From: Pseudoalteromonas ulvae UL12
Lineage (GTDB): Bacteria > Pseudomonadota > Gammaproteobacteria > Enterobacterales > Alteromonadaceae
DNA: 64,000 nt
NCBI RefSeq assembly: GCF_014925405.1
Contig: NZ_AQHJ01000035.1
Location: 434,001 to 498,000, forward strand
Direction of reading: 5' to 3'
The translations under genes and the position numbers were made by a program. The number at the start of each line of letters is the position of its first letter. Positions within the stretch are counted from its first letter, which is position 1. Under the pieces are notes generated by a model. That model worked only from the letters and a program-made list of their open reading frames with translations, made no database searches and was not told where the DNA came from. Below, piece by piece: positions 1-64,000 of this stretch.

Positions 1-834
1 ACTCCATGTAAACGTAGGCAGGACTATTTGGTCGGTTGCACTGGCGCTTGGCGAAGTAAGTGCAAAGGCGCCTGGCGGAGGCGAACTTACATATAAAATG
101 CCATTATATGCAATACCCGGGTTTGGGCCCGAAACATCATAATTACTGCCATTCGGGGTGTATTTAATATTTTGTAATCGATCTAAAATCGGTGAGTTAT
201 GAGATGTTTGGACAAACTCAGTTCCACCAGTAATGCCTATTGTTGCTTCTGTTGCCTTACTGCGTTCATTTGGTAAATCTACATAGTTGAAATAGATTTC
301 GTTACTGCCACTGACCAATACAACTTGGATGGTACCTAAGCCTAATGTTTGGCTATAAAAACCATAATTTGAATATTGAATCGCTAAAATATCTGTGCCA
401 AATGAGTTACTCGGGTCGTTGTGGGGGACCAATAATGATGTGACATGTTGTTTAGCATCTTTAGAGACGAGATCATCCCAAAAAACATAAAGGTTATAAC
501 TATCTTGCCCGCTGCCCGTTAGCGTTAATTCAGAGAGGGGTTGATTGGTATAATAGGAACTAACAGGCGCAGCATCCGCTCCTGGATCACCAATATTTCC
601 TTTTCGAAGCGCAATGACACCATTGGAGGTAATCGAAAAATGGTCAACTGTTTTACCAAACAGTTCAAAATTAAAACCAATAGGGGTTCGAATGCTCTCT
701 GCCACGTCATCGATAGTAGAGCCGCTGGATGTGACTTGCGAATGTAATTGCGCTTGTAAATAATATGTTTCAGAGTTGGCTTTGCTAAAACCAAATATAC
801 ACATTAGGTATACAATATAGAGAAGTTTATTCAC
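1..834 (-). CDS. Secreted protein of unknown function, C-terminus beyond window
   Basis: Reading frame runs open from a GTG at 834 to the left edge (278 codons), with no stop. An alternative ATG lies ten codons in. The first ~20 residues (MNKLLYIVYLMCIFGFSKAN) form a signal peptide, so the product is exported. The following region is rich in Gly, Ser, Thr and aromatic residues and predicted beta-sheet, with phrases such as PIGFNFELFGK and SITSNGVIAL that resemble lectin-like or nidogen-like beta-sandwich domains of marine secreted proteins. Near the edge SPPPGAFALTSPS looks like a proline-rich linker before a fibronectin-III-type module. I cannot name the family. The 215 bp before the next gene hold only its AT-rich promoter region. 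Confidence 0.7.
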   Translation of the reverse strand, partial: MNKLLYIVYLMCIFGFSKANSETYYLQAQLHSQVTSSGSTIDDVAESIRTPIGFNFELFGKTVDHFSITSNGVIALRKGNIGDPGADAAPVSSYYTNQPLSELTLTGSGQDSYNLYVFWDDLVSKDAKQHVTSLLVPHNDPSNSFGTDILAIQYSNYGFYSQTLGLGTIQVVLVSGSNEIYFNYVDLPNERSKATEATIGITGGTEFVQTSHNSPILDRLQNIKYTPNGSNYDVSGPNPGIAYNGILYVSSPPPGAFALTSPSASATDQIVLPTFTWS

Positions 835-1049
835 GAATAGCCTTATTAAATATTTAAGTACTTGAATAATAAAGGGTGCGAAGAATACATCGTTTGATTA
901 AATATGGTAGGTACAAAGGCTATTTTAGGTTATTACATACTATTACACGGGTTACACGGTAGGAGAGCGAGAGTGATGAGGTAGGGAAAATAAGAATAAT
1001 GGCCAATTACACATTGGCCATCAGTAACAAGTATCTCGTTAAGCTGAGG

Positions 1050-2474
1050 CTAGCCCGTTACAGCGGTTGGCTGGACATCTAACCCGTAGCCAAACATCAC
1101 CGCCAGTACTAACACAATCGAAGCTGCGAGCATTAATTTTAGTAGCAACGGTAAACAAAAACGGAACCAGTGGCCATACGGCACCCCCGCCATTCCTAAA
1201 ATACCCATTAATACGGCATTGGTTGGGATGATCATATTCGAGAAACCATCGCCAAATTGATAAGCTAACACAGCGACTTGACGTGGCACACCGACTAAGT
1301 CACCTAAAGGTGCCATTAATGGCATCGTGACATAGGCTTGGCCAGATCCCGATGGAATAAAGGTATTGAGGATGGTTTGAATCACGAGCATACCAATGGC
1401 TGAAATCTCGGCACTGACATATGACAGTGGTAAAGACATACCATGCACTAAAGAATGAAGAATTTGACCATCTTCGAGAATGAGTGCAATACCGCGTGCG
1501 ACACCAATTAATACCGCAGTGGTGACCAGATCAGAGACTCCTTCAATGAAGCGGTTCGCTGTTTCATCAGCACTTAAGCGGCCTAACACAGCAATGACAG
1601 CGCCCCATGCGATAAAAACTCCACCTAACTCATATAAGTACCAGCCTTGGGTCGCGATGCCCCATACGGCAATAGTTAAGGTAATAATGAAGCTGCCTAA
1701 AATCAGTTTATGACGTGTTTCAAGTTGTGGATAGCTTGGCTGCTCTTGACCTGCTAATGGGCAAGGGACATCAATCATCATCGACTTGCTTGGATCTTCA
1801 GAAACCTTCTTAGCGTATTGCCAAACATGATGAAAACCAATTAATACAAAAGGAATGAAAATCGCTAAGCGTAACCATAAACCAGAATAAACAGGGATTT
1901 CAGCAATTTGTTGCGCAATCAGCACAGTGAAAGGATTAAATGCCGACACACCATAACCAATGCCGTAGCCTGCGACAATCATGCCCACAGCTGTCATGGC
2001 ATCGAGGCGCATTGCTTTACACAAGGCCACTAAAATCAACACAAATGGAATATATTCACCAGCTGTACCAATACTGCTTGATGCCAAAGCAAAACAGAAC
2101 ACCACCATAAAAATAAGGCGCTGTGGTTGGCTGCCATGGCGCTCTAATAAACGACCGATTAACGCATCAACTGTGCCTGTGGCACGGGCAATCGCTAATA
2201 CGCCCCCGACGATTAATACAAAAAAGATCACATCTTGTGCTGCAGCAAACGCGCGTGGAATGGCTTTTAGTAAGTCCCACGGGGTTAGGTAGTGTCGCTC
2301 AGCGACGGTTTGATAGGTTCCCGCAACGACCATTTCACGGCCAGTTTCAGTTAAGCTTGTTTCAAAAAAACCTTGTGGTACTAACCAAGTAGCAAAGAGG
2401 GCAACTACCATCATACCGAGCAATAAAATCAAGGTATGAGGTACTTTGAATGTTTGGCCCATCGACGTCTCCAA
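1050..2474 (-). CDS. YfcC-type DcuC-family membrane carrier
   Basis: 474-residue inner-membrane protein with about 12 hydrophobic segments. It resembles the YfcC family (PF03606, C4-dicarboxylate anaerobic carrier group): LVPQGFFE near the N-terminus, SSSIGTAGEYIPF, GYGVSAFNPFTVLIAQ and the C-terminal FIPSGSGQAYVTMPLMAPL and DGFSNMIIPTNAVLMGIL are characteristic re-entrant segments of this ion-transporter-like fold. Members are annotated as putative basic amino acid or dicarboxylate carriers and the substrate is not known, so none is assigned. Length is normal for the family. It stands alone, divergent from the lipase operon, so its promoter lies in the 367-bp gap 2475-2841. Confidence 0.85.
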   Translation of the reverse strand: METSMGQTFKVPHTLILLLGMMVVALFATWLVPQGFFETSLTETGREMVVAGTYQTVAERHYLTPWDLLKAIPRAFAAAQDVIFFVLIVGGVLAIARATGTVDALIGRLLERHGSQPQRLIFMVVFCFALASSSIGTAGEYIPFVLILVALCKAMRLDAMTAVGMIVAGYGIGYGVSAFNPFTVLIAQQIAEIPVYSGLWLRLAIFIPFVLIGFHHVWQYAKKVSEDPSKSMMIDVPCPLAGQEQPSYPQLETRHKLILGSFIITLTIAVWGIATQGWYLYELGGVFIAWGAVIAVLGRLSADETANRFIEGVSDLVTTAVLIGVARGIALILEDGQILHSLVHGMSLPLSYVSAEISAIGMLVIQTILNTFIPSGSGQAYVTMPLMAPLGDLVGVPRQVAVLAYQFGDGFSNMIIPTNAVLMGILGMAGVPYGHWFRFCLPLLLKLMLAASIVLVLAVMFGYGLDVQPTAVTG

Positions 2475-2800
2475 TTAAGTAAAAGTAAGTTATGCAGTTT
2501 GCGATATCACCTAAGTGATGCGTTGAAAGAGACGTTGCATGGTTGAACGTACTCAAGCGTAAGCCAAGTCATCAAAGGGAATAAATTAGGTATTAGCACT
2601 GATAGCTAATGTCTAAAACCTAATCAAACTGCAGTTCTGATGGACTTTTCAGGGGGATGGCCGTCGCGGGCAAAAGTGTATCAGAATTTGTACCTTGTTA
2701 GTAATAATCTACTTGATTCGTGATGTGTATTTAATGAAATAAACTGTTTTATTTAGTTTATTAAGATTCTTTGGTTTGACCTCTGACCTGCTGGTGGCTA

Positions 2801-2827
2801 TGTTTGTATTCAAAATAAGTACAAACA
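2801..2827. promoter_or_regulatory. Inverted repeat just upstream of the lipase start
   Basis: TGTTTGTA (2801-2808) and TACAAACA (2820-2827) are perfect 8-bp arms separated by 11 bp, ending 14 bp before the lipase ATG. It could be an operator or a leader hairpin near the ribosome binding site. The rest of the 2475-2841 gap is AT-rich and holds no gene I can support. Confidence 0.35.
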
Positions 2828-2841
2828 CTAAAAGGTCCCCT

Positions 2842-3759
2842 ATGAAATTGCTTTTGCCCTTGATGTTAGCGATAAGCGTCTTTTACTCACAAATGGCGCA
2901 TGCCAATTACACAAAAACCAAGTATCCAATCGTACTCGTGCACGGTATTTTTGGCTTTGATGACATTGTTGGTATTGATTATTTTTATGGTATACCACAG
3001 GCGTTAACATCCGATGGTGCCCAAGTATTTGTAGCCTCGGTCTCTGCAGCCAATAGCTCTGAATTGCGTGGTGAGCAATTATTGGCACAAGTCGAATATA
3101 TCTTGGCCCTGACAGGGGCAGAAAAAGTCAACGTATTTGGGCATAGTCAAGGCGCACAAACAGTACGATATGTCGCATCAGTCAAGCCGGAATTAGTGGC
3201 ATCAGTGACCAGCATTGGTGGTGCCAATTGGGGGAGTAAAGTCGCTGATATAGTCCGTAACACTGTACCTGAAGGCTCTTTCACCGAAGCGTTTGCCGAA
3301 ACGTTGGCCAATAGCTTCGCAGCTATTATTAGCTTTTTTTCTGGTCAAGGAATGCACCCTCAAGATGCACTCGCTGCGTTAGAAGTGTTAACAACCTCAG
3401 GGACATTATCCTTTAATCAAAAATACCCTGAAGGTTTACCCAGCCATTATTGTGGTGAAGGAGAAATGCTGGCTAGCAATGGCGTGATGTACTTTTCATG
3501 GAGTGGGTCTAAAGGCCTCACAAACATACTTGATCCACTCGATGGTGCAATTGGCTTGTTATCGTTGGCGTTTAATGAGCCAAGTGATGGACTAGTATCA
3601 AGTTGTAGTAGTCATTTAGGATTAGTGATTAAAGATAACTACAAAATGAATCATCTTGATGAAATAAACCACAGCTTTGGTCTTCATCATTTATTCGAGA
3701 CCGATCCTGTCACTGTCTATCGCCGTCATGCCAATCGACTGAAAAATTTAGGTTTATAA
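2842..3759 (+). CDS. Secreted triacylglycerol lipase (family I, foldase-dependent)
   Basis: 305 residues from ATG 2842. The longer frame from 2776 is rejected because the signal peptide MKLLLPLMLAISVFYSQMAH starts here. Alpha/beta-hydrolase that cleaves triglycerides outside the cell. His34-Gly35 in VLVHGIFGFD forms the oxyanion hole; Ser102 in GHSQG is the nucleophile. Asp in the EPSDGLVS segment and His in MNHLDEINHSFG are the expected acid and base, with nearby acidic residues for the Ca2+ site of Pseudomonas/Vibrio lipases. Two bases separate it from the foldase gene, so both are one operon. Export is expected through Sec, folding in the periplasm with the foldase, then type II secretion (inferred from the family). 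Confidence 0.93.
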   Translation: MKLLLPLMLAISVFYSQMAHANYTKTKYPIVLVHGIFGFDDIVGIDYFYGIPQALTSDGAQVFVASVSAANSSELRGEQLLAQVEYILALTGAEKVNVFGHSQGAQTVRYVASVKPELVASVTSIGGANWGSKVADIVRNTVPEGSFTEAFAETLANSFAAIISFFSGQGMHPQDALAALEVLTTSGTLSFNQKYPEGLPSHYCGEGEMLASNGVMYFSWSGSKGLTNILDPLDGAIGLLSLAFNEPSDGLVSSCSSHLGLVIKDNYKMNHLDEINHSFGLHHLFETDPVTVYRRHANRLKNLGL

Positions 3760-3761
3760 GT

Positions 3762-4688
3762 ATGTTGAGCATTCAAAAACTATGGAAAACTTCCCTATTA
3801 TTAGTGGGAGTCACTCTGTTTGGGGTTGTCTGCTACTCATTGATCTTTACGACTGTAACAAGCTCACCAGTAAACGAGATTGATAATTTAAAAAGCCCAT
3901 TAAATCTAGAGCAGACGTTAGCGCCAAAAGAACGGTCTAAAGTTGAGATTTATCCACTTGGATTTGGTAATGCTAGCAGTGAGGTCGCATGGCTTGATGA
4001 ACAGGTGCGCTATTTTTTTGATCATAAACTGTATCATTATGCTGAATCTTCACAGCATGTTTGGCGTATATTTGAGCAAGCATGCCTTCCTTTAGCCCAT
4101 TGTGATGAACTCAGGGCACTATTTGTCCGTTATATCCAATATAAAGCAGCATTAAAAACCATTAAGTTGGCGCAAACCTCCACTTTTGATTTAGGTAATA
4201 CATTGGCAGGCATTGATGCCTTACAAGAGCAATTTTTTAACGAGTACGAAATCAACGCGTTGTTTTATACCGAGCGTATCACACAACAACAAGCCTTAGA
4301 GCGCAAAGCAATACTGACGGCGTCAGGTATAAATAACGATGTTAAGCAGGCTTTGTTAATGGCACATTTGTCATCATTACCTGAAGCCCAGCGCCGTGTG
4401 TTTTCGCCAACCGTGAGTTTGACCAAGGTGATTACACTGTTTAAAAGTGACACATTAAACGATGAGCATTACACACAACTCAATGATCAATTTGGCGATG
4501 CAGCAGCACAGCGACTTTTGAATGTTCGTCAAAAACAGGCAGATTGGCAGCGGCGTATCAATAGTTTTAACCAAAAAGTAAATCAAATCAAAATACTATT
4601 TGAGCATGACTTACATACTCAGCAGCTAGAAATTGCTGATTTAAAGAATCAGTCTTTTACAGTTCAAGAGCAAAAGAGAATTATTTGA
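3762..4688 (+). CDS. Lipase foldase / lipase secretion chaperone (Lif)
   Basis: 308 residues, starting 2 bp after the lipase stop. One N-terminal membrane anchor (LLLVGVTLFGVVCYSLIF) followed by a Ser/Pro-rich linker and a mainly helical, Gln-rich periplasmic domain, as in PF03280. The family motif RxxFDYxLSAxGE appears in modified form as VRYFFDHKLYHYAES. Family length is 280-350, so it is complete. It should bind the exported lipase in the periplasm and provide steric information for its folding. The partner is almost certainly the adjacent upstream lipase. Confidence 0.9.
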   Translation: MLSIQKLWKTSLLLVGVTLFGVVCYSLIFTTVTSSPVNEIDNLKSPLNLEQTLAPKERSKVEIYPLGFGNASSEVAWLDEQVRYFFDHKLYHYAESSQHVWRIFEQACLPLAHCDELRALFVRYIQYKAALKTIKLAQTSTFDLGNTLAGIDALQEQFFNEYEINALFYTERITQQQALERKAILTASGINNDVKQALLMAHLSSLPEAQRRVFSPTVSLTKVITLFKSDTLNDEHYTQLNDQFGDAAAQRLLNVRQKQADWQRRINSFNQKVNQIKILFEHDLHTQQLEIADLKNQSFTVQEQKRII

Positions 4689-4724
4689 AGCCGGTGTGTA
4701 GTGCGTTAGGGCTGAAAATAAAAA

Positions 4725-4749
4725 AGCGCCTGCGTAGGCGCTTTGTTGT
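4725..4749. terminator. Bidirectional terminator between lif and the S41 gene
   Basis: AGCGCC (4725-4730), six-base loop, GGCGCT (4737-4742), flanked by an A-run on the left and TTGTTGTT on the right. It serves the two convergent genes. Confidence 0.75.
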
Positions 4750-4765
4750 TAGGGAGGTGATAAGT

Positions 4766-6844
4766 TTAGTTAATACGTAATAATTGTTTGTTATTCCAAA
4801 GAGGTTGCTTGCCTTCATCTAACCCTTCAAGGAATAAATAGGTGGCAGCACCTTTTAAACCAGCAAGTTCGGCAGGTAACTGCAAGTTATACACGCGTTC
4901 GTTACCGTATACGCCAACATATTGTGTGGTTAAGGTGATTGGCTCAACAAATAAGCTCGACGCGACAGAAATACGCACTAACCCTGTGTTTTTCATGCGA
5001 ACAGGTAGTATTAATTGCTCTGCCGAAACAGCTAAACCACTGGCATCAGCCGCAAGCGGTGTGCCGCTGGCACGTGCTTTTGCTTGTGATAATAAGCCAT
5101 CGAGCACTTTTTCTTGCTGAGTTTGGTTTAGTGTGACGATATCAGCTTGGGTACGATCAACGCGTACATCGGCAATACAGCCATAATCTTCAATTAACTG
5201 GCCTACATGGTGACCAAAGCGAACGGTCTGCATGTAGGACGAACGAATTGAAATATCTTGCGGTAAAGCAGCAAAAGGCGCACCAAAATCAGCAATAAAA
5301 CTGCTGTGGGTTCTTACCGATGCACCACCGGCACCGGTTTGCGGATCTTCACCATAAATTACCGCGGCATCATTATCTTGCATACCGCAGACAAATAAAT
5401 CAGTTGCTGAGTAACTACGGGCATTGCTGAGGACAGCCACAGGTTTGCTATAAACTTGCTTAAATGAGTTTGCATAAAACGAAGGTGTTAATGGCACATT
5501 GCGTGAATATTTTGTGTCAGTGCCAGCGACTTCAGCAAGCGATGCTGCGAACTCAGGCTCACTCTGACCATATGCAGTTTGAGTATAAATATACTGATTT
5601 AATGGTGAGTTTAATAAACGGTAATCATGGGCTTTGGTTTCTTGTGGAATAAATAATTGCGGCAGCATTTCAGACAAAAGCACATAACCTCCGCCATTGT
5701 TTCGCACGTCGATTACTAGGGCATCGGTGGTATTTTGCGCAGCTGCCACCACATCACGAATACCGAACAGTTCATTGACCCAATTAAGCTGTGGCGCAAA
5801 GGTACTAATGTTTAAGTAACCAATAGTTTGCCCTTTGTAGTTCACGGTATCGAAATAATACGCGCCACCAGGTGCACGGTTATTCGCAGGCCATGCACTC
5901 ACTGGTGAAGGCGCAATTTCACCCATTTGTATTTCAGTGTCACGGGCTAACTCAAAGCCATCATAGTAACTTTGTGTCTGGGCAGACTGCGGTAATATCT
6001 CAAGCAGCGCTTGGGCATCTGAATTGATAATTGGTGAATTGTCAGCGCTGTCATTTTTTGCCTGATCAGACGTATTTTCAGCAATTGCTGCACCGCCAAT
6101 TTTAACTGGGTGGTAGAGTAACCAATCAACCGTGACATCATATAACTCACCAGTTGATGCAGACTCTAACGTGACGGTAACCGTATCATCTTGCGGGAGA
6201 GTGGTTGAGCGATGACTTTGAAAGCGCATGTCATTTAAGGTGCGGGCAAATCCTGCATACGGGTTTGCCCCTGCACTTTTAGCTTGGCGGCTTTTAACTG
6301 CTTGGGCAATTGGCTCACCTTGATAAGCCACCACTAGATCACCGACTTGTGGCACAGGTTGCCCAGGAAATCGAGCGGCAAACGAGCCCCATACACTACT
6401 AAGTGCCACTGCAAACTCATCACCATTGTGAGTAACACGATCAAAGTTGAATGGTAAATAGCTTTGATGCTCACCAAATGGTGCCGGCAATGTGTAGTTT
6501 AAATGTAAATCACGCTGAGAGATAAATAGCTGACTCAATTGTGTATGCAACTGCGCTGTTGATAAATGGGCAACATTGGCAGCGATGTCATTAATGGTCT
6601 TAATCGGATCTAAATGGCCGTCAGCAGTAGGAGAAACGCCATAATATTCGTTCTTTTGATGTTGATTCACATAGATTTGTTCAAGTACCAGCTTGGCTTG
6701 TTCAACTAACGTGACTTTTTCGATGTCTGTTAGTTCTACAAAGCGCACTTGTTCGCGAACTTCTTTTAATGGTAAAAGCTCAAAAGCGTTCACCATGGTC
6801 GGCACAGCAAAAGCCAGCGCCACCGAAAGTGCTTTGAATTTCAT
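4766..6844 (-). CDS. Secreted S41 family peptidase (tail-specific-protease type)
   Basis: 692 residues with a clean signal peptide (MKFKALSVALAFAVPTMVNA). The N-terminal 300 residues are a helical region followed by a PDZ-like segment (QVGDLVVAYQGEPIAQ). The C-terminal half carries the S41 core: GYLNISTF, ALVIDVRNNGGGYV, and VAVLSNARSYSATD, where the serine in SYSATD is the likely nucleophile. It is expected to degrade or process proteins in the periplasm or outside the cell. About 100 extra residues after the catalytic domain look like a beta-sandwich. It is monocistronic; the upstream 500 bp contain no other gene. Confidence 0.85.
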   Translation of the reverse strand: MKFKALSVALAFAVPTMVNAFELLPLKEVREQVRFVELTDIEKVTLVEQAKLVLEQIYVNQHQKNEYYGVSPTADGHLDPIKTINDIAANVAHLSTAQLHTQLSQLFISQRDLHLNYTLPAPFGEHQSYLPFNFDRVTHNGDEFAVALSSVWGSFAARFPGQPVPQVGDLVVAYQGEPIAQAVKSRQAKSAGANPYAGFARTLNDMRFQSHRSTTLPQDDTVTVTLESASTGELYDVTVDWLLYHPVKIGGAAIAENTSDQAKNDSADNSPIINSDAQALLEILPQSAQTQSYYDGFELARDTEIQMGEIAPSPVSAWPANNRAPGGAYYFDTVNYKGQTIGYLNISTFAPQLNWVNELFGIRDVVAAAQNTTDALVIDVRNNGGGYVLLSEMLPQLFIPQETKAHDYRLLNSPLNQYIYTQTAYGQSEPEFAASLAEVAGTDTKYSRNVPLTPSFYANSFKQVYSKPVAVLSNARSYSATDLFVCGMQDNDAAVIYGEDPQTGAGGASVRTHSSFIADFGAPFAALPQDISIRSSYMQTVRFGHHVGQLIEDYGCIADVRVDRTQADIVTLNQTQQEKVLDGLLSQAKARASGTPLAADASGLAVSAEQLILPVRMKNTGLVRISVASSLFVEPITLTTQYVGVYGNERVYNLQLPAELAGLKGAATYLFLEGLDEGKQPLWNNKQLLRIN

Positions 6845-7381
6845 AAATATTTCCCTTGATATCGTTATTGTTAAAGTCTTTGCCCTAAATAACTTAGGGA
6901 CAAGAGACAGTTCGAGTGTACTGAAATTGCAGTGACAAAAGAGGAACTAAAACGTATACCTGATAAAAAAACAATATAAAAAGTGAATGAAAAACAAACG
7001 GATAAAATTCAAATGGCCGCAGTTGAGATGTAAACCTTAGATAAACAAAGCGCTTGTAACAGGTAAGCATTTTGTAAGCAAGTGTAAAGTATTCATCCTT
7101 AATCATGATAAAAACCCAAAAAATACCTGATTAAATAAAGCAAAATGCAGGTGCAACACTCAATAATCGTAAACTCGTCGCGTGCTCATCTTGAGGTGGG
7201 GGGAATAGGGCACTTGCTAGAGATTAACTTGTTATCGTTATTGAGAAGCAGCATTGCGTACGGCTAAACATGATTTTTGTTTAACTAGGGGGGATTTTCA
7301 ACGTTTGCTTGCCAATTGGCGCTTTCTCCCACAGAGGGTTTTGATTACTATGGCTGGGTGTATTTTTATTGATTGTATTGT
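6845..7381. other. Gene-free gap of about 530 bp
   Basis: Separates the divergent S41 and DUF1461 genes. AT-rich; short frames on both strands look like chance. A G-run (7195-7203, GAGGTGGGG) and a second (7288-7294) stand out, but no convincing hairpin, promoter or RNA gene was found. Confidence 0.5.
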
Positions 7382-8173
7382 ATGGCGTTTTTTTTCAAAT
7401 CCCAGCCCGCAGCAGGAGTGAGTTGGGTAGCCAATGCTTATTGGTTTTTTCTTAGTGTCTTTGGGTTGGTATTGTTTAGCTGGTTGGGCTGGCAGGGCAT
7501 GAGGTACCAGCAATTTCATTTTGATTTTCTCTATGACGCAATGGCAATCGCCGATCATATTGCGCAGTATGGCCCACAAAATAGGCACTTTTTGGGGTTT
7601 GAGCAACTGACAAAAATACAACATGTTGAGCTGTTTAATGGCATCGCTTCGGCCATTCATCAGCAAGGACACGGATTGACTGAGCTAACCTTTAGCAGTA
7701 GTTATGGTGTGCAACCTTTATTGACTCAGGCTGAAGTCGTTCACTTAACCGATGTTGCGTTACTCATAACTGGGTTTAATCAAGTCGTATTTTGCTGTGC
7801 GGTGCTAAGTGTGTTGCTGTTGAGTGCGCCGTTACTGTGGGTGAAGTCTGGGCCACTTGTGACTCGTTTGCCAGTATTCAACCCTTTTGGTTTGCTTTGC
7901 TTGTATGCGGGTGTCGGGTTTTCTATCTTGCTTGGTGTGGTGTTTGTTGGGCCAAAAGCAGTATTTTATTGGCTGCATGAGGTGGTCTTTCCTGCGCAGC
8001 ACCAATGGTTTTTTTATTACCAAGACTCATTAATGACAACGTTAATGAAAGCCCCTGATTTATTTGGCATGATAACTTTAGGTTTATTGGGGTATATTGC
8101 AGTCATCACTCTGGTATGTACGTATGGGATCCGATCCTTGCTGGCCAAGGTAAAGCATTCGTATTGCCCTTAA
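7382..8173 (+). CDS. DUF1461 / Lit-like integral membrane protein
   Basis: 263 residues from ATG 7382; a TTG nine bases earlier is directly preceded by TGA and less likely. Four to five membrane segments with a large first loop. It carries the marks of PF07314 (TIGR01906): LLTQAEVVHLTDV in the loop before helix 2 and WLHEVVFPAQHQWFFYYQDS before the last helix, the latter matching the family pattern FH..FFP...W. As I recall, Bacillota members include Lit, which moves an acyl chain within lipoproteins; whether this distant homologue does so is unknown. No strong Shine-Dalgarno is visible. It stands alone on the plus strand before an acetyltransferase. Confidence 0.7.
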   Translation: MAFFFKSQPAAGVSWVANAYWFFLSVFGLVLFSWLGWQGMRYQQFHFDFLYDAMAIADHIAQYGPQNRHFLGFEQLTKIQHVELFNGIASAIHQQGHGLTELTFSSSYGVQPLLTQAEVVHLTDVALLITGFNQVVFCCAVLSVLLLSAPLLWVKSGPLVTRLPVFNPFGLLCLYAGVGFSILLGVVFVGPKAVFYWLHEVVFPAQHQWFFYYQDSLMTTLMKAPDLFGMITLGLLGYIAVITLVCTYGIRSLLAKVKHSYCP

Positions 8174-8230
8174 GAGCATCAGCCTATCCATTTACATTTA
8201 GTATCTAAGCGATAGATTCTAAGGAAAAAA

Positions 8231-8710
8231 ATGAACAACTTAACAATCCGCCAAGCTGTGATTGATGATGCGGCGACGATTTTACGATTTGTCACTGAGC
8301 TGGCTATTTATGAAAAAGCCGAGCATGAAGTGTTGGCAACAGAGCAAACAATTAAAGAGACCGTCTTTGCTAGTCAAGGCCATGTTAACGCCTTGATTTG
8401 CGAATTAAACGGCGAGCCCATTGGCATGGCGATTTACTTTTTTAATTATTCGACATGGTTAGCTAAACCCGGCTTATATTTGGAAGATTTATATATCACA
8501 GAGGCCAAACGTGGGTTAGGAGCGGGTAAATTATTACTCAAGCGATTAGCCAACATTGCAGTGACTCAAGGTTGCGGCCGTTTTGAATGGAGTTGCCTTG
8601 ATTGGAATACCCCTGCTCGTGATTTTTATGAGTCTATCGGCGCGGTGGCACAAACTGAGTGGGTTGGGTATCGCATGTCAGGGCAAACTTTATCGACATT
8701 TGCACAATAG
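8231..8710 (+). CDS. GNAT N-acetyltransferase (diamine/thialysine type)
   Basis: 159 residues, preceded by AAGGA at the right distance. Shows the spermidine/thialysine acetyltransferase pattern: MAIYFFNYSTW, LYLEDLYITEAKRGLGAGK (acetyl-CoA pyrophosphate loop RGLGAG) and the C-terminal WNTPARDFYESIGA. Cytoplasmic; probably acetylates a polyamine or a small amine, but the exact substrate cannot be read from sequence. Full length for the family. Confidence 0.85.
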   Translation: MNNLTIRQAVIDDAATILRFVTELAIYEKAEHEVLATEQTIKETVFASQGHVNALICELNGEPIGMAIYFFNYSTWLAKPGLYLEDLYITEAKRGLGAGKLLLKRLANIAVTQGCGRFEWSCLDWNTPARDFYESIGAVAQTEWVGYRMSGQTLSTFAQ

Positions 8711-8845
8711 GCTCTATGGGTATAGAAGATGATTGCGTTAAGTGCACTTCTTTTTGGGGCTCGAGGCAAAAGACTGAGCTATACACTGCCAATTAGTTCA
8801 TTTAAGTGTACTATTAATAGACTTAAGCTGTGAGAAAAAATCATT

Positions 8846-9733
8846 ATGCTGCGTTTGGGTGTGATCATTGTTGCTATTTTTGCTTGCTTTTTTATTGCGG
8901 TAAACTTGGCTTGGTTTGACATGGCTCCTCAACTCGATTGGTGGAGTATTGTCGCTGAAGGTGCCATTTTTATTACCTTAATGGTGACGCTTTTTTCGTT
9001 GGGTAAACTGCGTGCAAATCAAGAAATCTATGGTTATCTAACTCTCGGTTTTTGCTTGATCCTCATTGCGATGTTAACCGAGTTCTTAGATGAAATCTTT
9101 CATCATCCCACTTTACTGACTGCCGTATTTGAAGATATTTTCCAAGTCAGTGGATTTATTTTAGTGGCAGTTGGATTAAAAAAGTGGGTGCACTACAACG
9201 TAAAAGTGAATGAAAACTTGCTACAACTTGCCCGTGAAGATGGCTTGACAGGCTTATTTGTACGGCGGTTCTTTTTAGAACAAGCTCAAAAACAGACTGC
9301 TTTGTGGCAACGTAATCATCAAGTTTTTTCTATTTTGATGCTCGACATCGATAGGTTCAAAGCCGTTAATGATAACTTTGGTCACGATGGGGGCGATCAG
9401 GTCTTGGTTGCCTTGGCTGAGTTACTAAAAGAAACTCTGCGTAGTACTGATTTGGTATCTCGCTGGGGGGGCGAAGAATTTATCGTGTTATTGCCAGATA
9501 CTGAGCGTACTCAAGCAATTGAGATCGCAGAAAAAATCCGAGATAAAGTAGCCAATCTGTCGGTTTCTCATCATCGTCATACCATAGAGATCACCATCAG
9601 TATTGGTATCACACAAATAGAGCAAGATGATCTAGATATTCATGAAGTGATTAATCGCGCCGATCTACTGTTGTATCAAGCCAAAGAAAATGGCCGAAAT
9701 CGCTGTGAAAGTGCACTTTCGCAGGGAAAATAA
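8846..9733 (+). CDS. Membrane-anchored diguanylate cyclase (GGDEF)
   Basis: 295 residues. Residues 1-115 hold four hydrophobic segments without a recognised sensor name; residues ~125-290 form the GGDEF domain. The active site is GGEEF (208-212), an accepted functional variant, and an inhibitory I-site RxxD (Arg199-Asp202) lies five residues before it, so product inhibition is likely. DGLTGLFVRRFF and DIDRFKAVNDNFGHDGGD match the metal- and GTP-binding parts. Makes c-di-GMP, controlling motile/sessile behaviour. No EAL domain. Ends at a strong terminator. Confidence 0.9.
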   Translation: MLRLGVIIVAIFACFFIAVNLAWFDMAPQLDWWSIVAEGAIFITLMVTLFSLGKLRANQEIYGYLTLGFCLILIAMLTEFLDEIFHHPTLLTAVFEDIFQVSGFILVAVGLKKWVHYNVKVNENLLQLAREDGLTGLFVRRFFLEQAQKQTALWQRNHQVFSILMLDIDRFKAVNDNFGHDGGDQVLVALAELLKETLRSTDLVSRWGGEEFIVLLPDTERTQAIEIAEKIRDKVANLSVSHHRHTIEITISIGITQIEQDDLDIHEVINRADLLLYQAKENGRNRCESALSQGK

Positions 9734-9760
9734 TAAAGCCGAGCATTGCTCGGCTTTATT
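9732..9760. terminator. Bidirectional terminator, 13-bp perfect stem
   Basis: AATAAAGCCGAGC, loop ATT, GCTCGGCTTTATT. A/T-rich outer stem allows function on both strands, between the convergent diguanylate cyclase and ppaC genes. Confidence 0.8.
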
Positions 9761-9797
9761 ATTGATAGGCTAAACTAACGCTCACCTATTGAGAACT

Positions 9798-10721
9798 TCA
9801 TTTTGCAAATGCATCTTGAAGTGGTGGTACGACTTGCTTTTTACGGCTTAATACGCCGTCTAACCAAGCACGACCCGCTTCTGGCGTTACACCGTAGGCA
9901 CGTTCAACAATGCTTGCGTCATCAGAGGCAATTAAGATTTGCGACCCTTCTTTCATGATGTCTGTTAACAATAAAAACACAGAGTGACGGTTGCCTTCAG
10001 CTTTTAGTTTAGCGATATCCGCTTCTAAATCAGCTTTAATGTCATCAAACACAGATAAATCAATTACTTCAAGCTGACCAATGCCAACTAAGTTGCCATT
10101 CATGTTGAAATCTTTAAAGTCACGCATGACAAGATCGCGAGCTGGCGTGCCTTCAACTGCTGATTTGACTTTAAACATTTCCATACCGAGCGCTTTGAAA
10201 TTTTCAATGCCTGCAATTTCTGCGAGGGCTTCAACACATTTAATGTCTGCAGTGGTGCACGTGGGTGATTTGAAAATAACCGTATCACTTAAAATTGCGC
10301 ACATCATAATGCCTGCAATTTCTTTTGGAATTTCAACGTTATAAAAATCATACATCATTTTAATGATGGTGTTACTACAGCCTACAGGACGGATCCAACA
10401 TTCAAGGGGGGTCGATGTTGTTAAATCCCCTAACTTATGGTGATCAACAATGCCAACAATGGTTGCTTCGCTGATGTCATCGGGTGCTTGTGTGATTTCT
10501 GAATGGTCAACGATGTACACGTCTTCGCCGGCATAGCTCATTTTTAATTCTGGTGCGTCAAAACCAAATTTATCCAGAATAAACGCAGTTTCAGGTGATA
10601 ATTCACCTAAACGAGAGGCGATAGCAGGCTCGCCGATTTGATTTTTTAGATACGCGAGCGCGATTGCACCACAAATAGAATCCGAATCTGGGATTTTATG
10701 ACCGACTACATACATTGACAT
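9798..10721 (-). CDS. ppaC: Manganese-dependent inorganic pyrophosphatase (family II)
   Basis: 307 residues from ATG 10721, chosen over 10751 because GGAGTG sits just upstream and the family starts with M-x-Y-V-x-GHK-PDSDSICGA. DHH-superfamily hydrolase converting pyrophosphate to two phosphates. The DHH motif occurs in VGIVDHHKLGD; DSDSICGAIALAY and the C-terminal SRKKQVVP(P) substrate segment (DHHA2) are present. Length equals typical PpaC (~309). Cytoplasmic, Mn2+ dependent. Single gene convergent with the diguanylate cyclase and divergent from the mutM pair. Confidence 0.95.
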   Translation of the reverse strand: MSMYVVGHKIPDSDSICGAIALAYLKNQIGEPAIASRLGELSPETAFILDKFGFDAPELKMSYAGEDVYIVDHSEITQAPDDISEATIVGIVDHHKLGDLTTSTPLECWIRPVGCSNTIIKMMYDFYNVEIPKEIAGIMMCAILSDTVIFKSPTCTTADIKCVEALAEIAGIENFKALGMEMFKVKSAVEGTPARDLVMRDFKDFNMNGNLVGIGQLEVIDLSVFDDIKADLEADIAKLKAEGNRHSVFLLLTDIMKEGSQILIASDDASIVERAYGVTPEAGRAWLDGVLSRKKQVVPPLQDAFAK

Positions 10722-10885
10722 ATTGAACACTCCAATAAAATTTTGCCGCATTTTAGCAAAATTTTTCGGATTACGCCTATAACCAATACTAAGATTTTAT
10801 GACCATTTATTTGGCTCTCGATTAAGCCTGCCATTTGGTTAGGCTTTTGGTTACACTGGTTGCGAGTAAATTGAGGAACCGTTTT

Positions 10886-11401
10886 ATGCGCTTAAGTCGA
10901 ACTGGTTGGAATAATGTCATCATATTTGCCATGTTATTGATGATTTTTTTATTTAATGGCTTACATCACAAATTAATTCAATCAGACAGCCCTGATTTAA
11001 TTCAACCGCTTTTACCAACCAATAGTTTTGTATTGACCCTCGCTTATCCCGAAATGAAAATTGAGCGTGTCGGCATAAGTTGGCGTGCTACTGATTTGGT
11101 CAACATGCCATTGCCTGCTCGTAGTCCAGAGCAACTCGATAACCTTATTCGAGTCTGGCAGCAAGCAGAGGCGCCTTTGGTCGACGATGTCAGCCATTTA
11201 CAGGCCATGTTAAAGCAACAAGGTGCGCAATCAGCCACTACCGTGTGGCTGGCGGGTCAATCGAATGCGTCGGTATTTCAGCTGATTTTTATTGATAGCC
11301 AACCTTATTTACTTGATCAACACCAGCAGCGCTGGTTTGTCCTTGAACCATCCTTAGTGAGCCAATTATTTCCATTTATGAGTCTAACGTCCGATGCCTG
11401 A
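10886..11401 (+). CDS. Single-pass membrane protein of unknown function upstream of mutM
   Basis: 171 residues from ATG 10886, preceded by GAGGAA at 8 bases; an upstream in-frame start at 10835 lacks such a site. N-terminal membrane segment (VIIFAMLLMIFLFNGLHH), then a ~140-residue domain presumably in the periplasm. No family recognised. It overlaps mutM by 8 bp, so the two are translationally coupled, although a functional link to base-excision repair is not evident. Confidence 0.75.
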   Translation: MRLSRTGWNNVIIFAMLLMIFLFNGLHHKLIQSDSPDLIQPLLPTNSFVLTLAYPEMKIERVGISWRATDLVNMPLPARSPEQLDNLIRVWQQAEAPLVDDVSHLQAMLKQQGAQSATTVWLAGQSNASVFQLIFIDSQPYLLDQHQQRWFVLEPSLVSQLFPFMSLTSDA

Positions 11402-12206
11402 ATTACCCGAAGTTGAAGTAAGCCGAATGGGCATTGCCCCCCATTTAACCGATAAAGTTGTCAATGCGGTTCGCATTTATCATCCAACACTCCGCTGGCC
11501 TATTCCCGAAGAAGTCAGCTCCATTGCGGGACATAAAATCCGAATGGTGACACGACGAGCTAAATATCTTTCTTTGGTGACAGATATTGGTTCCGTGATC
11601 CTTCATTTAGGTATGTCGGGCAATCTTCGCGTGGTTGCCAAAGAGGAGCCACTGAAAAAACATGATCACATTGAATTTGAAATCGAAACAGGGGTTGTTT
11701 TGCGGCTTAATGATCCCCGTCGATTTGGCGCATGCTTATGGCAAGAGCCCGGCCAAAACCATGCCGTGTTTGCCAAACTTGGGCCTGAGCCGCTGACAGA
11801 TGAATTTGATGCCCCTTATCTTTTTGCACACGCACAGGGTAAAAAAGTGCCCATTAAGCAATTTATTATGGATAACAAATATGTTGTGGGAGTGGGGAAC
11901 ATTTACGCTAATGAATCGTTATTTGAAGCGAAAATTCACCCGCAGGCCCCGTCAGGTACGCTGACTTTAGCGCAATTTGAATGTTTAGTGCCAATCATTA
12001 AACAAACCCTGCAAAAAGCCATTACCCAAGGAGGAACAACGTTAAAAGACTTTGCACAATCAGATGGTAAACCGGGTTATTTTGCGCAAGAGCTGAAAAT
12101 TTATGGCCGCAAAGGAAAGCCTTGTGTGGTCTGTCAGCAGTTAATCGAAGAGGTGAGGCTTGGACAGCGCAGTACCGTTTTTTGCTCTAATTGCCAGCTA
12201 TTGTAA
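11394..12206 (+). CDS. mutM: Formamidopyrimidine-DNA glycosylase (Fpg/MutM)
   Basis: 270 residues, the usual length. Starts MPELPEVE: Pro2 is the Schiff-base nucleophile and Glu3 the proton donor/acceptor. NDPRRFG forms part of the DNA-binding site, VVGVGNIYANE is the helix-two-turn-helix, and the C-terminus holds the zinc finger CVVC...CSNC. Removes 8-oxoguanine and ring-opened purines from DNA and nicks the abasic site. Overlaps the preceding membrane protein gene. Confidence 0.97.
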   Translation: MPELPEVEVSRMGIAPHLTDKVVNAVRIYHPTLRWPIPEEVSSIAGHKIRMVTRRAKYLSLVTDIGSVILHLGMSGNLRVVAKEEPLKKHDHIEFEIETGVVLRLNDPRRFGACLWQEPGQNHAVFAKLGPEPLTDEFDAPYLFAHAQGKKVPIKQFIMDNKYVVGVGNIYANESLFEAKIHPQAPSGTLTLAQFECLVPIIKQTLQKAITQGGTTLKDFAQSDGKPGYFAQELKIYGRKGKPCVVCQQLIEEVRLGQRSTVFCSNCQLL

Positions 12207-12315
12207 TAGAATGTAATACTTTTGGATGGATTTTACTTGTTTTTTGATCGAAAAATGGTCAGTATTCTTTGTTAGTTTTGAGTTAGATAACTTATTTAAA
12301 TAACAAGGAGGTTAT

Positions 12316-12657
12316 ATGAAGCAGGTGTTGTTGGTATCGGTGATGTTAGGTGTGGCGTTTTATGCGGGTTATGCCAGCCACTCTAACGCGTACAATTTTA
12401 CTAATTTACATACCAAACCAGCCACCCGCGAAGCAGTCTTAGATCATGCAGCGCAAAAATTTGATTCTTTGTGTTTTCAAAAAGCAGGCATGACTGACAG
12501 TAATTTTACCTATAAAAGTTGCACCCGCCGGGCGCGTGATTTTACCAAAATGTGCAAAGAACGGATCGCAAAAGATATGCCGCGCACTATCTCTTCCCAA
12601 GACGATTTCAAACGATACAGCTTGCGGATGATTAACTGTATTGTGCCTATTAGTTAA
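12316..12657 (+). CDS. Small exported protein, unknown
   Basis: 113 residues preceded by AAGGAGG, an excellent ribosome binding site. Hydrophobic N-terminus (LLVSVMLGVAFYAGYASHSNA) acts as signal peptide or anchor. The mature part is basic and helical with four cysteines (in DSLCFQKAG, YKSCTRRA, TKMCKER, MINCIVP) that could form two disulfides in the periplasm. No family recognised. Not clearly linked to its neighbours. Confidence 0.7.
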   Translation: MKQVLLVSVMLGVAFYAGYASHSNAYNFTNLHTKPATREAVLDHAAQKFDSLCFQKAGMTDSNFTYKSCTRRARDFTKMCKERIAKDMPRTISSQDDFKRYSLRMINCIVPIS

Positions 12658-12865
12658 AGGGGTGCACTACGTGTTCTAACTCTCTAACCCCTTACTTGTT
12701 CACAGTTAGTTTTTTTGAATAGTCCCCCTCGATTTTGTTGCGAATCAAATACTTTTATCATTTAATTTGTGAACTTATGTTAGTTTATAAATAAACGATA
12801 CTAAGCAACTTAATCGCAACTTAATCAAATGAGTTGTGTATGTTTAAATTTAGGGTGATGAACAG

Positions 12866-13255
12866 CATATTCCTATTTTTGGCCTTGATATTACGGGCCC
12901 GATTTTTAATGCTGGTAAAAATCGTGCTAATCTTTCTGCTGCTGAACAACGAGCGTACCAAGCACAGCTTCATTACGAACACACTGTGCTGTCAGCCTTG
13001 CATGAAGTGAGTAATAGTCTTGCCAGTTTTGAAAGTAGCAAAGCTATTTTCTCTGCTCAGCGAAGTCTTGTTTACAGCTCTAAAGAGTATTTACGTTTAG
13101 CACAATTACGTTATCGAAATGGAGTAGCTAGCTCACTGGATTTAATGGATGCTCAGCGATAGTTATTTTCTGCTCAAATTGCATTAGTGAAAGCGAAAAA
13201 CGAACAATTGAACTCACTGACTTATTTGTATAAAGCATTGGGCGGTGGTTTTTAA
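12866..13255 (+). pseudogene. Remnant of a TolC/OprM-type outer membrane efflux protein
   Basis: In the frame starting at 12866 the sequence reads IPIFGLDITGPIFNAGKNRA, then SALHEVSNSLASFESSK, LAQLRYRNGVASSLDLMDAQ and ALVKAKNEQLNSLTYLYKAL. This is the C-terminal third of an outer membrane factor of a tripartite pump (OEP family, compare GG-x-[ILF]D-x-GR and LDVLDAQR-LF). The N-terminal two thirds are absent, and an in-frame TAG at 13160 replaces the expected Gln after DAQR. Both defects argue that it is dead. No partner pump genes remain. An overlapping 57-codon frame from 12840 is regarded as chance. Confidence 0.85.
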
Positions 13256-13289
13256 GTTAATTGATATACAAAAATAAAGAGAACAATAA

Positions 13290-13817
13290 ATGAAAACATC
13301 TATTTGTATGATTGCATCGCTATTGTCGGCACTGCTACTGACAGGTTGTGATACTAAAAATGAGACAAACACTGAAGACGCAACGAATAAAGTAAGTGTT
13401 AGCCAACCCGTGTTGGCCAAACCGACTGGACTAGATAATAAAATAGACAAAGACAGCACCATACCTGCAGAAACGGTGACGTTACCGCCGAAGAATGTCA
13501 CAAAAGAGCAAGTAGCACAGCTTAAACAACAAGTGCTTAATTTGACTGAAGTGACTGCCGCGCAAGATGTTTCATCCTGCGCCGTGATTGCCTTGGGTCA
13601 CAAATCGTGCGGGGGACCAAAAGAATACATCGCTTATTCAAAAGAGCAAACAAATGAAACGGCACTTAAACAAGCTGTCAGTGCTTATTATCAGGCAGAT
13701 ATGCAATATCAATTAGAGAATAAAATGATGTCGACCTGTGAAGTCACACCAGAACAGTTCCCAATTTTGCTTGAAGGGCAGTGTGGTTTGACTCCAGACC
13801 CAGCAGCAACGTATTAA
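13290..13817 (+). CDS. Putative lipoprotein, unknown
   Basis: 175 residues. Signal peptide ends in the lipobox LLTGC (Cys20), so it should be lipidated; the following Asp (CDTK) would favour inner-membrane retention under the +2 rule of E. coli. A Thr/Asn/Lys-rich linker precedes a helical domain (residues ~75-170) with four cysteines in two pairs (SSCAVIALGHKSCGG; STCEVTPEQF...GQCGL), probably disulfide-bonded. No family name can be given. Confidence 0.75.
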   Translation: MKTSICMIASLLSALLLTGCDTKNETNTEDATNKVSVSQPVLAKPTGLDNKIDKDSTIPAETVTLPPKNVTKEQVAQLKQQVLNLTEVTAAQDVSSCAVIALGHKSCGGPKEYIAYSKEQTNETALKQAVSAYYQADMQYQLENKMMSTCEVTPEQFPILLEGQCGLTPDPAATY

Positions 13818-13988
13818 TTGTTTTAGATTATAAAAACAAATCAACATTTACTCGCTGTGCTTGTTTCTATTGTGGTATATTTTCTAAACGCACAAATGTG
13901 GTGTTGTTATGTGTGAGTTACTCCCTTATAACAACAACGTATGCGTGATTAATTATAAAATTAGCATCAAACCATAAAAAGGATTTTT

Positions 13989-14228
13989 ATGACACAAGCA
14001 AAAAATGTATTTAGTTGTGCCTTTGCTGGTTTGCTTGGCGGGATCGGCATTGGGTGCTCTGCATATGGCTTGTTTTTTATTATTTCTGCGTATTTAGATC
14101 AGTATGAAATAACGCCACTTGGGTATATCTTATTGTTGGCCGGGTTAATCTGCATGACATTCGCTTACTTTTCGGGTAAAAAAGCGATTAAAAATCAAAT
14201 TTCGATACGAATTCAATCGTTAGAATGA
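13989..14228 (+). CDS. Small two-helix membrane protein
   Basis: 79 residues preceded by AAAAGGA. Two hydrophobic helices (LLGGIGIGCSAYGLFFIISAYL and PLGYILLLAGLICMTFAYFSG) with a short acidic turn and a basic C-terminus. Unknown function. Ends at a strong terminator shared with the convergent DUF3299 cassette. Confidence 0.65.
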   Translation: MTQAKNVFSCAFAGLLGGIGIGCSAYGLFFIISAYLDQYEITPLGYILLLAGLICMTFAYFSGKKAIKNQISIRIQSLE

Positions 14229-14241
14229 ATGCGGTTCAATA

Positions 14242-14270
14242 AAAAAAGCTAACAGAGTGTTAGCTTTTTT
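14242..14270. terminator. Bidirectional terminator
   Basis: AAAAAAGCTAACA, loop GAG, TGTTAGCTTTTTT: perfect 13-bp stem with A-run and T-run on opposite sides, between convergent genes. Confidence 0.85.
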
Positions 14271-14307
14271 GTGCCTATTTAACCCGGTTTCAGGTTAATG
14301 CATACTC

Positions 14308-14820
14308 TTAAAGCTCAAATGGAGCCACCCCAATACCACTCATGGTATAGCCGACTTGAGCAATATCACCACTCCAACCTTTAGTTGATAAAGTGCCAGT
14401 GACTACAATGGCATCATAGAGACTGTCGATGGGTACACCATCTTTAATTATGACATGGACAATTTGATTTGGCGGCGGCGGTGGCACATGAATACAGGCA
14501 CCAAAAAATGGCACTAAGAGGAACTCAGTGATGTTTTCATCATCACCTTCTAAGGGCACTACAAAGCCTGGCAGACTAACAAGCTGATTATTGAGCGCTT
14601 GAACAACTGGTGCATCTAAATTAGGCTGAATCCAGTTTTGTTCAGCTCCTTCGTGATTGGCTTGCGCAGCAGCTTCGACTTGTACATGCCCTTTGGGGAT
14701 TAAGTCTTCCCAGTAGAGTTCTTTGGGTTTGCCCTCAGCAAACGTAACAGGACTCACCATGAGGTGAGTGATAAGCACTAGCTTGATTAATATAGAGTAA
14801 AAAGACATAGATATTCTCAT
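14308..14820 (-). CDS. DUF3299 periplasmic protein
   Basis: 170 residues from ATG 14820, which overlaps the stop of the upstream permease (ATGA), showing translational coupling. Signal peptide ends at FAEG. The body has the DUF3299 signature: DLIP(KG), VVPLE, LVPFFGACIHVPPPPPNQ and IDSLYDAIVVTGTL. Members sit beside FtsX-like ABC permeases in many marine gammaproteobacteria. Together with the two ABC genes the layout resembles the zinc-regulated zrg cassette of Vibrio; the link to zinc is an inference. The exact role is unknown. Confidence 0.85.
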   Translation of the reverse strand: MRISMSFYSILIKLVLITHLMVSPVTFAEGKPKELYWEDLIPKGHVQVEAAAQANHEGAEQNWIQPNLDAPVVQALNNQLVSLPGFVVPLEGDDENITEFLLVPFFGACIHVPPPPPNQIVHVIIKDGVPIDSLYDAIVVTGTLSTKGWSGDIAQVGYTMSGIGVAPFEL

Positions 14821-16073
14821 AATTTGATACTCATGCCATCCGCTAACGAGTATCGATAAGCTGTCACAGCAGGAATGAATCCAACACACAATCCGGCGCC
14901 AATAATACTGGCTATTAGCTTAACTTCATAGCCTGATAACGCACTTAACGAAACGCTTATTCCTGCAACGCTTTGTAAATAAGGGGCGCACAATGCAATT
15001 AAGAGATAAAAACCAAGCACTCCGCAAATCACTCCTGCACTGGTTACAAGCAAAGACTCTAGACTCAATAAGCTAAAAATATGGCTGGGCCTTGCTCCCA
15101 CTGAGCGTAAAATAGCCAGCTCTCTACGCCGTTGATTCAAAGTGCTCAGTAAGGTGGTGAGCATGCCTAATAAGCTGATAATGACCACTGCGATTGAAAT
15201 AAGCCACAGGGCTTTTTCAACAAAAGACAGCATTTGCCATAATTGCCTGAGGGTAAAGCCAGGCAAAATAGCCAACAAGGGCTCATCCTTAAACTGATTA
15301 ATATTACGTTGGGCTTGCAAAGCAAACACAGGAGAGTTTAATCCCACTAGAAAAGCACTAATTTGTTTGGGATGGCCGACTAAATCAGTAAGCTGCTCAT
15401 GCTCATGCTCATGCTCATGCTCATGCTCTGTTGAGGAAGTATCATGAATTCTATCAATCGCAATTAGCGGGATATGCACCGTTTTATCTACGGGTGTGCC
15501 TGTGGCGGCCAAAATTCCCACAATCGTGAAAGGATGCGCATCATGGTGATGGAAGCTGGTATTTCCTGCTCCATGAGACACCACAATTTGCTGGCCGAGT
15601 TCATAACCCAGCTCTTTTGCTGCAAGCGCCCCTAATACTACTTCTGTAGGATGGGCAAAAAGACGACCTTGTTCTACATGAAGTGCTTGTTTTTTGGCGT
15701 AGCGGTAGTGGGTGAAATAATCTAAGTTAGTGCCTAAAACGGCGTAACCTCGATGTGAGTCTCCTAACGAGATAGGGATGGTCCACTTAACGCCTCGTTG
15801 TTGCTTAATTTCTTGGTAGCTTTGCCAGCTGACCATATTGGTGGTGTGGCCAATGCGAAAAACAGATGCGAGCAATAACTCTGTGGCGCCACTGCGCGCG
15901 CCGACGATTAAATCTGTGCCAGAAATCGTGTTGCTAAAGCTCGCTTTGGCTTCAATACGGATGCGCTCAATACTGAGCAAAAGCATCACACTAATCGCAA
16001 TGGTGAACAAACACAATAAAGCACTGCTTTTTCGATTAGCTAGGCTAAGTCGCGCGAGTTTAAATAAAATCAT
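14817..16073 (-). CDS. FtsX/MacB-type ABC transporter permease with Glu-His repeat
   Basis: 418 residues: one N-terminal helix, a large periplasmic domain (~50-280) and three C-terminal helices, the FtsX-like/MacB arrangement. Near residue 220 the periplasmic domain contains five consecutive Glu-His pairs encoded by a hexanucleotide repeat; additional HHHDAH nearby makes this face strongly metal-binding. It overlaps the ATPase gene by 4 bp and the DUF3299 gene by 4 bp, so all three form one operon. Such permeases usually do mechanical work on periplasmic partners or lipoproteins instead of transporting a solute across the membrane. Confidence 0.88.
   Translation of the reverse strand: MILFKLARLSLANRKSSALLCLFTIAISVMLLLSIERIRIEAKASFSNTISGTDLIVGARSGATELLLASVFRIGHTTNMVSWQSYQEIKQQRGVKWTIPISLGDSHRGYAVLGTNLDYFTHYRYAKKQALHVEQGRLFAHPTEVVLGALAAKELGYELGQQIVVSHGAGNTSFHHHDAHPFTIVGILAATGTPVDKTVHIPLIAIDRIHDTSSTEHEHEHEHEHEQLTDLVGHPKQISAFLVGLNSPVFALQAQRNINQFKDEPLLAILPGFTLRQLWQMLSFVEKALWLISIAVVIISLLGMLTTLLSTLNQRRRELAILRSVGARPSHIFSLLSLESLLVTSAGVICGVLGFYLLIALCAPYLQSVAGISVSLSALSGYEVKLIASIIGAGLCVGFIPAVTAYRYSLADGMSIKL
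15395..15428. repeat. GCTCAT hexanucleotide repeat, five copies plus part
   Basis: Perfect tandem GCTCAT units from 15395 to 15424, followed by GCTC. In the permease frame they encode alternating Glu-His. Copy number change stays in frame (6 bp), so slippage would alter only the length of the putative metal-binding tract. Confidence 0.95.
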
Positions 16074-16762
16074 TGTGCGACTCCTGTATTGGCCAAGCTG
16101 GTAATATCAACACTACGGGTAAATAAAGGCGCAAGGGTTAAATCATGGCTGACAAAAACAATGCTAGTGTGGTGTTTTTTGGCCTCTTGAAACAATAATG
16201 AAATAAAACGTTCACGATTGTCGTTATCGAGCGCAGAGGTAGGTTCATCGGCGATAATGATTTCGGGTGCACCAATCAAAGCCCGTGCAGCGGCCACACG
16301 TTGTTGTTGGCCAATGCTCAGGGACATCACCGATTGGTGCCAATATTGTTGTGGTAATTCTAGCGCGGTTAATAATCGCTCGGCACTTTGCTTAATCGAA
16401 CCATCTTGTTCAATCGCATGCATCGCACGTTTTTTAGAAAACGCAGTGGCCAATATGACATTTTCAATTGGATTGAGGTAGCTAATTAAATTGAAGTTTT
16501 GAAAAATATAGCCAATATGATCAGCGCGAAAACGGTCGCGTTTTTTCGCGCTCAGTGTACTGAATGGCTGACCTAATAAAGAGACTTCGCCTTGGGTTGG
16601 TACATTGATGCCAGCCAGTAACGACAGTAGACTCGATTTACCACTGCCACTAGGGCCAAAAATAAAAATCTGTTCGCCTTGTGCGATCTCGAGCTGTGAA
16701 ATATCGACAACCGGTTTGTTTTGCTTAGGCCAATGAAATTGAAGGTGTGTAAGAGAAAGCAT
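16070..16762 (-). CDS. ABC transporter ATP-binding protein (LolD/MacB type)
   Basis: 230 residues from ATG 16762; a GTG at 16795 is in frame but without a ribosome binding site. Walker A GPSGSGKSS, Q-loop IFQNFNLI, signature LSIGQQQRVA, Walker B IIIADEPTSALD, H-loop VFVSHD. Groups with LolD/MacB/FtsE-type ATPases serving FtsX-like permeases. Pairs with the permease whose start overlaps its stop. The promoter should lie in the adjacent 500-bp gap. Confidence 0.9.
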   Translation of the reverse strand: MLSLTHLQFHWPKQNKPVVDISQLEIAQGEQIFIFGPSGSGKSSLLSLLAGINVPTQGEVSLLGQPFSTLSAKKRDRFRADHIGYIFQNFNLISYLNPIENVILATAFSKKRAMHAIEQDGSIKQSAERLLTALELPQQYWHQSVMSLSIGQQQRVAAARALIGAPEIIIADEPTSALDNDNRERFISLLFQEAKKHHTSIVFVSHDLTLAPLFTRSVDITSLANTGVAQ

Positions 16763-16795
16763 AACATCATCGTAATTTGAAGAATATTGCAACAC

Positions 16796-17300
16796 TATAA
16801 CATTTAATCAAGGTGACCAAGTCTTACACGACAAAACGCAGAAATTATCGATAGAGGCTAGCAGCTGAGTTTTGGTGGTTGATTTTTGTGCGAAAAAAAC
16901 GTGCTTTTTATTGCACTGAGTAGTGTGTGGCTTGGCCACTTTAACTTTATATGACTCAACAAAGAGCAACACACTGTTAGTCTAACCTTTCGAGATGTGT
17001 TTGTTATCGCCTTTTTCTGAGGCCAGTTACACCACAAAAGCATAGCCTTGGATAAATCGCCAACAATTGGCTGTAAAAACAATCAGCAAAGAGCAACAGC
17101 CCTAATCTCGCTGATTTAATCGGGTTAATTTTGTGGCGAACTTGCAAAATTATCAGGTGATTTTTACCGGACAACGCGTCGCAGCGATTGTGATTTTCCC
17201 CCTGCTGCACTATTATACCGCCTGAAAAAAACAGTAGAAAATCAACCCCAATTTTCTTGTTTCACCTTTTTAGTATCGTAATATATCTTTTGGAGAGCCA
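16796..17300. other. Gene-free gap between the ABC cassette and purC
   Basis: About 500 bp with the two divergent promoters. AAAGAGCAACA occurs twice (about 16954 and 17086). TATAACATTT at 16796-16805 equals one half of a Zur box. No PurR-type operator, RNA gene or credible frame was recognised. Confidence 0.5.
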
Positions 17301-18404
17301 ATGAGCACCTATAAAGTATTGGAAGTCAATGACGACTTACCTATTCGCACCCAAGGTAATGTTCACAGCGGAAAAGTTCGCAGTGTTTATTGGTTAACCT
17401 CTGCCGACAGCGAACGTTTAATCGAAGAAAAAGGCTATCAGATCCCAACAGATACCCCTTTAGCTATTATGATTATTTCTGACCGCATTTCTGCATTTGA
17501 TTGTATTTGGCAAGGTGAAAATGGCTTAAATGGTGTGCCAGGTAAAGGGATTGCGCTTAATTCTGTCGCGGCTCATTGGTTCAAGTTATTTGACCAATCA
17601 GGCCTTGCTGGTAACCATATTGTTGATATTCCACATCCGTATATTTGGATTGTGCGTAAAGCACAAACCGTAAAAGTAGAAGCCATTGCACGTCAATACA
17701 TCACAGGCAGCATGTGGCGTGATTACGCCAAAGGCGTGCGTAATTTCTGTGGCATTGATTTACCAGAAGGCTTACAAGCAAATCAAAAACTCGATGAAGT
17801 CCTGATCACTCCGTCAACTAAAGGCATTATCACCGATGTGCCAGATGTGCCGCCTGTGGATGATGTGAATATCACTCGTGACAATATCGTTAATAATCTA
17901 GCGGCATTTAATTTCAAATCGCTTGCGGATGTTGACCAATACGAAAAGCTACTGACCGAAGGCTTTAAGCTGATCAGCGCACAACTGGCTGATTTAGGGC
18001 AAATTTTTGTCGATACAAAATTTGAGTTTGGTTATGTCGATGAAATCGATGGCAGCCAAACACTGATTTATATCGATGAAGTCGGCACGCCTGATTCGTC
18101 ACGTATTTGGGATGAAGCGGCCTATAAAGATGGCAAAATCATTGAAAATTCAAAAGAAGGTTTCCGTCAATTGCTGATTAACAATGTTCCAGACAGTGAC
18201 GTGTTATTAAATAAAGACCGGATGCCAGAGCGTGAAGCCCTTGCACAAGGCTACAAATTACCGGTTGAGGTGATGATGCAAGTGTCAGATACCTATGTTG
18301 GGATCGCAAGTAAGATTATTGGCGAGCAAATCGAGATCCCACAGGATCCACGTGCAGAAATTATCGAATTACTTGATAAAGAATATGGTTTAATCGACAA
18401 GTAA
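17301..18404 (+). CDS. purC: Phosphoribosylaminoimidazole-succinocarboxamide synthase
   Basis: 367 residues, preceded by GGAG. Belongs to the long form of SAICAR synthase found in some gammaproteobacteria and in eukaryotes, not the 237-residue E. coli form. Joins CAIR and aspartate with ATP in purine synthesis. Recognisable blocks: [56 protein letters not shown] and [11 protein letters not shown] (active-site DE-TPDSSR). Cytoplasmic. Monocistronic with its own terminator. Confidence 0.96.
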
Positions 18405-18432
18405 GCTTATTTACTTGCCGTGGTTTGTTTTG

Positions 18433-18456
18433 AAAGCTCCTTAGGGAGCTTTTTTA
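18433..18456 (+). terminator. purC terminator
   Basis: AAAGCTCC (18433-18440), loop TTAG, GGAGCTTT (18445-18452) followed by T-run. Confidence 0.85.
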
Positions 18457-18830
18457 GTTTATTTAATCTAAACCATCAAAGCAGAGTATACTTGTTGATA
18501 TTTTAACCGCTGCAATATCATGTAATCTGTCATAAATAATAGCGTTTTTTCCTTTTATACTTACCTTAGAACAAATTAGTGACTATTTTCCGTCCCTATT
18601 TAGTGTGTTTGAGAAAACAATATAAGCAATGCGGACAGTTTAAATTATAAAAAGTAACATTTATTTTACAATGCAGCGTGTATCCGATAAAGTGCGCATC
18701 GACGTTATCTTATAATGATTTGAAACAATAATAACAAAAAGGAATTTGATGTGTTTTCACTATTTATACTGAGCAATTCCTTTCTATTTACCTCAATTGC
18801 AAACCTGCCATTTTACAAAAACTAAAATAA
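18457..18830. other. AT-rich gap with no gene
   Basis: 374 bp upstream of the deacetylase gene. Very AT-rich; should hold its promoter. No hairpin, repeat or coding frame that I can support. Confidence 0.5.
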
Positions 18831-19829
18831 ATGAAAAATAAAATACAATTTGTGTCACGAACCTTATTAGGTCGTGCAAGATCTAAATGGACTAATTTGC
18901 CGTCTGGCATTTATTGTTTTACTTATCATAGAATTGGCGACGCAAAACAATGTGATTTTGATGCAAATGTCTATTCATGCACAGCAAAGCGTTTTGAGCA
19001 GCATTTAATGTTTTATAAAAAACATTTTGAAGTTATCAATCAGCAACAACTTCAGCAATTACTTGAAAGTGATAAACCGTTAGAAAAGAAATATGCATTA
19101 ATTAGTTTCGATGATGGGTATATCGATAATTATAAATTGGCGTTCCCGATTTTACGAAAGCATGATTTAACCGCATTGTTTTTTATTACCACAGGGTATG
19201 TTAGTCAGCATAGAATACCGTGGTGGGATAAAATCGCATGGTTGATCAAAAAGTCAGAGTGTAAAAAATTATATTATCCAACAGATGCAAAGCCAGTAAA
19301 CTTAAGCCGTCGCAATAAAAATAAAGTTATCAATGATGTACTTAAACGCGTCAAAGCGGATAATCAAACTTCAATGGCAGACAAAATTGATTTATTAAGT
19401 GAACTGTTAGGTACACAGCTAAATGAGTCAATGAATGACATTCAGTTATTTATGAATTTTGAACAAGTCAAAGAGATGCATCAAGCAGGCATGGATATCG
19501 GAGCACATACAGTTAATCATTGTATTTTGTCGCACGAAGATAGCGCTACGCAGCAGATTGAATTAGCGCAAAGTAAAGCTGAATTAGAAACGCTTTTAGG
19601 CACTTGTGTTCCTTTACTTGCCTATCCTGTGGGCGCATTTAATTGTTATAACGATGACACCATCAAGTTAGCGCAAGAGCTTGGTTATCAAGTGGCATTT
19701 ACTTATGAAGAAGGGATTAATTTATCGCCTGCATCGAACCGTTTTGAGCTGTTACGATTCCCAATCGAAAATAATAAAAGTATCACACGGTTAAAATACG
19801 CATTATCGTATCCGAAAAATGTGCATTAA
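18831..19829 (+). CDS. Polysaccharide deacetylase family protein
   Basis: 332 residues. NodB-homology domain: YHRIGD near the N-terminus, ALISFDDGYIDNY (catalytic Asp and metal-binding Asp), then MDIGAHTVNHCILSH (metal-binding His pair H-x(3-4)-H) and YPVGAFN. Removes N- or O-acetyl groups from a cell-surface sugar polymer, or acts in exopolysaccharide synthesis. No signal peptide, so probably cytoplasmic or membrane-peripheral. Its stop overlaps the ATG of the FemAB-like gene by one base (TAATG), so the pair is coupled. Confidence 0.87.
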   Translation: MKNKIQFVSRTLLGRARSKWTNLPSGIYCFTYHRIGDAKQCDFDANVYSCTAKRFEQHLMFYKKHFEVINQQQLQQLLESDKPLEKKYALISFDDGYIDNYKLAFPILRKHDLTALFFITTGYVSQHRIPWWDKIAWLIKKSECKKLYYPTDAKPVNLSRRNKNKVINDVLKRVKADNQTSMADKIDLLSELLGTQLNESMNDIQLFMNFEQVKEMHQAGMDIGAHTVNHCILSHEDSATQQIELAQSKAELETLLGTCVPLLAYPVGAFNCYNDDTIKLAQELGYQVAFTYEEGINLSPASNRFELLRFPIENNKSITRLKYALSYPKNVH

Positions 19830-20941
19830 TGAGCAAAATGAACAGTATCGCTTTAAAAAAATATACACTAAAAAATGATCGCCCATTCATCATGGCATCA
19901 TGGCAAACGCTATTAGCAAATAGCGACCATAGCTATTTTCAATCTTTAGAATGGATGCATGCTTGGTTGACGCACTTGCCTGAGCATCAAGACTTAGATT
20001 TTTGGCTAATGACCAATCACAATGAGCCCTTAGCAGGCCTTGTTATTGGGACATGCTCGAGAAAATTTTTGGGTGTCAAACCATTAGTCAGAGCGGTTGT
20101 TCAAGGGGTGGGTCTTGAGGAGTTCGATCTCATTACTCCAGAATACACTGGGCTTGTTTATAATGACTTAGAGCAAGTTGATTTTGCGCTCTGGTCTGAC
20201 ACATTACTTAACCATTACCATGAAGTATTGCTACCTTACACCTCACCAGTACAATCGGTCAGGTGGATAAATCAAAAACAAGCACACTGTTTATATAATG
20301 AAGCCACTTATTATGCAGATTTGAACGCTTTTAAGGATGGAGAGTCCTTATTTTGGCAATCAATTAGTAAAAATACTAAGAAGCAGCTAAAAGCCTCATT
20401 GAATGCATATGAGAAAATGGGGTCATTAAACATTGAAGCAGCCAAAGATAAAACGCAGGCGAAAGAATTTTTGCATGAGCTGGGTAAATTGAGTTCACTT
20501 AAATGGGACTCAACGAATAAAAACGGCGCGTTTGATCAACAGCAATTTATTGTCTTTCATCAAAACCTGATTGAAAAATCATTTAATAACGGTCATCTAC
20601 AATTGTTGAAAGTCACTGCTGCAGAGCACGTGATTGGCTATTTATACAATTTTATCTATCAAGGTAGCGTGTATTTCTATCAGTGCGGATTTGTATATTT
20701 AGAGCAAAACAAATTTAGACCGGGTTTAGTGTGTCATTACCTTTGCATGCAATTAAATGCGAGCAAAGGCGCGTTGAATTATGATTTTTTGGCTGGCGAT
20801 AATCGCTATAAACAAAGTTTCGCAACCAAACAGGAGAACATGCCAACGCTATTATTACAGCGTAATAATTGGTATTTGAAATTGGAAAAAACGCTAATTT
20901 TATACCTTAAGCGACTGAAAAAATTCCAATTTAAACGTTAA
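19829..20941 (+). CDS. FemAB/CelD-like GNAT acyltransferase
   Basis: 370 residues. Matches the GNAT subfamily found in exopolysaccharide clusters (PF13480, CelD/BcsL type): FQSLEWMHAWL near the N-terminus, a central basic helix (SISKNTKKQLKASLNAYEK) and a C-terminal GNAT fold with IGYLYNFIYQGSVYFYQCGF and NYDFLAGDNRYKQSFAT. Probably transfers an acyl or aminoacyl group to a surface sugar. Coupled to the deacetylase upstream, so the two likely edit acylation of the same polymer. No glycosyltransferases are nearby. Confidence 0.8.
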   Translation: MSKMNSIALKKYTLKNDRPFIMASWQTLLANSDHSYFQSLEWMHAWLTHLPEHQDLDFWLMTNHNEPLAGLVIGTCSRKFLGVKPLVRAVVQGVGLEEFDLITPEYTGLVYNDLEQVDFALWSDTLLNHYHEVLLPYTSPVQSVRWINQKQAHCLYNEATYYADLNAFKDGESLFWQSISKNTKKQLKASLNAYEKMGSLNIEAAKDKTQAKEFLHELGKLSSLKWDSTNKNGAFDQQQFIVFHQNLIEKSFNNGHLQLLKVTAAEHVIGYLYNFIYQGSVYFYQCGFVYLEQNKFRPGLVCHYLCMQLNASKGALNYDFLAGDNRYKQSFATKQENMPTLLLQRNNWYLKLEKTLILYLKRLKKFQFKR

Positions 20942-21233
20942 TTAGGCTGCAAGGGTCCATTACCTGACTTAACTCACAAGTAGTCTGAGTATTTGGGTCG
21001 AATGATTGATCGTTGAGTAAGGTTTGATTAATAGTATTACAGAGTCTCATAATACGCTTTTTTGCTAAAGCTTGTATCACATAATAAATAATGAAATATG
21101 CTGGTTAATGAACCGCACTTTGCGGATTAAAAACAATGCTCTATTATACTGCTCAGTCTCTGGTATCTGCTTGTTTAATCGTATAATATCTGTACTTATC
21201 GTGGCTTGTTATTTGCAAATATAAAGGATTTAA

Positions 21234-21743
21234 ATGCATCAACGTTTTATCCAAAGTCGCCGGCAATTTATCGTTGAGCGTGGACGCCTGTATTTTGAGC
21301 ATTGCTTAGTATTGACTCTCGTGACATTTTTAATGAATGTGCTATTTGGTTACACGGTACAAACTAGCATGTTTATTTACCTCCCTATTTTAGCCATGGT
21401 TGTGATCAGTTTATGGCTAATTGTGTTTAATTCCGGCAGTGCAAAAGTGATTGAGCGTGGCTTGATATTGAGTGATAAAGGGAAATGTTTTATTAAATTT
21501 GGTCAGGAGCAACACATTTTGTGGCAGCACTTTGCGGGTTTTGAATTACAAGGTTGGCCAAAAACAGTGGTAATTTCGAGTACCAAGCTAGGTCAAGAAG
21601 CTATCACCTTTAGTAACAACACATTTTCACCTGAACAACGCCGCGTTATATTTGAGCAGCTACGCTTTAAACAAGCACAACTCACAAGTCAGACTCAAGA
21701 GCGACCATCTAAAGATCAAAATACGCATAATGAGCACGCATAA
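21234..21743 (+). CDS. Two-helix membrane protein, YcxB-like layout
   Basis: 169 residues, preceded by AAAGGA. Two membrane helices (LVLTLVTFLMNVLFGYTV and MFIYLPILAMVVISLWLIVF) followed by a soluble ~90-residue domain with WQHFAGFELQGW that looks like the PH-like domain of YcxB/YcxB-like proteins. Highly polar C-terminal tail. Function unknown. Followed 15 bp later by the VOC gene, likely the same transcript. Confidence 0.6.
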   Translation: MHQRFIQSRRQFIVERGRLYFEHCLVLTLVTFLMNVLFGYTVQTSMFIYLPILAMVVISLWLIVFNSGSAKVIERGLILSDKGKCFIKFGQEQHILWQHFAGFELQGWPKTVVISSTKLGQEAITFSNNTFSPEQRRVIFEQLRFKQAQLTSQTQERPSKDQNTHNEHA

Positions 21744-21758
21744 TTTAAAGGGATTGAA

Positions 21759-22142
21759 ATGTTAAGTGGTATTCATCATGTGGCGATTATTTGTTCAGAC
21801 TATCCACGCTCGAAATCGTTTTATTGTGATACGCTAGGTCTAGCCATTATTAACGAACAATACCGCGCAAGTCGTGATTCGTACAAACTGGATCTCGCAC
21901 TTCCTGACGGTGGACAACTTGAGTTATTTTCATTTCCTGACCCACCTCAAAGGCACTCAAATCCAGAAGCACAAGGATTGCGTCATCTGGCCTTTGTGGT
22001 TGAATCAATAGAAACAGCGGTTGCTTCACTAAACGCTAAAGGAGTCGATGTTGAGCCGATCCGAGTGGATGAATTGACCGGCAAACGATTTACATTTTTT
22101 AGAGATCCCGATAACTTACCCCTTGAATTGTATGAACAGTAA
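21759..22142 (+). CDS. VOC family protein, YaeR/GloA2-like
   Basis: 127 residues, single glyoxalase/bleomycin-resistance domain. His7 in GIHHVAII, Glu in GGQLELFSF, His in GLRHLAFVV and Glu in NLPLELYEQ match the four metal ligands of YaeR-type metalloenzymes. A lyase or isomerase reaction on a small molecule is expected but its substrate is not established. Short 3' neighbour at 22181 is likely co-transcribed. Confidence 0.85.
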   Translation: MLSGIHHVAIICSDYPRSKSFYCDTLGLAIINEQYRASRDSYKLDLALPDGGQLELFSFPDPPQRHSNPEAQGLRHLAFVVESIETAVASLNAKGVDVEPIRVDELTGKRFTFFRDPDNLPLELYEQ

Positions 22143-22180
22143 TTCAAGGGCACATGATCAGTCATAAAAAGGACAGCAAA

Positions 22181-22483
22181 ATGGATGATAACACTAAGCA
22201 GCAATTAATTGCGCAAAGCTGGCAAATACACAGTGAGGTTGAGCAAGCATATCGCGCCCATCCAGCCAGTGACCATGATCCACTTTGGCTTGAAAAACAA
22301 CGCCTACTATTAGCTGATATGGCGATGCATTTACTGCAAACCGCTCTTGGCACACAAGCATTGAATCAAGACGCACTACGAAATAACTTGCATGCTATTT
22401 TGACAGTCAGCGATGCTTTTTTACCACACGCTAAATTAAAACAAGCCACTGCACATTTATATCAAGACTCGCTGGACAATTAA
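22181..22483 (+). CDS. Small helical protein, unknown
   Basis: 100 residues from ATG 22181, chosen over 22154 because AAAGGA precedes it at 7 bases. All-helical, no signal peptide, no membrane segment, with WLEKQRLLLADMAMHLLQTAL and DALRNNLHAILTVSDAFLPHA. No family recognised. Follows the VOC gene closely. Confidence 0.6.
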   Translation: MDDNTKQQLIAQSWQIHSEVEQAYRAHPASDHDPLWLEKQRLLLADMAMHLLQTALGTQALNQDALRNNLHAILTVSDAFLPHAKLKQATAHLYQDSLDN

Positions 22484-22497
22484 GTTAACGGCTCGGT

Positions 22498-23397
22498 TTA
22501 TCTGATCAACATGGGGCAATGCTTAGGCAGTACGAGCGCAATTTCAAGTGGGCAGACCTTAAAGTGAATATCGGTGACTGAGATAGGTTCGCCATCTAAA
22601 TTCATTGGCATAGCATCGTCACTTTGCCAATGTGCCTCACTAACTTGATGGCGTTGCACAAAATCTCCAGAGCAATTCGGGTCGCTTAACTCGTTTATCA
22701 CAGTGCTAATTGCAGCAGCTGGAAAGGCATGCAGTGCCACTAATTCTATTTTTCCATCATTGATATATGACTTGGCTGACAGGACTTGCCCTCCACCTGC
22801 TTGGCGGCCATTGCATAACGCACCGACGAGCACACTTTGTTCAATACGTTTTTCATCAAATGATACGGTCCCATTAAAGGGTTTAAAATCGAGTGCTTGG
22901 ATTAAGCCAGTTAAAGTGTAAGCTCCGCCCCCTAAAAAATTTTTCAGCGCCGGCGGGGTTGTCGCGGTGACTTGTGCCCCAAACCCTGCAGTGGCAATGT
23001 TGAGGACATATTGCTGATTGGCTTTGATTAAATCGATTGAAGTCGATTGCCCTTCTGCCGCAAGCACAAGTGCTTCAAGTGCTGATCGAGTTGGGATCTC
23101 ACATGCGGTCGCGAAATCATTGGCAGTACCAAGCGGTAAAATAGCTAACTCTGGGCGCTGATCTTTGGGGTGCTGCATTAAGGCATTCACCGCTTCATTC
23201 ACGGTTCCATCGCCTCCGCCTGCAATAATGCGCGAGCAACGATCTTTCACTGCTTCTGCGACAAAGCGGGCAATATCGCCACCTTCCCAAGTGACTCTGA
23301 CCTCGAGATCCCATCCTTGTTCACGTAATTGCATCACGGCATCACGCACGTTCGGTTGTGATGCTTTTTTGCCATTCAGTAATAGGCGAAGTTTCAT
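22498..23397 (-). CDS. yegS: Lipid kinase YegS
   Basis: 299 residues from ATG 23397 (AAGGA upstream), the same length as E. coli YegS. Diacylglycerol-kinase-like fold: RLLLNGKKA at the start, IIAGGGDGTVNEAVNALM (ATP/GGDGT motif), LPLGTANDFA, then SIDLIKANQQYVLNIATAGFGAQV. Phosphorylates a membrane lipid (phosphatidylglycerol in vitro for E. coli). A longer frame from 23463 has no good start. Convergent with the small gene upstream. Confidence 0.93.
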   Translation of the reverse strand: MKLRLLLNGKKASQPNVRDAVMQLREQGWDLEVRVTWEGGDIARFVAEAVKDRCSRIIAGGGDGTVNEAVNALMQHPKDQRPELAILPLGTANDFATACEIPTRSALEALVLAAEGQSTSIDLIKANQQYVLNIATAGFGAQVTATTPPALKNFLGGGAYTLTGLIQALDFKPFNGTVSFDEKRIEQSVLVGALCNGRQAGGGQVLSAKSYINDGKIELVALHAFPAAAISTVINELSDPNCSGDFVQRHQVSEAHWQSDDAMPMNLDGEPISVTDIHFKVCPLEIALVLPKHCPMLIR

Positions 23398-23483
23398 TGT
23401 ATGTTCCTTATAGGAGGGCGTGTTTAAACTGGATACCTCATTGATACTAAATAATCGTAACATTTACATGGTACTACGCAATG

Positions 23484-24083
23484 TTAAACCGAGATCGCAA
23501 GCTGCACTTTTTGTTTCAGTGCAGGTAAAATTACCAGTTCAAACCAGGGGTTCTTTTTTAACCAAATGTTATTACGAGGACTGGGATGGGGCAAGATCAG
23601 CGTAGTCTCATCAAGGGCTTGTTGGCGCACTTGTTCGGTGAGGGATCCTTTATGCGCACCAACGTGGTAGGCAAGGGCATATTGACCTATTACCAGCGTG
23701 AGCGATAGCTGGGATAGTTGCTTCAGCAGGGGGCGGCGCCATGTTGTGGCACACTCTTTATATGGTGGATTATCGCCGGACGGTCCTTTGCCGGGGTAGC
23801 AAAAACCCATCGGCAAAATGGCTAACAACTGAGGATCATAAAATTGAGCGGGGCTTAAGCCTAACCAGTCTCGGAGTCGGTCGCCACTGGCATCATCAAA
23901 CGGTCGCCCTGATTGATGAGCACGAAGACCGGGTGCTTGTCCTGCAATTAAAATCCGTGCTGCAGGATTGAATTGAATGATCGGCTTAGGCGCTAAGGGC
24001 AAGTGCGGCGCACACATTTGGCACGTCATAATGTCCTCATGTAACTCTGCCGATGCATGGGTGAAACCAATTAGCTTGTTCAT
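23484..24083 (-). CDS. Uracil-DNA glycosylase superfamily protein
   Basis: 199 residues. UDG-fold marks: ILIAGQAPGLRAHQSGRPFDD (GQAPG motif 1, similar to family 4/5 GE/QAPG), SPAQFYDPQLLAILPMGFCYPGKG, and the C-terminal LILPHPSPRNNIWLKKNPWF (HPSPRN, motif 2). CQMCAPHLP at the start has only two Cys, so the four-Cys iron-sulfur cluster of family 4 is not evident. Known as the conserved uracil-DNA glycosylase-like family of gammaproteobacteria; activity on uracil is not proven. Six bases after the cupin gene stop, so probably the same operon. Confidence 0.85.
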   Translation of the reverse strand: MNKLIGFTHASAELHEDIMTCQMCAPHLPLAPKPIIQFNPAARILIAGQAPGLRAHQSGRPFDDASGDRLRDWLGLSPAQFYDPQLLAILPMGFCYPGKGPSGDNPPYKECATTWRRPLLKQLSQLSLTLVIGQYALAYHVGAHKGSLTEQVRQQALDETTLILPHPSPRNNIWLKKNPWFELVILPALKQKVQLAISV

Positions 24084-24089
24084 GAGAAT

Positions 24090-24749
24090 TTACTGAGTAC
24101 CCAAGTGCCCGACCTTGACTAAAATCACGGTCTCCTGTTCAACAAATGGCTGATGCTCGCTCATGTGTGGGCTGCGCAGCCAAGTGCCGGCCGGGTAGTG
24201 GCCATATTCGTCACAAAAAGTCCCACTTAAGACCAATATTTCTTCCCCACCAAAATGGCGATGAGGCACAAACTTCTCACCCGCAGGCCATTTAACTAAC
24301 GCAGTATGTTCGACATCGTGTTGATGCAATTGCATGACTTTTAGATTGCCTTGACCTGTTTGCCAGATGGCTTGTTGCGTGTTAATGCACACTTGAGTGG
24401 TGTCATCGGGTAAAAATTGATTGAGCTTTACAAATAAGGTACAGCCATTTTTACTAAATGGCTGGTGACGACTGCCTGGTGGATTACGGATATACGTACC
24501 TGCAGGGTAGTCGCCGTGTTCGTCGCTAAATACTCCGTCAATGACATAAATTTCTTCGCCCATCGGGTGGAGATGAGGGCTGAAATGCGATCCTGCTTCA
24601 TAGCGCACAATGCTCGTTGCATGGCCGCTTTCGGCGTGTTCACGTGACAATACTTTGCGCGTCACCCCAGGAAGTGGGCTGGGCTGCCAAGGTTGATGTT
24701 GACTACGGATCACCACTTTTTGACTCATATCCAAATTAATATGCTGCAT
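24090..24749 (-). CDS. Double-cupin protein, ChrR-like
   Basis: 219 residues made of two similar cupin domains. Repeat 1: HLHPMGEEIYVIDGVFSDEHGDYPAG; repeat 2: HRHFGGEEILVLSGTFCDEYGHYPAG (quoted in part), each ending in SRHQPF or SEHQPF. His and Glu residues match ChrR cupin metal ligands. It lacks the N-terminal anti-sigma domain of ChrR, so a role as metal-binding enzyme or sensor is more likely than sigma control. Shares a short operon with the UDG-like gene. Confidence 0.83.
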   Translation of the reverse strand: MQHINLDMSQKVVIRSQHQPWQPSPLPGVTRKVLSREHAESGHATSIVRYEAGSHFSPHLHPMGEEIYVIDGVFSDEHGDYPAGTYIRNPPGSRHQPFSKNGCTLFVKLNQFLPDDTTQVCINTQQAIWQTGQGNLKVMQLHQHDVEHTALVKWPAGEKFVPHRHFGGEEILVLSGTFCDEYGHYPAGTWLRSPHMSEHQPFVEQETVILVKVGHLGTQ

Positions 24750-24836
24750 AAATACCTGTGTTTACTGTCGAGTGGCCGTTTAGGATTATACGGCCATTTT
24801 TGAATCATATACGTCTGTAATATTGGACAAGTTTAG

Positions 24837-25598
24837 TTAATTTCGTCCTGCCATCACACCACCATCAACATCCCAAATAGCACCAGTGACCCAGCTTGCT
24901 TCATCTCTCAGTAAAAAGCGAATACTATTGGCTATATCTGAGCTGTGACCGATGCGGCCAATTGGATGGAAACTATCGAATGATGATAGCGCATCATCCA
25001 GTTGTTGCTCGTCAATGAAACTATGATAAATAGGGGTTTTCACAACAGCTGGTGAAATCGCATTGACACGAATGTTGTATTCAGCGAGTTCCATCGCCAT
25101 ATGTTGGGTTAAGGCATGGAGCCCCGCTTTGGCCATCGAATAGGCGCTTGAAGGGGTGGCTTTGATCGCTTGTTTTGCCCACATAGAGCCAATATTAACC
25201 ACACTGCCTCCTCCATGTCGCTGCATTGATTGAGTCACAACTTGACTGAGGTAAAACGTCGCCCAGTTTAGCGCCATATAACGTTGGTAATCCGCTTGGC
25301 TATGGTCCAAAAAAGCTGTGGGTTTAAAGTAACCAGCAGCATTGACAAGATAATTGATCGGATAGTGAGAGAGTTGCTCGGCCAATCGTTCAAGATCGGC
25401 TTGCTGGTATAAATCAGCTTGTAACGCTACCACCTCAGTATAGGGGCTTAATTTGTCAGCTGCGGCGTTTAATTTATCTGAATTATTGCCCACAATAATG
25501 AGCTTTACTTTTTCATTGGCAAGGCGCTCTGCTGTCGCCAGTCCCATCCCACTCGTCCCACCAATAATTAATGCATAGCCAGAATATTGAAAGTTCAT
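24837..25598 (-). CDS. Short-chain dehydrogenase/reductase
   Basis: 253 residues. Rossmann motif [11 protein letters not shown] (variant of TGxxxGxG), NAAG at the end of strand 4, catalytic Ser in VNIGSMW and SAYSMAKA (Tyr-x-x-x-Lys), then [12 protein letters not shown](P)-dependent oxidoreductase of an unknown alcohol or carbonyl. Divergent from an HxlR-type regulator with 130 bp between them carrying a direct repeat, so it is the probable target of that regulator. Confidence 0.9.
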
Positions 25599-25689
25599 AA
25601 TAATACCTTATTGTTAATCGTTAAATCGTGGCATTGTTTGCCGTTTAGCTGTGGTAATCTTATGCACATTACAGACAACAAAATAGTAA

Positions 25690-25722
25690 GCACAAATTGG
25701 TACTCTAGGCACAAATTGGTAC
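25690..25722. promoter_or_regulatory. Tandem GCACAAATTGGTAC repeats, likely HxlR operators
   Basis: GCACAAATTGGTAC occurs at 25690-25703 and again at 25709-25722, 19 bp apart, about two helical turns. The second ends 6 bp before the regulator ATG, where a ribosome binding site would be expected. Location between the divergent SDR and HxlR genes suggests autoregulation and control of the SDR. Confidence 0.6.
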
Positions 25723-25728
25723 ATCTTT

Positions 25729-26097
25729 ATGAATAATAACGATAAAAAAATTACGAGAATTCAGGGCCCAAGCGAAAGTGCGCGGATGGTCGAGACGATA
25801 ATTGGCTGTAAATGGTCGTTGACCGTTTATCAATTACTGGCACATGCTATTAATCGTCCGGGAGAAATGGTGCGTGCTGTCGATGGCTTAACCACCAAAG
25901 TGTTGAATCAATGTTTAAAACGCAATGTCGACTTTGGTATTCTTGAGAAACACGTTTTTGCTGAAGTGCCGCCGAGAGTTGAATATCAAGTGACGCCTTT
26001 TGGTCAGCAATTTATAGCGGTGTTGGATTCACTTGAGCAGTTACAACACGCAATCAGCGAGCAAAATCAACTATCAGAGCCAACCCATGTTAAATAA
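25729..26097 (+). CDS. HxlR family transcriptional regulator
   Basis: 122 residues. Winged-helix DNA-binding protein with the family pattern C-KW: IIGCKWSLTVYQLL, then VDGLTTKVLNQCLKRN (recognition helix), and the wing VPPRVEYQVTPFGQQF. Cys27 corresponds to the conserved cysteine that senses quinones, aldehydes or oxidants in YodB/HypR/QorR relatives. No Shine-Dalgarno precedes the ATG, so the mRNA may be leaderless or the start weak. Overlaps the following gene by 11 bp. Confidence 0.87.
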   Translation: MNNNDKKITRIQGPSESARMVETIIGCKWSLTVYQLLAHAINRPGEMVRAVDGLTTKVLNQCLKRNVDFGILEKHVFAEVPPRVEYQVTPFGQQFIAVLDSLEQLQHAISEQNQLSEPTHVK

Positions 26098-26572
26098 ACA
26101 CACGTTAGTGGCTGACATTATCCGTGCGTTAACTGAGTTACACGCTATAGCAAAAGAAGGGGCCGACAACGCGCACGCAGGGGCGATTGATGAGCAAAGT
26201 GTCGCTGAAACACAATATGATACTTTAGGCCTTGAATCGGCCTACTTAGCTGAAGGGCTTGGGCGGCGTGTGTTGATGTATCAGCAAGAAATTCATGCCT
26301 ATCAACAGTTATTATTACGTGATTTTACCGCCGATGACGCCATTAAAGTCGGCGCATATATTGTCATTAGTAATGATGAAGGGCTTAAACGGTCGTTATT
26401 TTTTGGCCCGTGCAGTGGCGGTCTGCAAGTTGCAGTAGACCAGATTCAACTAAGTGTGATTACCCGAGAATCGCCGTTAGGCAGTGCATTATTAGATAAA
26501 TATCTCGATGACGAAGTGACCCTGAAATTGATGGGCAAAAGCCAAACGTGGACGATAGACACTGTGTGTTAG
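26087..26572 (+). CDS. GreA/GreB-like C-terminal domain protein
   Basis: 161 residues from ATG 26087, which overlaps the regulator stop; the earlier frame start at 26033 lies inside hxlR. Residues 1-75 form a helical part (DIIRALTELHAIAKEGAD, AYLAEGLGRRVLMYQQEI) and residues 80-160 a GreA/Rnk-like FKBP-fold domain (DAIKVGAYIVISND, GGLQVAVDQIQLSVITRESPLG (first 20 residues typical), LLDKYLDDEVTLKL). SPLGSALL resembles the SP(I/L)G-AL-GK signature of GreA/B. Probably binds RNA polymerase in the secondary channel. The N-terminal coiled coil is shorter than in GreA. Confidence 0.75.
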   Translation: MLNKHTLVADIIRALTELHAIAKEGADNAHAGAIDEQSVAETQYDTLGLESAYLAEGLGRRVLMYQQEIHAYQQLLLRDFTADDAIKVGAYIVISNDEGLKRSLFFGPCSGGLQVAVDQIQLSVITRESPLGSALLDKYLDDEVTLKLMGKSQTWTIDTVC

Positions 26573-26589
26573 TTAAAATAGTGTGTAAG

Positions 26590-26985
26590 TTAAAAATATT
26601 GCAGCAAGGAATCCATAAAACCCAATTTGCTCGGCTGCGCGGTAATTTTGTCGATAACATATTGTTGTTTAGATAAACTCAAATACACGAACACTTGGTG
26701 AGGTTCGTTGCGTAATATCGCGTCAAATTCCACAATGCATTCTTGACCATCGCACTGGCTTTTCATTTGTTCACGAGTTGGCGAGAGATCTTGATAAAAT
26801 GCGCAAATAAACGCCATCATCACTTGCCAAGGTTGCTCATTGGGGTTGCGCCACAATTTATGGGCGGCTTCTAATTCATCGGCTTGTAACAGTGCTTGGT
26901 GGTCAAGCACTGTCTGCTTTGGATCCGCAGCCATGCAGAAAAATGGCACCAAAATCAACATAAAGAAAAAGCATCGGCTAGGCAT
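26590..26985 (-). CDS. Small periplasmic protein, unknown
   Basis: 131 residues, signal peptide cleaved near FFCMAAD. Mature domain of ~110 residues, helical with two cysteines in SQCDGQECIVEF that could form a disulfide. No family recognised. Stands convergent with the GreA/B-like gene, 18 bp away. Confidence 0.65.
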   Translation of the reverse strand: MPSRCFFFMLILVPFFCMAADPKQTVLDHQALLQADELEAAHKLWRNPNEQPWQVMMAFICAFYQDLSPTREQMKSQCDGQECIVEFDAILRNEPHQVFVYLSLSKQQYVIDKITAQPSKLGFMDSLLQYF

Positions 26986-27252
26986 ACATCAAACCCTTGT
27001 AATTATTGATGTCTTTTTATCATGTTTAGTTTTGGATCACGTGTACCAATTTCCTATTAGGTAGTCGATTTTAGTATATAGAGAGCGAAAGATTGAAACG
27101 GGTATCACGTTCTACTCTGTTGCAAACCATCTTGAAACAATTGCTTGCATTTATAACCTTCTGTTTGGTCCAAAAGCGCTTATCAATTGCAAATGAGTGT
27201 GATTAGATAAAGCTGGAATGAATAACTATTAAAAATTAAATAACAACAAGGA

Positions 27253-28080
27253 ATGAAGATGAACACACTGTCGACTTTTGCATTATGTGGGGTACTTGCA
27301 GGTGCTACATTGACAACGATGGCCGTTGATGCAGCCCCAGTGGGTGAAGTGGTTAAAAGTGACATTCGAAGTGCTAGTCATAAAGCGCGTGATGAGTTTC
27401 GTAACCCGCAACAAACACTGAACTTCTTTGGTATCCAAGAGAATATGGCTGTAGTGGAAATTTGGCCTGGCGGCGGCTGGTACAGTGAAATTTTAGCGCC
27501 GATGTTGGCAGACAAAGGCACGTTTTATGCGGCGCACTTTCCATCTGGCACCGATGTGGAGTACTTCAATAAACACCTTCCTAAATACCAAGCAAAAATC
27601 GCCAATACAAAAGGCATGGAGAAAACTAAATTAACCGGTTTTCATCCTAAACACGCCACCGATATGGCGCCAGCAGGCAGTGTGGATGCAGTGCTCACAT
27701 TTAGAAACTTGCACAATTTTTACATGAATGGTGATGAGGCATTGAAAATTGCACTCGCATCATCGTTTAAAGCACTTAAACCTGGCGGTATTTTTGGCGT
27801 GGTTGACCACCGTTTGCCTGAAGAACTCGATGCTGAAAAAAATCGCAATTCGGGTTATATCAAACAAAGTGTGGTGATCAAAATGGCTGAGGAGGCTGGA
27901 TTTAAGTTCGTAGCTGAGTCATCAGTCAATGCTAATCCTCTTGATAATGCACAACATGAAAAAGGCGTCTGGTCTTTATCTCCGACGTTTGCGCTTGGCG
28001 AAAAAGACCGTGCTAAGTATCAAACGCTGGGTGAATCTGACCGTATGACGCTTAAATTTGTCAAGCCGAGCACGATGTAA
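27253..28080 (+). CDS. Exported class I SAM-dependent methyltransferase-like protein
   Basis: 275 residues preceded by AAGGA. N-terminal signal peptide ending near VDAAP, which is unusual for a SAM enzyme but common to this marine family. Rossmann-type methyltransferase fold: MAVVEIWPGGGWYSEILAP (motif I), SVDAVLTFRNLHNFYMN, LKPGGIFGVVDHR. Substrate unknown, and whether SAM is available in the periplasm is open. The last ~70 codons and the following 211 bp are repeated at 31243-31666. Confidence 0.88.
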   Translation: MKMNTLSTFALCGVLAGATLTTMAVDAAPVGEVVKSDIRSASHKARDEFRNPQQTLNFFGIQENMAVVEIWPGGGWYSEILAPMLADKGTFYAAHFPSGTDVEYFNKHLPKYQAKIANTKGMEKTKLTGFHPKHATDMAPAGSVDAVLTFRNLHNFYMNGDEALKIALASSFKALKPGGIFGVVDHRLPEELDAEKNRNSGYIKQSVVIKMAEEAGFKFVAESSVNANPLDNAQHEKGVWSLSPTFALGEKDRAKYQTLGESDRMTLKFVKPSTM

Positions 28081-28291
28081 GGCATACCCTGTTTGAACTA
28101 ACGTTCACGGGAAGAACGCCAAAAAAGGGAAATCATTTGATTTCCCTTTTTTTACTGCTATGGCATCAGCATTTGTTCACACTGCTCAATCTTGTCCCGC
28201 TCTTGATAGTGGTTTGCATTCAGACCCAGTAGTTGGGGTAAGGTTGCTGAAATACAAATTGACGATAAAGTGCCAACCACAATACCGCTAA
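27868..28291. repeat. 424-bp direct repeat, left copy
   Basis: Nearly identical (about six differences, no indel, constant offset of 3375 bp) to 31243-31666. It spans the methyltransferase 3' end, the shared terminator and the 3' end of secF. See findings. Confidence 0.95.
28121..28153. terminator. Terminator after the methyltransferase gene
   Basis: AAAAAAGGGAAATCA, loop TTT, GATTTCCCTTTTTT; bidirectional. An identical copy lies at 31496-31528 between the methyltransferase fragment and secF. Confidence 0.9.
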
Positions 28292-28436
28292 TTCTTGTGC
28301 CGCTTGAGGGCAGCGCATATTGGTGATGCTAAAATGACTCCAAAAGTACGGAAGTAATCTTAGCTACATTGATGATTTTGCTTTTTTAACGCTGTTGCCG
28401 TGTTGATCTTTGCAGTATTCAGAAAACACCGTTGCT
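28158..28436 (-). pseudogene. Remnant of a second secF-secD pair, internally deleted
   Basis: 28158-28291 equals the 3' end of secF (31533-31666). At CGCTAA it switches to a stretch matching the interior of secD (33095 to about 33240) at roughly 91% identity with two small indels. The 1428 bp between these points in the intact genes are missing here. Both parts lie in the same orientation as the intact genes, so this is what remains of an ancestral copy. Confidence 0.9.
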
Positions 28437-28454
28437 AATCACTTTCATATCAAG

Positions 28455-28610
28455 CTATTTAGAATAAATCCCTTGAGACTTATATAGCACTAATGAGCCT
28501 ATCCAATTTAGATCATTAGGGTATTTATCTAAAATCTCATTAACTATTTTCCAGTTCAAAGGTTCGCTATCTGTTTGTTTTACTATGTAATATTTCTGAT
28601 GAGCATTCAT
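28455..28610 (-). CDS. Possible 51-residue protein
   Basis: ATG at 28610 gives 51 codons starting MNAHQKYYIVKQTD and ending KSQGIYSK. The composition (Trp, Tyr, regular codon use) looks protein-like, and ILDKYPNDLNWIGSLV could be an amphipathic helix. Upstream ACGGGTG could serve as weak ribosome binding site. No family recognised. It lies between the secD remnant and the IS element and may itself be a fragment. Confidence 0.4.
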   Translation of the reverse strand: MNAHQKYYIVKQTDSEPLNWKIVNEILDKYPNDLNWIGSLVLYKSQGIYSK

Positions 28611-28672
28611 GTAACACCCGTTAGTAAATTAGTTACTTTATAAGATAAACTGTATGGACTTCCCAGCTCTCA

Positions 28673-29581
28673 CTAGACAGTCTGTTGTTTCAAAAAATAC
28701 GCTTCTTCGAATTTAGCAGGTGATATACCGCCTGTATGCGAGTGGCGTTTTTTTGGATTGTAAAACATTTCTATAAAGTTAAATATCTCTGTCTTCGCTT
28801 CGACTCTGGTCGAATATATCTTCTTTCTGATCACGCGCTTTTTAAACGTAGCAAAAAAGCTCTCAGCAACCGCATTATCATGACAGTTTCCTCTGCGGCT
28901 CATGGAAGGAATAAGATTATGCTCTTTCATAAACGCTAAATAATCTGCACTGCCATACTGACTGCCTTGATCGCTATGTACCAACACAGATTGTTCTGGC
29001 CGACGTTGGTAAACGGCCATTAATAATGCCCGGATAACCAAATGCTTATCCATGTTTTTATCCATCGACCAACCGACAACGCGTCGTGAGAACAAGTCGA
29101 TAACTGTCGCTAAGTACAGAAAACCCTCATACGTTCGCACATACGTGATGTCACTCACCCACGCAGTATTAGGTGAGTCTGGGGCAAAATCACGCTCCAA
29201 TACGTTATCTGCAATCCGTGATGGCTTAACGCCTTTGATGTATTTGCGCTTGTAACCAATCTGCGCTCTAAGGTTGTTCAGTCGCATAATTTTAGCAACA
29301 CGGTGCACGCTACAAGACTCGCCCGCTTCACGAAGATCACGATGTATCCAAGGGCTACCATATGTTCCGCCGCTGGCAATATAGAACTCTTTTATCCGCT
29401 TGAGCAGGCGATTATCTTCAATCGCTCTCGTGCTCAACGGCTGTTTAAGCCATGCATAAAAGCCACTGCGATTGATTTTTAATACACGGCACATGGATAA
29501 CACAGAGAACTGCTTCTGGTGATCTCGGATAAAGGCGTACTTTACTCTAGCTGGCTTGCAAAGTACCTTGCGGCCTTTTTT
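28673..29581 (-). CDS. IS3 OrfB transposase part (made by -1 frameshift)
   Basis: DDE integrase domain: first Asp in WVSDITYVRT, second in VHSDQGSQYGS, Glu in NAVAESFFATFKKR; N-terminal HTH_21 part (INRSGFYAWL, GGTYGSPWIHRDL). An internal ATG occurs at 29503, but the frame stays open to the AAAAAAG heptamer (29581-29575), reading KKGRKVLCKPARVKYAFIRD before it. This is the -1 frame relative to orfA, so a fused OrfAB transposase is expected. Cuts and joins the element ends. Confidence 0.93.
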   Translation of the reverse strand, partial: KKGRKVLCKPARVKYAFIRDHQKQFSVLSMCRVLKINRSGFYAWLKQPLSTRAIEDNRLLKRIKEFYIASGGTYGSPWIHRDLREAGESCSVHRVAKIMRLNNLRAQIGYKRKYIKGVKPSRIADNVLERDFAPDSPNTAWVSDITYVRTYEGFLYLATVIDLFSRRVVGWSMDKNMDKHLVIRALLMAVYQRRPEQSVLVHSDQGSQYGSADYLAFMKEHNLIPSMSRRGNCHDNAVAESFFATFKKRVIRKKIYSTRVEAKTEIFNFIEMFYNPKKRHSHTGGISPAKFEEAYFLKQQTV

Positions 29582-29826
29582 AAGATGTCCCTTTCCTCCG
29601 TGACCCGCTTCAACTCTGCCTCTAACTTAGCAATTCGAACCGAATCATCAGATGACTGGCGAACGGCTTTATTGCCACTTAACTGGCTTCGCCAGTGATA
29701 GAGGGATTTAGTTGAAATACCAAGCCGATCAGCAACTTCCTGAACTGAATAACCACGCTCAGTAATTTGCTTGACTGCTTCTATCTTAAACTCTTCGGTA
29801 TACCGTTTGCCTTTGCTCATAAACAC
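29542..29826 (-). CDS. IS3 OrfA, helix-turn-helix protein
   Basis: 94 residues. HTH_Tnp_1 domain: RYTEEFKIEAVKQITERGYS, VQEVADRLGISTKSLYHW, then a leucine-zipper coiled coil (RIAKLEAELKRVTEERDILK). Binds the terminal repeats and supplies the N-terminus of the OrfAB transposase through the slippery A6G sequence. Confidence 0.93.
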   Translation of the reverse strand: MFMSKGKRYTEEFKIEAVKQITERGYSVQEVADRLGISTKSLYHWRSQLSGNKAVRQSSDDSVRIAKLEAELKRVTEERDILKKAARYFASQLE

Positions 29827-30115
29827 CTCTATTTGAAGTTACATTGTAACTGTTAAAAGTGTCTAGCAAAGTCTGGGAAGTCCAGTAATCGGTGATAACA
29901 GCACTGCTCACCTGATTTTGAAATAAAAGTGTAAACCTTATTAATTAATAGGGTAAGGCGGGATAGCGCAGCAAAAAGGCAAAGTAAAGCGAGAATAAGA
30001 GCACAAAAAGTGAGGACTGAATCGTAACTTAAGTCAACGTTCGGTCTTCTCAAAAATTATTGACTTTATAGTTTGTAGTTTGTAGTTTGTTTTAATTTTA
30101 AAGGACTAAAATGAA

Positions 30116-31165
30116 ATGAAAAAAAGGTTTCTTGCATCACTTCTCTTATTAACATACTTTTCAAATGACGCAGTTGCCAATATAGAGACTGGTTTATATT
30201 GCGAGTCATGCTCCAACATTAATGCTGCAAAAACATTTTTGCGAGACTCTGGTTTAGGTCCAACTGTTGAGTGCAATCAATCCAGTTGTTTTCCTTCTCC
30301 CCCTGAAATAATTCAAGTTGGTAATGGAAGGCATGTTTATACACTGAAAGCGTCTAGAACTATTATCTACCCCCACACTTTAGAGATTACTGAAAACAAC
30401 CAGCCTCTAAACGTAGCTAGTTATCAAGAGTTATATCAAACATGGGAAGAGTTTAAACAGTTTGTATTCAGTCATAATCTATATGTTGTGCCGTCTTCTA
30501 TCCCTGAATTGACAAGTAATCGTTCAGATGTGATGTCTACCGGTGAACAATGCCCTGATACAACGGCTGCAAAAGCATTGACTAATCCGAATCTTATGGA
30601 TCATATTTTCCAAAAAGCTGAAGTTGAGTTAGCGACTGGACTTGGTACCCCTAATCACAGACAATTATCCGAAAAGTTACTTGGTAGTAACATGGTCTTG
30701 AGTAATGGAGCAATGGGCGGTGTATTTAAAGGAGTTAATGTTTCCGCATCTATTTCAAAAAACGATTCTAATCAAACAGTCTCCTATATTGCTGAATTCT
30801 CAGAAACAGAAGTAAATGCAAGTGTCTCAGATAGATTAGTCTTTACTTTCGACTATCATGGTCTTGACGCAAACAACATACCGGTAATGAATATGAAGCT
30901 GATACCTGGCGCTTCTAGAATTGGTGGAAAATCACTCTCTGTTCTTTCAGGTAATTTTGGTACAGCTTTTATTGACAATGAATGTTTACAAAATAGTTTA
31001 AAACGATTTAAACACATTAGTTCTGGAACATTTGAGTCAAGTCAGGTTGATGTAAATGACATACCTCATATTCCACCAGGCCAAGATAGAGAAGTTCAGA
31101 TGTGCCAATACTATTTCAATCAACCCGGTGTCTATTCAATGACTTGGTATGCGCCTTGTAATTAA
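30116..31165 (+). CDS. Secreted cysteine-containing protein, unknown
   Basis: 349 residues. AAGGA precedes; an ATG at 30111 is followed directly by TGA, so 30116 is the start. Signal peptide ends at AVANIE. Mature protein has about eight cysteines (ETGLYCESCSN, VECNQSSCFP, GEQCPD, DNECLQN, VQMCQYYF, YAPCN) and a beta-rich central part, so an extracellular disulfide-bonded fold is likely. N-terminal AKTFLRDSG hints at a prepilin/MSHA-like or structural role but no family is recognised. Upstream is a GTTTGTA-type 7-bp tandem repeat (30069-30090). It lies between the 424-bp repeats, so it was probably gained with them. Confidence 0.7.
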   Translation: MKKRFLASLLLLTYFSNDAVANIETGLYCESCSNINAAKTFLRDSGLGPTVECNQSSCFPSPPEIIQVGNGRHVYTLKASRTIIYPHTLEITENNQPLNVASYQELYQTWEEFKQFVFSHNLYVVPSSIPELTSNRSDVMSTGEQCPDTTAAKALTNPNLMDHIFQKAEVELATGLGTPNHRQLSEKLLGSNMVLSNGAMGGVFKGVNVSASISKNDSNQTVSYIAEFSETEVNASVSDRLVFTFDYHGLDANNIPVMNMKLIPGASRIGGKSLSVLSGNFGTAFIDNECLQNSLKRFKHISSGTFESSQVDVNDIPHIPPGQDREVQMCQYYFNQPGVYSMTWYAPCN

Positions 31166-31242
31166 TAAACACGGAATATAAAAGTAATCGCTGGAAATGT
31201 TGATGATAGATAGTCAGTGCTGGATATGATCGAGAGTGTTAC

Positions 31243-31455
31243 AGTGTGGTGATCAAAATGGCTGAGGAGGCTGGATTTAAGTTCGTAGCTGAGTCATCAG
31301 TCAATGCCAACCCTCTTGATAATGCACAACATGAAAAAGGCGTCTGGTCTTTATCTCCGACGTTTGCGCTTGGCGAAAAAGACCGCGCTAAGTATCAAAC
31401 GCTGGGTGAATCTGACCGTATGACGCTTAAATTTGTCAAGCAGAGCACGATGTAA
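31243..31455 (+). pseudogene. Headless C-terminal fragment of the methyltransferase gene
   Basis: Encodes the last ~70 residues of the protein at 27253-28080 (from VVIKMAEEAGFKF to the end), with one changed residue near the C-terminus (KQSTM for KPSTM). No promoter or signal peptide; not functional. It marks the duplication boundary at 31243. Confidence 0.95.
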
Positions 31456-31495
31456 GGCATACCCTGTTTGAACTAACGTTCACGGGAAGAACGCC

Positions 31496-31528
31496 AAAAA
31501 AGGGAAATCATTTGATTTCCCTTTTTTT
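31496..31528. terminator. secF terminator (duplicated)
   Basis: Same hairpin as 28121-28153, located just after the secF stop on the minus strand. Confidence 0.88.
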
Positions 31529-31532
31529 ACTG

Positions 31533-32486
31533 CTAAGGCATCAGCATTTGTTCACACTGCTCAATCTTGTCCCGCTCTTGATAGTGGTTTGCATTCAGAC
31601 CTAGTAGTTGGGGTAAGGTTGCTGAAATACAAATTGACGATAAAGTGCCAACCACAATACCGCTAAACAGTGCCAACGAAAATCCCGCAAGCGGTGGCCC
31701 CGCTAATAACCAAATTGATGCTATGGTTGCAAGGGTCGTCCCTGACGTGATTAAGGTGCGGCTGAGGGTTGAAGATATCGCTTGATTGATGATTTGCCCT
31801 AAAGGATTTGGCCCCTCAGGTTGTGTAGTGGTGCGCATTAATTCGCGCATGCGATCTGCGACAATAATAGAGTCATTTAAAGAATAACCGATTATGGCGA
31901 GCAGGCTGGCCAAAACGGTGAGATCAAACTCTATTTGCAACCAAGCAAATATGCCAAGCACCAACACAATATCATGAAATAGAGCCGCAACCGCCCCGAC
32001 GGCTAAGCGCCACTCAAAACGTAGCGCCAAGTAAATCAGCACCATGATTACTGCACTGAACATTGCCAGCCCACCTTGTTCGAATAACTCTTCCCCCACT
32101 TGCGCCCCGATGAAATTTGCTTCCAGTAAGGTCAGTTGCTCTTGATGAATCTGATTGAGCTCTGCAAACCAGCCTTGCTCTGATTGACCGCTAGCGTCGA
32201 GGTTTTGCCGCACAATAAAGTGGTGCTGATCGGCGCTGCTGACTTTTAGACCTTGCGATTGTGCTTTGCCGAGTATCTGGGCAATTGAATGTGCGACTTC
32301 GCTGCGCTCAAGCGGCTGCTCAGATTGAAACTCAGTGATAAATCCGCCATTAAACTCGATACTAAAATTGAGCTTATGTGTCATTAAGCCAAACACCGCT
32401 ATGCTCATCAATAAAAACGACAGACACAGCCCGATGATACGAAGTTTGGTAGGGAAAGATTGAGCGGTTAATTGTTTAAAAATCAT
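31533..32486 (-). CDS. secF: Protein translocase subunit SecF (SecF2)
   Basis: 317 residues from ATG 32486 (GGAG upstream), overlapping the secD stop as ATGA. Six membrane helices with a periplasmic P4 domain after helix 1. Family marks: NFSIEFNGGFITEF, GAQVGEELFEQGG, LALRFEWRLAVGAVAALFHDIVLVLG (core RFEWRLA and HD), IGYSLNDSIIVADRMRE, TSGTTLATIA. With SecD it pulls exported proteins from SecYEG using an ion gradient. Not next to yajC/tgt, so this is the additional SecDF2-type set. Its 3' end is duplicated at 28158-28291. Confidence 0.95.
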   Translation of the reverse strand: MIFKQLTAQSFPTKLRIIGLCLSFLLMSIAVFGLMTHKLNFSIEFNGGFITEFQSEQPLERSEVAHSIAQILGKAQSQGLKVSSADQHHFIVRQNLDASGQSEQGWFAELNQIHQEQLTLLEANFIGAQVGEELFEQGGLAMFSAVIMVLIYLALRFEWRLAVGAVAALFHDIVLVLGIFAWLQIEFDLTVLASLLAIIGYSLNDSIIVADRMRELMRTTTQPEGPNPLGQIINQAISSTLSRTLITSGTTLATIASIWLLAGPPLAGFSLALFSGIVVGTLSSICISATLPQLLGLNANHYQERDKIEQCEQMLMP

Positions 32487-34336
32487 AATGTTTCTCCAGC
32501 TGAGTGAGCACGAGTAGGGCTGTTTTTTGGGGCGCGATAGAGCCAAAAGCTCAGTGTTTTGGCAACAAATACTCCAGTGAAAAGACTGGTCAAAATGCCG
32601 AGGCCAAGAGTGAGTGCAAACCCTTTGATTGGACCGTAACCGATTGAATACAAGATAACCGCAGTGAGGAGTGTGGTGATGTAGGCATCGACGATTGAAT
32701 GGAATGCTTTGTTATAACCTGTTTTGAGAGCCAGCAATGGGCTGCGGCCTAAGGTTTGTTCTTCTTTAATTCGTTCAAAAATAATCACGTTGGTATCCAC
32801 CGCCATGCCTATGGTCAGCACGAGTCCGGCAATGCCGGGCAGTGTCAATACGGCACCCGGCAATAACGACATTAAACCAATCAAGCAGATTAAATTAAGT
32901 AGCAAGACAGTGTTTGCTATCCAGCCCATTTTGCGATACCACAGCGCCATAAAGGCAAATGTAATCGCGAGACCGAGTGCTAAAGCAGCAAAGCCATTTT
33001 CGATATTGGCTTGGCCAAGGCTTGGGCCAATGGTTTGCTGGTGGACAATGGTCACAGGCGCAATTAATGAACCAGCTCTGAGTAATAACGCTAATTCTTG
33101 TGCCGCTTGAGGGCTGTGCATATTGGTGATGCTAAAACGACTCCCGAGTACGGAGGTAATCGTAGCCACATTGATTACCTTGCTTTTTTTAACACTGTTG
33201 CCGTGTTGATCTTTGTAGTATTCAGAAAACACCGTTGCCATAGGTTGGCCGACGTTCTTTTTGGAAAAAGCAGTCATTTTAGTTGCGCCAATGCCGTCGA
33301 GTTGCAATTGCACGGCGGGTTTTCCCATTTCATCTCGGCTCGCTTGTGCTCCTTGAATATGTTGGCCCGATAACACTACGTTTGGATTAAGTGAAAGGCT
33401 GCTGCCATCCTCCAGAGTATAACGAGTGCCACCGATAGTCTGGAGTGCATGAAAATCAAGGGAAGCAGTCGCGCCAATGATGCGTTTGGCAGCAGTCGGA
33501 TCTTGAACGCCAGGTAGCTCAACGCGAATTTTATGGCTCCCTTGTCGTTGAGTGACCGCTTCGGTGATCCCTAATTCGCTAATGCGCCCACGAAGTGTGG
33601 TAATGGCTTGTTGCATCACTTGCTGATGAAATGCTTGCTGAGCTTGCGGGTTGAAAAACAAGTTAACACCGCTACTGTTTGTTTCACTGCTCAAATCAGT
33701 AAAGGTTTGTTTTAAATCTTTGATGACTAAAGCGAGGTTATCATTGGCTTGACTGACATGAATCACAACCTGCTGCGCATTATTGAGCTCAATCCGTGCG
33801 CCGCGCACCTGATGGTGACGTAAAGCGCTTTTTGTTTGCTGCTTAACTTGGGTGATGCGCTCATTCAGGGCGTGATCGCTGTCGACCTCTAATACAAACA
33901 GCACGCCACCGTTTAGGTCGAGGCCCAGTTTGATAGGCGCTAAGCCTAATGCCTGAAGCCAATATGGGCTGGTTGCTTTGCTGACTATTTTTGATTCAAA
34001 ATCAGTAGGATAATGCTGATGAAGCCAGTTTAATGCTGCTGCATTTTGGTTACTATTTTCCAAAGTCAGTTGCAAGGTATTACCAGCTTGCTTAGCCTGG
34101 CTGACAGTAAACCCTTGTTGATTTAATTTGTCTTTGAGTGTTATTAGCGACAGGCTGCTTGTTTGGGGAGAGGTGGCACTGACGATAAGGTTATTTTGTT
34201 CTGGATAAAGATTGGGCAACGCGCAAATAGCTAAAAGTAATAAAGTGAAAATCATCACTAAAGTGGGTAACCATTTGCGTGGTTGGGTGCGGTTTACATC
34301 AGCCTGCTTGGCTGAAAAGTTGGGCAACGAATTCAT
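32483..34336 (-). CDS. secD: Protein translocase subunit SecD (SecD2)
   Basis: 617 residues, full length. N-terminal helix, large periplasmic P1 domain (~50-440) including LGLDLNGGVLFVLEVD and RGRISELGITEAVTQRQG, then five helices with PGIAGLVLTIGMAVDTNVIIFERIKEE (DTNV proton/sodium pathway), GYGPIKGFALTLGLGI. Works with SecF in late steps of protein export. Start is preceded by AAAAAGAGAAAC, the same GAGAAACATTATG context as secF. Lies 157 bp after the VemP-like gene, on the same strand, implying vemP-secD-secF organisation. Confidence 0.95.
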   Translation of the reverse strand: MNSLPNFSAKQADVNRTQPRKWLPTLVMIFTLLLLAICALPNLYPEQNNLIVSATSPQTSSLSLITLKDKLNQQGFTVSQAKQAGNTLQLTLENSNQNAAALNWLHQHYPTDFESKIVSKATSPYWLQALGLAPIKLGLDLNGGVLFVLEVDSDHALNERITQVKQQTKSALRHHQVRGARIELNNAQQVVIHVSQANDNLALVIKDLKQTFTDLSSETNSSGVNLFFNPQAQQAFHQQVMQQAITTLRGRISELGITEAVTQRQGSHKIRVELPGVQDPTAAKRIIGATASLDFHALQTIGGTRYTLEDGSSLSLNPNVVLSGQHIQGAQASRDEMGKPAVQLQLDGIGATKMTAFSKKNVGQPMATVFSEYYKDQHGNSVKKSKVINVATITSVLGSRFSITNMHSPQAAQELALLLRAGSLIAPVTIVHQQTIGPSLGQANIENGFAALALGLAITFAFMALWYRKMGWIANTVLLLNLICLIGLMSLLPGAVLTLPGIAGLVLTIGMAVDTNVIIFERIKEEQTLGRSPLLALKTGYNKAFHSIVDAYITTLLTAVILYSIGYGPIKGFALTLGLGILTSLFTGVFVAKTLSFWLYRAPKNSPTRAHSAGETL

Positions 34337-34341
34337 AATGT

Positions 34342-34491
34342 TTCTCTTTTTGCGCCATCAACAAGCATGCAATAGCGATAACGCTCAACATGTAATTGCA
34401 GATAGCAAAAATAAGGATATCTCACTGGCAAGGTGCAACGTTTATTGACGCGCACTGCAAGTTAAATCGATTAAATTTATTTAAAAGAAAA
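34342..34491 (-). promoter_or_regulatory. Possible mRNA switch masking the secD ribosome binding site
   Basis: In the transcript, UUUUCUUUU just after the VemP-like stop (34491-34483) can pair over nine bases (one G-U) with AAAAGAGAA (34350-34342), which contains the secD Shine-Dalgarno region. A ribosome stalled at the end of the upstream gene would cover the first arm and free the site. This mirrors the described VemP control; the pairing is my own reading and is A-U rich. Confidence 0.45.
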
Positions 34492-34493
34492 GG

Positions 34494-34976
34494 TTATGAA
34501 TAATTAGTGTGGCAGCCGCTGTAGAGTCGGTTTGATTCGTGCCAACCACTAATGCGGGATTTGGCTCGGCGGTAAATATGAATAAACCATAATGGAATTG
34601 GCCGATGGGCAATTAAGATGAGCATTGATAGCAGAGCAAAGACCCAGATAAAAAATTCAATCACTAACCAGTAAATCGGGTTCACTTGGCTTGGGTATAA
34701 AAAAGTGGATGGACTGGCTGAGCGTATTTCAGGAATCATTGCCGCAGCAGGTTGTTGTTCGTTAACGTTGCTTACAGCAAGTTGTATAGGGCGCTCTGAT
34801 GAGTTAGAAAGGTCTAGATTGGGTAACGGCGCAGCATGTTTATATTGACTGTGTAGTTGTGCGGCAAAGCTTTCGGTAAAGGCGTGCTCAAGCGCAGTGC
34901 GGTCATTGATTTGTTCGCAAAAGAACAATGCAATACTCACTAATAATAAACTTATCGTACGCCAAACAGCTTTCAT
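34494..34976 (-). CDS. vemP: VemP-like export-monitoring arrest peptide upstream of secDF2
   Basis: 160 residues, close to Vibrio VemP (159). N-terminal signal sequence (MKAVWRTISLLLVSIALFFC), a poorly conserved middle, a second hydrophobic stretch (IYWLVIEFFIWVFALLSMLI), and the C-terminus SRISGWHESNRLYSG. As I recall VemP ends with RISGWKETNAMYVAL, where Trp143 is key and stalling occurs at Gln156. Here Trp145, Glu147, Asn149 and Tyr152 align, putting the stall near codon 158, two codons before the stop. Gene order vemP-secD-secF is the same. Low Sec activity would prolong stalling and turn on secDF2. The internal hydrophobic segment should be checked against Vibrio proteins. Identification rests on motif and context. 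Confidence 0.75.
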   Translation of the reverse strand: MKAVWRTISLLLVSIALFFCEQINDRTALEHAFTESFAAQLHSQYKHAAPLPNLDLSNSSERPIQLAVSNVNEQQPAAAMIPEIRSASPSTFLYPSQVNPIYWLVIEFFIWVFALLSMLILIAHRPIPLWFIHIYRRAKSRISGWHESNRLYSGCHTNYS

Positions 34977-35157
34977 AATACCTTAGATATTGGTTACCAA
35001 AAAAAGAAACCGAGTGTATGAATGTGAACAACTATGCCACTTAATATGGGGGCAGTTTACAAAGATACAAACCGATAGCAAGTAAAAGCGAGTTTTAAAC
35101 GGCGGATTGAGCAGACTGCGTAGCGGAAAATGCCGCATGCAATCTGCTCATCTAAGA

Positions 35158-36084
35158 TCACTGCTGTAAAATAAACCCTAAGCCAGAAGTGATAACGGCA
35201 ACTTGCGCCGCAATGCACTCTTGTGGTGTGGCAGTGGCGCTGTCTGGATAGACTTCTGTGGTGGTTTTATACGTCGCATTACTTAATCCGCCGCACAGTC
35301 CCAGTTTGGTTTTTGCGTAGTTAATCACCCCGAATTGCTCAAGTGGCGCGCCAATGATTTCACCCTTATCGTCAGCTGGTGCAATGTGCGTAACGTTAGC
35401 CACGCCAGCAATAATAGCGGCTTGGAACTCTGCTTGTGGGTTTTCACTGTCGCCGACTAAATAAAAGCCGTCGGGGATGTTCCAGTTATCGTGGGTTTGG
35501 GCATCGCGAGCGGCCAGAGCGGGACGAAACTCTGTGTTGTCAGAGTCAGTGGTTTCATGTAAGTCAAAATGCGCCACTAAATCGACCCCTAACTCCTTGA
35601 CCATTTTCATCAATGCCACAGATTCTTGCGCTGGGCTATTGGCATAAAAAGAACGATTCGGATCGGTTGCAGTTGGATTCCAGCGATTGATGGTTTCATA
35701 TCCCCAAGGGCTGACACACGGTGCAATCACGATATTAAACGCATCAGCGTATTGTGCGGCGGCCGTTTTCGCAAAAGCCAAAGCACCATGCACACCGCTG
35801 GTTTCGTAGCCATGAACACCACCTGTGACTAGCACCGTTGGCTTATCGGCTTGCCATACGGTGGGTTTTATCACAAACAATGGGTAATGTGTGGTGGCAG
35901 GAGCCAGCTCCGGATACGCTAACTCGCCATATTGTTCAACAGTAAACTCAGAACGAAGCGCATCAATTTGGCTAACAACATCATCAAAATAGCTGCGTTT
36001 CACCGCTTGTAATGCCAGCCATTGTTGTTTTTCTGTCTCGCCCCACTTTACGCCAGCAGTGCCAATTGTTGAAACTTGAGTCAT
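35158..36084 (-). CDS. M14 family metallocarboxypeptidase (aspartoacylase-like)
   Basis: 308 residues, no signal peptide. Zinc site HGYE in GGVHGYETSGVHGAL and the second His in VAHFDLHETTDSD; DPNRSFY (Asn-Arg substrate clamp) lies between. Such short M14 proteins resemble succinylglutamate desuccinylase/aspartoacylase and Zn-carboxypeptidases and cleave a small peptide or N-acyl amino acid. Exact substrate unknown. Single gene. Confidence 0.85.
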   Translation of the reverse strand: MTQVSTIGTAGVKWGETEKQQWLALQAVKRSYFDDVVSQIDALRSEFTVEQYGELAYPELAPATTHYPLFVIKPTVWQADKPTVLVTGGVHGYETSGVHGALAFAKTAAAQYADAFNIVIAPCVSPWGYETINRWNPTATDPNRSFYANSPAQESVALMKMVKELGVDLVAHFDLHETTDSDNTEFRPALAARDAQTHDNWNIPDGFYLVGDSENPQAEFQAAIIAGVANVTHIAPADDKGEIIGAPLEQFGVINYAKTKLGLCGGLSNATYKTTTEVYPDSATATPQECIAAQVAVITSGLGFILQQ

Positions 36085-36372
36085 GTATTTACCTTAAAAA
36101 ATAGATGATTAAAAAACTAATCAGGAAGTAAAAGCGTTGAATGCGCAGCATAAAGGCTGTGCTTGTTGATAGCAACGTTAGAAGGTTATTTTGTATAAAA
36201 TCTGCGATAGGCCACAGGAGAGAGTGCTTGAGATGACTTTGATAAAGTGCCGTTGTTATCCGGCGTCTGATGACAAGGCCGGTAAAGTATGATTTTATTG
36301 CTCAAATACACAATTGAGTCAGTTAGGATCTCTCGGTGTGTTCTACCGTTTGGTTAAGTATCAGGAGTAAGG

Positions 36373-36798
36373 GTGATTTCATTTCAAACAACGGCTAATT
36401 TAGCTCAGTCAGCTCAAATGACATTCGATAATATGCGAGTGTATTACCAACATTACTCAGTTGACTGGGAAGTCAGTAAAATCTGCGAGCAAATCGAAGG
36501 ATTAGAAAATTGGGACATTTTGTACAGTGATCAGGTTGTCGGTGCTATTCGTTTAGCATTTGATGACAGTGGTTGCTACATACGTGACTTACAAGTCAGC
36601 CCAGCATTTCAAAATAAAGGCATGGGTGCACAGGCCTTAGCTTATGTTGAAACGTTGGCGAAACAAGCGGGCGTGAAACAACTTCGGCTGCGGGTGTTTA
36701 AAATTAGCCCTGCGGTGCATTTGTATCAACGTAATGGATTTGTGCTAGATAGTGAAGAAGATAATTTCTTTTACCTGTCAAAAACGCTCGGTGAATAA
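36373..36798 (+). CDS. GNAT N-acetyltransferase
   Basis: 141 residues, one GNAT domain: VGAIRLAFDDSGCYIRDLQV, then the acetyl-CoA loop QNKGMGAQAL and LYQRNGFV. Starts GTG at 36373 or one of the close alternatives; AGGAGTAAGG precedes. Substrate unknown. An imperfect hairpin at 36854-36880 may end the transcript. Confidence 0.8.
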   Translation: MISFQTTANLAQSAQMTFDNMRVYYQHYSVDWEVSKICEQIEGLENWDILYSDQVVGAIRLAFDDSGCYIRDLQVSPAFQNKGMGAQALAYVETLAKQAGVKQLRLRVFKISPAVHLYQRNGFVLDSEEDNFFYLSKTLGE

Positions 36799-36889
36799 AT
36801 AATTCAGTCGATTATTTACACCGTAAAAATTTTTAGCTTAACTTCATTCACGGCGGTTCAACTTGCCTGAATTGGACCGCTTTGTATAA

Positions 36890-37191
36890 AATCGAAAAAA
36901 CCGCCACAGCTTCGCACAAAGTCAAACGTATGATGCGCTCTCTCGCCCTGAAATCACTTACTATCCACAAGGTGTTGACCAATTTAGTACTAAAAATACT
37001 TATAATGACCGAGGGTTTTTAACTGTAGTGGTGGTTTATTTACTGCACTTTTCGAGGGAAGTGATGTTGCTTACGAGTACAAATTGAAGTCCAAAAGTGA
37101 AGGTGAGTTTACCCTCATACAAAAAGAAAAAATAGATATTCAGTCTGGTTGTGGCAAAGTTAAAATAGGCTCTAAAGCCAGAATAAAATAG
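36890..37191 (+). pseudogene. Fragments of an Rhs/YD-repeat protein
   Basis: Open frame from 36890 reads QTYDALSRPEITYYPQG and STKNTYNDRGFLT, matching YD-repeat units (YDALGRP...TYNARGYL) of Rhs-type polymorphic toxins. It is then followed by VVVVYLLH, unlike Rhs, to TGA at 37085. In another frame, 37024-37191 reads on as CSGGLFTALFEGSDVAYEYK and KIGSKARIK, indicating a frameshift near 37017-37024. No start or upstream gene body. Only a short relic of a cell-surface or injected toxin. Confidence 0.75.
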
Positions 37192-37244
37192 GCTCTAAAG
37201 CCAGAATAATAGGCTCTAAAGCCAGAATAAAATAGGCTCTGAAA
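37161..37244 (+). repeat. Tandem 23-bp repeat, 3.7 copies
   Basis: TAAAATAGGCTCTAAAGCCAGAA at 37161-37183, 37184-37206, a 21-bp version lacking AA at 37207-37227, and a partial copy to 37244. GGCTCTAAAGCC is itself palindromic, so each unit can form a small hairpin. The first copy ends the Rhs-derived frame. The gap up to 37334 holds no gene. Confidence 0.95.
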
Positions 37245-37334
37245 ATAAATTGTAAGCCTAGCTAGTAGATATATATTTTATCTTTACAATCTTTTATTAA
37301 TCAGTGTTCAAGTATCTATCGTTAAAATTATAAG

Positions 37335-37366
37335 AGAAATAATGGACACCCACTCCAATTTGCATG
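37335..37366 (+). repeat. 32-bp motif, copy A (RAYT/REP element end)
   Basis: AGAAATAATGGACACCCACT followed by CCAATTTGCATG; 31 of 32 bases equal 38241-38272 in the same orientation. Copy B leads into a transposase start, so this copy is probably the end of a former element. Confidence 0.85.
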
Positions 37367-37388
37367 CAATAAATATTTTAAATTATTA

Positions 37389-37802
37389 ATGGAAGAAGGT
37401 TTACATCAGCAAGCTATTAACTTAACAATAAATTACTTTGGAATAGATGTTTTAGATAAGGGGAAATTTTGGTATCCCGAATTCTCATCTAAATTGAATG
37501 ATTATGGTATTGTAAAAAATGGAAGAATACTTATCGGTCGTGATGCTTTTGAAAGTTTATCAGTATTAGGTTCAACTATTTATCATGAAATACAGCATGT
37601 CAAGTTTGGTTCTGTTTCTGGACTTGAATATCAGGGGGAAACATTATATATGATGGAAATGCGCGCATATCAAGCATAGCTTGATTCAGCAGGCCGTTTC
37701 GGGATAAATACTGAAAATATAGATTTTATTAAAAATAGAAGAGCTACTTTTTGTAGTTACACTAGCCAAGCAACTTTAGACAGTCAAGGTTTATCATGCT
37801 AA
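37389..37802 (+). pseudogene. Rhs-CT-like zinc metallopeptidase toxin domain, stop at 37677
   Basis: In one frame from ATG 37389 (open back to 37326) the sequence gives about 137 codons, broken only by TAG at 37677. STIYHEIQHVKFG carries HExxH (His66, His70), the zincin motif, and MEMRAYQA-LDSAG supplies a Glu that may be the third ligand. This resembles the metallopeptidase toxin domains at the C-terminus of Rhs and other polymorphic toxins. After the TAG the frame continues as LDSAGRFGINTENIDF...TLDSQGLSC. The terminal stop TAA overlaps the start of the next gene (ATGCTAA), as in toxin-immunity pairs. Nearby YD-repeat remnants support the assignment. Confidence 0.7.
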
Positions 37803-38233
37803 GAAAAATATTTTACTATTTACTATTTATTATACCTACTTTCGTTTTTAGTAATGAATTTTAAGTTAGCATTTTAGAAGAAAGTGATAAGCTTAAACTA
37901 TTGATTGGAAATACTTCTCAAGATCCAATTTTAATGGAATCTAGGCTTGTTATTACAGACTGTTCGTTTATCGGAAATTTATGTTTTAAAGCAATGGATG
38001 ATAAGGGAAATGAATTGAATATACTTTATTTTTCTCCAAACTTTGACACAACATTCAAAGATAGATATTGGTTAAAACCAAATAAAATTATTGGCTTATA
38101 TATATTAAAGGAAGATCTAAGTTTAATGTTATCACTCAAGAAAAAATCGAAGATTACGCTTCAGTTTCTTTATCATAATAAATCAAACGATAATGTATTT
38201 AAATCTATTCCAATAAAAGTTAATTTGCCATAG
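37796..38233 (+). pseudogene. Immunity-like exported protein, stop at 37862
   Basis: ATG 37796 overlaps the toxin stop. MLRKIFYYLLFIIPTFVFSN is a clear signal peptide; TAA at 37862 breaks the frame, which then continues unchanged for 123 codons (LLIGNTSQDPILMESRLVIT ... NKIIGLYILKEDLSL ... SIPIKVNLP). Beta-rich small periplasmic domain. By position it should be the cognate immunity protein of the zincin toxin, acting in the periplasm. A TTG-initiated shorter form from 37901 would lack the signal peptide. Confidence 0.65.
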
Positions 38234-38240
38234 TTTAAAA

Positions 38241-38374
38241 AGAAATAATGGACACCCACTCCAGTTTGCATGTTGGGGTGGTTTGTCTAAGCTTTAGTTT
38301 CTTCAAAATCATTTCAAATTCTAAGTTCAAGGAGTGAACGATGGGATTAGCAAGGAAGCGGCAAATCGCTTTTT
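38241..38374 (+). mobile_element. 5' end of a REP-associated (Y1) transposase element
   Basis: Begins with the 32-bp motif (copy B), followed by TTGGGGTGG that can pair imperfectly with CCCACTCC as a REP-like hairpin. AAGGAG precedes ATG 38341, which encodes MGLARKRQI and then departs (AF-stop). MGLARKRQI is, as far as I remember, the usual start of REP-associated tyrosine transposases of Shewanella, Alteromonas and relatives. The rest is missing, so this is a truncated element. Confidence 0.5.
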
Positions 38375-38563
38375 GACTAGCACAAGCTTTTCAATTTCAT
38401 TAACATCGCAATCGAGATGATCTTCGCACCGAAAGATAATTTTTTTGCCAATAGTGTTTGGTCTATCAGGGGACGGTGCAACTATCTCAGTGCTAATATC
38501 GACATGCTTTTTATGACAGGCAGAGCTTTCAGTATTGTGAAAGTCAATTATGTTTGTCGGCAT
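38327..38563 (-). CDS. Possible truncated small protein, unknown
   Basis: 78 codons starting MPTNIIDFHNTESSACHKKH and containing VDISTEIVAPSPDRPNTIGK and FRCEDHLDCDVNEIEKLV. Composition and codon use look protein-like, better than the overlapping plus-strand frame. Its last codons run into the transposase remnant, so the true C-terminus was probably lost when that element landed near 38370. No clear ribosome binding site; function unknown. Confidence 0.4.
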   Translation of the reverse strand: MPTNIIDFHNTESSACHKKHVDISTEIVAPSPDRPNTIGKKIIFRCEDHLDCDVNEIEKLVLVKKRFAASLLIPSFTP

Positions 38564-38625
38564 GATTTATGGCACATTTTATTTTTGACATTCTTTTTGA
38601 GAAATTTTTTGGAGTATATTGTTGA

Positions 38626-38919
38626 ATGTTTTCTGCTGAGTTATCAATTATTTTATTGAATCTGGTGATTATTTTAGTCGCTTATCTGTCTGTTTATCCG
38701 AAGTTGGCTGGGAACAGTTTTAATAAAATTTCATTTTATGATTTGTTTACCTCGGGCTTTGCATTTTTTGTGGTGGGTTCGCAATATTGGGGTTCAGAGC
38801 GTTTGTTTAATCTGTTTATAATCGACGTGAACTGGTTTTGGTTTACGCTGGTGACATTTGCGATTATCGAAATACCAGTGGTGCTTTGGTATATCAAAAA
38901 ACATAAGGTTAAGATCTAA
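38626..38919 (+). CDS. Small membrane protein, three helices
   Basis: 97 residues preceded by TTGGAG at 11 bases. Three hydrophobic segments (LSIILLNLVIILVAYLSVY; LFTSGFAFFVVGSQYW; FWFTLVTFAIIEIPVVLWYI) and a basic end. No family recognised. Terminator follows. Confidence 0.65.
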   Translation: MFSAELSIILLNLVIILVAYLSVYPKLAGNSFNKISFYDLFTSGFAFFVVGSQYWGSERLFNLFIIDVNWFWFTLVTFAIIEIPVVLWYIKKHKVKI

Positions 38920-38977
38920 CTGTTTAAGCTCATTGCTGATGGGGTAATAGCAGCGACTTTTAAGGCCGAATAGATAA

Positions 38978-39005
38978 AAAACAACCCGCTAAAGCGGGTT
39001 GTTTT
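38978..39005. terminator. Bidirectional terminator
   Basis: AAAACAACCCGCT, loop AA, AGCGGGTTGTTTT, between the small membrane protein and the convergent pepO-like gene. Confidence 0.85.
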
Positions 39006-39068
39006 ATTTGTGCAATAGATAACTCATCGAGGTTGATAAAACCAATCAATGAGTCTCACTACTTTGCT

Positions 39069-41138
39069 TTACCAAATACGAACACGTTGATCTTCTGGAA
39101 GATATAACGCATCGCCTGGTTGCACATTAAATGCTTTGTACCATGCATCGTGATTACGTGGTGCTTGGGCTCTGAAGCGACCTGGCGCATGAGTACCGGC
39201 GCGAAGCTGGTTTAACATGCTTTGTTCAGTACGTTTTTCTTTCCACACTTGTGCCCATGCGAGGAAGAAGCGTTGGTCACCGGTTAATCCGTCGATAATT
39301 GGCGCTTCTTTACCGTCTAAGCTCAGCTGGTATGCGTGATACGCCATCGCGAGGCCACCCACATCGCCAATGTTTTCACCTAAGCTGTTACGACCATTAA
39401 CAAAGTTGCCTTCAATGGGTTCGTATTGGCTGTACTGTGCAGCTAACTGGTCGGCTTTTGCATCGAACGCAGCGCGATCTGAATCTGTCCACCAGTTACG
39501 CTGAATCCCTTGCGCATCTGATTTTGAACCTTGATCATCAAAACCATGGCCCATCTCGTGGCCAATCACGGCACCAATGCCACCGTAGTTCACCGCTGGA
39601 TCAGCATTTGGATCGAAAAATGGCGGTTGTAAAATTGCTGCAGGGAACACAATTTCGTTGAATGAGCTGTTGTAGTAAGCGTTCACTCTTTGTGGTGTCA
39701 TGCCCCAGCGATTGCGATCAGTTTTTTGGAGCTCTCTTGCGACATCTTGTGCTTGGAAGAACTCACGCATGTTTTTGATGTTGCCCATTAGGTCATTATT
39801 CGTAATGGTTAAACCATCAAACGACTGCCATTCATCTGGATAACCAATTTTAGGTACGAATGCCGCCAGTTTCGCGCGTGCGTTCACTTTCGTTTCTGCG
39901 CCCATCCAATCTAGGTTATCAATACGCTCGCCTAATGCTGTGCGAAGGTTTTCGACTAGCTCAGACATTTGTTGTTTTGATGACTCAGGGAAATAACGAC
40001 TCACATAAACTTTACCAATGGCAAAACCTAGGGATTCCGTGCCTGACATTTGGCTAATTGCACGTTTCCAGCGAGGACGCGGCTCTTGTTGACCACTGAG
40101 CTCTTTGCCGTAAAAAGCAAAGTTGGTGTTGAAGATGTCTTCCGATAATAAGCCTGCATTACCGCTAAGTGCATGGTAAGTCAGGTAATCTTTCCAGACT
40201 GCGATATCTTGGTTATTGATCAGATCAATCATGGCTTTGATTGGCTCTGGTTGTGATACATTAAGTTGTGGCACTTGGTAGCCAGTTTGCTCAAAGTATA
40301 CGTCCCAGTTAAAGCCTGGGTAGTTAGTCGCTAAGTCTGTACGGGCAATTTGGTTAAGGGTTAAGTCGCGGTTACGGCGCTTTTCTCGTGGCCAATGACC
40401 TTGTGCAATTTGTGTCTCTAGTGCCAAGATTGCTTGTGCGCGCTCAGTGCCATTGTCAATACCGGCAAATTTCAGCATGTCTGCGATATGCGCAACGTAG
40501 GCAGCACGTGTCTTAACAAAACGTTCTGCATCTTCTAGGTAATAAGAACGATCTGGCAAGCCTAACCCGCCTGCGCCTAATGACATTTCGTATTTATTAG
40601 GGTCTAAACGGTTAAACCACATGCCGCCACCAATTGGTGTTCTTACGCCGTTTAACCACGACTGGCCAAATACAGCTGTTAGATCATCCGTGGTCTTGAC
40701 CGCATTGATTTGTGTTAAGAGTGCTTTGATTGGTGAAACACCTAATTTATTTAACGTCTCGGTGTCCATGTAAGCGTTATAAAAATCAGCAATCATTTGC
40801 TCTTCAGCATTAAGATCGCTGCGAGCTGCAATTTCTTCAATGATGACTTTTACACGTTCTTCACTGCGCTCAGCAAGACCTGCAAATGCACCGTAACGTG
40901 TTTTATCGGCCGGCATGACATAGTTGTCGTACCAAGTACCACTGGCATACATAAAAAAGTCATCGCCTGGTTTAATCGCTTCGTTACGCGCGGTTAAATC
41001 AACACCAAAGCTGCCTAACTCTGCTTTTGCAGGCGCGGCTGTTTCTTGTTTGGTAGGTTGTTTCGCGGTTTGCTCTGGTTGTGAACAACCAGCCATAAAT
41101 GTTGCAGCTAAGGCAGCTGCAATTAAATTCTTTTTCAT
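39069..41138 (-). CDS. pepO: M13 family metallopeptidase (PepO/neprilysin-like) lipoprotein
   Basis: 689 residues. Signal peptide with lipobox FMAGC (Cys18), so a lipoprotein facing the periplasm. M13 N-terminal cap domain (PGDDFFMYASGTWYDN) and C-terminal catalytic domain with AVIGHEMGHGFDDQGS (HExxH), ENIGDVGGLAMAY (third ligand ExxxD) and NHDAWYKAFNVQPGD near the end. Cleaves oligopeptides on the amino side of hydrophobic residues. Full length. Single gene; the 354-bp gap 41139-41492 upstream holds its promoter and nothing else that I see. Confidence 0.94.
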   Translation of the reverse strand: MKKNLIAAALAATFMAGCSQPEQTAKQPTKQETAAPAKAELGSFGVDLTARNEAIKPGDDFFMYASGTWYDNYVMPADKTRYGAFAGLAERSEERVKVIIEEIAARSDLNAEEQMIADFYNAYMDTETLNKLGVSPIKALLTQINAVKTTDDLTAVFGQSWLNGVRTPIGGGMWFNRLDPNKYEMSLGAGGLGLPDRSYYLEDAERFVKTRAAYVAHIADMLKFAGIDNGTERAQAILALETQIAQGHWPREKRRNRDLTLNQIARTDLATNYPGFNWDVYFEQTGYQVPQLNVSQPEPIKAMIDLINNQDIAVWKDYLTYHALSGNAGLLSEDIFNTNFAFYGKELSGQQEPRPRWKRAISQMSGTESLGFAIGKVYVSRYFPESSKQQMSELVENLRTALGERIDNLDWMGAETKVNARAKLAAFVPKIGYPDEWQSFDGLTITNNDLMGNIKNMREFFQAQDVARELQKTDRNRWGMTPQRVNAYYNSSFNEIVFPAAILQPPFFDPNADPAVNYGGIGAVIGHEMGHGFDDQGSKSDAQGIQRNWWTDSDRAAFDAKADQLAAQYSQYEPIEGNFVNGRNSLGENIGDVGGLAMAYHAYQLSLDGKEAPIIDGLTGDQRFFLAWAQVWKEKRTEQSMLNQLRAGTHAPGRFRAQAPRNHDAWYKAFNVQPGDALYLPEDQRVRIW

Positions 41139-41492
41139 TGGGTTCCCTTGAATGTTAATTATTATAAATTAGGTACTATTGTGACCCTGAACAGTTACCT
41201 TCCGATTCTTATTGATATTTCTTTTCGAGGCAATGCTTTTGAGGTGAATGGCTACCTGAGTAGATAAAGTGAGGATGACTCTTTATTAAGGTCAACCCTT
41301 TGTGTCTCTTATCCTGATGATTTTCATTTCGACTAATTTAGAGATAAACAACCGACCGATGCGGGGAGTGATAACTTATAAATTCACCTTGGTTGCTAAG
41401 TTGAGAGTTTTTTAAACAATCAAGATGAGGGGGCCAGAGCGATCCCCTGTTAACTTTGCATCGTATTGATGAAAGTTTGGTAGGAGAAAGAC
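41139..41492. other. Gene-free gap
   Basis: Divergent promoter region between the M13 peptidase and a small DUF6482-type gene. No repeat or hairpin of note was found. Confidence 0.5.
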
Positions 41493-41789
41493 ATGAAACT
41501 CAGTAAATTAGAACAATATTTTGAGGTCGAAAAACTTGTTTTTCATTCTCTCGATTTAGCTCTTTATAACGTCAGTGCGGTTGTCGAAGGGCAAGAATAC
41601 ATGATAACGGATGAAAAAAATCAGCGTTTGAAAAGCCATAACTTATTGTCTTTGCAGCAGCTTTGTCAGCACGTCAAAGCTAAAAAACAAGTGGTACGTC
41701 AATCAAGCCCGTATGATGAAATGGTCGGCGGACCAGTAAAAATAAATAATGAATTAGAAGTGTCGCTTGGAGATAACAAATTATATTGA
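41493..41789 (+). CDS. DUF6482-type small protein
   Basis: 98 residues, preceded by AGGAG. The layout LVFHSLDLALYNVSAVVEG, YMITDEKNQRLKSHNLLSLQ, VVRQSSPYDEMVGGPV and LEVSLG agrees with the small cytoplasmic DUF6482 family common in Vibrio and Shewanella, as I remember it. Function unknown. Followed by a 267-bp gap before the TonB receptor. Confidence 0.65.
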   Translation: MKLSKLEQYFEVEKLVFHSLDLALYNVSAVVEGQEYMITDEKNQRLKSHNLLSLQQLCQHVKAKKQVVRQSSPYDEMVGGPVKINNELEVSLGDNKLY

Positions 41790-42056
41790 ACAACGTGAGC
41801 GACTCTTCAGTGATCAGTTCAGCAAGCTGAAGAATGGTTCGTAGCCTTGTTTGTGTTCGAATCATTCTTGTTTTATTACACTTTAGTCTACTTTAATCCG
41901 CCGTTTGTCCCTAAAATGTTTTAAAATTGTTTCCTTTTTGTTACTTTTTTGTCTGTGGAACTTTAATTGGTATTCAAGTGTGTAATCATTATACTCAGAC
42001 TTGTGAGGTTATCATGTTGTTTTACATCACTTTAATAACAATAAGATGGGAACATT

Positions 42057-45000
42057 ATGAAAGTAAAATGGACATTTAAGCGTTCAATGACAGCGCTGGC
42101 AGTGGCATCGTGTTTATGCACACTGCCTCAAGCTTATGCTAATAATGCATTTGGTTCGGTGTATGGGAAAGCTGAATCCGGCGTAGTAATAACCATTAAA
42201 AATGAGAATACCGGGCTATCTAGGCAAGTGACTGTTGGCGCTGATGGGCGTTTTAATATTAAAAACTTACCCGTTGGGCGTTACTCGGTAATTGATAATA
42301 AAGGTAACTCAGCGCAAGTTGCAGTGAATGTTGGCACAGGTTCGAATATTACATTACTGCAAGAAGGGCCTGAACGTATCACTGTGGTTGGTGCGCGAGT
42401 CGCTTCAATAGATACCACGTCAGTAGAATCGACCAGTGTGTTTTCCGCCGATGACTTTGAGTTATTACCTGTTGGCCGTGATTTAACTTCGGTCGCTTTA
42501 TTAGCGCCTGGTACAGTGAAAGGTGATTCAGGATTTGGCAACCTGGCTTCATTTGGTGGTTCGTCTGTGGCTGAAAATGGTTATTACCTTAATGGTTTTG
42601 ATATCACAGATAACCGTAAGCTACTTTCTTTTGCGAATATTCCTTTTGATGCCATTGCTTCACAACAAGTTAAAACCGGAGGATATGGCGCTGAGTATGG
42701 CCGCTCACTCGGTGGGGTGGTCAATCAAGTAACAAAATCAGGTACTAATGAGTGGCAATTTTCTGCGTCCATTCATACTAACCTTGATGCACTTCGTGCA
42801 GAGCCTAAAGATGTGAAAACCCGCAATGAAGACACATTAGCCGATCCGTATGGTGATCATTATCTAAAGTATCGAAAAGCCAATACCTATGATGCAACCA
42901 GTTATGTGCTCACCGCAGGCGGACCGTTAATTGAAGATAAATTATTTGTGTTTGCCACATTTGAAGGCTTTCACAATGAAGATAACTATTACTACAACGA
43001 TGAAAGTCTTAACGTAAAACGTAACTCTCCTCAAGGATTAGTAAAGCTTGATTGGTATTTAACAGACGACCATATTTTTGAATTCACTGGGGTGTATAAC
43101 AAAAAAATTGAAGACCGTATCATCTATGACAATCCGCATTCAATAGAAGATCCCGATTATCGCCTGACATATACGGGTCAACACGGAGAAGTGCGCCGTG
43201 AATTTGAACGTGAAAGTGGCGGTCATATCGCAATTGCGAAATATACTGGCGCAATTACGGATGATTTTTCATTATCTGTAATGTTAGGGGACTTGAAGTC
43301 CGTCAATGATAAAGATTCGCCTGAAGTACCCGATGGTGTCGATACCAGTTGTAATCGAATTTGGGATTCTCGCGATAACGCCCGTGGTTTAGTGCAACGC
43401 GGATGTTGGACACAAGGCACTGTGTCGATTTTAGATCCAGATACACCTGAAGAGTATTCAACCCGCACAGCAATCCGCATTGATGGAGAATATCAACTAG
43501 GTGATCACGCTATTCGCTTTGGTTTTGATGAAGAGCGTTTGTCTAGTGTCGACCGAGGTTGGGTTTATGTTGGGGATGATAGAAAGTACTACCGCTACTT
43601 CAAAGTAGGGGCACCCAATCACAGCTATACCAAAGTTAATGGTGTTGAACTAGAGCCCGGGCAAGAATATGTCCGTATTTGGGACGGCGCGAAATTATCT
43701 GCTGAATATAAATCAACAAACTCGGCTGTTTATATCGAGGATAGTTGGCAGTTTAATGACGATTTGATGTTATATGCAGGCCTACGATGGGAAAGCTTTA
43801 AAAACGAAAATGCCGATGGAGCGGCATTTGTGGATGCTAAAAATGAGCTGGCTCCAAGGTTAGGTTTTTCTTGGGATGTTGACGGTAATTCTGAGAAAAA
43901 ACTGTTTGCTAGCTTAGGCCGTTATTTCATTCCTGTACCTGGTAATACTAACGAGCGTTTGTCAGGAGTATCGTATCGCGATGTTTCTTATCATTATTTT
44001 GATGGTCAAGATCCTCGTACTTGGGTGCCGAACATCACTGGAGATATAGGCCAGGCGAATGTGGAAAATAAACAATCACCCAATCCGGGCTCTATTGTGG
44101 CACAAGATTTACGTCCTATGTTCCAAGATGAATTTATTTTAGGTTATCAGCAACAAATTGATGATGATTGGACGGTCGGGATCAAGGGGATCTACCGTAA
44201 AATTCAAAATGGTATGGATGATTTTTGTAGCCCGGGTGATATCTATCAGTGGGCCCTCGATCAAGGTTATACCGATATGGATTGGCACGATATACCAACT
44301 TGTATCGTCTTGAATCCAGGAGAAGATCTGGATTTCCAGGTAGACACGAATAATGATGATACCCTTGAAGATGTCGTGGTGCCAAATTCGTACTTAGGCC
44401 TACCTGAGTATGATCGTGATTATAAAGCTCTAGAATTGTCATTTAACCGTGGTTTTATTGATGGTTGGAACCTGGGTGGGTCGTATGTTTGGTCCAAATC
44501 ACAAGGGAATGTCGAAGGGTATGTAAACTCTGGTTTGGGCCAAGATGATCCGGGCATTACTCAAGACTTCGATCATCGTTTATTTCAAGAAAATACCTAT
44601 GGCTATACGCCTAATGACCGTCGCCATGCGTTTAAAGTCTATGGTTCGTATGAAGTGACGCCAGAAGTCATTATGTCAGTGAGCTTTAATGCGACCTCAG
44701 GTCAAGCTAAAAACTGTTTAGGTTATGTGCCGTATGAACAGTTTGAAGGGTACCCGTCAAATACACCTGAGGATATCACTTATGATCGCTTAGCCCGTTA
44801 CTCGGCGTCATCTTTTTATTGTCGAAATGAAAATGGTGAACGTGAGTTAACATCTAAGGGTCAGTATGGGCGCACACCTTGGACATTTAATACTGATTTA
44901 TCAGTTCGTTACACGCCAAAATGGGCTGGTGATAAATTAGCATTACGTGCGCGTTTACTTAATGTGTTTAATTCACAGCAAACGGTTGGATTGGAATCAC

Positions 45001-45107
45001 AAGGTGATTTTGCGCGAGACTCGACGCAAATTAATCCTGACTTCCATGTGCCACTTGATTTTCAAACACCTAGAAGGCTGTATCTATCATTAACATATAA
45101 CTTCTAA
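42057..45107 (+). CDS. TonB-dependent outer membrane receptor with carboxypeptidase-like domain
   Basis: 1016 residues. Signal peptide to TLPQAYAN; residues ~30-110 are a carboxypeptidase-regulatory-like beta-sandwich (SVYGKAESGVVITIKN, GRFNIKNLPVGRYSV); then a TonB plug (RITVVGARVAS, VALLAPGTVKGDSGFGNLAS, GGYGAEYGRSLGGVVNQVTK) and a 22-strand barrel ending in RRLYLSLTYNF with terminal Phe. Oar-like class. The imported ligand is not clear; neighbours give no clue. Preceded by a 267-bp leader region and followed by a strong terminator. Confidence 0.93.
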   Translation: MKVKWTFKRSMTALAVASCLCTLPQAYANNAFGSVYGKAESGVVITIKNENTGLSRQVTVGADGRFNIKNLPVGRYSVIDNKGNSAQVAVNVGTGSNITLLQEGPERITVVGARVASIDTTSVESTSVFSADDFELLPVGRDLTSVALLAPGTVKGDSGFGNLASFGGSSVAENGYYLNGFDITDNRKLLSFANIPFDAIASQQVKTGGYGAEYGRSLGGVVNQVTKSGTNEWQFSASIHTNLDALRAEPKDVKTRNEDTLADPYGDHYLKYRKANTYDATSYVLTAGGPLIEDKLFVFATFEGFHNEDNYYYNDESLNVKRNSPQGLVKLDWYLTDDHIFEFTGVYNKKIEDRIIYDNPHSIEDPDYRLTYTGQHGEVRREFERESGGHIAIAKYTGAITDDFSLSVMLGDLKSVNDKDSPEVPDGVDTSCNRIWDSRDNARGLVQRGCWTQGTVSILDPDTPEEYSTRTAIRIDGEYQLGDHAIRFGFDEERLSSVDRGWVYVGDDRKYYRYFKVGAPNHSYTKVNGVELEPGQEYVRIWDGAKLSAEYKSTNSAVYIEDSWQFNDDLMLYAGLRWESFKNENADGAAFVDAKNELAPRLGFSWDVDGNSEKKLFASLGRYFIPVPGNTNERLSGVSYRDVSYHYFDGQDPRTWVPNITGDIGQANVENKQSPNPGSIVAQDLRPMFQDEFILGYQQQIDDDWTVGIKGIYRKIQNGMDDFCSPGDIYQWALDQGYTDMDWHDIPTCIVLNPGEDLDFQVDTNNDDTLEDVVVPNSYLGLPEYDRDYKALELSFNRGFIDGWNLGGSYVWSKSQGNVEGYVNSGLGQDDPGITQDFDHRLFQENTYGYTPNDRRHAFKVYGSYEVTPEVIMSVSFNATSGQAKNCLGYVPYEQFEGYPSNTPEDITYDRLARYSASSFYCRNENGERELTSKGQYGRTPWTFNTDLSVRYTPKWAGDKLALRARLLNVFNSQQTVGLESQGDFARDSTQINPDFHVPLDFQTPRRLYLSLTYNF

Positions 45108-45122
45108 TCGGCGGTTATGAAC

Positions 45123-45150
45123 AAGCCCAATCGATTAATCGATTGGGCTT
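45123..45150. terminator. Bidirectional terminator, 13-bp stem
   Basis: AAGCCCAATCGAT, loop TA, ATCGATTGGGCTT followed by T-run; between TonB receptor and desaturase genes. Confidence 0.9.
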
Positions 45151-45153
45151 TTT

Positions 45154-46143
45154 TTATCGATATAAATTGGCGTATTTTAAACTGGCTAAATCATTAAAGC
45201 GCACACCGTGTGTTGCCATGATTGGTAGAACCTGTTTGCTGATCCATTGGCGAATATAAAAAGGTTGATTGGGAATGAAATGATGAATCGTATGTGTGGC
45301 GCCAAAATTGAAGCAAAATAGCTGAAAAGGCGCAAAGGCCCAGTGAGTTAACACATGTGTTTGCTGTAGTAAGTTATTCACTCCGCCGTAATAGTGCATT
45401 GAAGAAGTGACCAAGTTTAAGCTCGCTGAGCGTAACACATTGGGGAAAATTAAGGTGACCATCACGAGGTTAATCCATGGTATGTTGCTGAGCAACCACT
45501 GCGGATAATCAATGGGGATGGCTAAAAAGTTGAGTAAATGAAACCCAAGAAATCCGTATAACATAACAAAATAAGCGGTCGCTAAAGGGAAACCAGCATT
45601 AAAAATCGTCAAAAATCGAAAACCTTTGATTTCTTTTTGCATCCGTAAGCCTGAAATCATTAGGCTTAATAAACCATCACAGACAATCACTGCGCGGATA
45701 AATGGGTTTTTAGTACCATTGCCAACGAGGCGTTCTTCGATATCTTGATCGGTCCCTGATACTTTGTGGTGGTGTAAATGTATTTTACGGCGAAACCATG
45801 GATTGATTGTATTAGGGCGCATACACCAGACAATCAGCATCAGTAAGTTATGCATGATAGGGTGCTTGCCAAAGTATTGTTTATGAATGAGGTCGTGTTC
45901 CATCTCATGAGAAATTGACGTCACGATTGCGGCAGCAATAATGCACAACCAAGCCGGAATAACCGCTAAATAATACAAGGTACCTAAGCCGATTAGGGCA
46001 CCGAGTGAAGTCAGGACGATTATCAGACCTAAGGTATTTTGATGAGCTAAAAAAGTATGCCGCGCTCTGAGCTTTTTCTCTTCAAATTTTATGGCTTTGA
46101 CAATCGCTTGGATATGTTGATTGGGCGATAAAGTGTGCATCAA
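45154..46143 (-). CDS. Membrane fatty acid desaturase family protein
   Basis: 329 residues with four to six membrane helices. Three histidine boxes: HEMEH (79-83), HLHHH (122-126) and HTIHH near residue 282, which bind the di-iron centre. This belongs to the FA_desaturase superfamily that also includes alkane hydroxylases and carotenoid oxygenases. Desaturation or hydroxylation of an acyl chain is likely, perhaps for cold adaptation; the substrate is not known. Confidence 0.87.
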   Translation of the reverse strand: MMHTLSPNQHIQAIVKAIKFEEKKLRARHTFLAHQNTLGLIIVLTSLGALIGLGTLYYLAVIPAWLCIIAAAIVTSISHEMEHDLIHKQYFGKHPIMHNLLMLIVWCMRPNTINPWFRRKIHLHHHKVSGTDQDIEERLVGNGTKNPFIRAVIVCDGLLSLMISGLRMQKEIKGFRFLTIFNAGFPLATAYFVMLYGFLGFHLLNFLAIPIDYPQWLLSNIPWINLVMVTLIFPNVLRSASLNLVTSSMHYYGGVNNLLQQTHVLTHWAFAPFQLFCFNFGATHTIHHFIPNQPFYIRQWISKQVLPIMATHGVRFNDLASLKYANLYR

Positions 46144-46228
46144 TTAAATGGCCTCCAGCGTAATTTGGCGTGATGATACGGGATCTTGCAAATCAAGCAA
46201 ATGATACGAGATAAAACTCTGTCACGAT

Positions 46229-47113
46229 CTAAATCGGCGGCATCTTCAAGTCGATATGTCGCCGTTGCAGCAAGTTTAAACGTTCTTCTAAATTACCCCA
46301 ATGTTTCATCATCAGTTCATCCATTAGTCCTGATGTGTCAGCTTGGATAAGTGCTGATTCTAGAAGTGAGTGTAACTGTGGGTTGTCTTTATTGACGTAA
46401 ATAAAAAAGTCATTGTGGTACTCAAATAATAAGTGCTGCTCAATGACGAGATCTGGGTAGCGAGCGTGTTCGTGTAGGATTTCGTTGACCCCTCTTGAAA
46501 AGTACTCAAAGTGACGTCGGCCACTGGCTAGCATATTGAAAATTTTGCTCTTATCACCACTAAACTCGATATAAGGCAACTGATTATATTGCCAAACAGT
46601 TGCATCAAACCAGCCTTCACCAAACCCACCAGTGAGTCCTGCGTTGATTAGATCTTGTTTTGTGTGAATATTATCGAATATACGTTGATGCTCAGGTGAA
46701 ATAAGTAAAACACGCTTGCCAATTAACTCCCGAGTTAAGCCAACATTAACCCGTAAATAATTGGAATCTAAGAGACTTGATTGTAATCGAATGATTAAAG
46801 AAAGTTTATTTTCTGAGAAATATTTATCTTGTCGTTGTTGGTTCAATTTGCCTTGATAATTAATTTTGAGCGGTGTGCCAGCTTTAATAAGGGATTGCTG
46901 GATGAGTTCAAGGTAATATGCAAAGCTTGCTGGAGTGGTACTGGTTATTTTTATTTCTGTGGGTACTGGCAGCTGTTGAGTTGTTTGGTTGATGACTTCA
47001 GTGCTATAGACCCCATTGCTATAGGTAAGCGTCATCACCCACAAGCCGAACACGAATGAGAGACAATGTCGTCGTGCAAAGCAAGGTTGAAATACAATAA
47101 AACAAAAGCCCAT
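46229..47113 (-). CDS. Periplasmic solute-binding (SBP_bac_3-like) protein
   Basis: 294 residues with hydrophobic N-terminus (SFVFGLWVMTLTYSNGVYST). It follows the family-3 binding protein pattern: YLELIQQSLIKAGTPLKINY early, GKRVLLISPE, QDLINAGLTGGFGEGW, and HSLLESALIQADTSGLMDEL at the end. Likely polar amino-acid-type or signalling binding protein, without neighbouring ABC genes. Many such orphans in Pseudoalteromonas have no transporter partners. Start choice (47113 versus inner Met) is uncertain. Confidence 0.75.
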   Translation of the reverse strand: MGFCFIVFQPCFARRHCLSFVFGLWVMTLTYSNGVYSTEVINQTTQQLPVPTEIKITSTTPASFAYYLELIQQSLIKAGTPLKINYQGKLNQQRQDKYFSENKLSLIIRLQSSLLDSNYLRVNVGLTRELIGKRVLLISPEHQRIFDNIHTKQDLINAGLTGGFGEGWFDATVWQYNQLPYIEFSGDKSKIFNMLASGRRHFEYFSRGVNEILHEHARYPDLVIEQHLLFEYHNDFFIYVNKDNPQLHSLLESALIQADTSGLMDELMMKHWGNLEERLNLLQRRHIDLKMPPI

Positions 47114-47187
47114 AAAAGGTCACATAGTAAACCGATGAACTGTCAGTATAGCAAAGTACCTAATGGCTGTGCTATCTAAGATCACCA

Positions 47188-48192
47188 CTACTGAGTATGG
47201 CGAATCAATGAATCGCGCATGATGACTTTAGGTTCAAATACATGCTGAATAGAGCCATTTTTTTGTTGGTAAACTTGCTTTAACATCAGTTTTGCCGCCA
47301 TTTGGCTCATTGCCATAATAGGATTTTCGATGGTGGTCAAACGCGGATATAAATAGTTAGCAACAATTATGTTATCAAAGCCAATCACGGAAAGTTGATT
47401 CGGTAGGTCAAGGTTGAGTTTACGGCCATATTCCATCGCACCTGCGGCTGTTTCATCATTCGCGCAGCATAGTGCACTAAATGGGCGTCCCGTATTTGCA
47501 AAAGCGGCCATGCCTTGCTCACCGCCGGTTTCATTAAAGTCACCTTCGAAAAATAACGTATTTTCAAATATGATGTTGTACTGCGCCAGCGCTTGTTTAT
47601 GACCTTCTAGTCGATGGCGAGCATCGGGCTTAAATAATGGCCCTGAAATATACGCGATATCGCGGTGGCCATGCTCTAGCAACGTTTTTGTCGCAAGATA
47701 CCCGCCCAAACGGTTATCTAAACTAATACAGCGCTCAGCTAATTCAGGCACGAAGCGGCCAACCAAATACACGGGCACACTTTGTTTGCATAGAGTAATC
47801 AGGTAGTCATCGCTGACGGCTTCGACATGTAAAATGAGTGCATCACATTTACGGCTGAGTAAAAATTCAATGCCAGCTTGTTCTTTTTGCGCTTCGGAAT
47901 GACCCGTTGTGATGATGACGTGTTTGCCTGCAGCACGCACTTCGGCTTCGATGCCACTCATCATTTGACCGAAATAAGGGCCATATAGCTCAGACACCAA
48001 AATACCAATACTATTACTGCGGTTTGAAGCCAGAGACTGTGCAACAGTATTTGGGCGATAACCAAGTTCGTCCATGGCGGCTTCGACTTTTTTACGCGTT
48101 TTGTCGCTGACATTTCCACTGTTGTTCATTACCCGTGATACTGTGGCTAATGACACTCCTGCCAATACGGACACATCATAAATCGTCGCCAT
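47188..48192 (-). CDS. LacI family repressor of the beta-glucoside locus
   Basis: 334 residues. LacI helix-turn-helix IYDVSVLAGVSLATVSRVMN at the start, then the periplasmic-binding-like effector domain (NSIGILVSELYGPYFGQMMS; CDALILHVE; LSVIGFDNI). It should bind the palindromes TGTAAGCGCTTACA in 50981-51062 and respond to a sugar such as a glucoside or galactoside. Encoded directly before the symporter and GH1 on the same strand. Confidence 0.93.
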   Translation of the reverse strand: MATIYDVSVLAGVSLATVSRVMNNSGNVSDKTRKKVEAAMDELGYRPNTVAQSLASNRSNSIGILVSELYGPYFGQMMSGIEAEVRAAGKHVIITTGHSEAQKEQAGIEFLLSRKCDALILHVEAVSDDYLITLCKQSVPVYLVGRFVPELAERCISLDNRLGGYLATKTLLEHGHRDIAYISGPLFKPDARHRLEGHKQALAQYNIIFENTLFFEGDFNETGGEQGMAAFANTGRPFSALCCANDETAAGAMEYGRKLNLDLPNQLSVIGFDNIIVANYLYPRLTTIENPIMAMSQMAAKLMLKQVYQQKNGSIQHVFEPKVIMRDSLIRHTQ

Positions 48193-48225
48193 GGAAGTCC
48201 CTGTTATAGATGGATTAATAAAAAT

Positions 48226-49596
48226 TTAACTGGTCGCTAGCTTATCATGTTGAGCACGAAGATCACTGTTTTGTGGTAATTGATCATGCAGCTCGCTGAC
48301 TTTTTGTTCTGTTAGGGTATAACGGGTCATAATGAGTGCAACCAACACTGAACCGAGTGCGGGATATAAAGTAAATGATAAAACGATCCCATCTAAGGTG
48401 GCTGTGGTTTGGCTGCTATCAGGTTGATAATCGTACCAAGCTAATAACCAACCGGCGCAGGCTCCGCCAATTGCGACGCCGAGTTTGATGAAAAATATCA
48501 CCCCCGAGTAGACCAAACCTGTGACTCGCTGGCCGGTTTTAAATTCGCCATAATCGATAGTGTCGGCCATTTTTGCCCACAGTAATGGCGTGGCCATGTC
48601 TAAGAAAAATTTCCATAAAATAAAGGCTAGAAATGCCAGTGCAATTTGATGAGATTGTACAAAATACGCAAATGCACACATGACAGCTGCGATACTCTGC
48701 AGCCAAATGTACGCTTTGATTTTACAGACGCGCTTAGCCAATGGTTGTGCCAGTGCACAACCGAGCATGCTGGCCAATACTCCGGCGGTCATAAAGGCAG
48801 TGATTAAATCTTCGCGACCGAGGAAGTATTTGACGTAATAGACCGCTAAACTAAATTTTAACACTTGTCCGGTCAGTAAAAATAATGCCGCGATGCACAG
48901 AATACGCCATTGATCGTTTTGCCACAGTGCCGCGATGCCCGCTTTAAATTTTATTGGTGTATCAGGGGCCGCAATCCGCTCTTTGGTGCCTAAAAAACAC
49001 AATAAAAAAAGCACCAAGCCAAGTGTGCTCATCACCACCATGGTAATTTGATACCCTTTGGCATTATCCCCTTGTCCAAAATAGGCCACCATCGGCATAG
49101 TGCAGGCGGCAACAATCACACCTCCGAGCATGCCAAAAACAAAGCGATATGCTTGCACACTAACACGCTCTGACTTATTTGCGGTCAATACCCCCCCTAA
49201 GGCGCAATATGGAATATTAATAGCGGTATAGGCAAGCATCAATAAGGTATAGGTAACAAAGGCATAAATGATTTTACTATTGCCTGTAAAATCAGGTGTG
49301 CTAAACGCTAAAATACTTATTAGCGCAAAGGGTAGCGCTAGCCAAAGCAAGTAAGGCCGAAATTGCCCCCATTTTGAATGGGTTTTATCCGCTAATGCAC
49401 CCATAAGCGGATCGGTAATGGCGTCAACAACCCGCACGACCAAAAACAAGACCCCCACCACAGCGGGCGACAAGCCGACTACGTCGGTATAAAACAGCAA
49501 TAAAAACATCATGACTGTTTGAAAAATGATGTTGCTGGCGGTGTCTCCCAGCCCATAAGCTATTTTTTCTTTTTTTGTCAGCATGTTGGCTGTCAC
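48226..49596 (-). CDS. GPH family sugar:cation symporter
   Basis: 456 residues, 12 helices. GPH/MelB-type marks: KIAYGLGDTASNIIFQTVMMF, VRVVDAITDPLMGALADKT (D-x-x-D-P cation site), GQFRPYLLW and FKTGQRVTGLVYS. Imports a glycoside (cellobiose- or gentiobiose-like, inferred from context) with Na+ or H+ for the GH1 enzyme next to it. Confidence 0.92.
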   Translation of the reverse strand: MTANMLTKKEKIAYGLGDTASNIIFQTVMMFLLLFYTDVVGLSPAVVGVLFLVVRVVDAITDPLMGALADKTHSKWGQFRPYLLWLALPFALISILAFSTPDFTGNSKIIYAFVTYTLLMLAYTAINIPYCALGGVLTANKSERVSVQAYRFVFGMLGGVIVAACTMPMVAYFGQGDNAKGYQITMVVMSTLGLVLFLLCFLGTKERIAAPDTPIKFKAGIAALWQNDQWRILCIAALFLLTGQVLKFSLAVYYVKYFLGREDLITAFMTAGVLASMLGCALAQPLAKRVCKIKAYIWLQSIAAVMCAFAYFVQSHQIALAFLAFILWKFFLDMATPLLWAKMADTIDYGEFKTGQRVTGLVYSGVIFFIKLGVAIGGACAGWLLAWYDYQPDSSQTTATLDGIVLSFTLYPALGSVLVALIMTRYTLTEQKVSELHDQLPQNSDLRAQHDKLATS

Positions 49597-49618
49597 CTTA
49601 TTGATAGTTCTTTTGAGT

Positions 49619-50950
49619 TTAGACGCGTTGCTTGATTAACTCTTGATATGCATGGCCGCTGGCTTTGATGGTTCGAGTCTGTGTTGTGTAGTCGACATAA
49701 ACAATGCCAAAGCGTTTTAAATATCCTTCGGCCCATTCAAAATTATCCATCAAACTCCAAGCAAAATATCCTTTAATATTAACGCCATGTGTGATGGCAC
49801 TCTCTACAGCATTAAGGTGAGACTGATAATAGTCAATACGGTCGCTATCATTAATTTCACCATTGATCAGTTTATCGGGCATAGCTGCGCCATTTTCAGT
49901 GATATAAATCGGTGGCAGTGGGTAGCGATTATGTAATGAGATCAGCAAATGACTAAATGCTTCAGGGTAAATCTGCCATCCCATATCGGTGAGAGGCGGC
50001 TGCGCTGGGAGCTCTTTAAAAACATGCTGTTTATCAGCTTGGTACACGGCGCGGGTATAATAATTGATACCAATAAAATCAAGTGGCTGATTTATTATGG
50101 CCATGTCTCCTGGTTGAATAACAGGTAGGTGATCATTTGCCAACTGATTGATTATATCTGGATATTGACCCTCCATAATCGGCTGAATATACCAGTGGTT
50201 AAAATACTCATCGGCAAAATGTGCCGCATGGATATCTTCGGGAATGTTTGTTGCAGGGTAAGCCGGAGTAAAGTTAAGCACGATACCGTTTTGGCTGTTA
50301 GGGCTGTTTTTTTGCAGGGCCAGCATGGCCAAACCATGTGCTAACAGTAAGTGATGAGCTGCTTTTTTACCGTATTGTTTTCCTTTTATGCCGGGGGCGT
50401 GAATGCCAATTTCATAACCTAAATAGGCGCTACAAAAGGGTTCGTTAAGTGTGGCATAGCTAGTGACTCGCCCTGCGAATGCCTGACTGATCAGATCGGC
50501 ATAATGCGCAAAGTGATACGCTGTTTCTCGATTGAGCCAACCCCCTTGGTCTTCTAAGTATTGTGGAAGATCCCAGTGATAGAGCGTCACAAAAGCTTGA
50601 ATGCCTCGTTCATTTAGGCAATTTAATATTCGAATATAAAAATCGACCCCTAGTTGATTTAAGCTGCCGTCTTCATTGATTACTCGGGTCCAAGAAATTG
50701 AAAAACGATAGGCATCTACGCCAAGCTCACTAATAAGGTCGAGATCTTGCTGCCATTGATGATAGTGATCACAGGCGACAAGCCCATCGGAACCGTCAGC
50801 AATGTTATCTGGCTGGGCGCAAAAGGTATCCCAAATATTGGTCAATCTGAATTCTGCAGCGCCTTCAATTTGAAATGCCGCAGTGGCTACACCATAAGTA
50901 AATGCTTTTGTATTCATGGCAGAACCATGGGGCAGAGTGAGTTTCTTCAT
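49619..50950 (-). CDS. GH1 beta-glucosidase
   Basis: 443 residues without signal peptide, so cytoplasmic. GH1 TIM barrel: FTYGVATAAFQIEGA, WNDxFC-like NIWDTFCAQP, YRFSISWTRV, the acid/base Glu in ATLNEPFCS and nucleophile Glu in IYITENGAA. Hydrolyses imported beta-glucosides; beta-galactosidase or fucosidase activity is possible. Start at 50950 or 50917 (second Met) cannot be settled because neither has a good ribosome binding site. First gene of the leftward operon after the operators. Confidence 0.94.
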   Translation of the reverse strand: MKKLTLPHGSAMNTKAFTYGVATAAFQIEGAAEFRLTNIWDTFCAQPDNIADGSDGLVACDHYHQWQQDLDLISELGVDAYRFSISWTRVINEDGSLNQLGVDFYIRILNCLNERGIQAFVTLYHWDLPQYLEDQGGWLNRETAYHFAHYADLISQAFAGRVTSYATLNEPFCSAYLGYEIGIHAPGIKGKQYGKKAAHHLLLAHGLAMLALQKNSPNSQNGIVLNFTPAYPATNIPEDIHAAHFADEYFNHWYIQPIMEGQYPDIINQLANDHLPVIQPGDMAIINQPLDFIGINYYTRAVYQADKQHVFKELPAQPPLTDMGWQIYPEAFSHLLISLHNRYPLPPIYITENGAAMPDKLINGEINDSDRIDYYQSHLNAVESAITHGVNIKGYFAWSLMDNFEWAEGYLKRFGIVYVDYTTQTRTIKASGHAYQELIKQRV

Positions 50951-50980
50951 CAGTCAAGAATACCTGTAATCAATTATTTT

Positions 50981-51002
50981 ATTTTGTAAGCGCTTACAAA
51001 AT
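50981..51002. promoter_or_regulatory. LacI-type operator 1, perfect palindrome
   Basis: 22-bp perfect palindrome with core TGTAAGCGCTTACA at 50985-50998, 31 bp before the GH1 start. Matches the general LacI/GalR consensus with CG centre. Confidence 0.85.
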
Positions 51003-51042
51003 GCCTTGTGTTATTGGTATTTTGCCATTAGATTTAAAAGCT

Positions 51043-51062
51043 AAATGAAAGCGCTTACATTT
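51043..51062. promoter_or_regulatory. LacI-type operator 2
   Basis: AAATGAAAGCGCTTACATTT, 9 of 10 arm bases symmetric. It serves the rightward transporter-GH3 genes and lies 61 bp from operator 1 centre to centre, allowing looping. Confidence 0.8.
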
Positions 51063-51168
51063 GAGGTTAGTGCTTTATAAATTAAATATCAACTGAATTT
51101 GTGTAATTACTTTTACAACAAATCAAGCATATATTCAGTTGATCTCACTGACGCTAAGAGGCTTTATT

Positions 51169-52422
51169 ATGGCTAATACTTTGTCGCCCATGCCCGCACA
51201 CGCTCATTCTGAGCAAGCACCTAATTACACGTTTGCGCTGACATCATTGACGACGCTTTTTTTTATGTGGGGATTTATTACCTGTTTAAATGACATTTTG
51301 ATCCCCCATTTGAAAGGGGTATTTGATCTGAGTTACAGCCAAGCGATGCTGGTGCAATTTTGTTTTTTTGGTGCTTACTTTCTTGTATCAGTGCCATCTG
51401 GGTATTTGATTAAACGAGTAGGTTACCAAAAGGGCATTGTTTTAGGATTAGTGATTGCTGCTATTGGCTGTGCTTTGTTTTATCCGGCTGCGGCAGTTTT
51501 TAGTTATCCGGTATTTTTATTTGCTTTATTTGTACTTGCATCAGGGGTGACGTTATTGCAAGTGTCGGCAAATCCGTATGTGAGTAATCTAGGGCCGGCT
51601 AAAACAGCATCAGCACGCTTAAATTTGACGCAAGCATTTAATTCGCTAGGTACCACAGTGGCCCCTTTTTTTGGCGCATTATTGATTTTAGATCAAGCGA
51701 GCCAAGCACTCAGCAGCGCACAATCTGCGGATGTTGTGAAGTTGCCTTATTTGCTGCTTGCATCAGCGTTATTAGTTTTGGCGGCTATTTTTGCATGGTT
51801 GAAACTACCGGATTTACAGCAACAAACTGATCCCGATCCCGTCAGTGTCACTGATTCAACCGTTTGGCAGCATCGCCATTTAGTACTCGGTGTGGGAGCT
51901 ATTTTTCTGTATGTGGGCGCTGAGGTAGCAATTGGTAGTTTCTTGGTCAGTTTTTTGAGCTTAGAGACCATTGCCAGCTTATCTGAACATCAGGCCGCTC
52001 AGTATATTGCTTATTACTGGGGAGGTGCGATGGTTGGGCGTTTTATTGGTGCTGGTTTATTGCATAAAATTGATGCAGGTAAAATGCTGGCCTTTAACGC
52101 TATCATGGCGGTGGCATTATTAGTGGTGACCTTGTTGGCATCGGGTGCATTGGCCATGTGGGCGATTTTATTGGTTGGTTTATGTAATTCAATTATGTTC
52201 CCAACTATTTTTAGCCTGGCTATTAATCAATTAAAGCACCATACCAGTCAGGGTTCAGGGTTGTTGTGTTTAGCGATTGTAGGTGGTGCAATTGTGCCAC
52301 TATTGCAAGGGGTGCTAGCGGATCAGTTTGGGGTGCAGCTCTCCTTTGCCTTGCCAGTGATTTGTTATTTATACATCGCGTATTATGGTGTGTTTGGCAG
52401 CCGTGTCGTATCAAAAGTTTAG
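51169..52422 (+). CDS. FHS-type sugar MFS transporter (GluP/FucP-like)
   Basis: 417 residues from ATG 51169 (AGAGG upstream). Twelve helices; FHS marks: [20 protein letters not shown] near the N-terminus, [17 protein letters not shown] [31 protein letters not shown] and [10 protein letters not shown]. Such proteins import glucose, galactose or fucose with H+ or Na+; here glucose released by the GH3 lipoprotein is the most natural cargo. Opposite strand to the GH1 operon, followed by the GH3 gene. Confidence 0.9.
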
Positions 52423-52443
52423 ATAGAATAGGAAATTATACGT

Positions 52444-54996
52444 ATGAATAAATCTATTTCACCGTGGATGCCTGCATTACTTGTAGGTGGCTTAAGTGCG
52501 CTGTCTTTGGGTTGTCAGCCCACCGCTTCAGATGTCGCCAAAAATACCGATGCGGCCCCAGTTCAAGGTGACTTAACGATTTGGCCGCAGTTGGATATTG
52601 CAGTTAAACCGGATCCTATTATCGAAGATAAAGTTGCGACACTGTTGGCATCAATGACGCTGAAACAGAAAATAGCCCAAATGATTCAGCCTGAAATACG
52701 TGATATCACCATTGAAGATATGCGCGAATATGGGTTTGGTTCGTATCTCAATGGCGGTGGGGCGTTTCCCAATAATAACAAACATGCAACGCCACAAGAT
52801 TGGATTAAATTGGCGGATGATTTGTACCAAGCATCGATTGATGACTCCCTGGATGGCAGCGCGATCCCGACTATGTGGGGTACAGATGCGGTACATGGCC
52901 ATAATAATGTCATTGGCGCGACGTTATTTCCTCATAATATCGGTTTGGGGGCGGCGAATAACCCGCAATTAATTGAAAAGATAGCCGAAGTGACGGCAAC
53001 CGAAGTCATGGTAACGGGCATTGATTGGGTGTTTGCACCTACTGTAGCTGTGGTGCGAGATGACCGCTGGGGACGGACGTATGAAGGTTATTCAGAAGAT
53101 CCCGCGATTGTTCGTGATTATGCTGCTGCAATCGTTAAAGGTTTACAGGGCCATGCTGACGGTGACTTTTTGTCTGATAAACGGGTGATCAGTACTGTGA
53201 AACATTTTATTGGCGATGGTGGCACTGAAGGAGGCGATGATCAAGGCAATACTCTGGTTGATGAGCAAACCTTGTTTGATATTCATGCCCAAGGGTATGT
53301 CGGAGGACTCAGCGCAGGTGCACAATCTGTTATGGCTTCCTTTAATAGTTGGCATGGTAAAAAAAATCATGGCAATGAATACCTGATGACGCAGGTGTTA
53401 AAAAATAAAATGGGATTTGATGGATTTGTTGTGGGTGATTGGAATGGTCATGGCCAAGTGGCGGGTTGTTCAAATGAGAGTTGTCCGCAAGCGATAAATG
53501 CCGGTTTGGATATTTTTATGGTGCCGACACAAGCTTGGAAGCCGTTGTTTCATAATACATTAGCGCAGGTAGAAGCTGGTGAGATAGCCATGAGTCGCAT
53601 TGATGATGCGGTGAGTCGTATTTTACGTGTTAAGTTTCGTGCGGGTTTATTTGATAAACCAAGCCCAGCAAAACGTGTTTACTCAGGAAAAACCGCCTTA
53701 ATTGGTGCGGATGAACATCGTTCTGTGGCTAAACAAGCCGTTCGTGAATCTTTAGTGTTATTAAAAAACAAACAGCAGCTGCTGCCACTTGCGCCTAATC
53801 AGCGCATTCTGATGGCCGGTGATGGCGCTGATAATATTGGCAAGCAGTCTGGTGGTTGGACGATTTCGTGGCAAGGGACCGGAAATACCAATGCTGATTT
53901 TCCTGGTGGCAGCTCTATTTATGATGGTTTCAAACAGCAAGTCGAGCAGGCGGGCGGCCAAGTGGAGCTCAGTGTCGATGGTCAGTATCAGCAGCGCCCA
54001 GATGTTGCAATTGTGGTGTTTGGTGAAGAGCCTTATGCAGAAGGAAATGGTGATTTAGATAACTTGGAATATCAACGAGGAAGCAAACGTGATCTTGCGT
54101 TACTCCAACACTTAAAATCGCAGGGAATTCCTGTGGTGTCTATTTTTATTAGTGGGCGACCTTTGTGGGTTAATGCAGAGCTCAATGCGTCTGATGCGTT
54201 TGTAGCAGCTTGGTTACTGGGTAGCGAAGGAGATGCCGTCGCCGATGTGTTACTTCGTTCAGCCACAGGTGAAATACAACATGATTTTAAAGGTAAGTTG
54301 TCTTTTTCATGGCCCAAAACAGAGTTGCAAGCAACAGTAAATAAACATGATGGGCAAGTGCCTTTGTTACCTTATGGCTTTGGTCTAGCTTATGGGGATC
54401 GTAATGTACTGGATGATAACTTAAATGAACAAAGTCAGGCGATTAGTAGCAATAATCAACCTTTGGTGTTATTCGATAAATCGGTAAAAGCACCGTGGCG
54501 AATGAGCTTATTTGATCAGCAAGGCATGAAAGCTGTTGCCAGTAGTATTGAACGTAACCAAGCACTTGAAATTAAGTCAATTGATGATGAAATTCAAGAA
54601 GATGCGCGTTTAGTCACGTTTACCGGTGAGCAAACTGGCCGAGTTGAAATTCATGATAATTTTCCGTTTGATTTACGGGGATTTGATGAATCGCATAGCG
54701 CGTTGACAATGTTAATGCGCGTGTCGCAGCCATTTAATGCACCGATAGCATTGACTATGCGTTGTGGATCTCCTTGCTCTGTGGCAGTCGACATTGCGGA
54801 TACACTTAATCAAAACGTTGGTAAAGGTTGGCAGAGCATCAGTGTTGATTTAGCGTGCTTTAAACAGCAAGGTGCGACCATGAACAAGATTTTTGCACCC
54901 TTTGCCTTACAAAGTGCTCAGCCTGGCAGTGTCGAGTTCAAGCATGTTGCAATTGTACCTGAACACGCCAAAACGGCGACGATTTCATGTCAGTAG
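52444..54996 (+). CDS. GH3 exo-beta-glucosidase lipoprotein, ExoP-like
   Basis: 850 residues. Signal peptide with lipobox LSLGC (Cys24), so attached to the outer membrane or periplasmic side. GH3 N-terminal TIM barrel (KQKIAQMIQPEI, DWVFAPTVAVVRDDRWGRTYEG, FIGDGGTEGGDDQG), nucleophile Asp332 in GFVVGDWNGH, then the alpha/beta sandwich (LLKNKQQLLPL) and a C-terminal beta domain (~690-850). Resembles the ExoP exo-1,3/1,4-beta-glucanase of marine Pseudoalteromonas. Releases glucose from beta-glucan oligosaccharides; the FHS transporter upstream takes it up. Confidence 0.94.
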   Translation: MNKSISPWMPALLVGGLSALSLGCQPTASDVAKNTDAAPVQGDLTIWPQLDIAVKPDPIIEDKVATLLASMTLKQKIAQMIQPEIRDITIEDMREYGFGSYLNGGGAFPNNNKHATPQDWIKLADDLYQASIDDSLDGSAIPTMWGTDAVHGHNNVIGATLFPHNIGLGAANNPQLIEKIAEVTATEVMVTGIDWVFAPTVAVVRDDRWGRTYEGYSEDPAIVRDYAAAIVKGLQGHADGDFLSDKRVISTVKHFIGDGGTEGGDDQGNTLVDEQTLFDIHAQGYVGGLSAGAQSVMASFNSWHGKKNHGNEYLMTQVLKNKMGFDGFVVGDWNGHGQVAGCSNESCPQAINAGLDIFMVPTQAWKPLFHNTLAQVEAGEIAMSRIDDAVSRILRVKFRAGLFDKPSPAKRVYSGKTALIGADEHRSVAKQAVRESLVLLKNKQQLLPLAPNQRILMAGDGADNIGKQSGGWTISWQGTGNTNADFPGGSSIYDGFKQQVEQAGGQVELSVDGQYQQRPDVAIVVFGEEPYAEGNGDLDNLEYQRGSKRDLALLQHLKSQGIPVVSIFISGRPLWVNAELNASDAFVAAWLLGSEGDAVADVLLRSATGEIQHDFKGKLSFSWPKTELQATVNKHDGQVPLLPYGFGLAYGDRNVLDDNLNEQSQAISSNNQPLVLFDKSVKAPWRMSLFDQQGMKAVASSIERNQALEIKSIDDEIQEDARLVTFTGEQTGRVEIHDNFPFDLRGFDESHSALTMLMRVSQPFNAPIALTMRCGSPCSVAVDIADTLNQNVGKGWQSISVDLACFKQQGATMNKIFAPFALQSAQPGSVEFKHVAIVPEHAKTATISCQ

Positions 54997-55025
54997 GGAA
55001 GTAAAATAGACGTTATTGATTAAAC

Positions 55026-55056
55026 AGCCCGTAGTGATCATTGACGGGCTTTTTTA
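55026..55056 (+). terminator. GH3 operon terminator
   Basis: AGCCCGT (55026-55032), 11-base loop, ACGGGCT (55044-55050), then T-run. Confidence 0.8.
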
Positions 55057-55129
55057 TCGGTACATTTGTTTATTTACAGAGGCCTACTTTATTGGCATGA
55101 TGGCAACTGAAATTTTATAGGTTGTTGTT

Positions 55130-55468
55130 ATGAATGAACTTATTGCTTTTTTAATTTTGTTAGTGTTGTTTTCTGTTGTGTGTATAGCCCGCCTGCGATT
55201 ATTGGCTGTTAAAATGAGTCGGTATATTGAGCACGCTTATCCAGATGATTGGCAGCGATTTTTATCGACGCGTCATGATCAGGCATCACAGAATAAGTGG
55301 GCAAGGGTGGCTGCTATGGAAGCGGTGCGTTCTGGGCAGTTTGATCAAGCTCACGATAACGAATTTGTAGCAAATAAAACGCAGATAAAGCGCGCGCAGT
55401 TAGGGCTTTTTATATCCCCTTTTCTGGCTTTTTTGCTTAGTGCATTTGGCTATTTTTTCCTTGTTTAA
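55130..55468 (+). CDS. Small membrane protein with terminal helices
   Basis: 112 residues. N-terminal helix (LIAFLILLVLFSVVCIARL) and C-terminal helix (LGLFISPFLAFLLSAFGYFF) enclose a ~60-residue basic cytoplasmic loop. Arrangement and size recall UspB, but sequence identity is not apparent, so no name is given. Confidence 0.6.
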   Translation: MNELIAFLILLVLFSVVCIARLRLLAVKMSRYIEHAYPDDWQRFLSTRHDQASQNKWARVAAMEAVRSGQFDQAHDNEFVANKTQIKRAQLGLFISPFLAFLLSAFGYFFLV

Positions 55469-55583
55469 ACGGCTATCACGGATGTGCTTGGTTTAGCCGA
55501 AATCAAAGAATAAAAATCAAACAGTAGATAAGGGGAGAGAACACGCTAAACGGTTCTTTCCCTTGTTTCTTGTCTGTTTTTAT

Positions 55584-56057
55584 TTACTGAATTGCCAGTA
55601 ATTCAACATCAAAAATAAGCAAAGAAGCCGCGGGGATTTTACCGACACTGCGTGCACCATAAGCAAGTTTATGTGGAATAAATAAGCGCATTTTATCCCC
55701 TTCACTCATCAATTGTAATCCTTCAGTCCAGCCCGGGATGACTTGGTTAAGACCAAAGCTGATTGGCTCACCCCGATCAACTGAGCTATCAAAGACAGTG
55801 CCATCAATTAACGTACCATGATAATGGACTTTCACTTTATTCGAGGCACTGGGTTTGTGTGTGCCTTCGCCAGCTTTTAGTAGCAGGTATTGTAAGCCTG
55901 AAGGTGTTTCCATCACTCCTTCTTGTTCACGGTTTTCGGCTAAAAAACGTTGCTCTTTTACAATGTTTTCGGCAGCTTGCTCTTTGTTTTGTTGAGAGTT
56001 TTTAAAAAATAAAATGCACATTACGACAATAATGGCGATCAAGATGTAATTAACCAT
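55584..56057 (-). CDS. FKBP-type peptidyl-prolyl cis-trans isomerase
   Basis: 157 residues from ATG 56057, where a membrane anchor begins (MVNYILIAIIVVMCILFF); the frame to 56174 overlaps the next gene. After an Asn/Gln/Glu-rich linker comes the FKBP domain: VKVHYHGTLIDGTVFDSSVDRG, VIPGWTEGLQLMSEGDKMRLFIP, LAYGARSVGKIPAASLLIFDVEL (in pieces under 20). Key residues Asp, Phe, Trp and Tyr are kept. Periplasm-facing protein folding aid. Confidence 0.92.
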   Translation of the reverse strand: MVNYILIAIIVVMCILFFKNSQQNKEQAAENIVKEQRFLAENREQEGVMETPSGLQYLLLKAGEGTHKPSASNKVKVHYHGTLIDGTVFDSSVDRGEPISFGLNQVIPGWTEGLQLMSEGDKMRLFIPHKLAYGARSVGKIPAASLLIFDVELLAIQ

Positions 56058-56148
56058 AAATACTCTTTGTGTTGATTGAGATGACGTTATAGTAAGTGAT
56101 TGTATCGGTTGCGTCATGGTTTTACGACCAGTGACGCATAACAGATGA

Positions 56149-57234
56149 TTAATTGTGAATAGCGGGTGGCACACACCGTAGATATTGAGGCGGGATAGGG
56201 AGTTGAGCGCTCAGTTCTGCGGCGGCGTGCCAAGGCCAGCGTGGTTGGTAAATAAGGGCGCGAGCTAACGCGACTGCATCGGCTTGTTGGTCTTTTATGA
56301 TTGTTTCAGCTTGTGTTGGCTCGGTAATTAAACCTACCGCAATCACGGGGGTGGCGACATGGGCTTTAATGGCGCTGGCAAAAGGCACTTGAAATAAAGG
56401 TGCGGCGGGAATATTTTGCGCCGGACTTAATCCGCCTGTTGAGACATGAATGAAATCACAGCCTCGGCTTTCTAAGGCTTTGCTTAAATAGAGGCTTTGC
56501 GCCAGATCCCAGCCCCCTTCAACCCAATCAGTTGCAGAAAGCCTGACACCAACCGCCAATGTTTTGCCAACTTGCTGTTTAACTGCATCAAATACATCGA
56601 GCAATAATCGACAGCGATTTGCTAAACTTCCCCCGTACTGATCATCCCGTTGATTACTCAAGGGCGACAAGAATTGGTGTAATAAATAGCCAGGTGCGGC
56701 ATGCAGTTCAATACCATTTAAGCCGATATCAGCGGCTCGTTGGCTTGCAGAAACGGTATCTAGAATAAACTGCTCGATATCTTGCCCTGTCATTGCCGTC
56801 GGAGTTTGAAAGTCTGGGCTATACGCGAGCGCTGAACTGGAAAGAACAGGCCAACCGCGTGGATCGTTTGCATCGCGGGCCCCATATTTGAGCCAAGGTG
56901 CTCGGGTTGACGCCTTTCGCCCTGCATGAGCCAGTTGAATAAATATCGGCATATTACTGCATGCTCGACCCGCCCTTAATTGCTGTTCGATACTGTTTGC
57001 ACAGTCATCATGCCAAATACCTAAGTCGAGGTCGCTGATCCGCCCTTCAGGACTCACTGCAGTGGCTTCTAAAATACATAGCCCAGCACCTGATTGGAGC
57101 AATTGACACCAATGATTGGTATGCCAAGCAGTAGCCAGCCCATTTTCGGCGCTGTATTGGCACATGGGGGCAATAATAATGCGGTTGCTCAGAGTGATAG
57201 GCCCAAGGGCTAAAGGAGAGAACAATTGGCTCAT
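56149..57234 (-). CDS. NADH:flavin oxidoreductase, old yellow enzyme (YqjM-like)
   Basis: 361 residues. FMN TIM barrel: RIIIAPMCQYSAENGLAT (Cys as in YqjM), HAGRKAS, ELHAAPGYLLHQFLSPLSNQ (His-x-x-x-Tyr proton relay), DQYGGSLANR, VGLITEPTQAE, ALARALIYQPRWPW. Reduces alkenes activated by carbonyl groups. Lies 82 bp upstream of no clear partner; shares strand with the GlpD-like gene. Confidence 0.93.
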   Translation of the reverse strand: MSQLFSPLALGPITLSNRIIIAPMCQYSAENGLATAWHTNHWCQLLQSGAGLCILEATAVSPEGRISDLDLGIWHDDCANSIEQQLRAGRACSNMPIFIQLAHAGRKASTRAPWLKYGARDANDPRGWPVLSSSALAYSPDFQTPTAMTGQDIEQFILDTVSASQRAADIGLNGIELHAAPGYLLHQFLSPLSNQRDDQYGGSLANRCRLLLDVFDAVKQQVGKTLAVGVRLSATDWVEGGWDLAQSLYLSKALESRGCDFIHVSTGGLSPAQNIPAAPLFQVPFASAIKAHVATPVIAVGLITEPTQAETIIKDQQADAVALARALIYQPRWPWHAAAELSAQLPIPPQYLRCVPPAIHN

Positions 57235-57316
57235 TTTTTTCTTCTATTGATTCTATTTGATTTCAAGAGGATTCATACGGTTATGACTCCTCATGTAGTT
57301 CAGTCTGTAATGGCTG

Positions 57317-58498
57317 TTATTGTAAAGGTAATTGATTAATATCAGCAATCGCTTGTCTGGGCCCTAAATGGCGAGTTAGAAACTCCAAAGTTTGTGATGC
57401 GGTCGTTCTAAATGTCGTGAGTTTACCGCCGTAAATGTTCATTAATTTGGGGTGGTTTCTTGGGCTGTGCATCAAGGTGTCTCGGGCTCGCGAGAATGCT
57501 TGGCCTTGTTGTTTAGGGAGCACTCGAACACCGCAAAAAGTCTCGAGTATCTGTGTTGTTAGTTGTTCTTCATTCCCCGCCTCGGGGAAGTAATGATGAT
57601 AGATTGCCAACAAGTATGCTTGTTCTGAATCGGTGATACTTGGGCGCTTGGCTAACGTTGTTAAGGTGGTTTCTGTGGTGCCGATCAGTGTTTTCCCGTA
57701 CCACGGCATGACAAAAATAACCCGCTCATCGAGGTGTGACTCTAAATATAAAATGCCAGTGGGCTCTGGAATATCAAGCAATATGTGAGCCCCTTGCACC
57801 CAGTCAATATCTTCACTTAATGCAGAAGGGATGACATTGCCAAGAACATGATTGACCCAAGGGCCAGCTGCATTAATGACTACTTTAGCCTGAGTGTGAT
57901 GTGTCTCACCTTGTTGTTGATACTCGACATGATAACCATGAAAATTTTGGGTAATGGTTTGGCATTGTGCATGGTGTTGAATATCGGCTCCTAAAAATGT
58001 GGCGCTTCGGGCCACGGCTTGTGTGAGCAATGTGTCGTCGGTTTGTGCATCCCAATACTGAAAAACGGCGACTAAATCTGTGGTGGTCAGCCCTGTAAGT
58101 TGTGACCATTGCGAACGAGGGAGAGTGCGAAAGCGGCCTAATTTGTTAAAAAGGCTTAATAATGCATAAAGGCTCAAACCTAGGCGAACCAGCCAAGCGG
58201 GCCGTTGGCTGGTTTTATATACGGGAATATAAAAGGGAACTGGTTTGACTAAATCAGGGGCAAGATGAAGTAAGGCTGCACGTTCTTTCAGCGCTTTATA
58301 GACTAAATGAAACTGACCTGTTTCGAGGTAACGTAGACCACCATGAATCAGTTTGCTTGAATTGGCTGAGGTTTGCCTGCCAATGTCACCTTGTTCAAGT
58401 AGTTGCACATTATAGCCTTGTGCGCGAGCCATTTGTGCGATACCAACGCCTGTGATCCCACCACCGATAATAAGTATTTCTACATTTTTAGCCGCCAT
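57317..58498 (-). CDS. FAD-dependent GlpD-like oxidase, short form
   Basis: 393 residues. FAD-binding IIGGGITGVGIAQMA at the start, SANSSKLIHGGLRYLETGQF (GlpD type), IPVYK, VINAAGPWVNHVLG, LPGRVIF-like RVIFVMPWYGKTLIGTTET and GGKLTTFRTTA. Resembles aerobic glycerol-3-phosphate dehydrogenase but ends before the C-terminal cap domain (GlpD ~501 residues), so it may be a shorter homologue or act on another substrate. No glpK/glpF nearby. Confidence 0.85.
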   Translation of the reverse strand: MAAKNVEILIIGGGITGVGIAQMARAQGYNVQLLEQGDIGRQTSANSSKLIHGGLRYLETGQFHLVYKALKERAALLHLAPDLVKPVPFYIPVYKTSQRPAWLVRLGLSLYALLSLFNKLGRFRTLPRSQWSQLTGLTTTDLVAVFQYWDAQTDDTLLTQAVARSATFLGADIQHHAQCQTITQNFHGYHVEYQQQGETHHTQAKVVINAAGPWVNHVLGNVIPSALSEDIDWVQGAHILLDIPEPTGILYLESHLDERVIFVMPWYGKTLIGTTETTLTTLAKRPSITDSEQAYLLAIYHHYFPEAGNEEQLTTQILETFCGVRVLPKQQGQAFSRARDTLMHSPRNHPKLMNIYGGKLTTFRTTASQTLEFLTRHLGPRQAIADINQLPLQ

Positions 58499-58610
58499 TT
58501 CGCACCTTTTTTCTTTTTAACATAGCATAAATAATCAGCAACCACCTTGTGTTAATTTGCTCAGTTCTCATGATGTCGGACGTCAATTGACGAAATTTTA
58601 CGATTTAAAC

Positions 58611-58655
58611 TCGACCGAATAAGTAATGAGACTTATACTGTTTAAATATACAGTG
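58611..58655 (+). promoter_or_regulatory. umuDC promoter with LexA (SOS) box
   Basis: LexA box TACTGTTTAAATATACAGTG at 58636-58655 overlaps the -10 TATACT (58634-58639); a weak -35 TCGACC lies 17 bp earlier. It matches the CTG-N10-CAG consensus, so umuDC should be induced by DNA damage. Confidence 0.9.
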
Positions 58656-58669
58656 TTTTAGGTGGTGTT

Positions 58670-59083
58670 ATGCGTGTTATTCCTATTCTTATTGAAGCGG
58701 GTATCACAGGTTTTGAGTCGCCAGCGGCAGAATATAAAGAGCTTGGGTTGTCATTAGATCAATTATTGATCACTCACCCGAATGCGACGTTTATCGGTTT
58801 GGCATCGGGACATTCAATGCAAGATATTGGCATTTTCGATCGCGATTTGCTGATTGTTGACAGGGCTGAACCCGTTAACCAAGGGGATGTGATCGTCGCT
58901 AACTTTAATGGCTGCTTTGTGTGTAAAATTATCGATAAAGTGAATCGTCAGTTGTTGTCCGCATCCAATGCTTTTCCTCCTGTGTTACTGACTAGTAATG
59001 ATGAGTTCCAAATTGAAGGTGTGGTTACACGTTCTATCCGCATTCACAAAGCAACGCGGGAGTTATTGGCATGTTTGCGTTAG
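58670..59083 (+). CDS. umuD: DNA polymerase V subunit UmuD
   Basis: 137 residues, S24 peptidase family, full length. Self-cleavage Ser49 (GHSMQDIG) and Lys86 (CFVCKII), 37 residues apart as in E. coli. The cleavage site is Thr13-Gly14 (ITGFESPAAEY), where E. coli has Cys-Gly; Gly is kept and sits 35 residues before Ser49. Cleaved by RecA filament into UmuD', which binds UmuC for translesion synthesis. Overlaps umuC by 13 bp. Confidence 0.95.
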   Translation: MRVIPILIEAGITGFESPAAEYKELGLSLDQLLITHPNATFIGLASGHSMQDIGIFDRDLLIVDRAEPVNQGDVIVANFNGCFVCKIIDKVNRQLLSASNAFPPVLLTSNDEFQIEGVVTRSIRIHKATRELLACLR

Positions 59084-60327
59084 TGGACGCTGTGGCCTTT
59101 TATGCCAGTGCTGAAAAAGTGTTTGATCCGAGCCTACGTAAAAAACCGGTCGTGGTATTAACCAATAACGATGGCTGTATTTGTGCGGTGTGCCCGATTG
59201 CCCGACAACTTAATATACCTAAATTTTTACCATACTTTCAGGTTAAGGATTATTTGGCGCAGCATCAGGTGGTGATTCGCTCATCAAACTACGAGCTGTA
59301 TGCCGATTTAAGTGAGCGGATGATGAATGTGATAGCTGAATTTGGTGATGACCATCATGTGTATTCGATTGATGAAGCTTTTTTACAGTTTAGTGGTTAC
59401 CAATATTGCATCAAAGATTGGATGGAATATGGTCAGCGTATTCGCCAGCGCGTGTGGCGTGAAACAAAGCTGCCTGTGGGGGTCGGTTTTGGTTCAACAG
59501 CGACGCTCGCGAAAGCGGCCAATCATGCAGCAAAAAAGCTGAGCGGATTTACTGGTGTCGCCATCATTAATACTGAGAGTAACCGCAAAGCTATTTTAAC
59601 TCGTATGGCGGTGACTGATGTCTGGGGGGTAGGGCGTAGATTAGGTAAGCGATTGAACTTAATAGGAATTGATAATGCATGGCAATTAGCACAGCAACCC
59701 TCAAAACGGATGCGACAACAGTTTGGTGTAGTGATGGAGCGGGTGGTCGCAGAGCTCAATGGTGAAGCTTGTTTAGAGTGGGATGAAGTACCGCAGATCA
59801 AAAAAGAAATTTTCTCGACCCGCAGTTTTGGTGAGCGGATAAACGATTATCAAGCATTACGATCTGCATTAATGAATCATGGGGCGACAGTAGCAAGAAA
59901 ACTGCGAAAACAGCGGTCATTAGCAAAGCAGTTATTGATATTTGCGAGCAGCTCTGTACATCAAGAGCCGTATTATAAAAAAAGTTTGGTCCATCAATTT
60001 ACTGTAGCAACGGCCAATACTCAGACTTTCGCAGAGGCAATTGAACGTGCACTAACGGTGATATATCAGCCGAATGTTCAGTTTTATAAATGTGGGATCG
60101 GGGCGATTGAATTAATGAGCGGGCAGTTTTATCAAGGTGATTTGTTTAATCAGCATGATGAAAATGAACCTTTAATGCGTTGTATTGATGGAATTAACCA
60201 ACGTTTTGGTCAAGATACTTTGTACAGTGCATCACAACAGATGCGAACAAATTGGCATATGAAACGCGCTTTTTTATCACCTCACTATACAACTCGTTGG
60301 CAAGATGTGCCGAAAATTCAATGTTAA
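59071..60327 (+). CDS. umuC: DNA polymerase V catalytic subunit UmuC
   Basis: 418 residues. Y-family polymerase: FALVDAVAFYASAEKVFDPS (first Asp), YSIDEAFLQFSGY (DE), GVGFGSTATLAKAANHAAK and the C-terminal little-finger domain RSFGERINDYQALRSALMNH. Translesion DNA synthesis under SOS. The catalytic DxE set is complete. Lacks obvious beta-clamp motif identification. Coupled to umuD. Confidence 0.95.
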   Translation: MFALVDAVAFYASAEKVFDPSLRKKPVVVLTNNDGCICAVCPIARQLNIPKFLPYFQVKDYLAQHQVVIRSSNYELYADLSERMMNVIAEFGDDHHVYSIDEAFLQFSGYQYCIKDWMEYGQRIRQRVWRETKLPVGVGFGSTATLAKAANHAAKKLSGFTGVAIINTESNRKAILTRMAVTDVWGVGRRLGKRLNLIGIDNAWQLAQQPSKRMRQQFGVVMERVVAELNGEACLEWDEVPQIKKEIFSTRSFGERINDYQALRSALMNHGATVARKLRKQRSLAKQLLIFASSSVHQEPYYKKSLVHQFTVATANTQTFAEAIERALTVIYQPNVQFYKCGIGAIELMSGQFYQGDLFNQHDENEPLMRCIDGINQRFGQDTLYSASQQMRTNWHMKRAFLSPHYTTRWQDVPKIQC

Positions 60328-60388
60328 CAGCATCACGTGCTCAGACAGCCGTCTATACTTAAGTATTATGTGTGATTGGATACTGAAT

Positions 60389-61120
60389 ATGCGCATCTTC
60401 TTTGTGTGTGGGCTACTGATGTGCAGTGTGGCACTGAATGCATCACAAATACCATTAGCTCAACAAGTTCATGAAATTACATGGATGACCGAAGATTACC
60501 CACCTTACAACTATCTTGAAAATGGACACATAACAGGGGTCACGATCGATAAATTATTGGCTATGTTTGCCTATATGAATATTAACTTTTCACGTGATGA
60601 TATTGATATTTACCCGTGGCCACGTGCTTACCGATATTTAGAGGATAAGCCCAAAAGATGTTTATTTTCTATGACTTACACCAAAGAAAGAGCGAGAAAA
60701 TTTTACTTTATTGGGCCAATTGTGACTAACCGAATCTCACTCATTGCCCTCGATGATGGAAGGTATGAGCAATTGCCTGCAGCACAATTAAAAATAGGTG
60801 TGGTACGGGATGATATCGGTCATATTCTGTTGCGTGAACAAGGAGTAAGTGAGGATCATTTTGTCTTTTTAAGCACTGGATTTGAAATGGTGAAAATGCT
60901 ATCGCTACAGCGAGTTGATGCGATTGCTTATGGAGAAAGCATTGCGCGTTTTCAGTTTAAACGTGCAGGCATCACCACATCAAAATATCATGTCGTAAAG
61001 GTGTTAAAAGAATCATATTTGGGCTTTGCGTGTAATAAAGCTGTCGACAAAAGCCTCATAGAAGCAATGCAACATGCATTAGAACACATCAATCAAACTC
61101 CAAAAAAGCCCGCAGTTTAG
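60389..61120 (+). CDS. Periplasmic substrate-binding domain protein
   Basis: 243 residues from ATG 60389, where a signal peptide begins (MRIFFVCGLLMCSVALNA); frames to 60305 and 60368 exist. SBP_bac_3-like: ITWMTEDYPPYNYLENGHIT, VTIDKLLAMFAYMNI, YDIY-like DIDIYPWPRAY and FSMTYTKERARKFYFIGP; near the end LRGV-like ASIGYGESIARF. No transporter beside it, so it may be an orphan receptor-like protein. Overlaps the end of umuC in the unlikely long form. Confidence 0.8.
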   Translation: MRIFFVCGLLMCSVALNASQIPLAQQVHEITWMTEDYPPYNYLENGHITGVTIDKLLAMFAYMNINFSRDDIDIYPWPRAYRYLEDKPKRCLFSMTYTKERARKFYFIGPIVTNRISLIALDDGRYEQLPAAQLKIGVVRDDIGHILLREQGVSEDHFVFLSTGFEMVKMLSLQRVDAIAYGESIARFQFKRAGITTSKYHVVKVLKESYLGFACNKAVDKSLIEAMQHALEHINQTPKKPAV

Positions 61121-61184
61121 TCGGATTGACTTGGCTACACGATTACCGCAGGCTAATTTACCAAATAACGAATACAAAAGAGTG

Positions 61185-61634
61185 TTATTTGGCCTGTTGT
61201 AATAACCGGTCTAAATGGTTAGCAAAATTTTGTCTGTCTGTTTGGTTTAAAGGAGCCGGCCCGCCAGTTTGAATGCCACTTGCACGTAATGTGTCCATGA
61301 AGTCGCGAACATTTAACCGAGACTTGATGTTTTCAGTGGTAAAGAGCTCCCCGCGAGGGCTGAGCGCTGCCGCTCCTTTTGTAATGACTTCATCCGCTAA
61401 CGGGATATCACTGGTGATGACTAAATCACCAGGCTGGCAACGCTTTACAATTTCGTTATCAGCGACATCGAATCCAGCACCGACTTGTAAGGTTTTAATA
61501 TATAACGAAGGAGGAACTTTAAGTGCTTGATTTGCAACTAATGTGGTTTCACATTGTGTGCGAATTGCAGCGCGATATAAAATATCTTTGATCACAGTCG
61601 GACAAGCGTCAGCATCGACCCAAATTTTCATCAT
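61185..61634 (-). CDS. yaiI: YaiI/YqxD family protein (DUF188)
   Basis: 149 residues. Starts [20 protein letters not shown], then [37 protein letters not shown] and [20 protein letters not shown]; all match UPF0178. A PIN-like nuclease fold is suggested for the family, not proven. Cytoplasmic. Confidence 0.9.
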
Positions 61635-61867
61635 GCGTTTAAAGTGTGTAAAGGGAATTGATAGTAATGATCATGCGCTCTTGAGAAAAAATTGTAAAGA
61701 AATAACCGTTTGCGGATTAGGAATGCAAAGCAGTCGATTAATAAAACTACTGGTACAATGAGCAAATAGAAACCTTCATATTTTTGTAATATTATCAATA
61801 AGCAAGCGTGAATCTAGGGTTGGTTTTATTTGGGTACAAAGCAAAGGAATTTAATTTGGGATACCCT

Positions 61868-61895
61868 TTGACTGTTGAGTAAAGTTATATATAAT
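61868..61895 (+). promoter_or_regulatory. Sigma-70 promoter of the cold-shock gene
   Basis: TTGACT (61868-61873), 16 bp spacing, TATAAT (61890-61895). This implies a leader of about 150 nt before ATG 62053, as is usual for cold-shock mRNAs with thermosensitive folding. The remaining 61635-62052 region holds no gene. Confidence 0.75.
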
Positions 61896-62052
61896 GTGTC
61901 TTGTCTGAAAGTAAGTCTAGTATTTATGCACACCATTTTGATGTTTTATTTACAGTACCGATGTCCTGTTTTTAAAAAAGTAATGGCAGCACTTCCAGCC
62001 GAATTGTCTCAATAATGAGACTTTATTATTTTTGATTTAATAGGATAAGATT

Positions 62053-62262
62053 ATGTCTACAACTACTACTGGTACAGTTAAATGGTTCAACGAGTCTAAA
62101 GGCTTTGGTTTCATCGAGCAAGAAAACGGTCCAGACGTTTTCGCTCACTTCCGTGCTATCACTGGTACTGGTTTCAAAACTCTTGTTGAAGGCCAAAAAG
62201 TACAGTTCAAAGTAACTCAAGGTCAAAAAGGTCCTCAAGCTGAGGAAATCGTAGTACTTTAA
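62053..62262 (+). CDS. Cold-shock protein, CspA family
   Basis: 69 residues, one S1-like cold-shock domain. [20 protein letters not shown] contains RNP1 (KGFGFI, 16-21); VFAHF (29-33) is RNP2. Binds single-stranded RNA and DNA and melts structure at low temperature. Preceded by AGGATAAG and a ~150-nt leader. Codon use is strongly biased to frequent codons (GGT, AAA, GAA), indicating high expression. Confidence 0.96.
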
Positions 62263-62317
62263 TTAGTACTCGACTAAACCAATTTGGTTTAGACCTTCAG
62301 GCTTAATTGCTTGAACT

Positions 62318-62351
62318 AAAAAAGGCGATACTGAGAAGTATGGCCTTTTTT
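62318..62351 (+). terminator. Terminator after the cold-shock gene
   Basis: AAAAAAGGC, ATACT, loop GAGA, AGTAT, GCCTTTTTT: long stem with one mismatch and T-run. A smaller hairpin CTAAACC/GGTTTAG lies at 62274-62292. Confidence 0.85.
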
Positions 62352-62379
62352 GTATTTCTCCCACAGTGAAAGAGGTTGT

Positions 62380-62793
62380 ATGCTACAAATTACCGCGAAT
62401 ATTGTTATTGCAGAGTGGGAGTTAGAATTTTCGGCTATTCGAGCGCAAGGCGCGGGTGGTCAAAACGTAAATAAAGTATCAAGCGCCATTCATCTTAGGT
62501 TTGATATACAGCGATCATCGCTGCCTGCTTTTTATAAAGAACGTTTGCTTGCTTATTCGGACAGCCGGATCAGTAAAGAGGGCGTTGTGATTATTAAAGC
62601 GCAACAATATCGTGACCAAGCAAAAAATAAGCAAGACTCACTTGAACGGTTAAGGCTATTGATTAGCGAAGCGACCAAAGTTGAAAAAGTGCGACGCAAT
62701 ACAAAGCCGACTCGAAACTCGCAAAAAAGGCGTATGGATAAAAAAACACAAAAGAGCCATACAAAGGCTTTACGTGGTGCAATTCGTTTTTAA
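62380..62793 (+). CDS. arfB: Alternative ribosome-rescue factor ArfB
   Basis: 137 residues from ATG 62380 (AGAGG upstream); the frame to 62350 overlaps the preceding terminator. GGQ at 26-28 in RAQGAGGQNVNKVSSAIHLR as in peptide-chain release factors, followed by a basic C-terminal tail (KVRRNTKPTRNSQKRRMDKK) that enters the mRNA channel. Hydrolyses peptidyl-tRNA on stalled ribosomes without mRNA 3' end. Length as in E. coli YaeJ (140). Confidence 0.95.
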   Translation: MLQITANIVIAEWELEFSAIRAQGAGGQNVNKVSSAIHLRFDIQRSSLPAFYKERLLAYSDSRISKEGVVIIKAQQYRDQAKNKQDSLERLRLLISEATKVEKVRRNTKPTRNSQKRRMDKKTQKSHTKALRGAIRF

Positions 62794-62906
62794 AACAATG
62801 GAATAAATCAGGAAAAAAAGAAGAAGTCTGTTAATCTTAATCATACAAAGAAATTTTTCATCGAGTCCCAGCTATGCTGGTGTTTATGTAGGGTGAGTTA
62901 GGCTGC

Positions 62907-64000
62907 GTGTTAGAAACAAAATCAATCATACCCCATCACCTCAGTAAAGCCATTATTTTAGGTTTGATAGGCGGGGGCGTTAACTTACTCCCATTTTACT
63001 TTTTATCGAGTACAGAGTTCCTATTTGGCCAAGCCTTTGCTCTATATGCCTTGCTAATTTACGGACCTCGATACGGCTTTATCGCTAGTTTAATTGCCGC
63101 TAATTTTTTATGGTTAAAGTGGGATCATGCTTGGCCAGGGATCCCATTTTTACTGGAAATTCTGTGGCTAACATATTTTAGTATAAAGCGTCGGCAGCCT
63201 TTACTCGGTTGGGGGATTGTCTTTTGGTTGGTGATTGGGCTGCCCATTTTAGCGTTAATAGGTTACTGGGTAAGAGAAATTCCCCCATTAGGCTTATTAA
63301 CTGCCTTAGTGAAATATTTATTAAATGCGATAGTCTGTTTAGCTATAGCAGATGTTGTTGGTTTTTATTCCAAGCATTATTTTTCAAACTCTGAATTTAA
63401 AACGCCCTTAGTTCGCTTGTTACGCTATACCGTCAGCGTGTTAGTTGGCTTGTCACTCTTAGTAATCACGGTCATTTTGATTAACTACAATCACCAAAAT
63501 GTAGAAACTCATGTTCGATCGCAACTCACGGTTAAAGCAAAAGATATAGCTTTAGGTGTTGAACGATATTTACATGAACATGCCACAGCCATCAATGTTC
63601 AGGCGCAAGCTGTAGTCGATGGCGTAAATACACAGCAAGCTATCAACAGCTTAGTACGATATTACCCTGCATTTTTAACTAGCTTAGCGACTGACCAGAA
63701 AGGAAAGTTGATTTCAGCTGCACCAGAAGCGTTTTTAGACAAGTTGGATGGACTCAATATGAGTGTCGCAGATCGTGATTACTACATCGAGGCATCTAAA
63801 AGTGACAATGTATTTGTATCCCATGCATTTGAAGGGCGAGGTTTTGGTAATGATCCAATCGTTGCTATTTCAAAAGGCGTCTATCATGAGGGGAAATTTC
63901 AAGGCGTTATAGAAGGATCGTTAAATTTAGAAGCCTTCGCATCATTTAAACCTCAGCTGTTTGATCATAGTGTGGAACTACTTGTGATTGATAGTCAAAA
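62907..64000 (+). CDS. Membrane sensor protein, 3' part beyond window
   Basis: Open frame from GTG 62907 (in-frame stop TAG at 62889) to the right edge, at least 364 residues. The first ~180 residues contain about six membrane helices with MASE-like organisation (FGQAFALYALLIYGPRYGF, LKWDHAWPGIPFLLEIL). After helix 7 near residue 190 there is a periplasmic dCache-type domain (VERYLHEHATAINVQAQAVV, LDGLNMSVADRDYYIEASKS, GNDPIVAISKGVYH). Such proteins usually end in a histidine kinase or GGDEF/EAL module, which lies outside the window. Confidence 0.75.
   Translation, partial: MLETKSIIPHHLSKAIILGLIGGGVNLLPFYFLSSTEFLFGQAFALYALLIYGPRYGFIASLIAANFLWLKWDHAWPGIPFLLEILWLTYFSIKRRQPLLGWGIVFWLVIGLPILALIGYWVREIPPLGLLTALVKYLLNAIVCLAIADVVGFYSKHYFSNSEFKTPLVRLLRYTVSVLVGLSLLVITVILINYNHQNVETHVRSQLTVKAKDIALGVERYLHEHATAINVQAQAVVDGVNTQQAINSLVRYYPAFLTSLATDQKGKLISAAPEAFLDKLDGLNMSVADRDYYIEASKSDNVFVSHAFEGRGFGNDPIVAISKGVYHEGKFQGVIEGSLNLEAFASFKPQLFDHSVELLVIDSQ

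Follow-up and report, generated by a model that had tools for sequence, protein, structure and literature searches.

A diverged VemP-family peptide upstream of the second secD-secF pair of Pseudoalteromonas ulvae, with relatives outside Vibrio

The closest described counterpart of the element reported here is VemP of Vibrio alginolyticus. As described in four papers (PMC5449182, PMC7897499, PMC11470409, PMC7793623), VemP is a peptide of about 160 residues with a signal-like N-terminus, an arginine about 72 residues before the stall and the motif R-I-S-G-W-x-E-x-N-x-x-Y near the stop, encoded upstream of secD2-secF2 with a stem that hides the secD2 ribosome-binding site. Its Arg-85 is required for regulated release (PMC7793623, PMC11470409), and its Lys144 contacts U747 (PMC5449182). 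Its conservation has been presented as specific to Vibrio species (PMC11470409), and the available main text of a study reporting 339 VemP-like sequences names VemP genomes from Vibrio only (PMC10987492). For Alteromonas, that study describes a peptide with an RGPP arrest motif ahead of secDF2, and arrest and induction have been demonstrated for uDF_RQH_Enterobacterales of Alteromonas naphthalenivorans, an upstream open reading frame (uORF) of a second secDF pair with a stem-loop over the Shine-Dalgarno sequence (SD) and an RGPP arrest motif (PMC10987492). MifM of Bacillus subtilis carries R-I-x-x-W in its arrest motif together with a DEED arrest tail, and controls yidC2 (PMC7897499). Our literature search found no report of an arrest peptide in Pseudoalteromonas, although an earlier publication of VemP outside Vibrio is possible, for example in the supplement of PMC10987492.

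We analysed a 64,000-nucleotide stretch of the P. ulvae UL12 genome (hereafter the window), for which an initial annotation made from the sequence alone had proposed a VemP-type peptide in a 160-codon ORF before a second secD-secF pair. The ORF list and the sequence confirm this arrangement, in the order uORF-secD-secF, with all features on the minus strand. The uORF (34494..34976) has an ATG start and encodes 160 amino acids plus a stop, with the C-terminus SRISGWHESNRLYSGCHTNYS (its end is also written ...KSRISGWHESNRLYSGCHTNYS). Its stop lies 157 nt from the start of secD2 (32483..34336; 617 amino acids; assigned by Pfam, NCBIfam and a SecD tree), after which comes secF2 (31533..32546; Pfam and NCBIfam), listed with a TTG start although the true start may be internal. 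SecD2 scores 372.5 bits against TIGR01129 (cut-off 244.4) and 713.6 bits against NF009545, just under the cut-off of 728. Two secD genes of the genome exceed the TIGR01129 cut-off, the window copy and one elsewhere (locus L001) that is preceded by a yajC-like ORF. Codons 1-20 of the uORF, MKAVWRTISLLLVSIALFFC (34917..34976), resemble an N-terminal signal or anchor sequence: judged by eye rather than by a signal predictor, residues 1-19 are basic and then hydrophobic, and no canonical cleavage or lipobox site was seen in codons 1-20. A Pfam match of the uORF to DUF3533 (E=0.00055, 19.4 bits, cut-off 27.6) was discounted, as it probably reflects a membrane segment.

To place the uORF relative to VemP, we used profiles built without any sequence of f1, the GTDB family of the window, and scored all 561 window ORFs of at least 40 amino acids together with 400 shuffles. 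Every f1-free profile ranked the uORF first among the 561 ORFs, with E=0.003 for ten canonical VemP sequences (next ORF 2.9), 1.2e-7 for 29 Vibrionaceae sequences, 1.2e-15 for 43 other non-f1 sequences and 4.2e-13 for all 72 (best of 400 shuffles 0.12); the test is not wholly independent, because the profile used to find its loci included the window clade. We took family f21 as the Vibrionaceae, holding canonical VemP, because its locus L115 encodes the published VemP sequence: a 159-residue protein with HRISGWKETNAMYVALNSQ at 138-156, in agreement with the published numbering. Among PDB sequences, the published motif as a query retrieves the VemP chain 5nwy_s; a phmmer search of the PDB with the window protein gave no relevant match, VemP included. 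A single-query search of 5.8 billion proteins yielded four close relatives among 18 candidates, which is why we turned to genomes and looked for relatives there by position and profile match. A second vemP beside another secDF copy had been named beforehand as an observation that would speak against the proposal; no second VemP-like gene was found in the window's genome at E<=10 among 24 candidates scored.

The arrest-motif core of the uORF, as delimited by alignment and profile, comprises codons 141-152, RISGWHESNRLY (34521..34556). It has the R, W, N and Y of the RxxxWKxxNxxY-like consensus (PMC10987492), with His at the Lys position. Over the 19-residue stretch H138-Q156 eight residues are identical to VemP (8/19 also against the full motif HRIxGWKETNAMYVxLNxx of PMC7897499), and the V, L and N on the side of the peptidyl transferase centre (PTC) are not matched. 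The initial annotation had given VemP as ending in ...NSSQ, which was incorrect, since VemP reads HRISGWKETNAMYVALNSQ (H138-Q156 of 159 amino acids), exactly as in L115. Its claim of an equal distance between motif and stop is nearly right, with eight residues from Tyr to stop in the window and nine in L115. The aligned PTC-proximal tail, SGCHTNYS (codons 153-160; 34497..34520), does differ from that of VemP, as had been stated, but the difference is not private to the window, because many non-Vibrio members have another tail, often ending in ...TYHS or TYHA, of which the window's HTNYS looks like a variant. Alignment to VemP Q156 places the predicted P-site codon at N158 (34503-34505), which corresponds to the sixth residue past the motif Tyr (Tyr+6).

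Compared with the available descriptions of VemP, the window uORF shares a signal-like N-terminus, the length, the motif, the upstream arginine (relative to the predicted stall), the position before secD2-secF2 and the stem (computed here). It departs from VemP in having His for Lys144, S-G-C-H-T-N for V-A-L-N-S-Q and a stop one residue closer, and in carrying a hydrophobic segment at residues 104-122, whereas the short hydrophobic segment beside VemP Arg-85 is not evident. The arginine, Arg85 (34722..34724), sits 73 residues before N158, and VemP Arg-85 sits 71 before Q156. Among 92 secD-linked peptides, 89 have an Arg 68-76 residues before Tyr+6, compared with 37/92 and 18/92 in the flanking bins; this bin was picked with the 71 residues of VemP already in view, and related sequences enter the count many times. 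A counterpart of Arg85 is absent in four relatives of the window clade (P0002-P0004 and G494), so that its presence in the window may be a coincidence. The Lys144 equivalent, His in the window, is Gln in P0003, P0004 and G494, and Lys is kept in 82/83 secD-linked loci with the strict motif.

The segment of codons 104-122 (34611..34667) reaches a Kyte-Doolittle 19-mer mean of 2.75, the highest of 97 rows (the window being counted twice), and basic residues come after it. Window-clade sequences occupy the six highest rows (2.05-2.75; overall median 0.98), and four non-clade rows also reach 1.6. In every clade row, the last residue of the segment lies 36 positions ahead of the predicted site at Tyr+6. 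We infer that the peptide forms an N-in, C-in hairpin, which at the stall would place this membrane-grade segment close to the SecY entrance. The hydrophobic segment and the loss of Lys144, neither of them noted in the initial annotation, make the clade unusual.

Across five clade rows, which are 54-99% identical to the window, R-I-S-G-W-x-E-S-N-x-x-Y-x-G-C is invariant. Comparison with the G494 orthologue (61% nucleotide identity) gives pN 0.161 and pS 0.713 over codons 89-160, a loose middle (codons 46-88, pN 0.523) and pN/pS 0.34 for the whole uORF with dS saturated. The C-terminal protein sequence is thus under strong purifying selection, and this result together with the profile and shuffle test places the likeness to VemP beyond chance. 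By sequence, place and computed RNA design, the window uORF is a diverged member of the VemP family and a structural variant of it.

In the computed fold of the free RNA, the secD AUG region pairs with codons 159-160 and the stop (34494..34502), and the secD SD region (34342..34350, inside AAAAAGAGAAA) pairs with the anti-SD tract UUUUCUUUU shortly past the uORF stop (34483..34491). The fold of 34300-34510 has z=-3.5, and 0/200 shuffles were as stable. When a ribosome is modelled by removing 16 nt from the first base of the P-site codon, an assumed footprint, the mean unpaired probability of the SD stays closed at 0.07 with P-site 157, the value of the free RNA, and opens to 0.27 with P-site 158, 0.47 with 159 and 0.46 with 160. 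Among 106 loci (5/111 without a usable secD start were left out, and starts were picked by rule), pairing of the SD/AUG with the uORF-stop region averages 6.7, compared with 2.6 in spacer shuffles. It lies above the locus's own shuffle mean in 83/106 and above all ten shuffles in 41, although ten shuffles per locus make these per-locus counts coarse; for the window spacer 1/10 shuffles paired as well.

A general anti-SD rule for all loci was rejected on the basis of swaps between families. The SD/post-stop duplex has a mean of -7.8 kcal/mol in its own context against -5.8 kcal/mol in swaps, with a median rank of 0.18 over 106 loci and 40 loci within 5%, of which 25 belong to the 39 of f1; in f2, f7 and f9 no locus ranks within 5%. 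The f1 median rank is 0.01 (39 loci), with the window at 0.060 and G494 at 0.000, and the pairing occurs in both G000 and G494 despite differing spacers. The anti-SD element is therefore clear in the window lineage and present at many loci, but not universal. Overall, these data support an RNA architecture that fits arrest-dependent induction.

The initial annotation had placed the family outside Vibrio, which is borne out by loci in Pseudoalteromonas and other families. At E<=0.01 profile matches occur in 87/394 genomes of the order and in 19/114 genera; they were found in 77/112 genomes with two or more secD genes compared with 10/282 others. All ten of the latter are linked to DedA or S41 genes, and inspection showed the match of G202, among the 77, to be false, L119 being its only one. 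We examined 108 loci, with a SecD ORF downstream in 93, the strict motif in 92 and both in 83; they include three false matches (L028, L107 and L119) that were left out of the profile test and of the pairing, duplex-swap, hydrophobicity, Arg, Lys and family counts, and two weak second matches (G122 and G176) lie outside them. The 93 secD-linked loci represent 92 genomes in nine GTDB families, eight besides that of the window. SecD neighbourhood and RNA pairing played no part in the locus search. Conservation of the motif is partly a matter of construction, because the search profiles contain the window clade (5/5 rows in A1, 4/24 in A2). All tallies count related sequences many times, and misses are possible since the large searches scored only part of the first-look candidates (9 or 4 per genome).

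Within Pseudoalteromonas, 24/39 genomes carry two secD genes (the window's own included), and all 24 encode a related uORF before the second copy: one of the window type, 18 with Lys and five without Trp, with the VemP core in 19. Four of the five Trp-less uORFs were missed by the profile and found by reading upstream of secD. None of the 15 single-secD Pseudoalteromonas genomes has a profile match adjoining secD. Relatives in named records (29 confirmed of 116 pattern matches, with downstream genes read for part of them only) include P. haloplanktis, P. lipolytica, P. prydzensis, Litorilituus, Colwellia, Psychromonas and Photobacterium. An unrooted tree of 46 SecD rows separates 29 VemP-linked SecD2, Vibrio included, from 17 SecD1 with a branch support of 100/100, and places the window SecD2 as sister to that of G494. 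One genome taken as Vibrionaceae (G414) has two different VemP-type uORFs (L072 and L073), each before a secD; two Vibrio genomes with two such uORFs are likewise noted in PMC10987492.

Variant cores also occur at the second secD. Trp-less uORFs were observed in 14 Pseudoalteromonas genomes and one other genus (L149-L161, L163 and L213) with the pattern R[PA]xxGx[IL]xxC[KQ]xANLx[YF] or near it (KA/RP in L149/L213); place and tail are similar in all of them. The Trp-less Pseudoalteromonas uORFs share with the window their place, a similar upstream module, [KQ]xANLx[YF] and, in many, an LTY-type tail, but R[PA]xxGx[IL]xxC replaces R-I-S-G-W. In seven two-secD genomes that the profile did not match, we inspected the sequence ahead of the second secD, which revealed RAPP in three (two f1 genera), a Trp-less core in one and GGWKESNLRF in one; no recognised motif was seen there in the remaining two. 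The uORFs ending in RAPP (L206, L208 and L209) come from two other f1 genera and resemble the published Alteromonas type. Three further second-secD uORFs (L210, L211 and L212, from f15, f6 and f25) are possibly additional arrest-core variants; L211 has GGWKESNLRF, and in L210 and L212 the likeness is limited to the upstream module or to a tail reading YRFSQ. That the large searches missed L211 and the Trp-less uORFs reflects partial scoring or divergence.

Based on these comparisons, we consider it likely that the uORF controls secD2-secF2 through a VemP-family arrest peptide that monitors Sec, the peptide probably jamming its own ribosome when export fails and thereby switching on the second SecDF. 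In the free mRNA, the secD2 SD and AUG would be held in the computed stem with the last uORF codons and the post-stop bases. Slow export of the nascent peptide would let the C-terminal motif stall the ribosome at about codon 158, covering one arm of the stem so that secD2F2 could be translated. With SecDF1 and SecYEG working, by analogy with VemP, force on the nascent chain would free the stall and the stem would re-form. For the window clade, the stall would leave a stop-transfer-like segment close to the tunnel exit or SecY entrance, and release may need membrane insertion of this segment and not through-translocation alone. Of the reading in the initial annotation, the data support homology to VemP, the place before a second SecDF, a fitting RNA design and occurrence outside Vibrio; that ribosomes arrest, where they do so, how export or insertion would release them and whether Na+ acts as the trigger are predictions, and the P-site in particular is positioned by alignment to VemP. 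Against VemP-type gating stand the loss of the Lys144 and of the V151, L153 and N154 side, with only 8/19 arrest-window residues kept, the missing Arg in four clade relatives, and an RNA element that is not universal and whose duplex in the window itself ranks only 0.060, with 1/10 spacer shuffles pairing as well.

These losses could also mean that arrest has been lost or weakened in the clade, leaving the peptide as a relic or as a small membrane protein with two segments that would act in trans (SecDF being one conceivable target). The gain of a membrane-grade segment and the four relatives that lack the Arg point the same way, but the invariant core in five clade rows and the SD/post-stop pairing maintained in G000 and G494 despite different spacers do not, and Lys is replaced in some other linked uORFs too; we regard such a loss as improbable. 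Plain translational coupling, in which any ribosome terminating on the uORF opens the stem, no sequence-specific arrest occurs and the peptide is kept for another reason, is somewhat less improbable, though still unlikely. It would account for the pairing of the secD AUG with codons 159-160 and the stop, which a terminating ribosome would open, and for the larger computed opening with P-sites 159 and 160 than with 158. Against coupling stand the strong purifying selection on the C-terminal peptide and its match to an arrest family across many families, and basal coupling and arrest can coexist.

Very improbable, in our assessment, is a peptide of another arrest class (RAPP/RQH, MifM or SecM) that came to resemble VemP by convergence. 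Replacement does happen, given the RAPP peptides before the second secD in other f1 genera, and MifM shares R-I-x-x-W. Nevertheless, the window uORF lacks the RGPP motif of the A. naphthalenivorans peptide and the C-terminal (R/Q/H)-(A/G/D)-(P/G/S)-(P/G) of RAPP/RQH peptides, and has no RAGP or acidic tail. It matches neither RIxxWIxxxxxMNxxxxDEED upstream of yidC2 (MifM) nor FxxxxWIxxxxGIRAGP upstream of secA (SecM), no homology to MifM was found, and many intermediates link it to canonical VemP in graded similarity.

VemP-like peptides were also observed before other genes. In family f18, 15/197 genomes (12/154 genera) encode a GW[KQ]xSNxxY peptide with the motif close to the C-terminus and, in most, LTYHS or a similar sequence after it, and 15/15 lie directly before a DedA gene (L185-L199, four of these places being also numbered L060-L063). 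Among annotated E. coli genes, yqjA is the closest match to this DedA gene, at 73% identity. An Arg lies 72-75 residues before Tyr+6 in 12/15 of these, and by eye the post-stop bases of L186 and L189 are complementary to the ribosome-binding site and AUG. Our literature search found no report of an arrest peptide at yqjA, and its matches for ribosome stalling at dedA were unrelated by title. VemP-like uORFs with W[KRH][DE]xN stand directly before S41-peptidase genes in several families, Pseudoalteromonas included (L064-L067, L106, L108, L162 and L168; two assigned by Pfam, the remainder by likeness); by eye, 8-10 post-stop bases pair perfectly with the next SD at L064, L106 and L108, and six at L066. 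At L097, taken as Vibrionaceae, a VemP-type uORF precedes a ChaA-like cation/proton antiporter (322.7 bits, below the model cut-off of 505) and then a DedA-like ORF.

VemP-type sensors, best known from Vibrio, thus turn out to be widespread and varied. More tentatively, VemP may belong, as a single branch, to a large and ancient family of force-sensing arrest peptides. Such a family would retain the signal, the RNA switch and the Arg some 72 residues upstream, with the arrest core rewritten and the target swapped: mostly secD2F2, yqjA/dedA in one family, S41 genes in others and a chaA-like gene once. The window clade would be a further step, rebuilt around a membrane-insertion segment with a core that lacks VemP Lys144. 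If this is right, a supposedly Vibrio-specific regulator is part of a widespread family with many natural variants. With these variants one could test directly how most of an arrest core can change without loss of function, which residues the PTC requires, and whether the peptide can sense the insertion of a hydrophobic segment in place of translocation. The dedA and S41 cases would extend control by Sec-monitoring peptides to genes that are not part of the Sec machinery.
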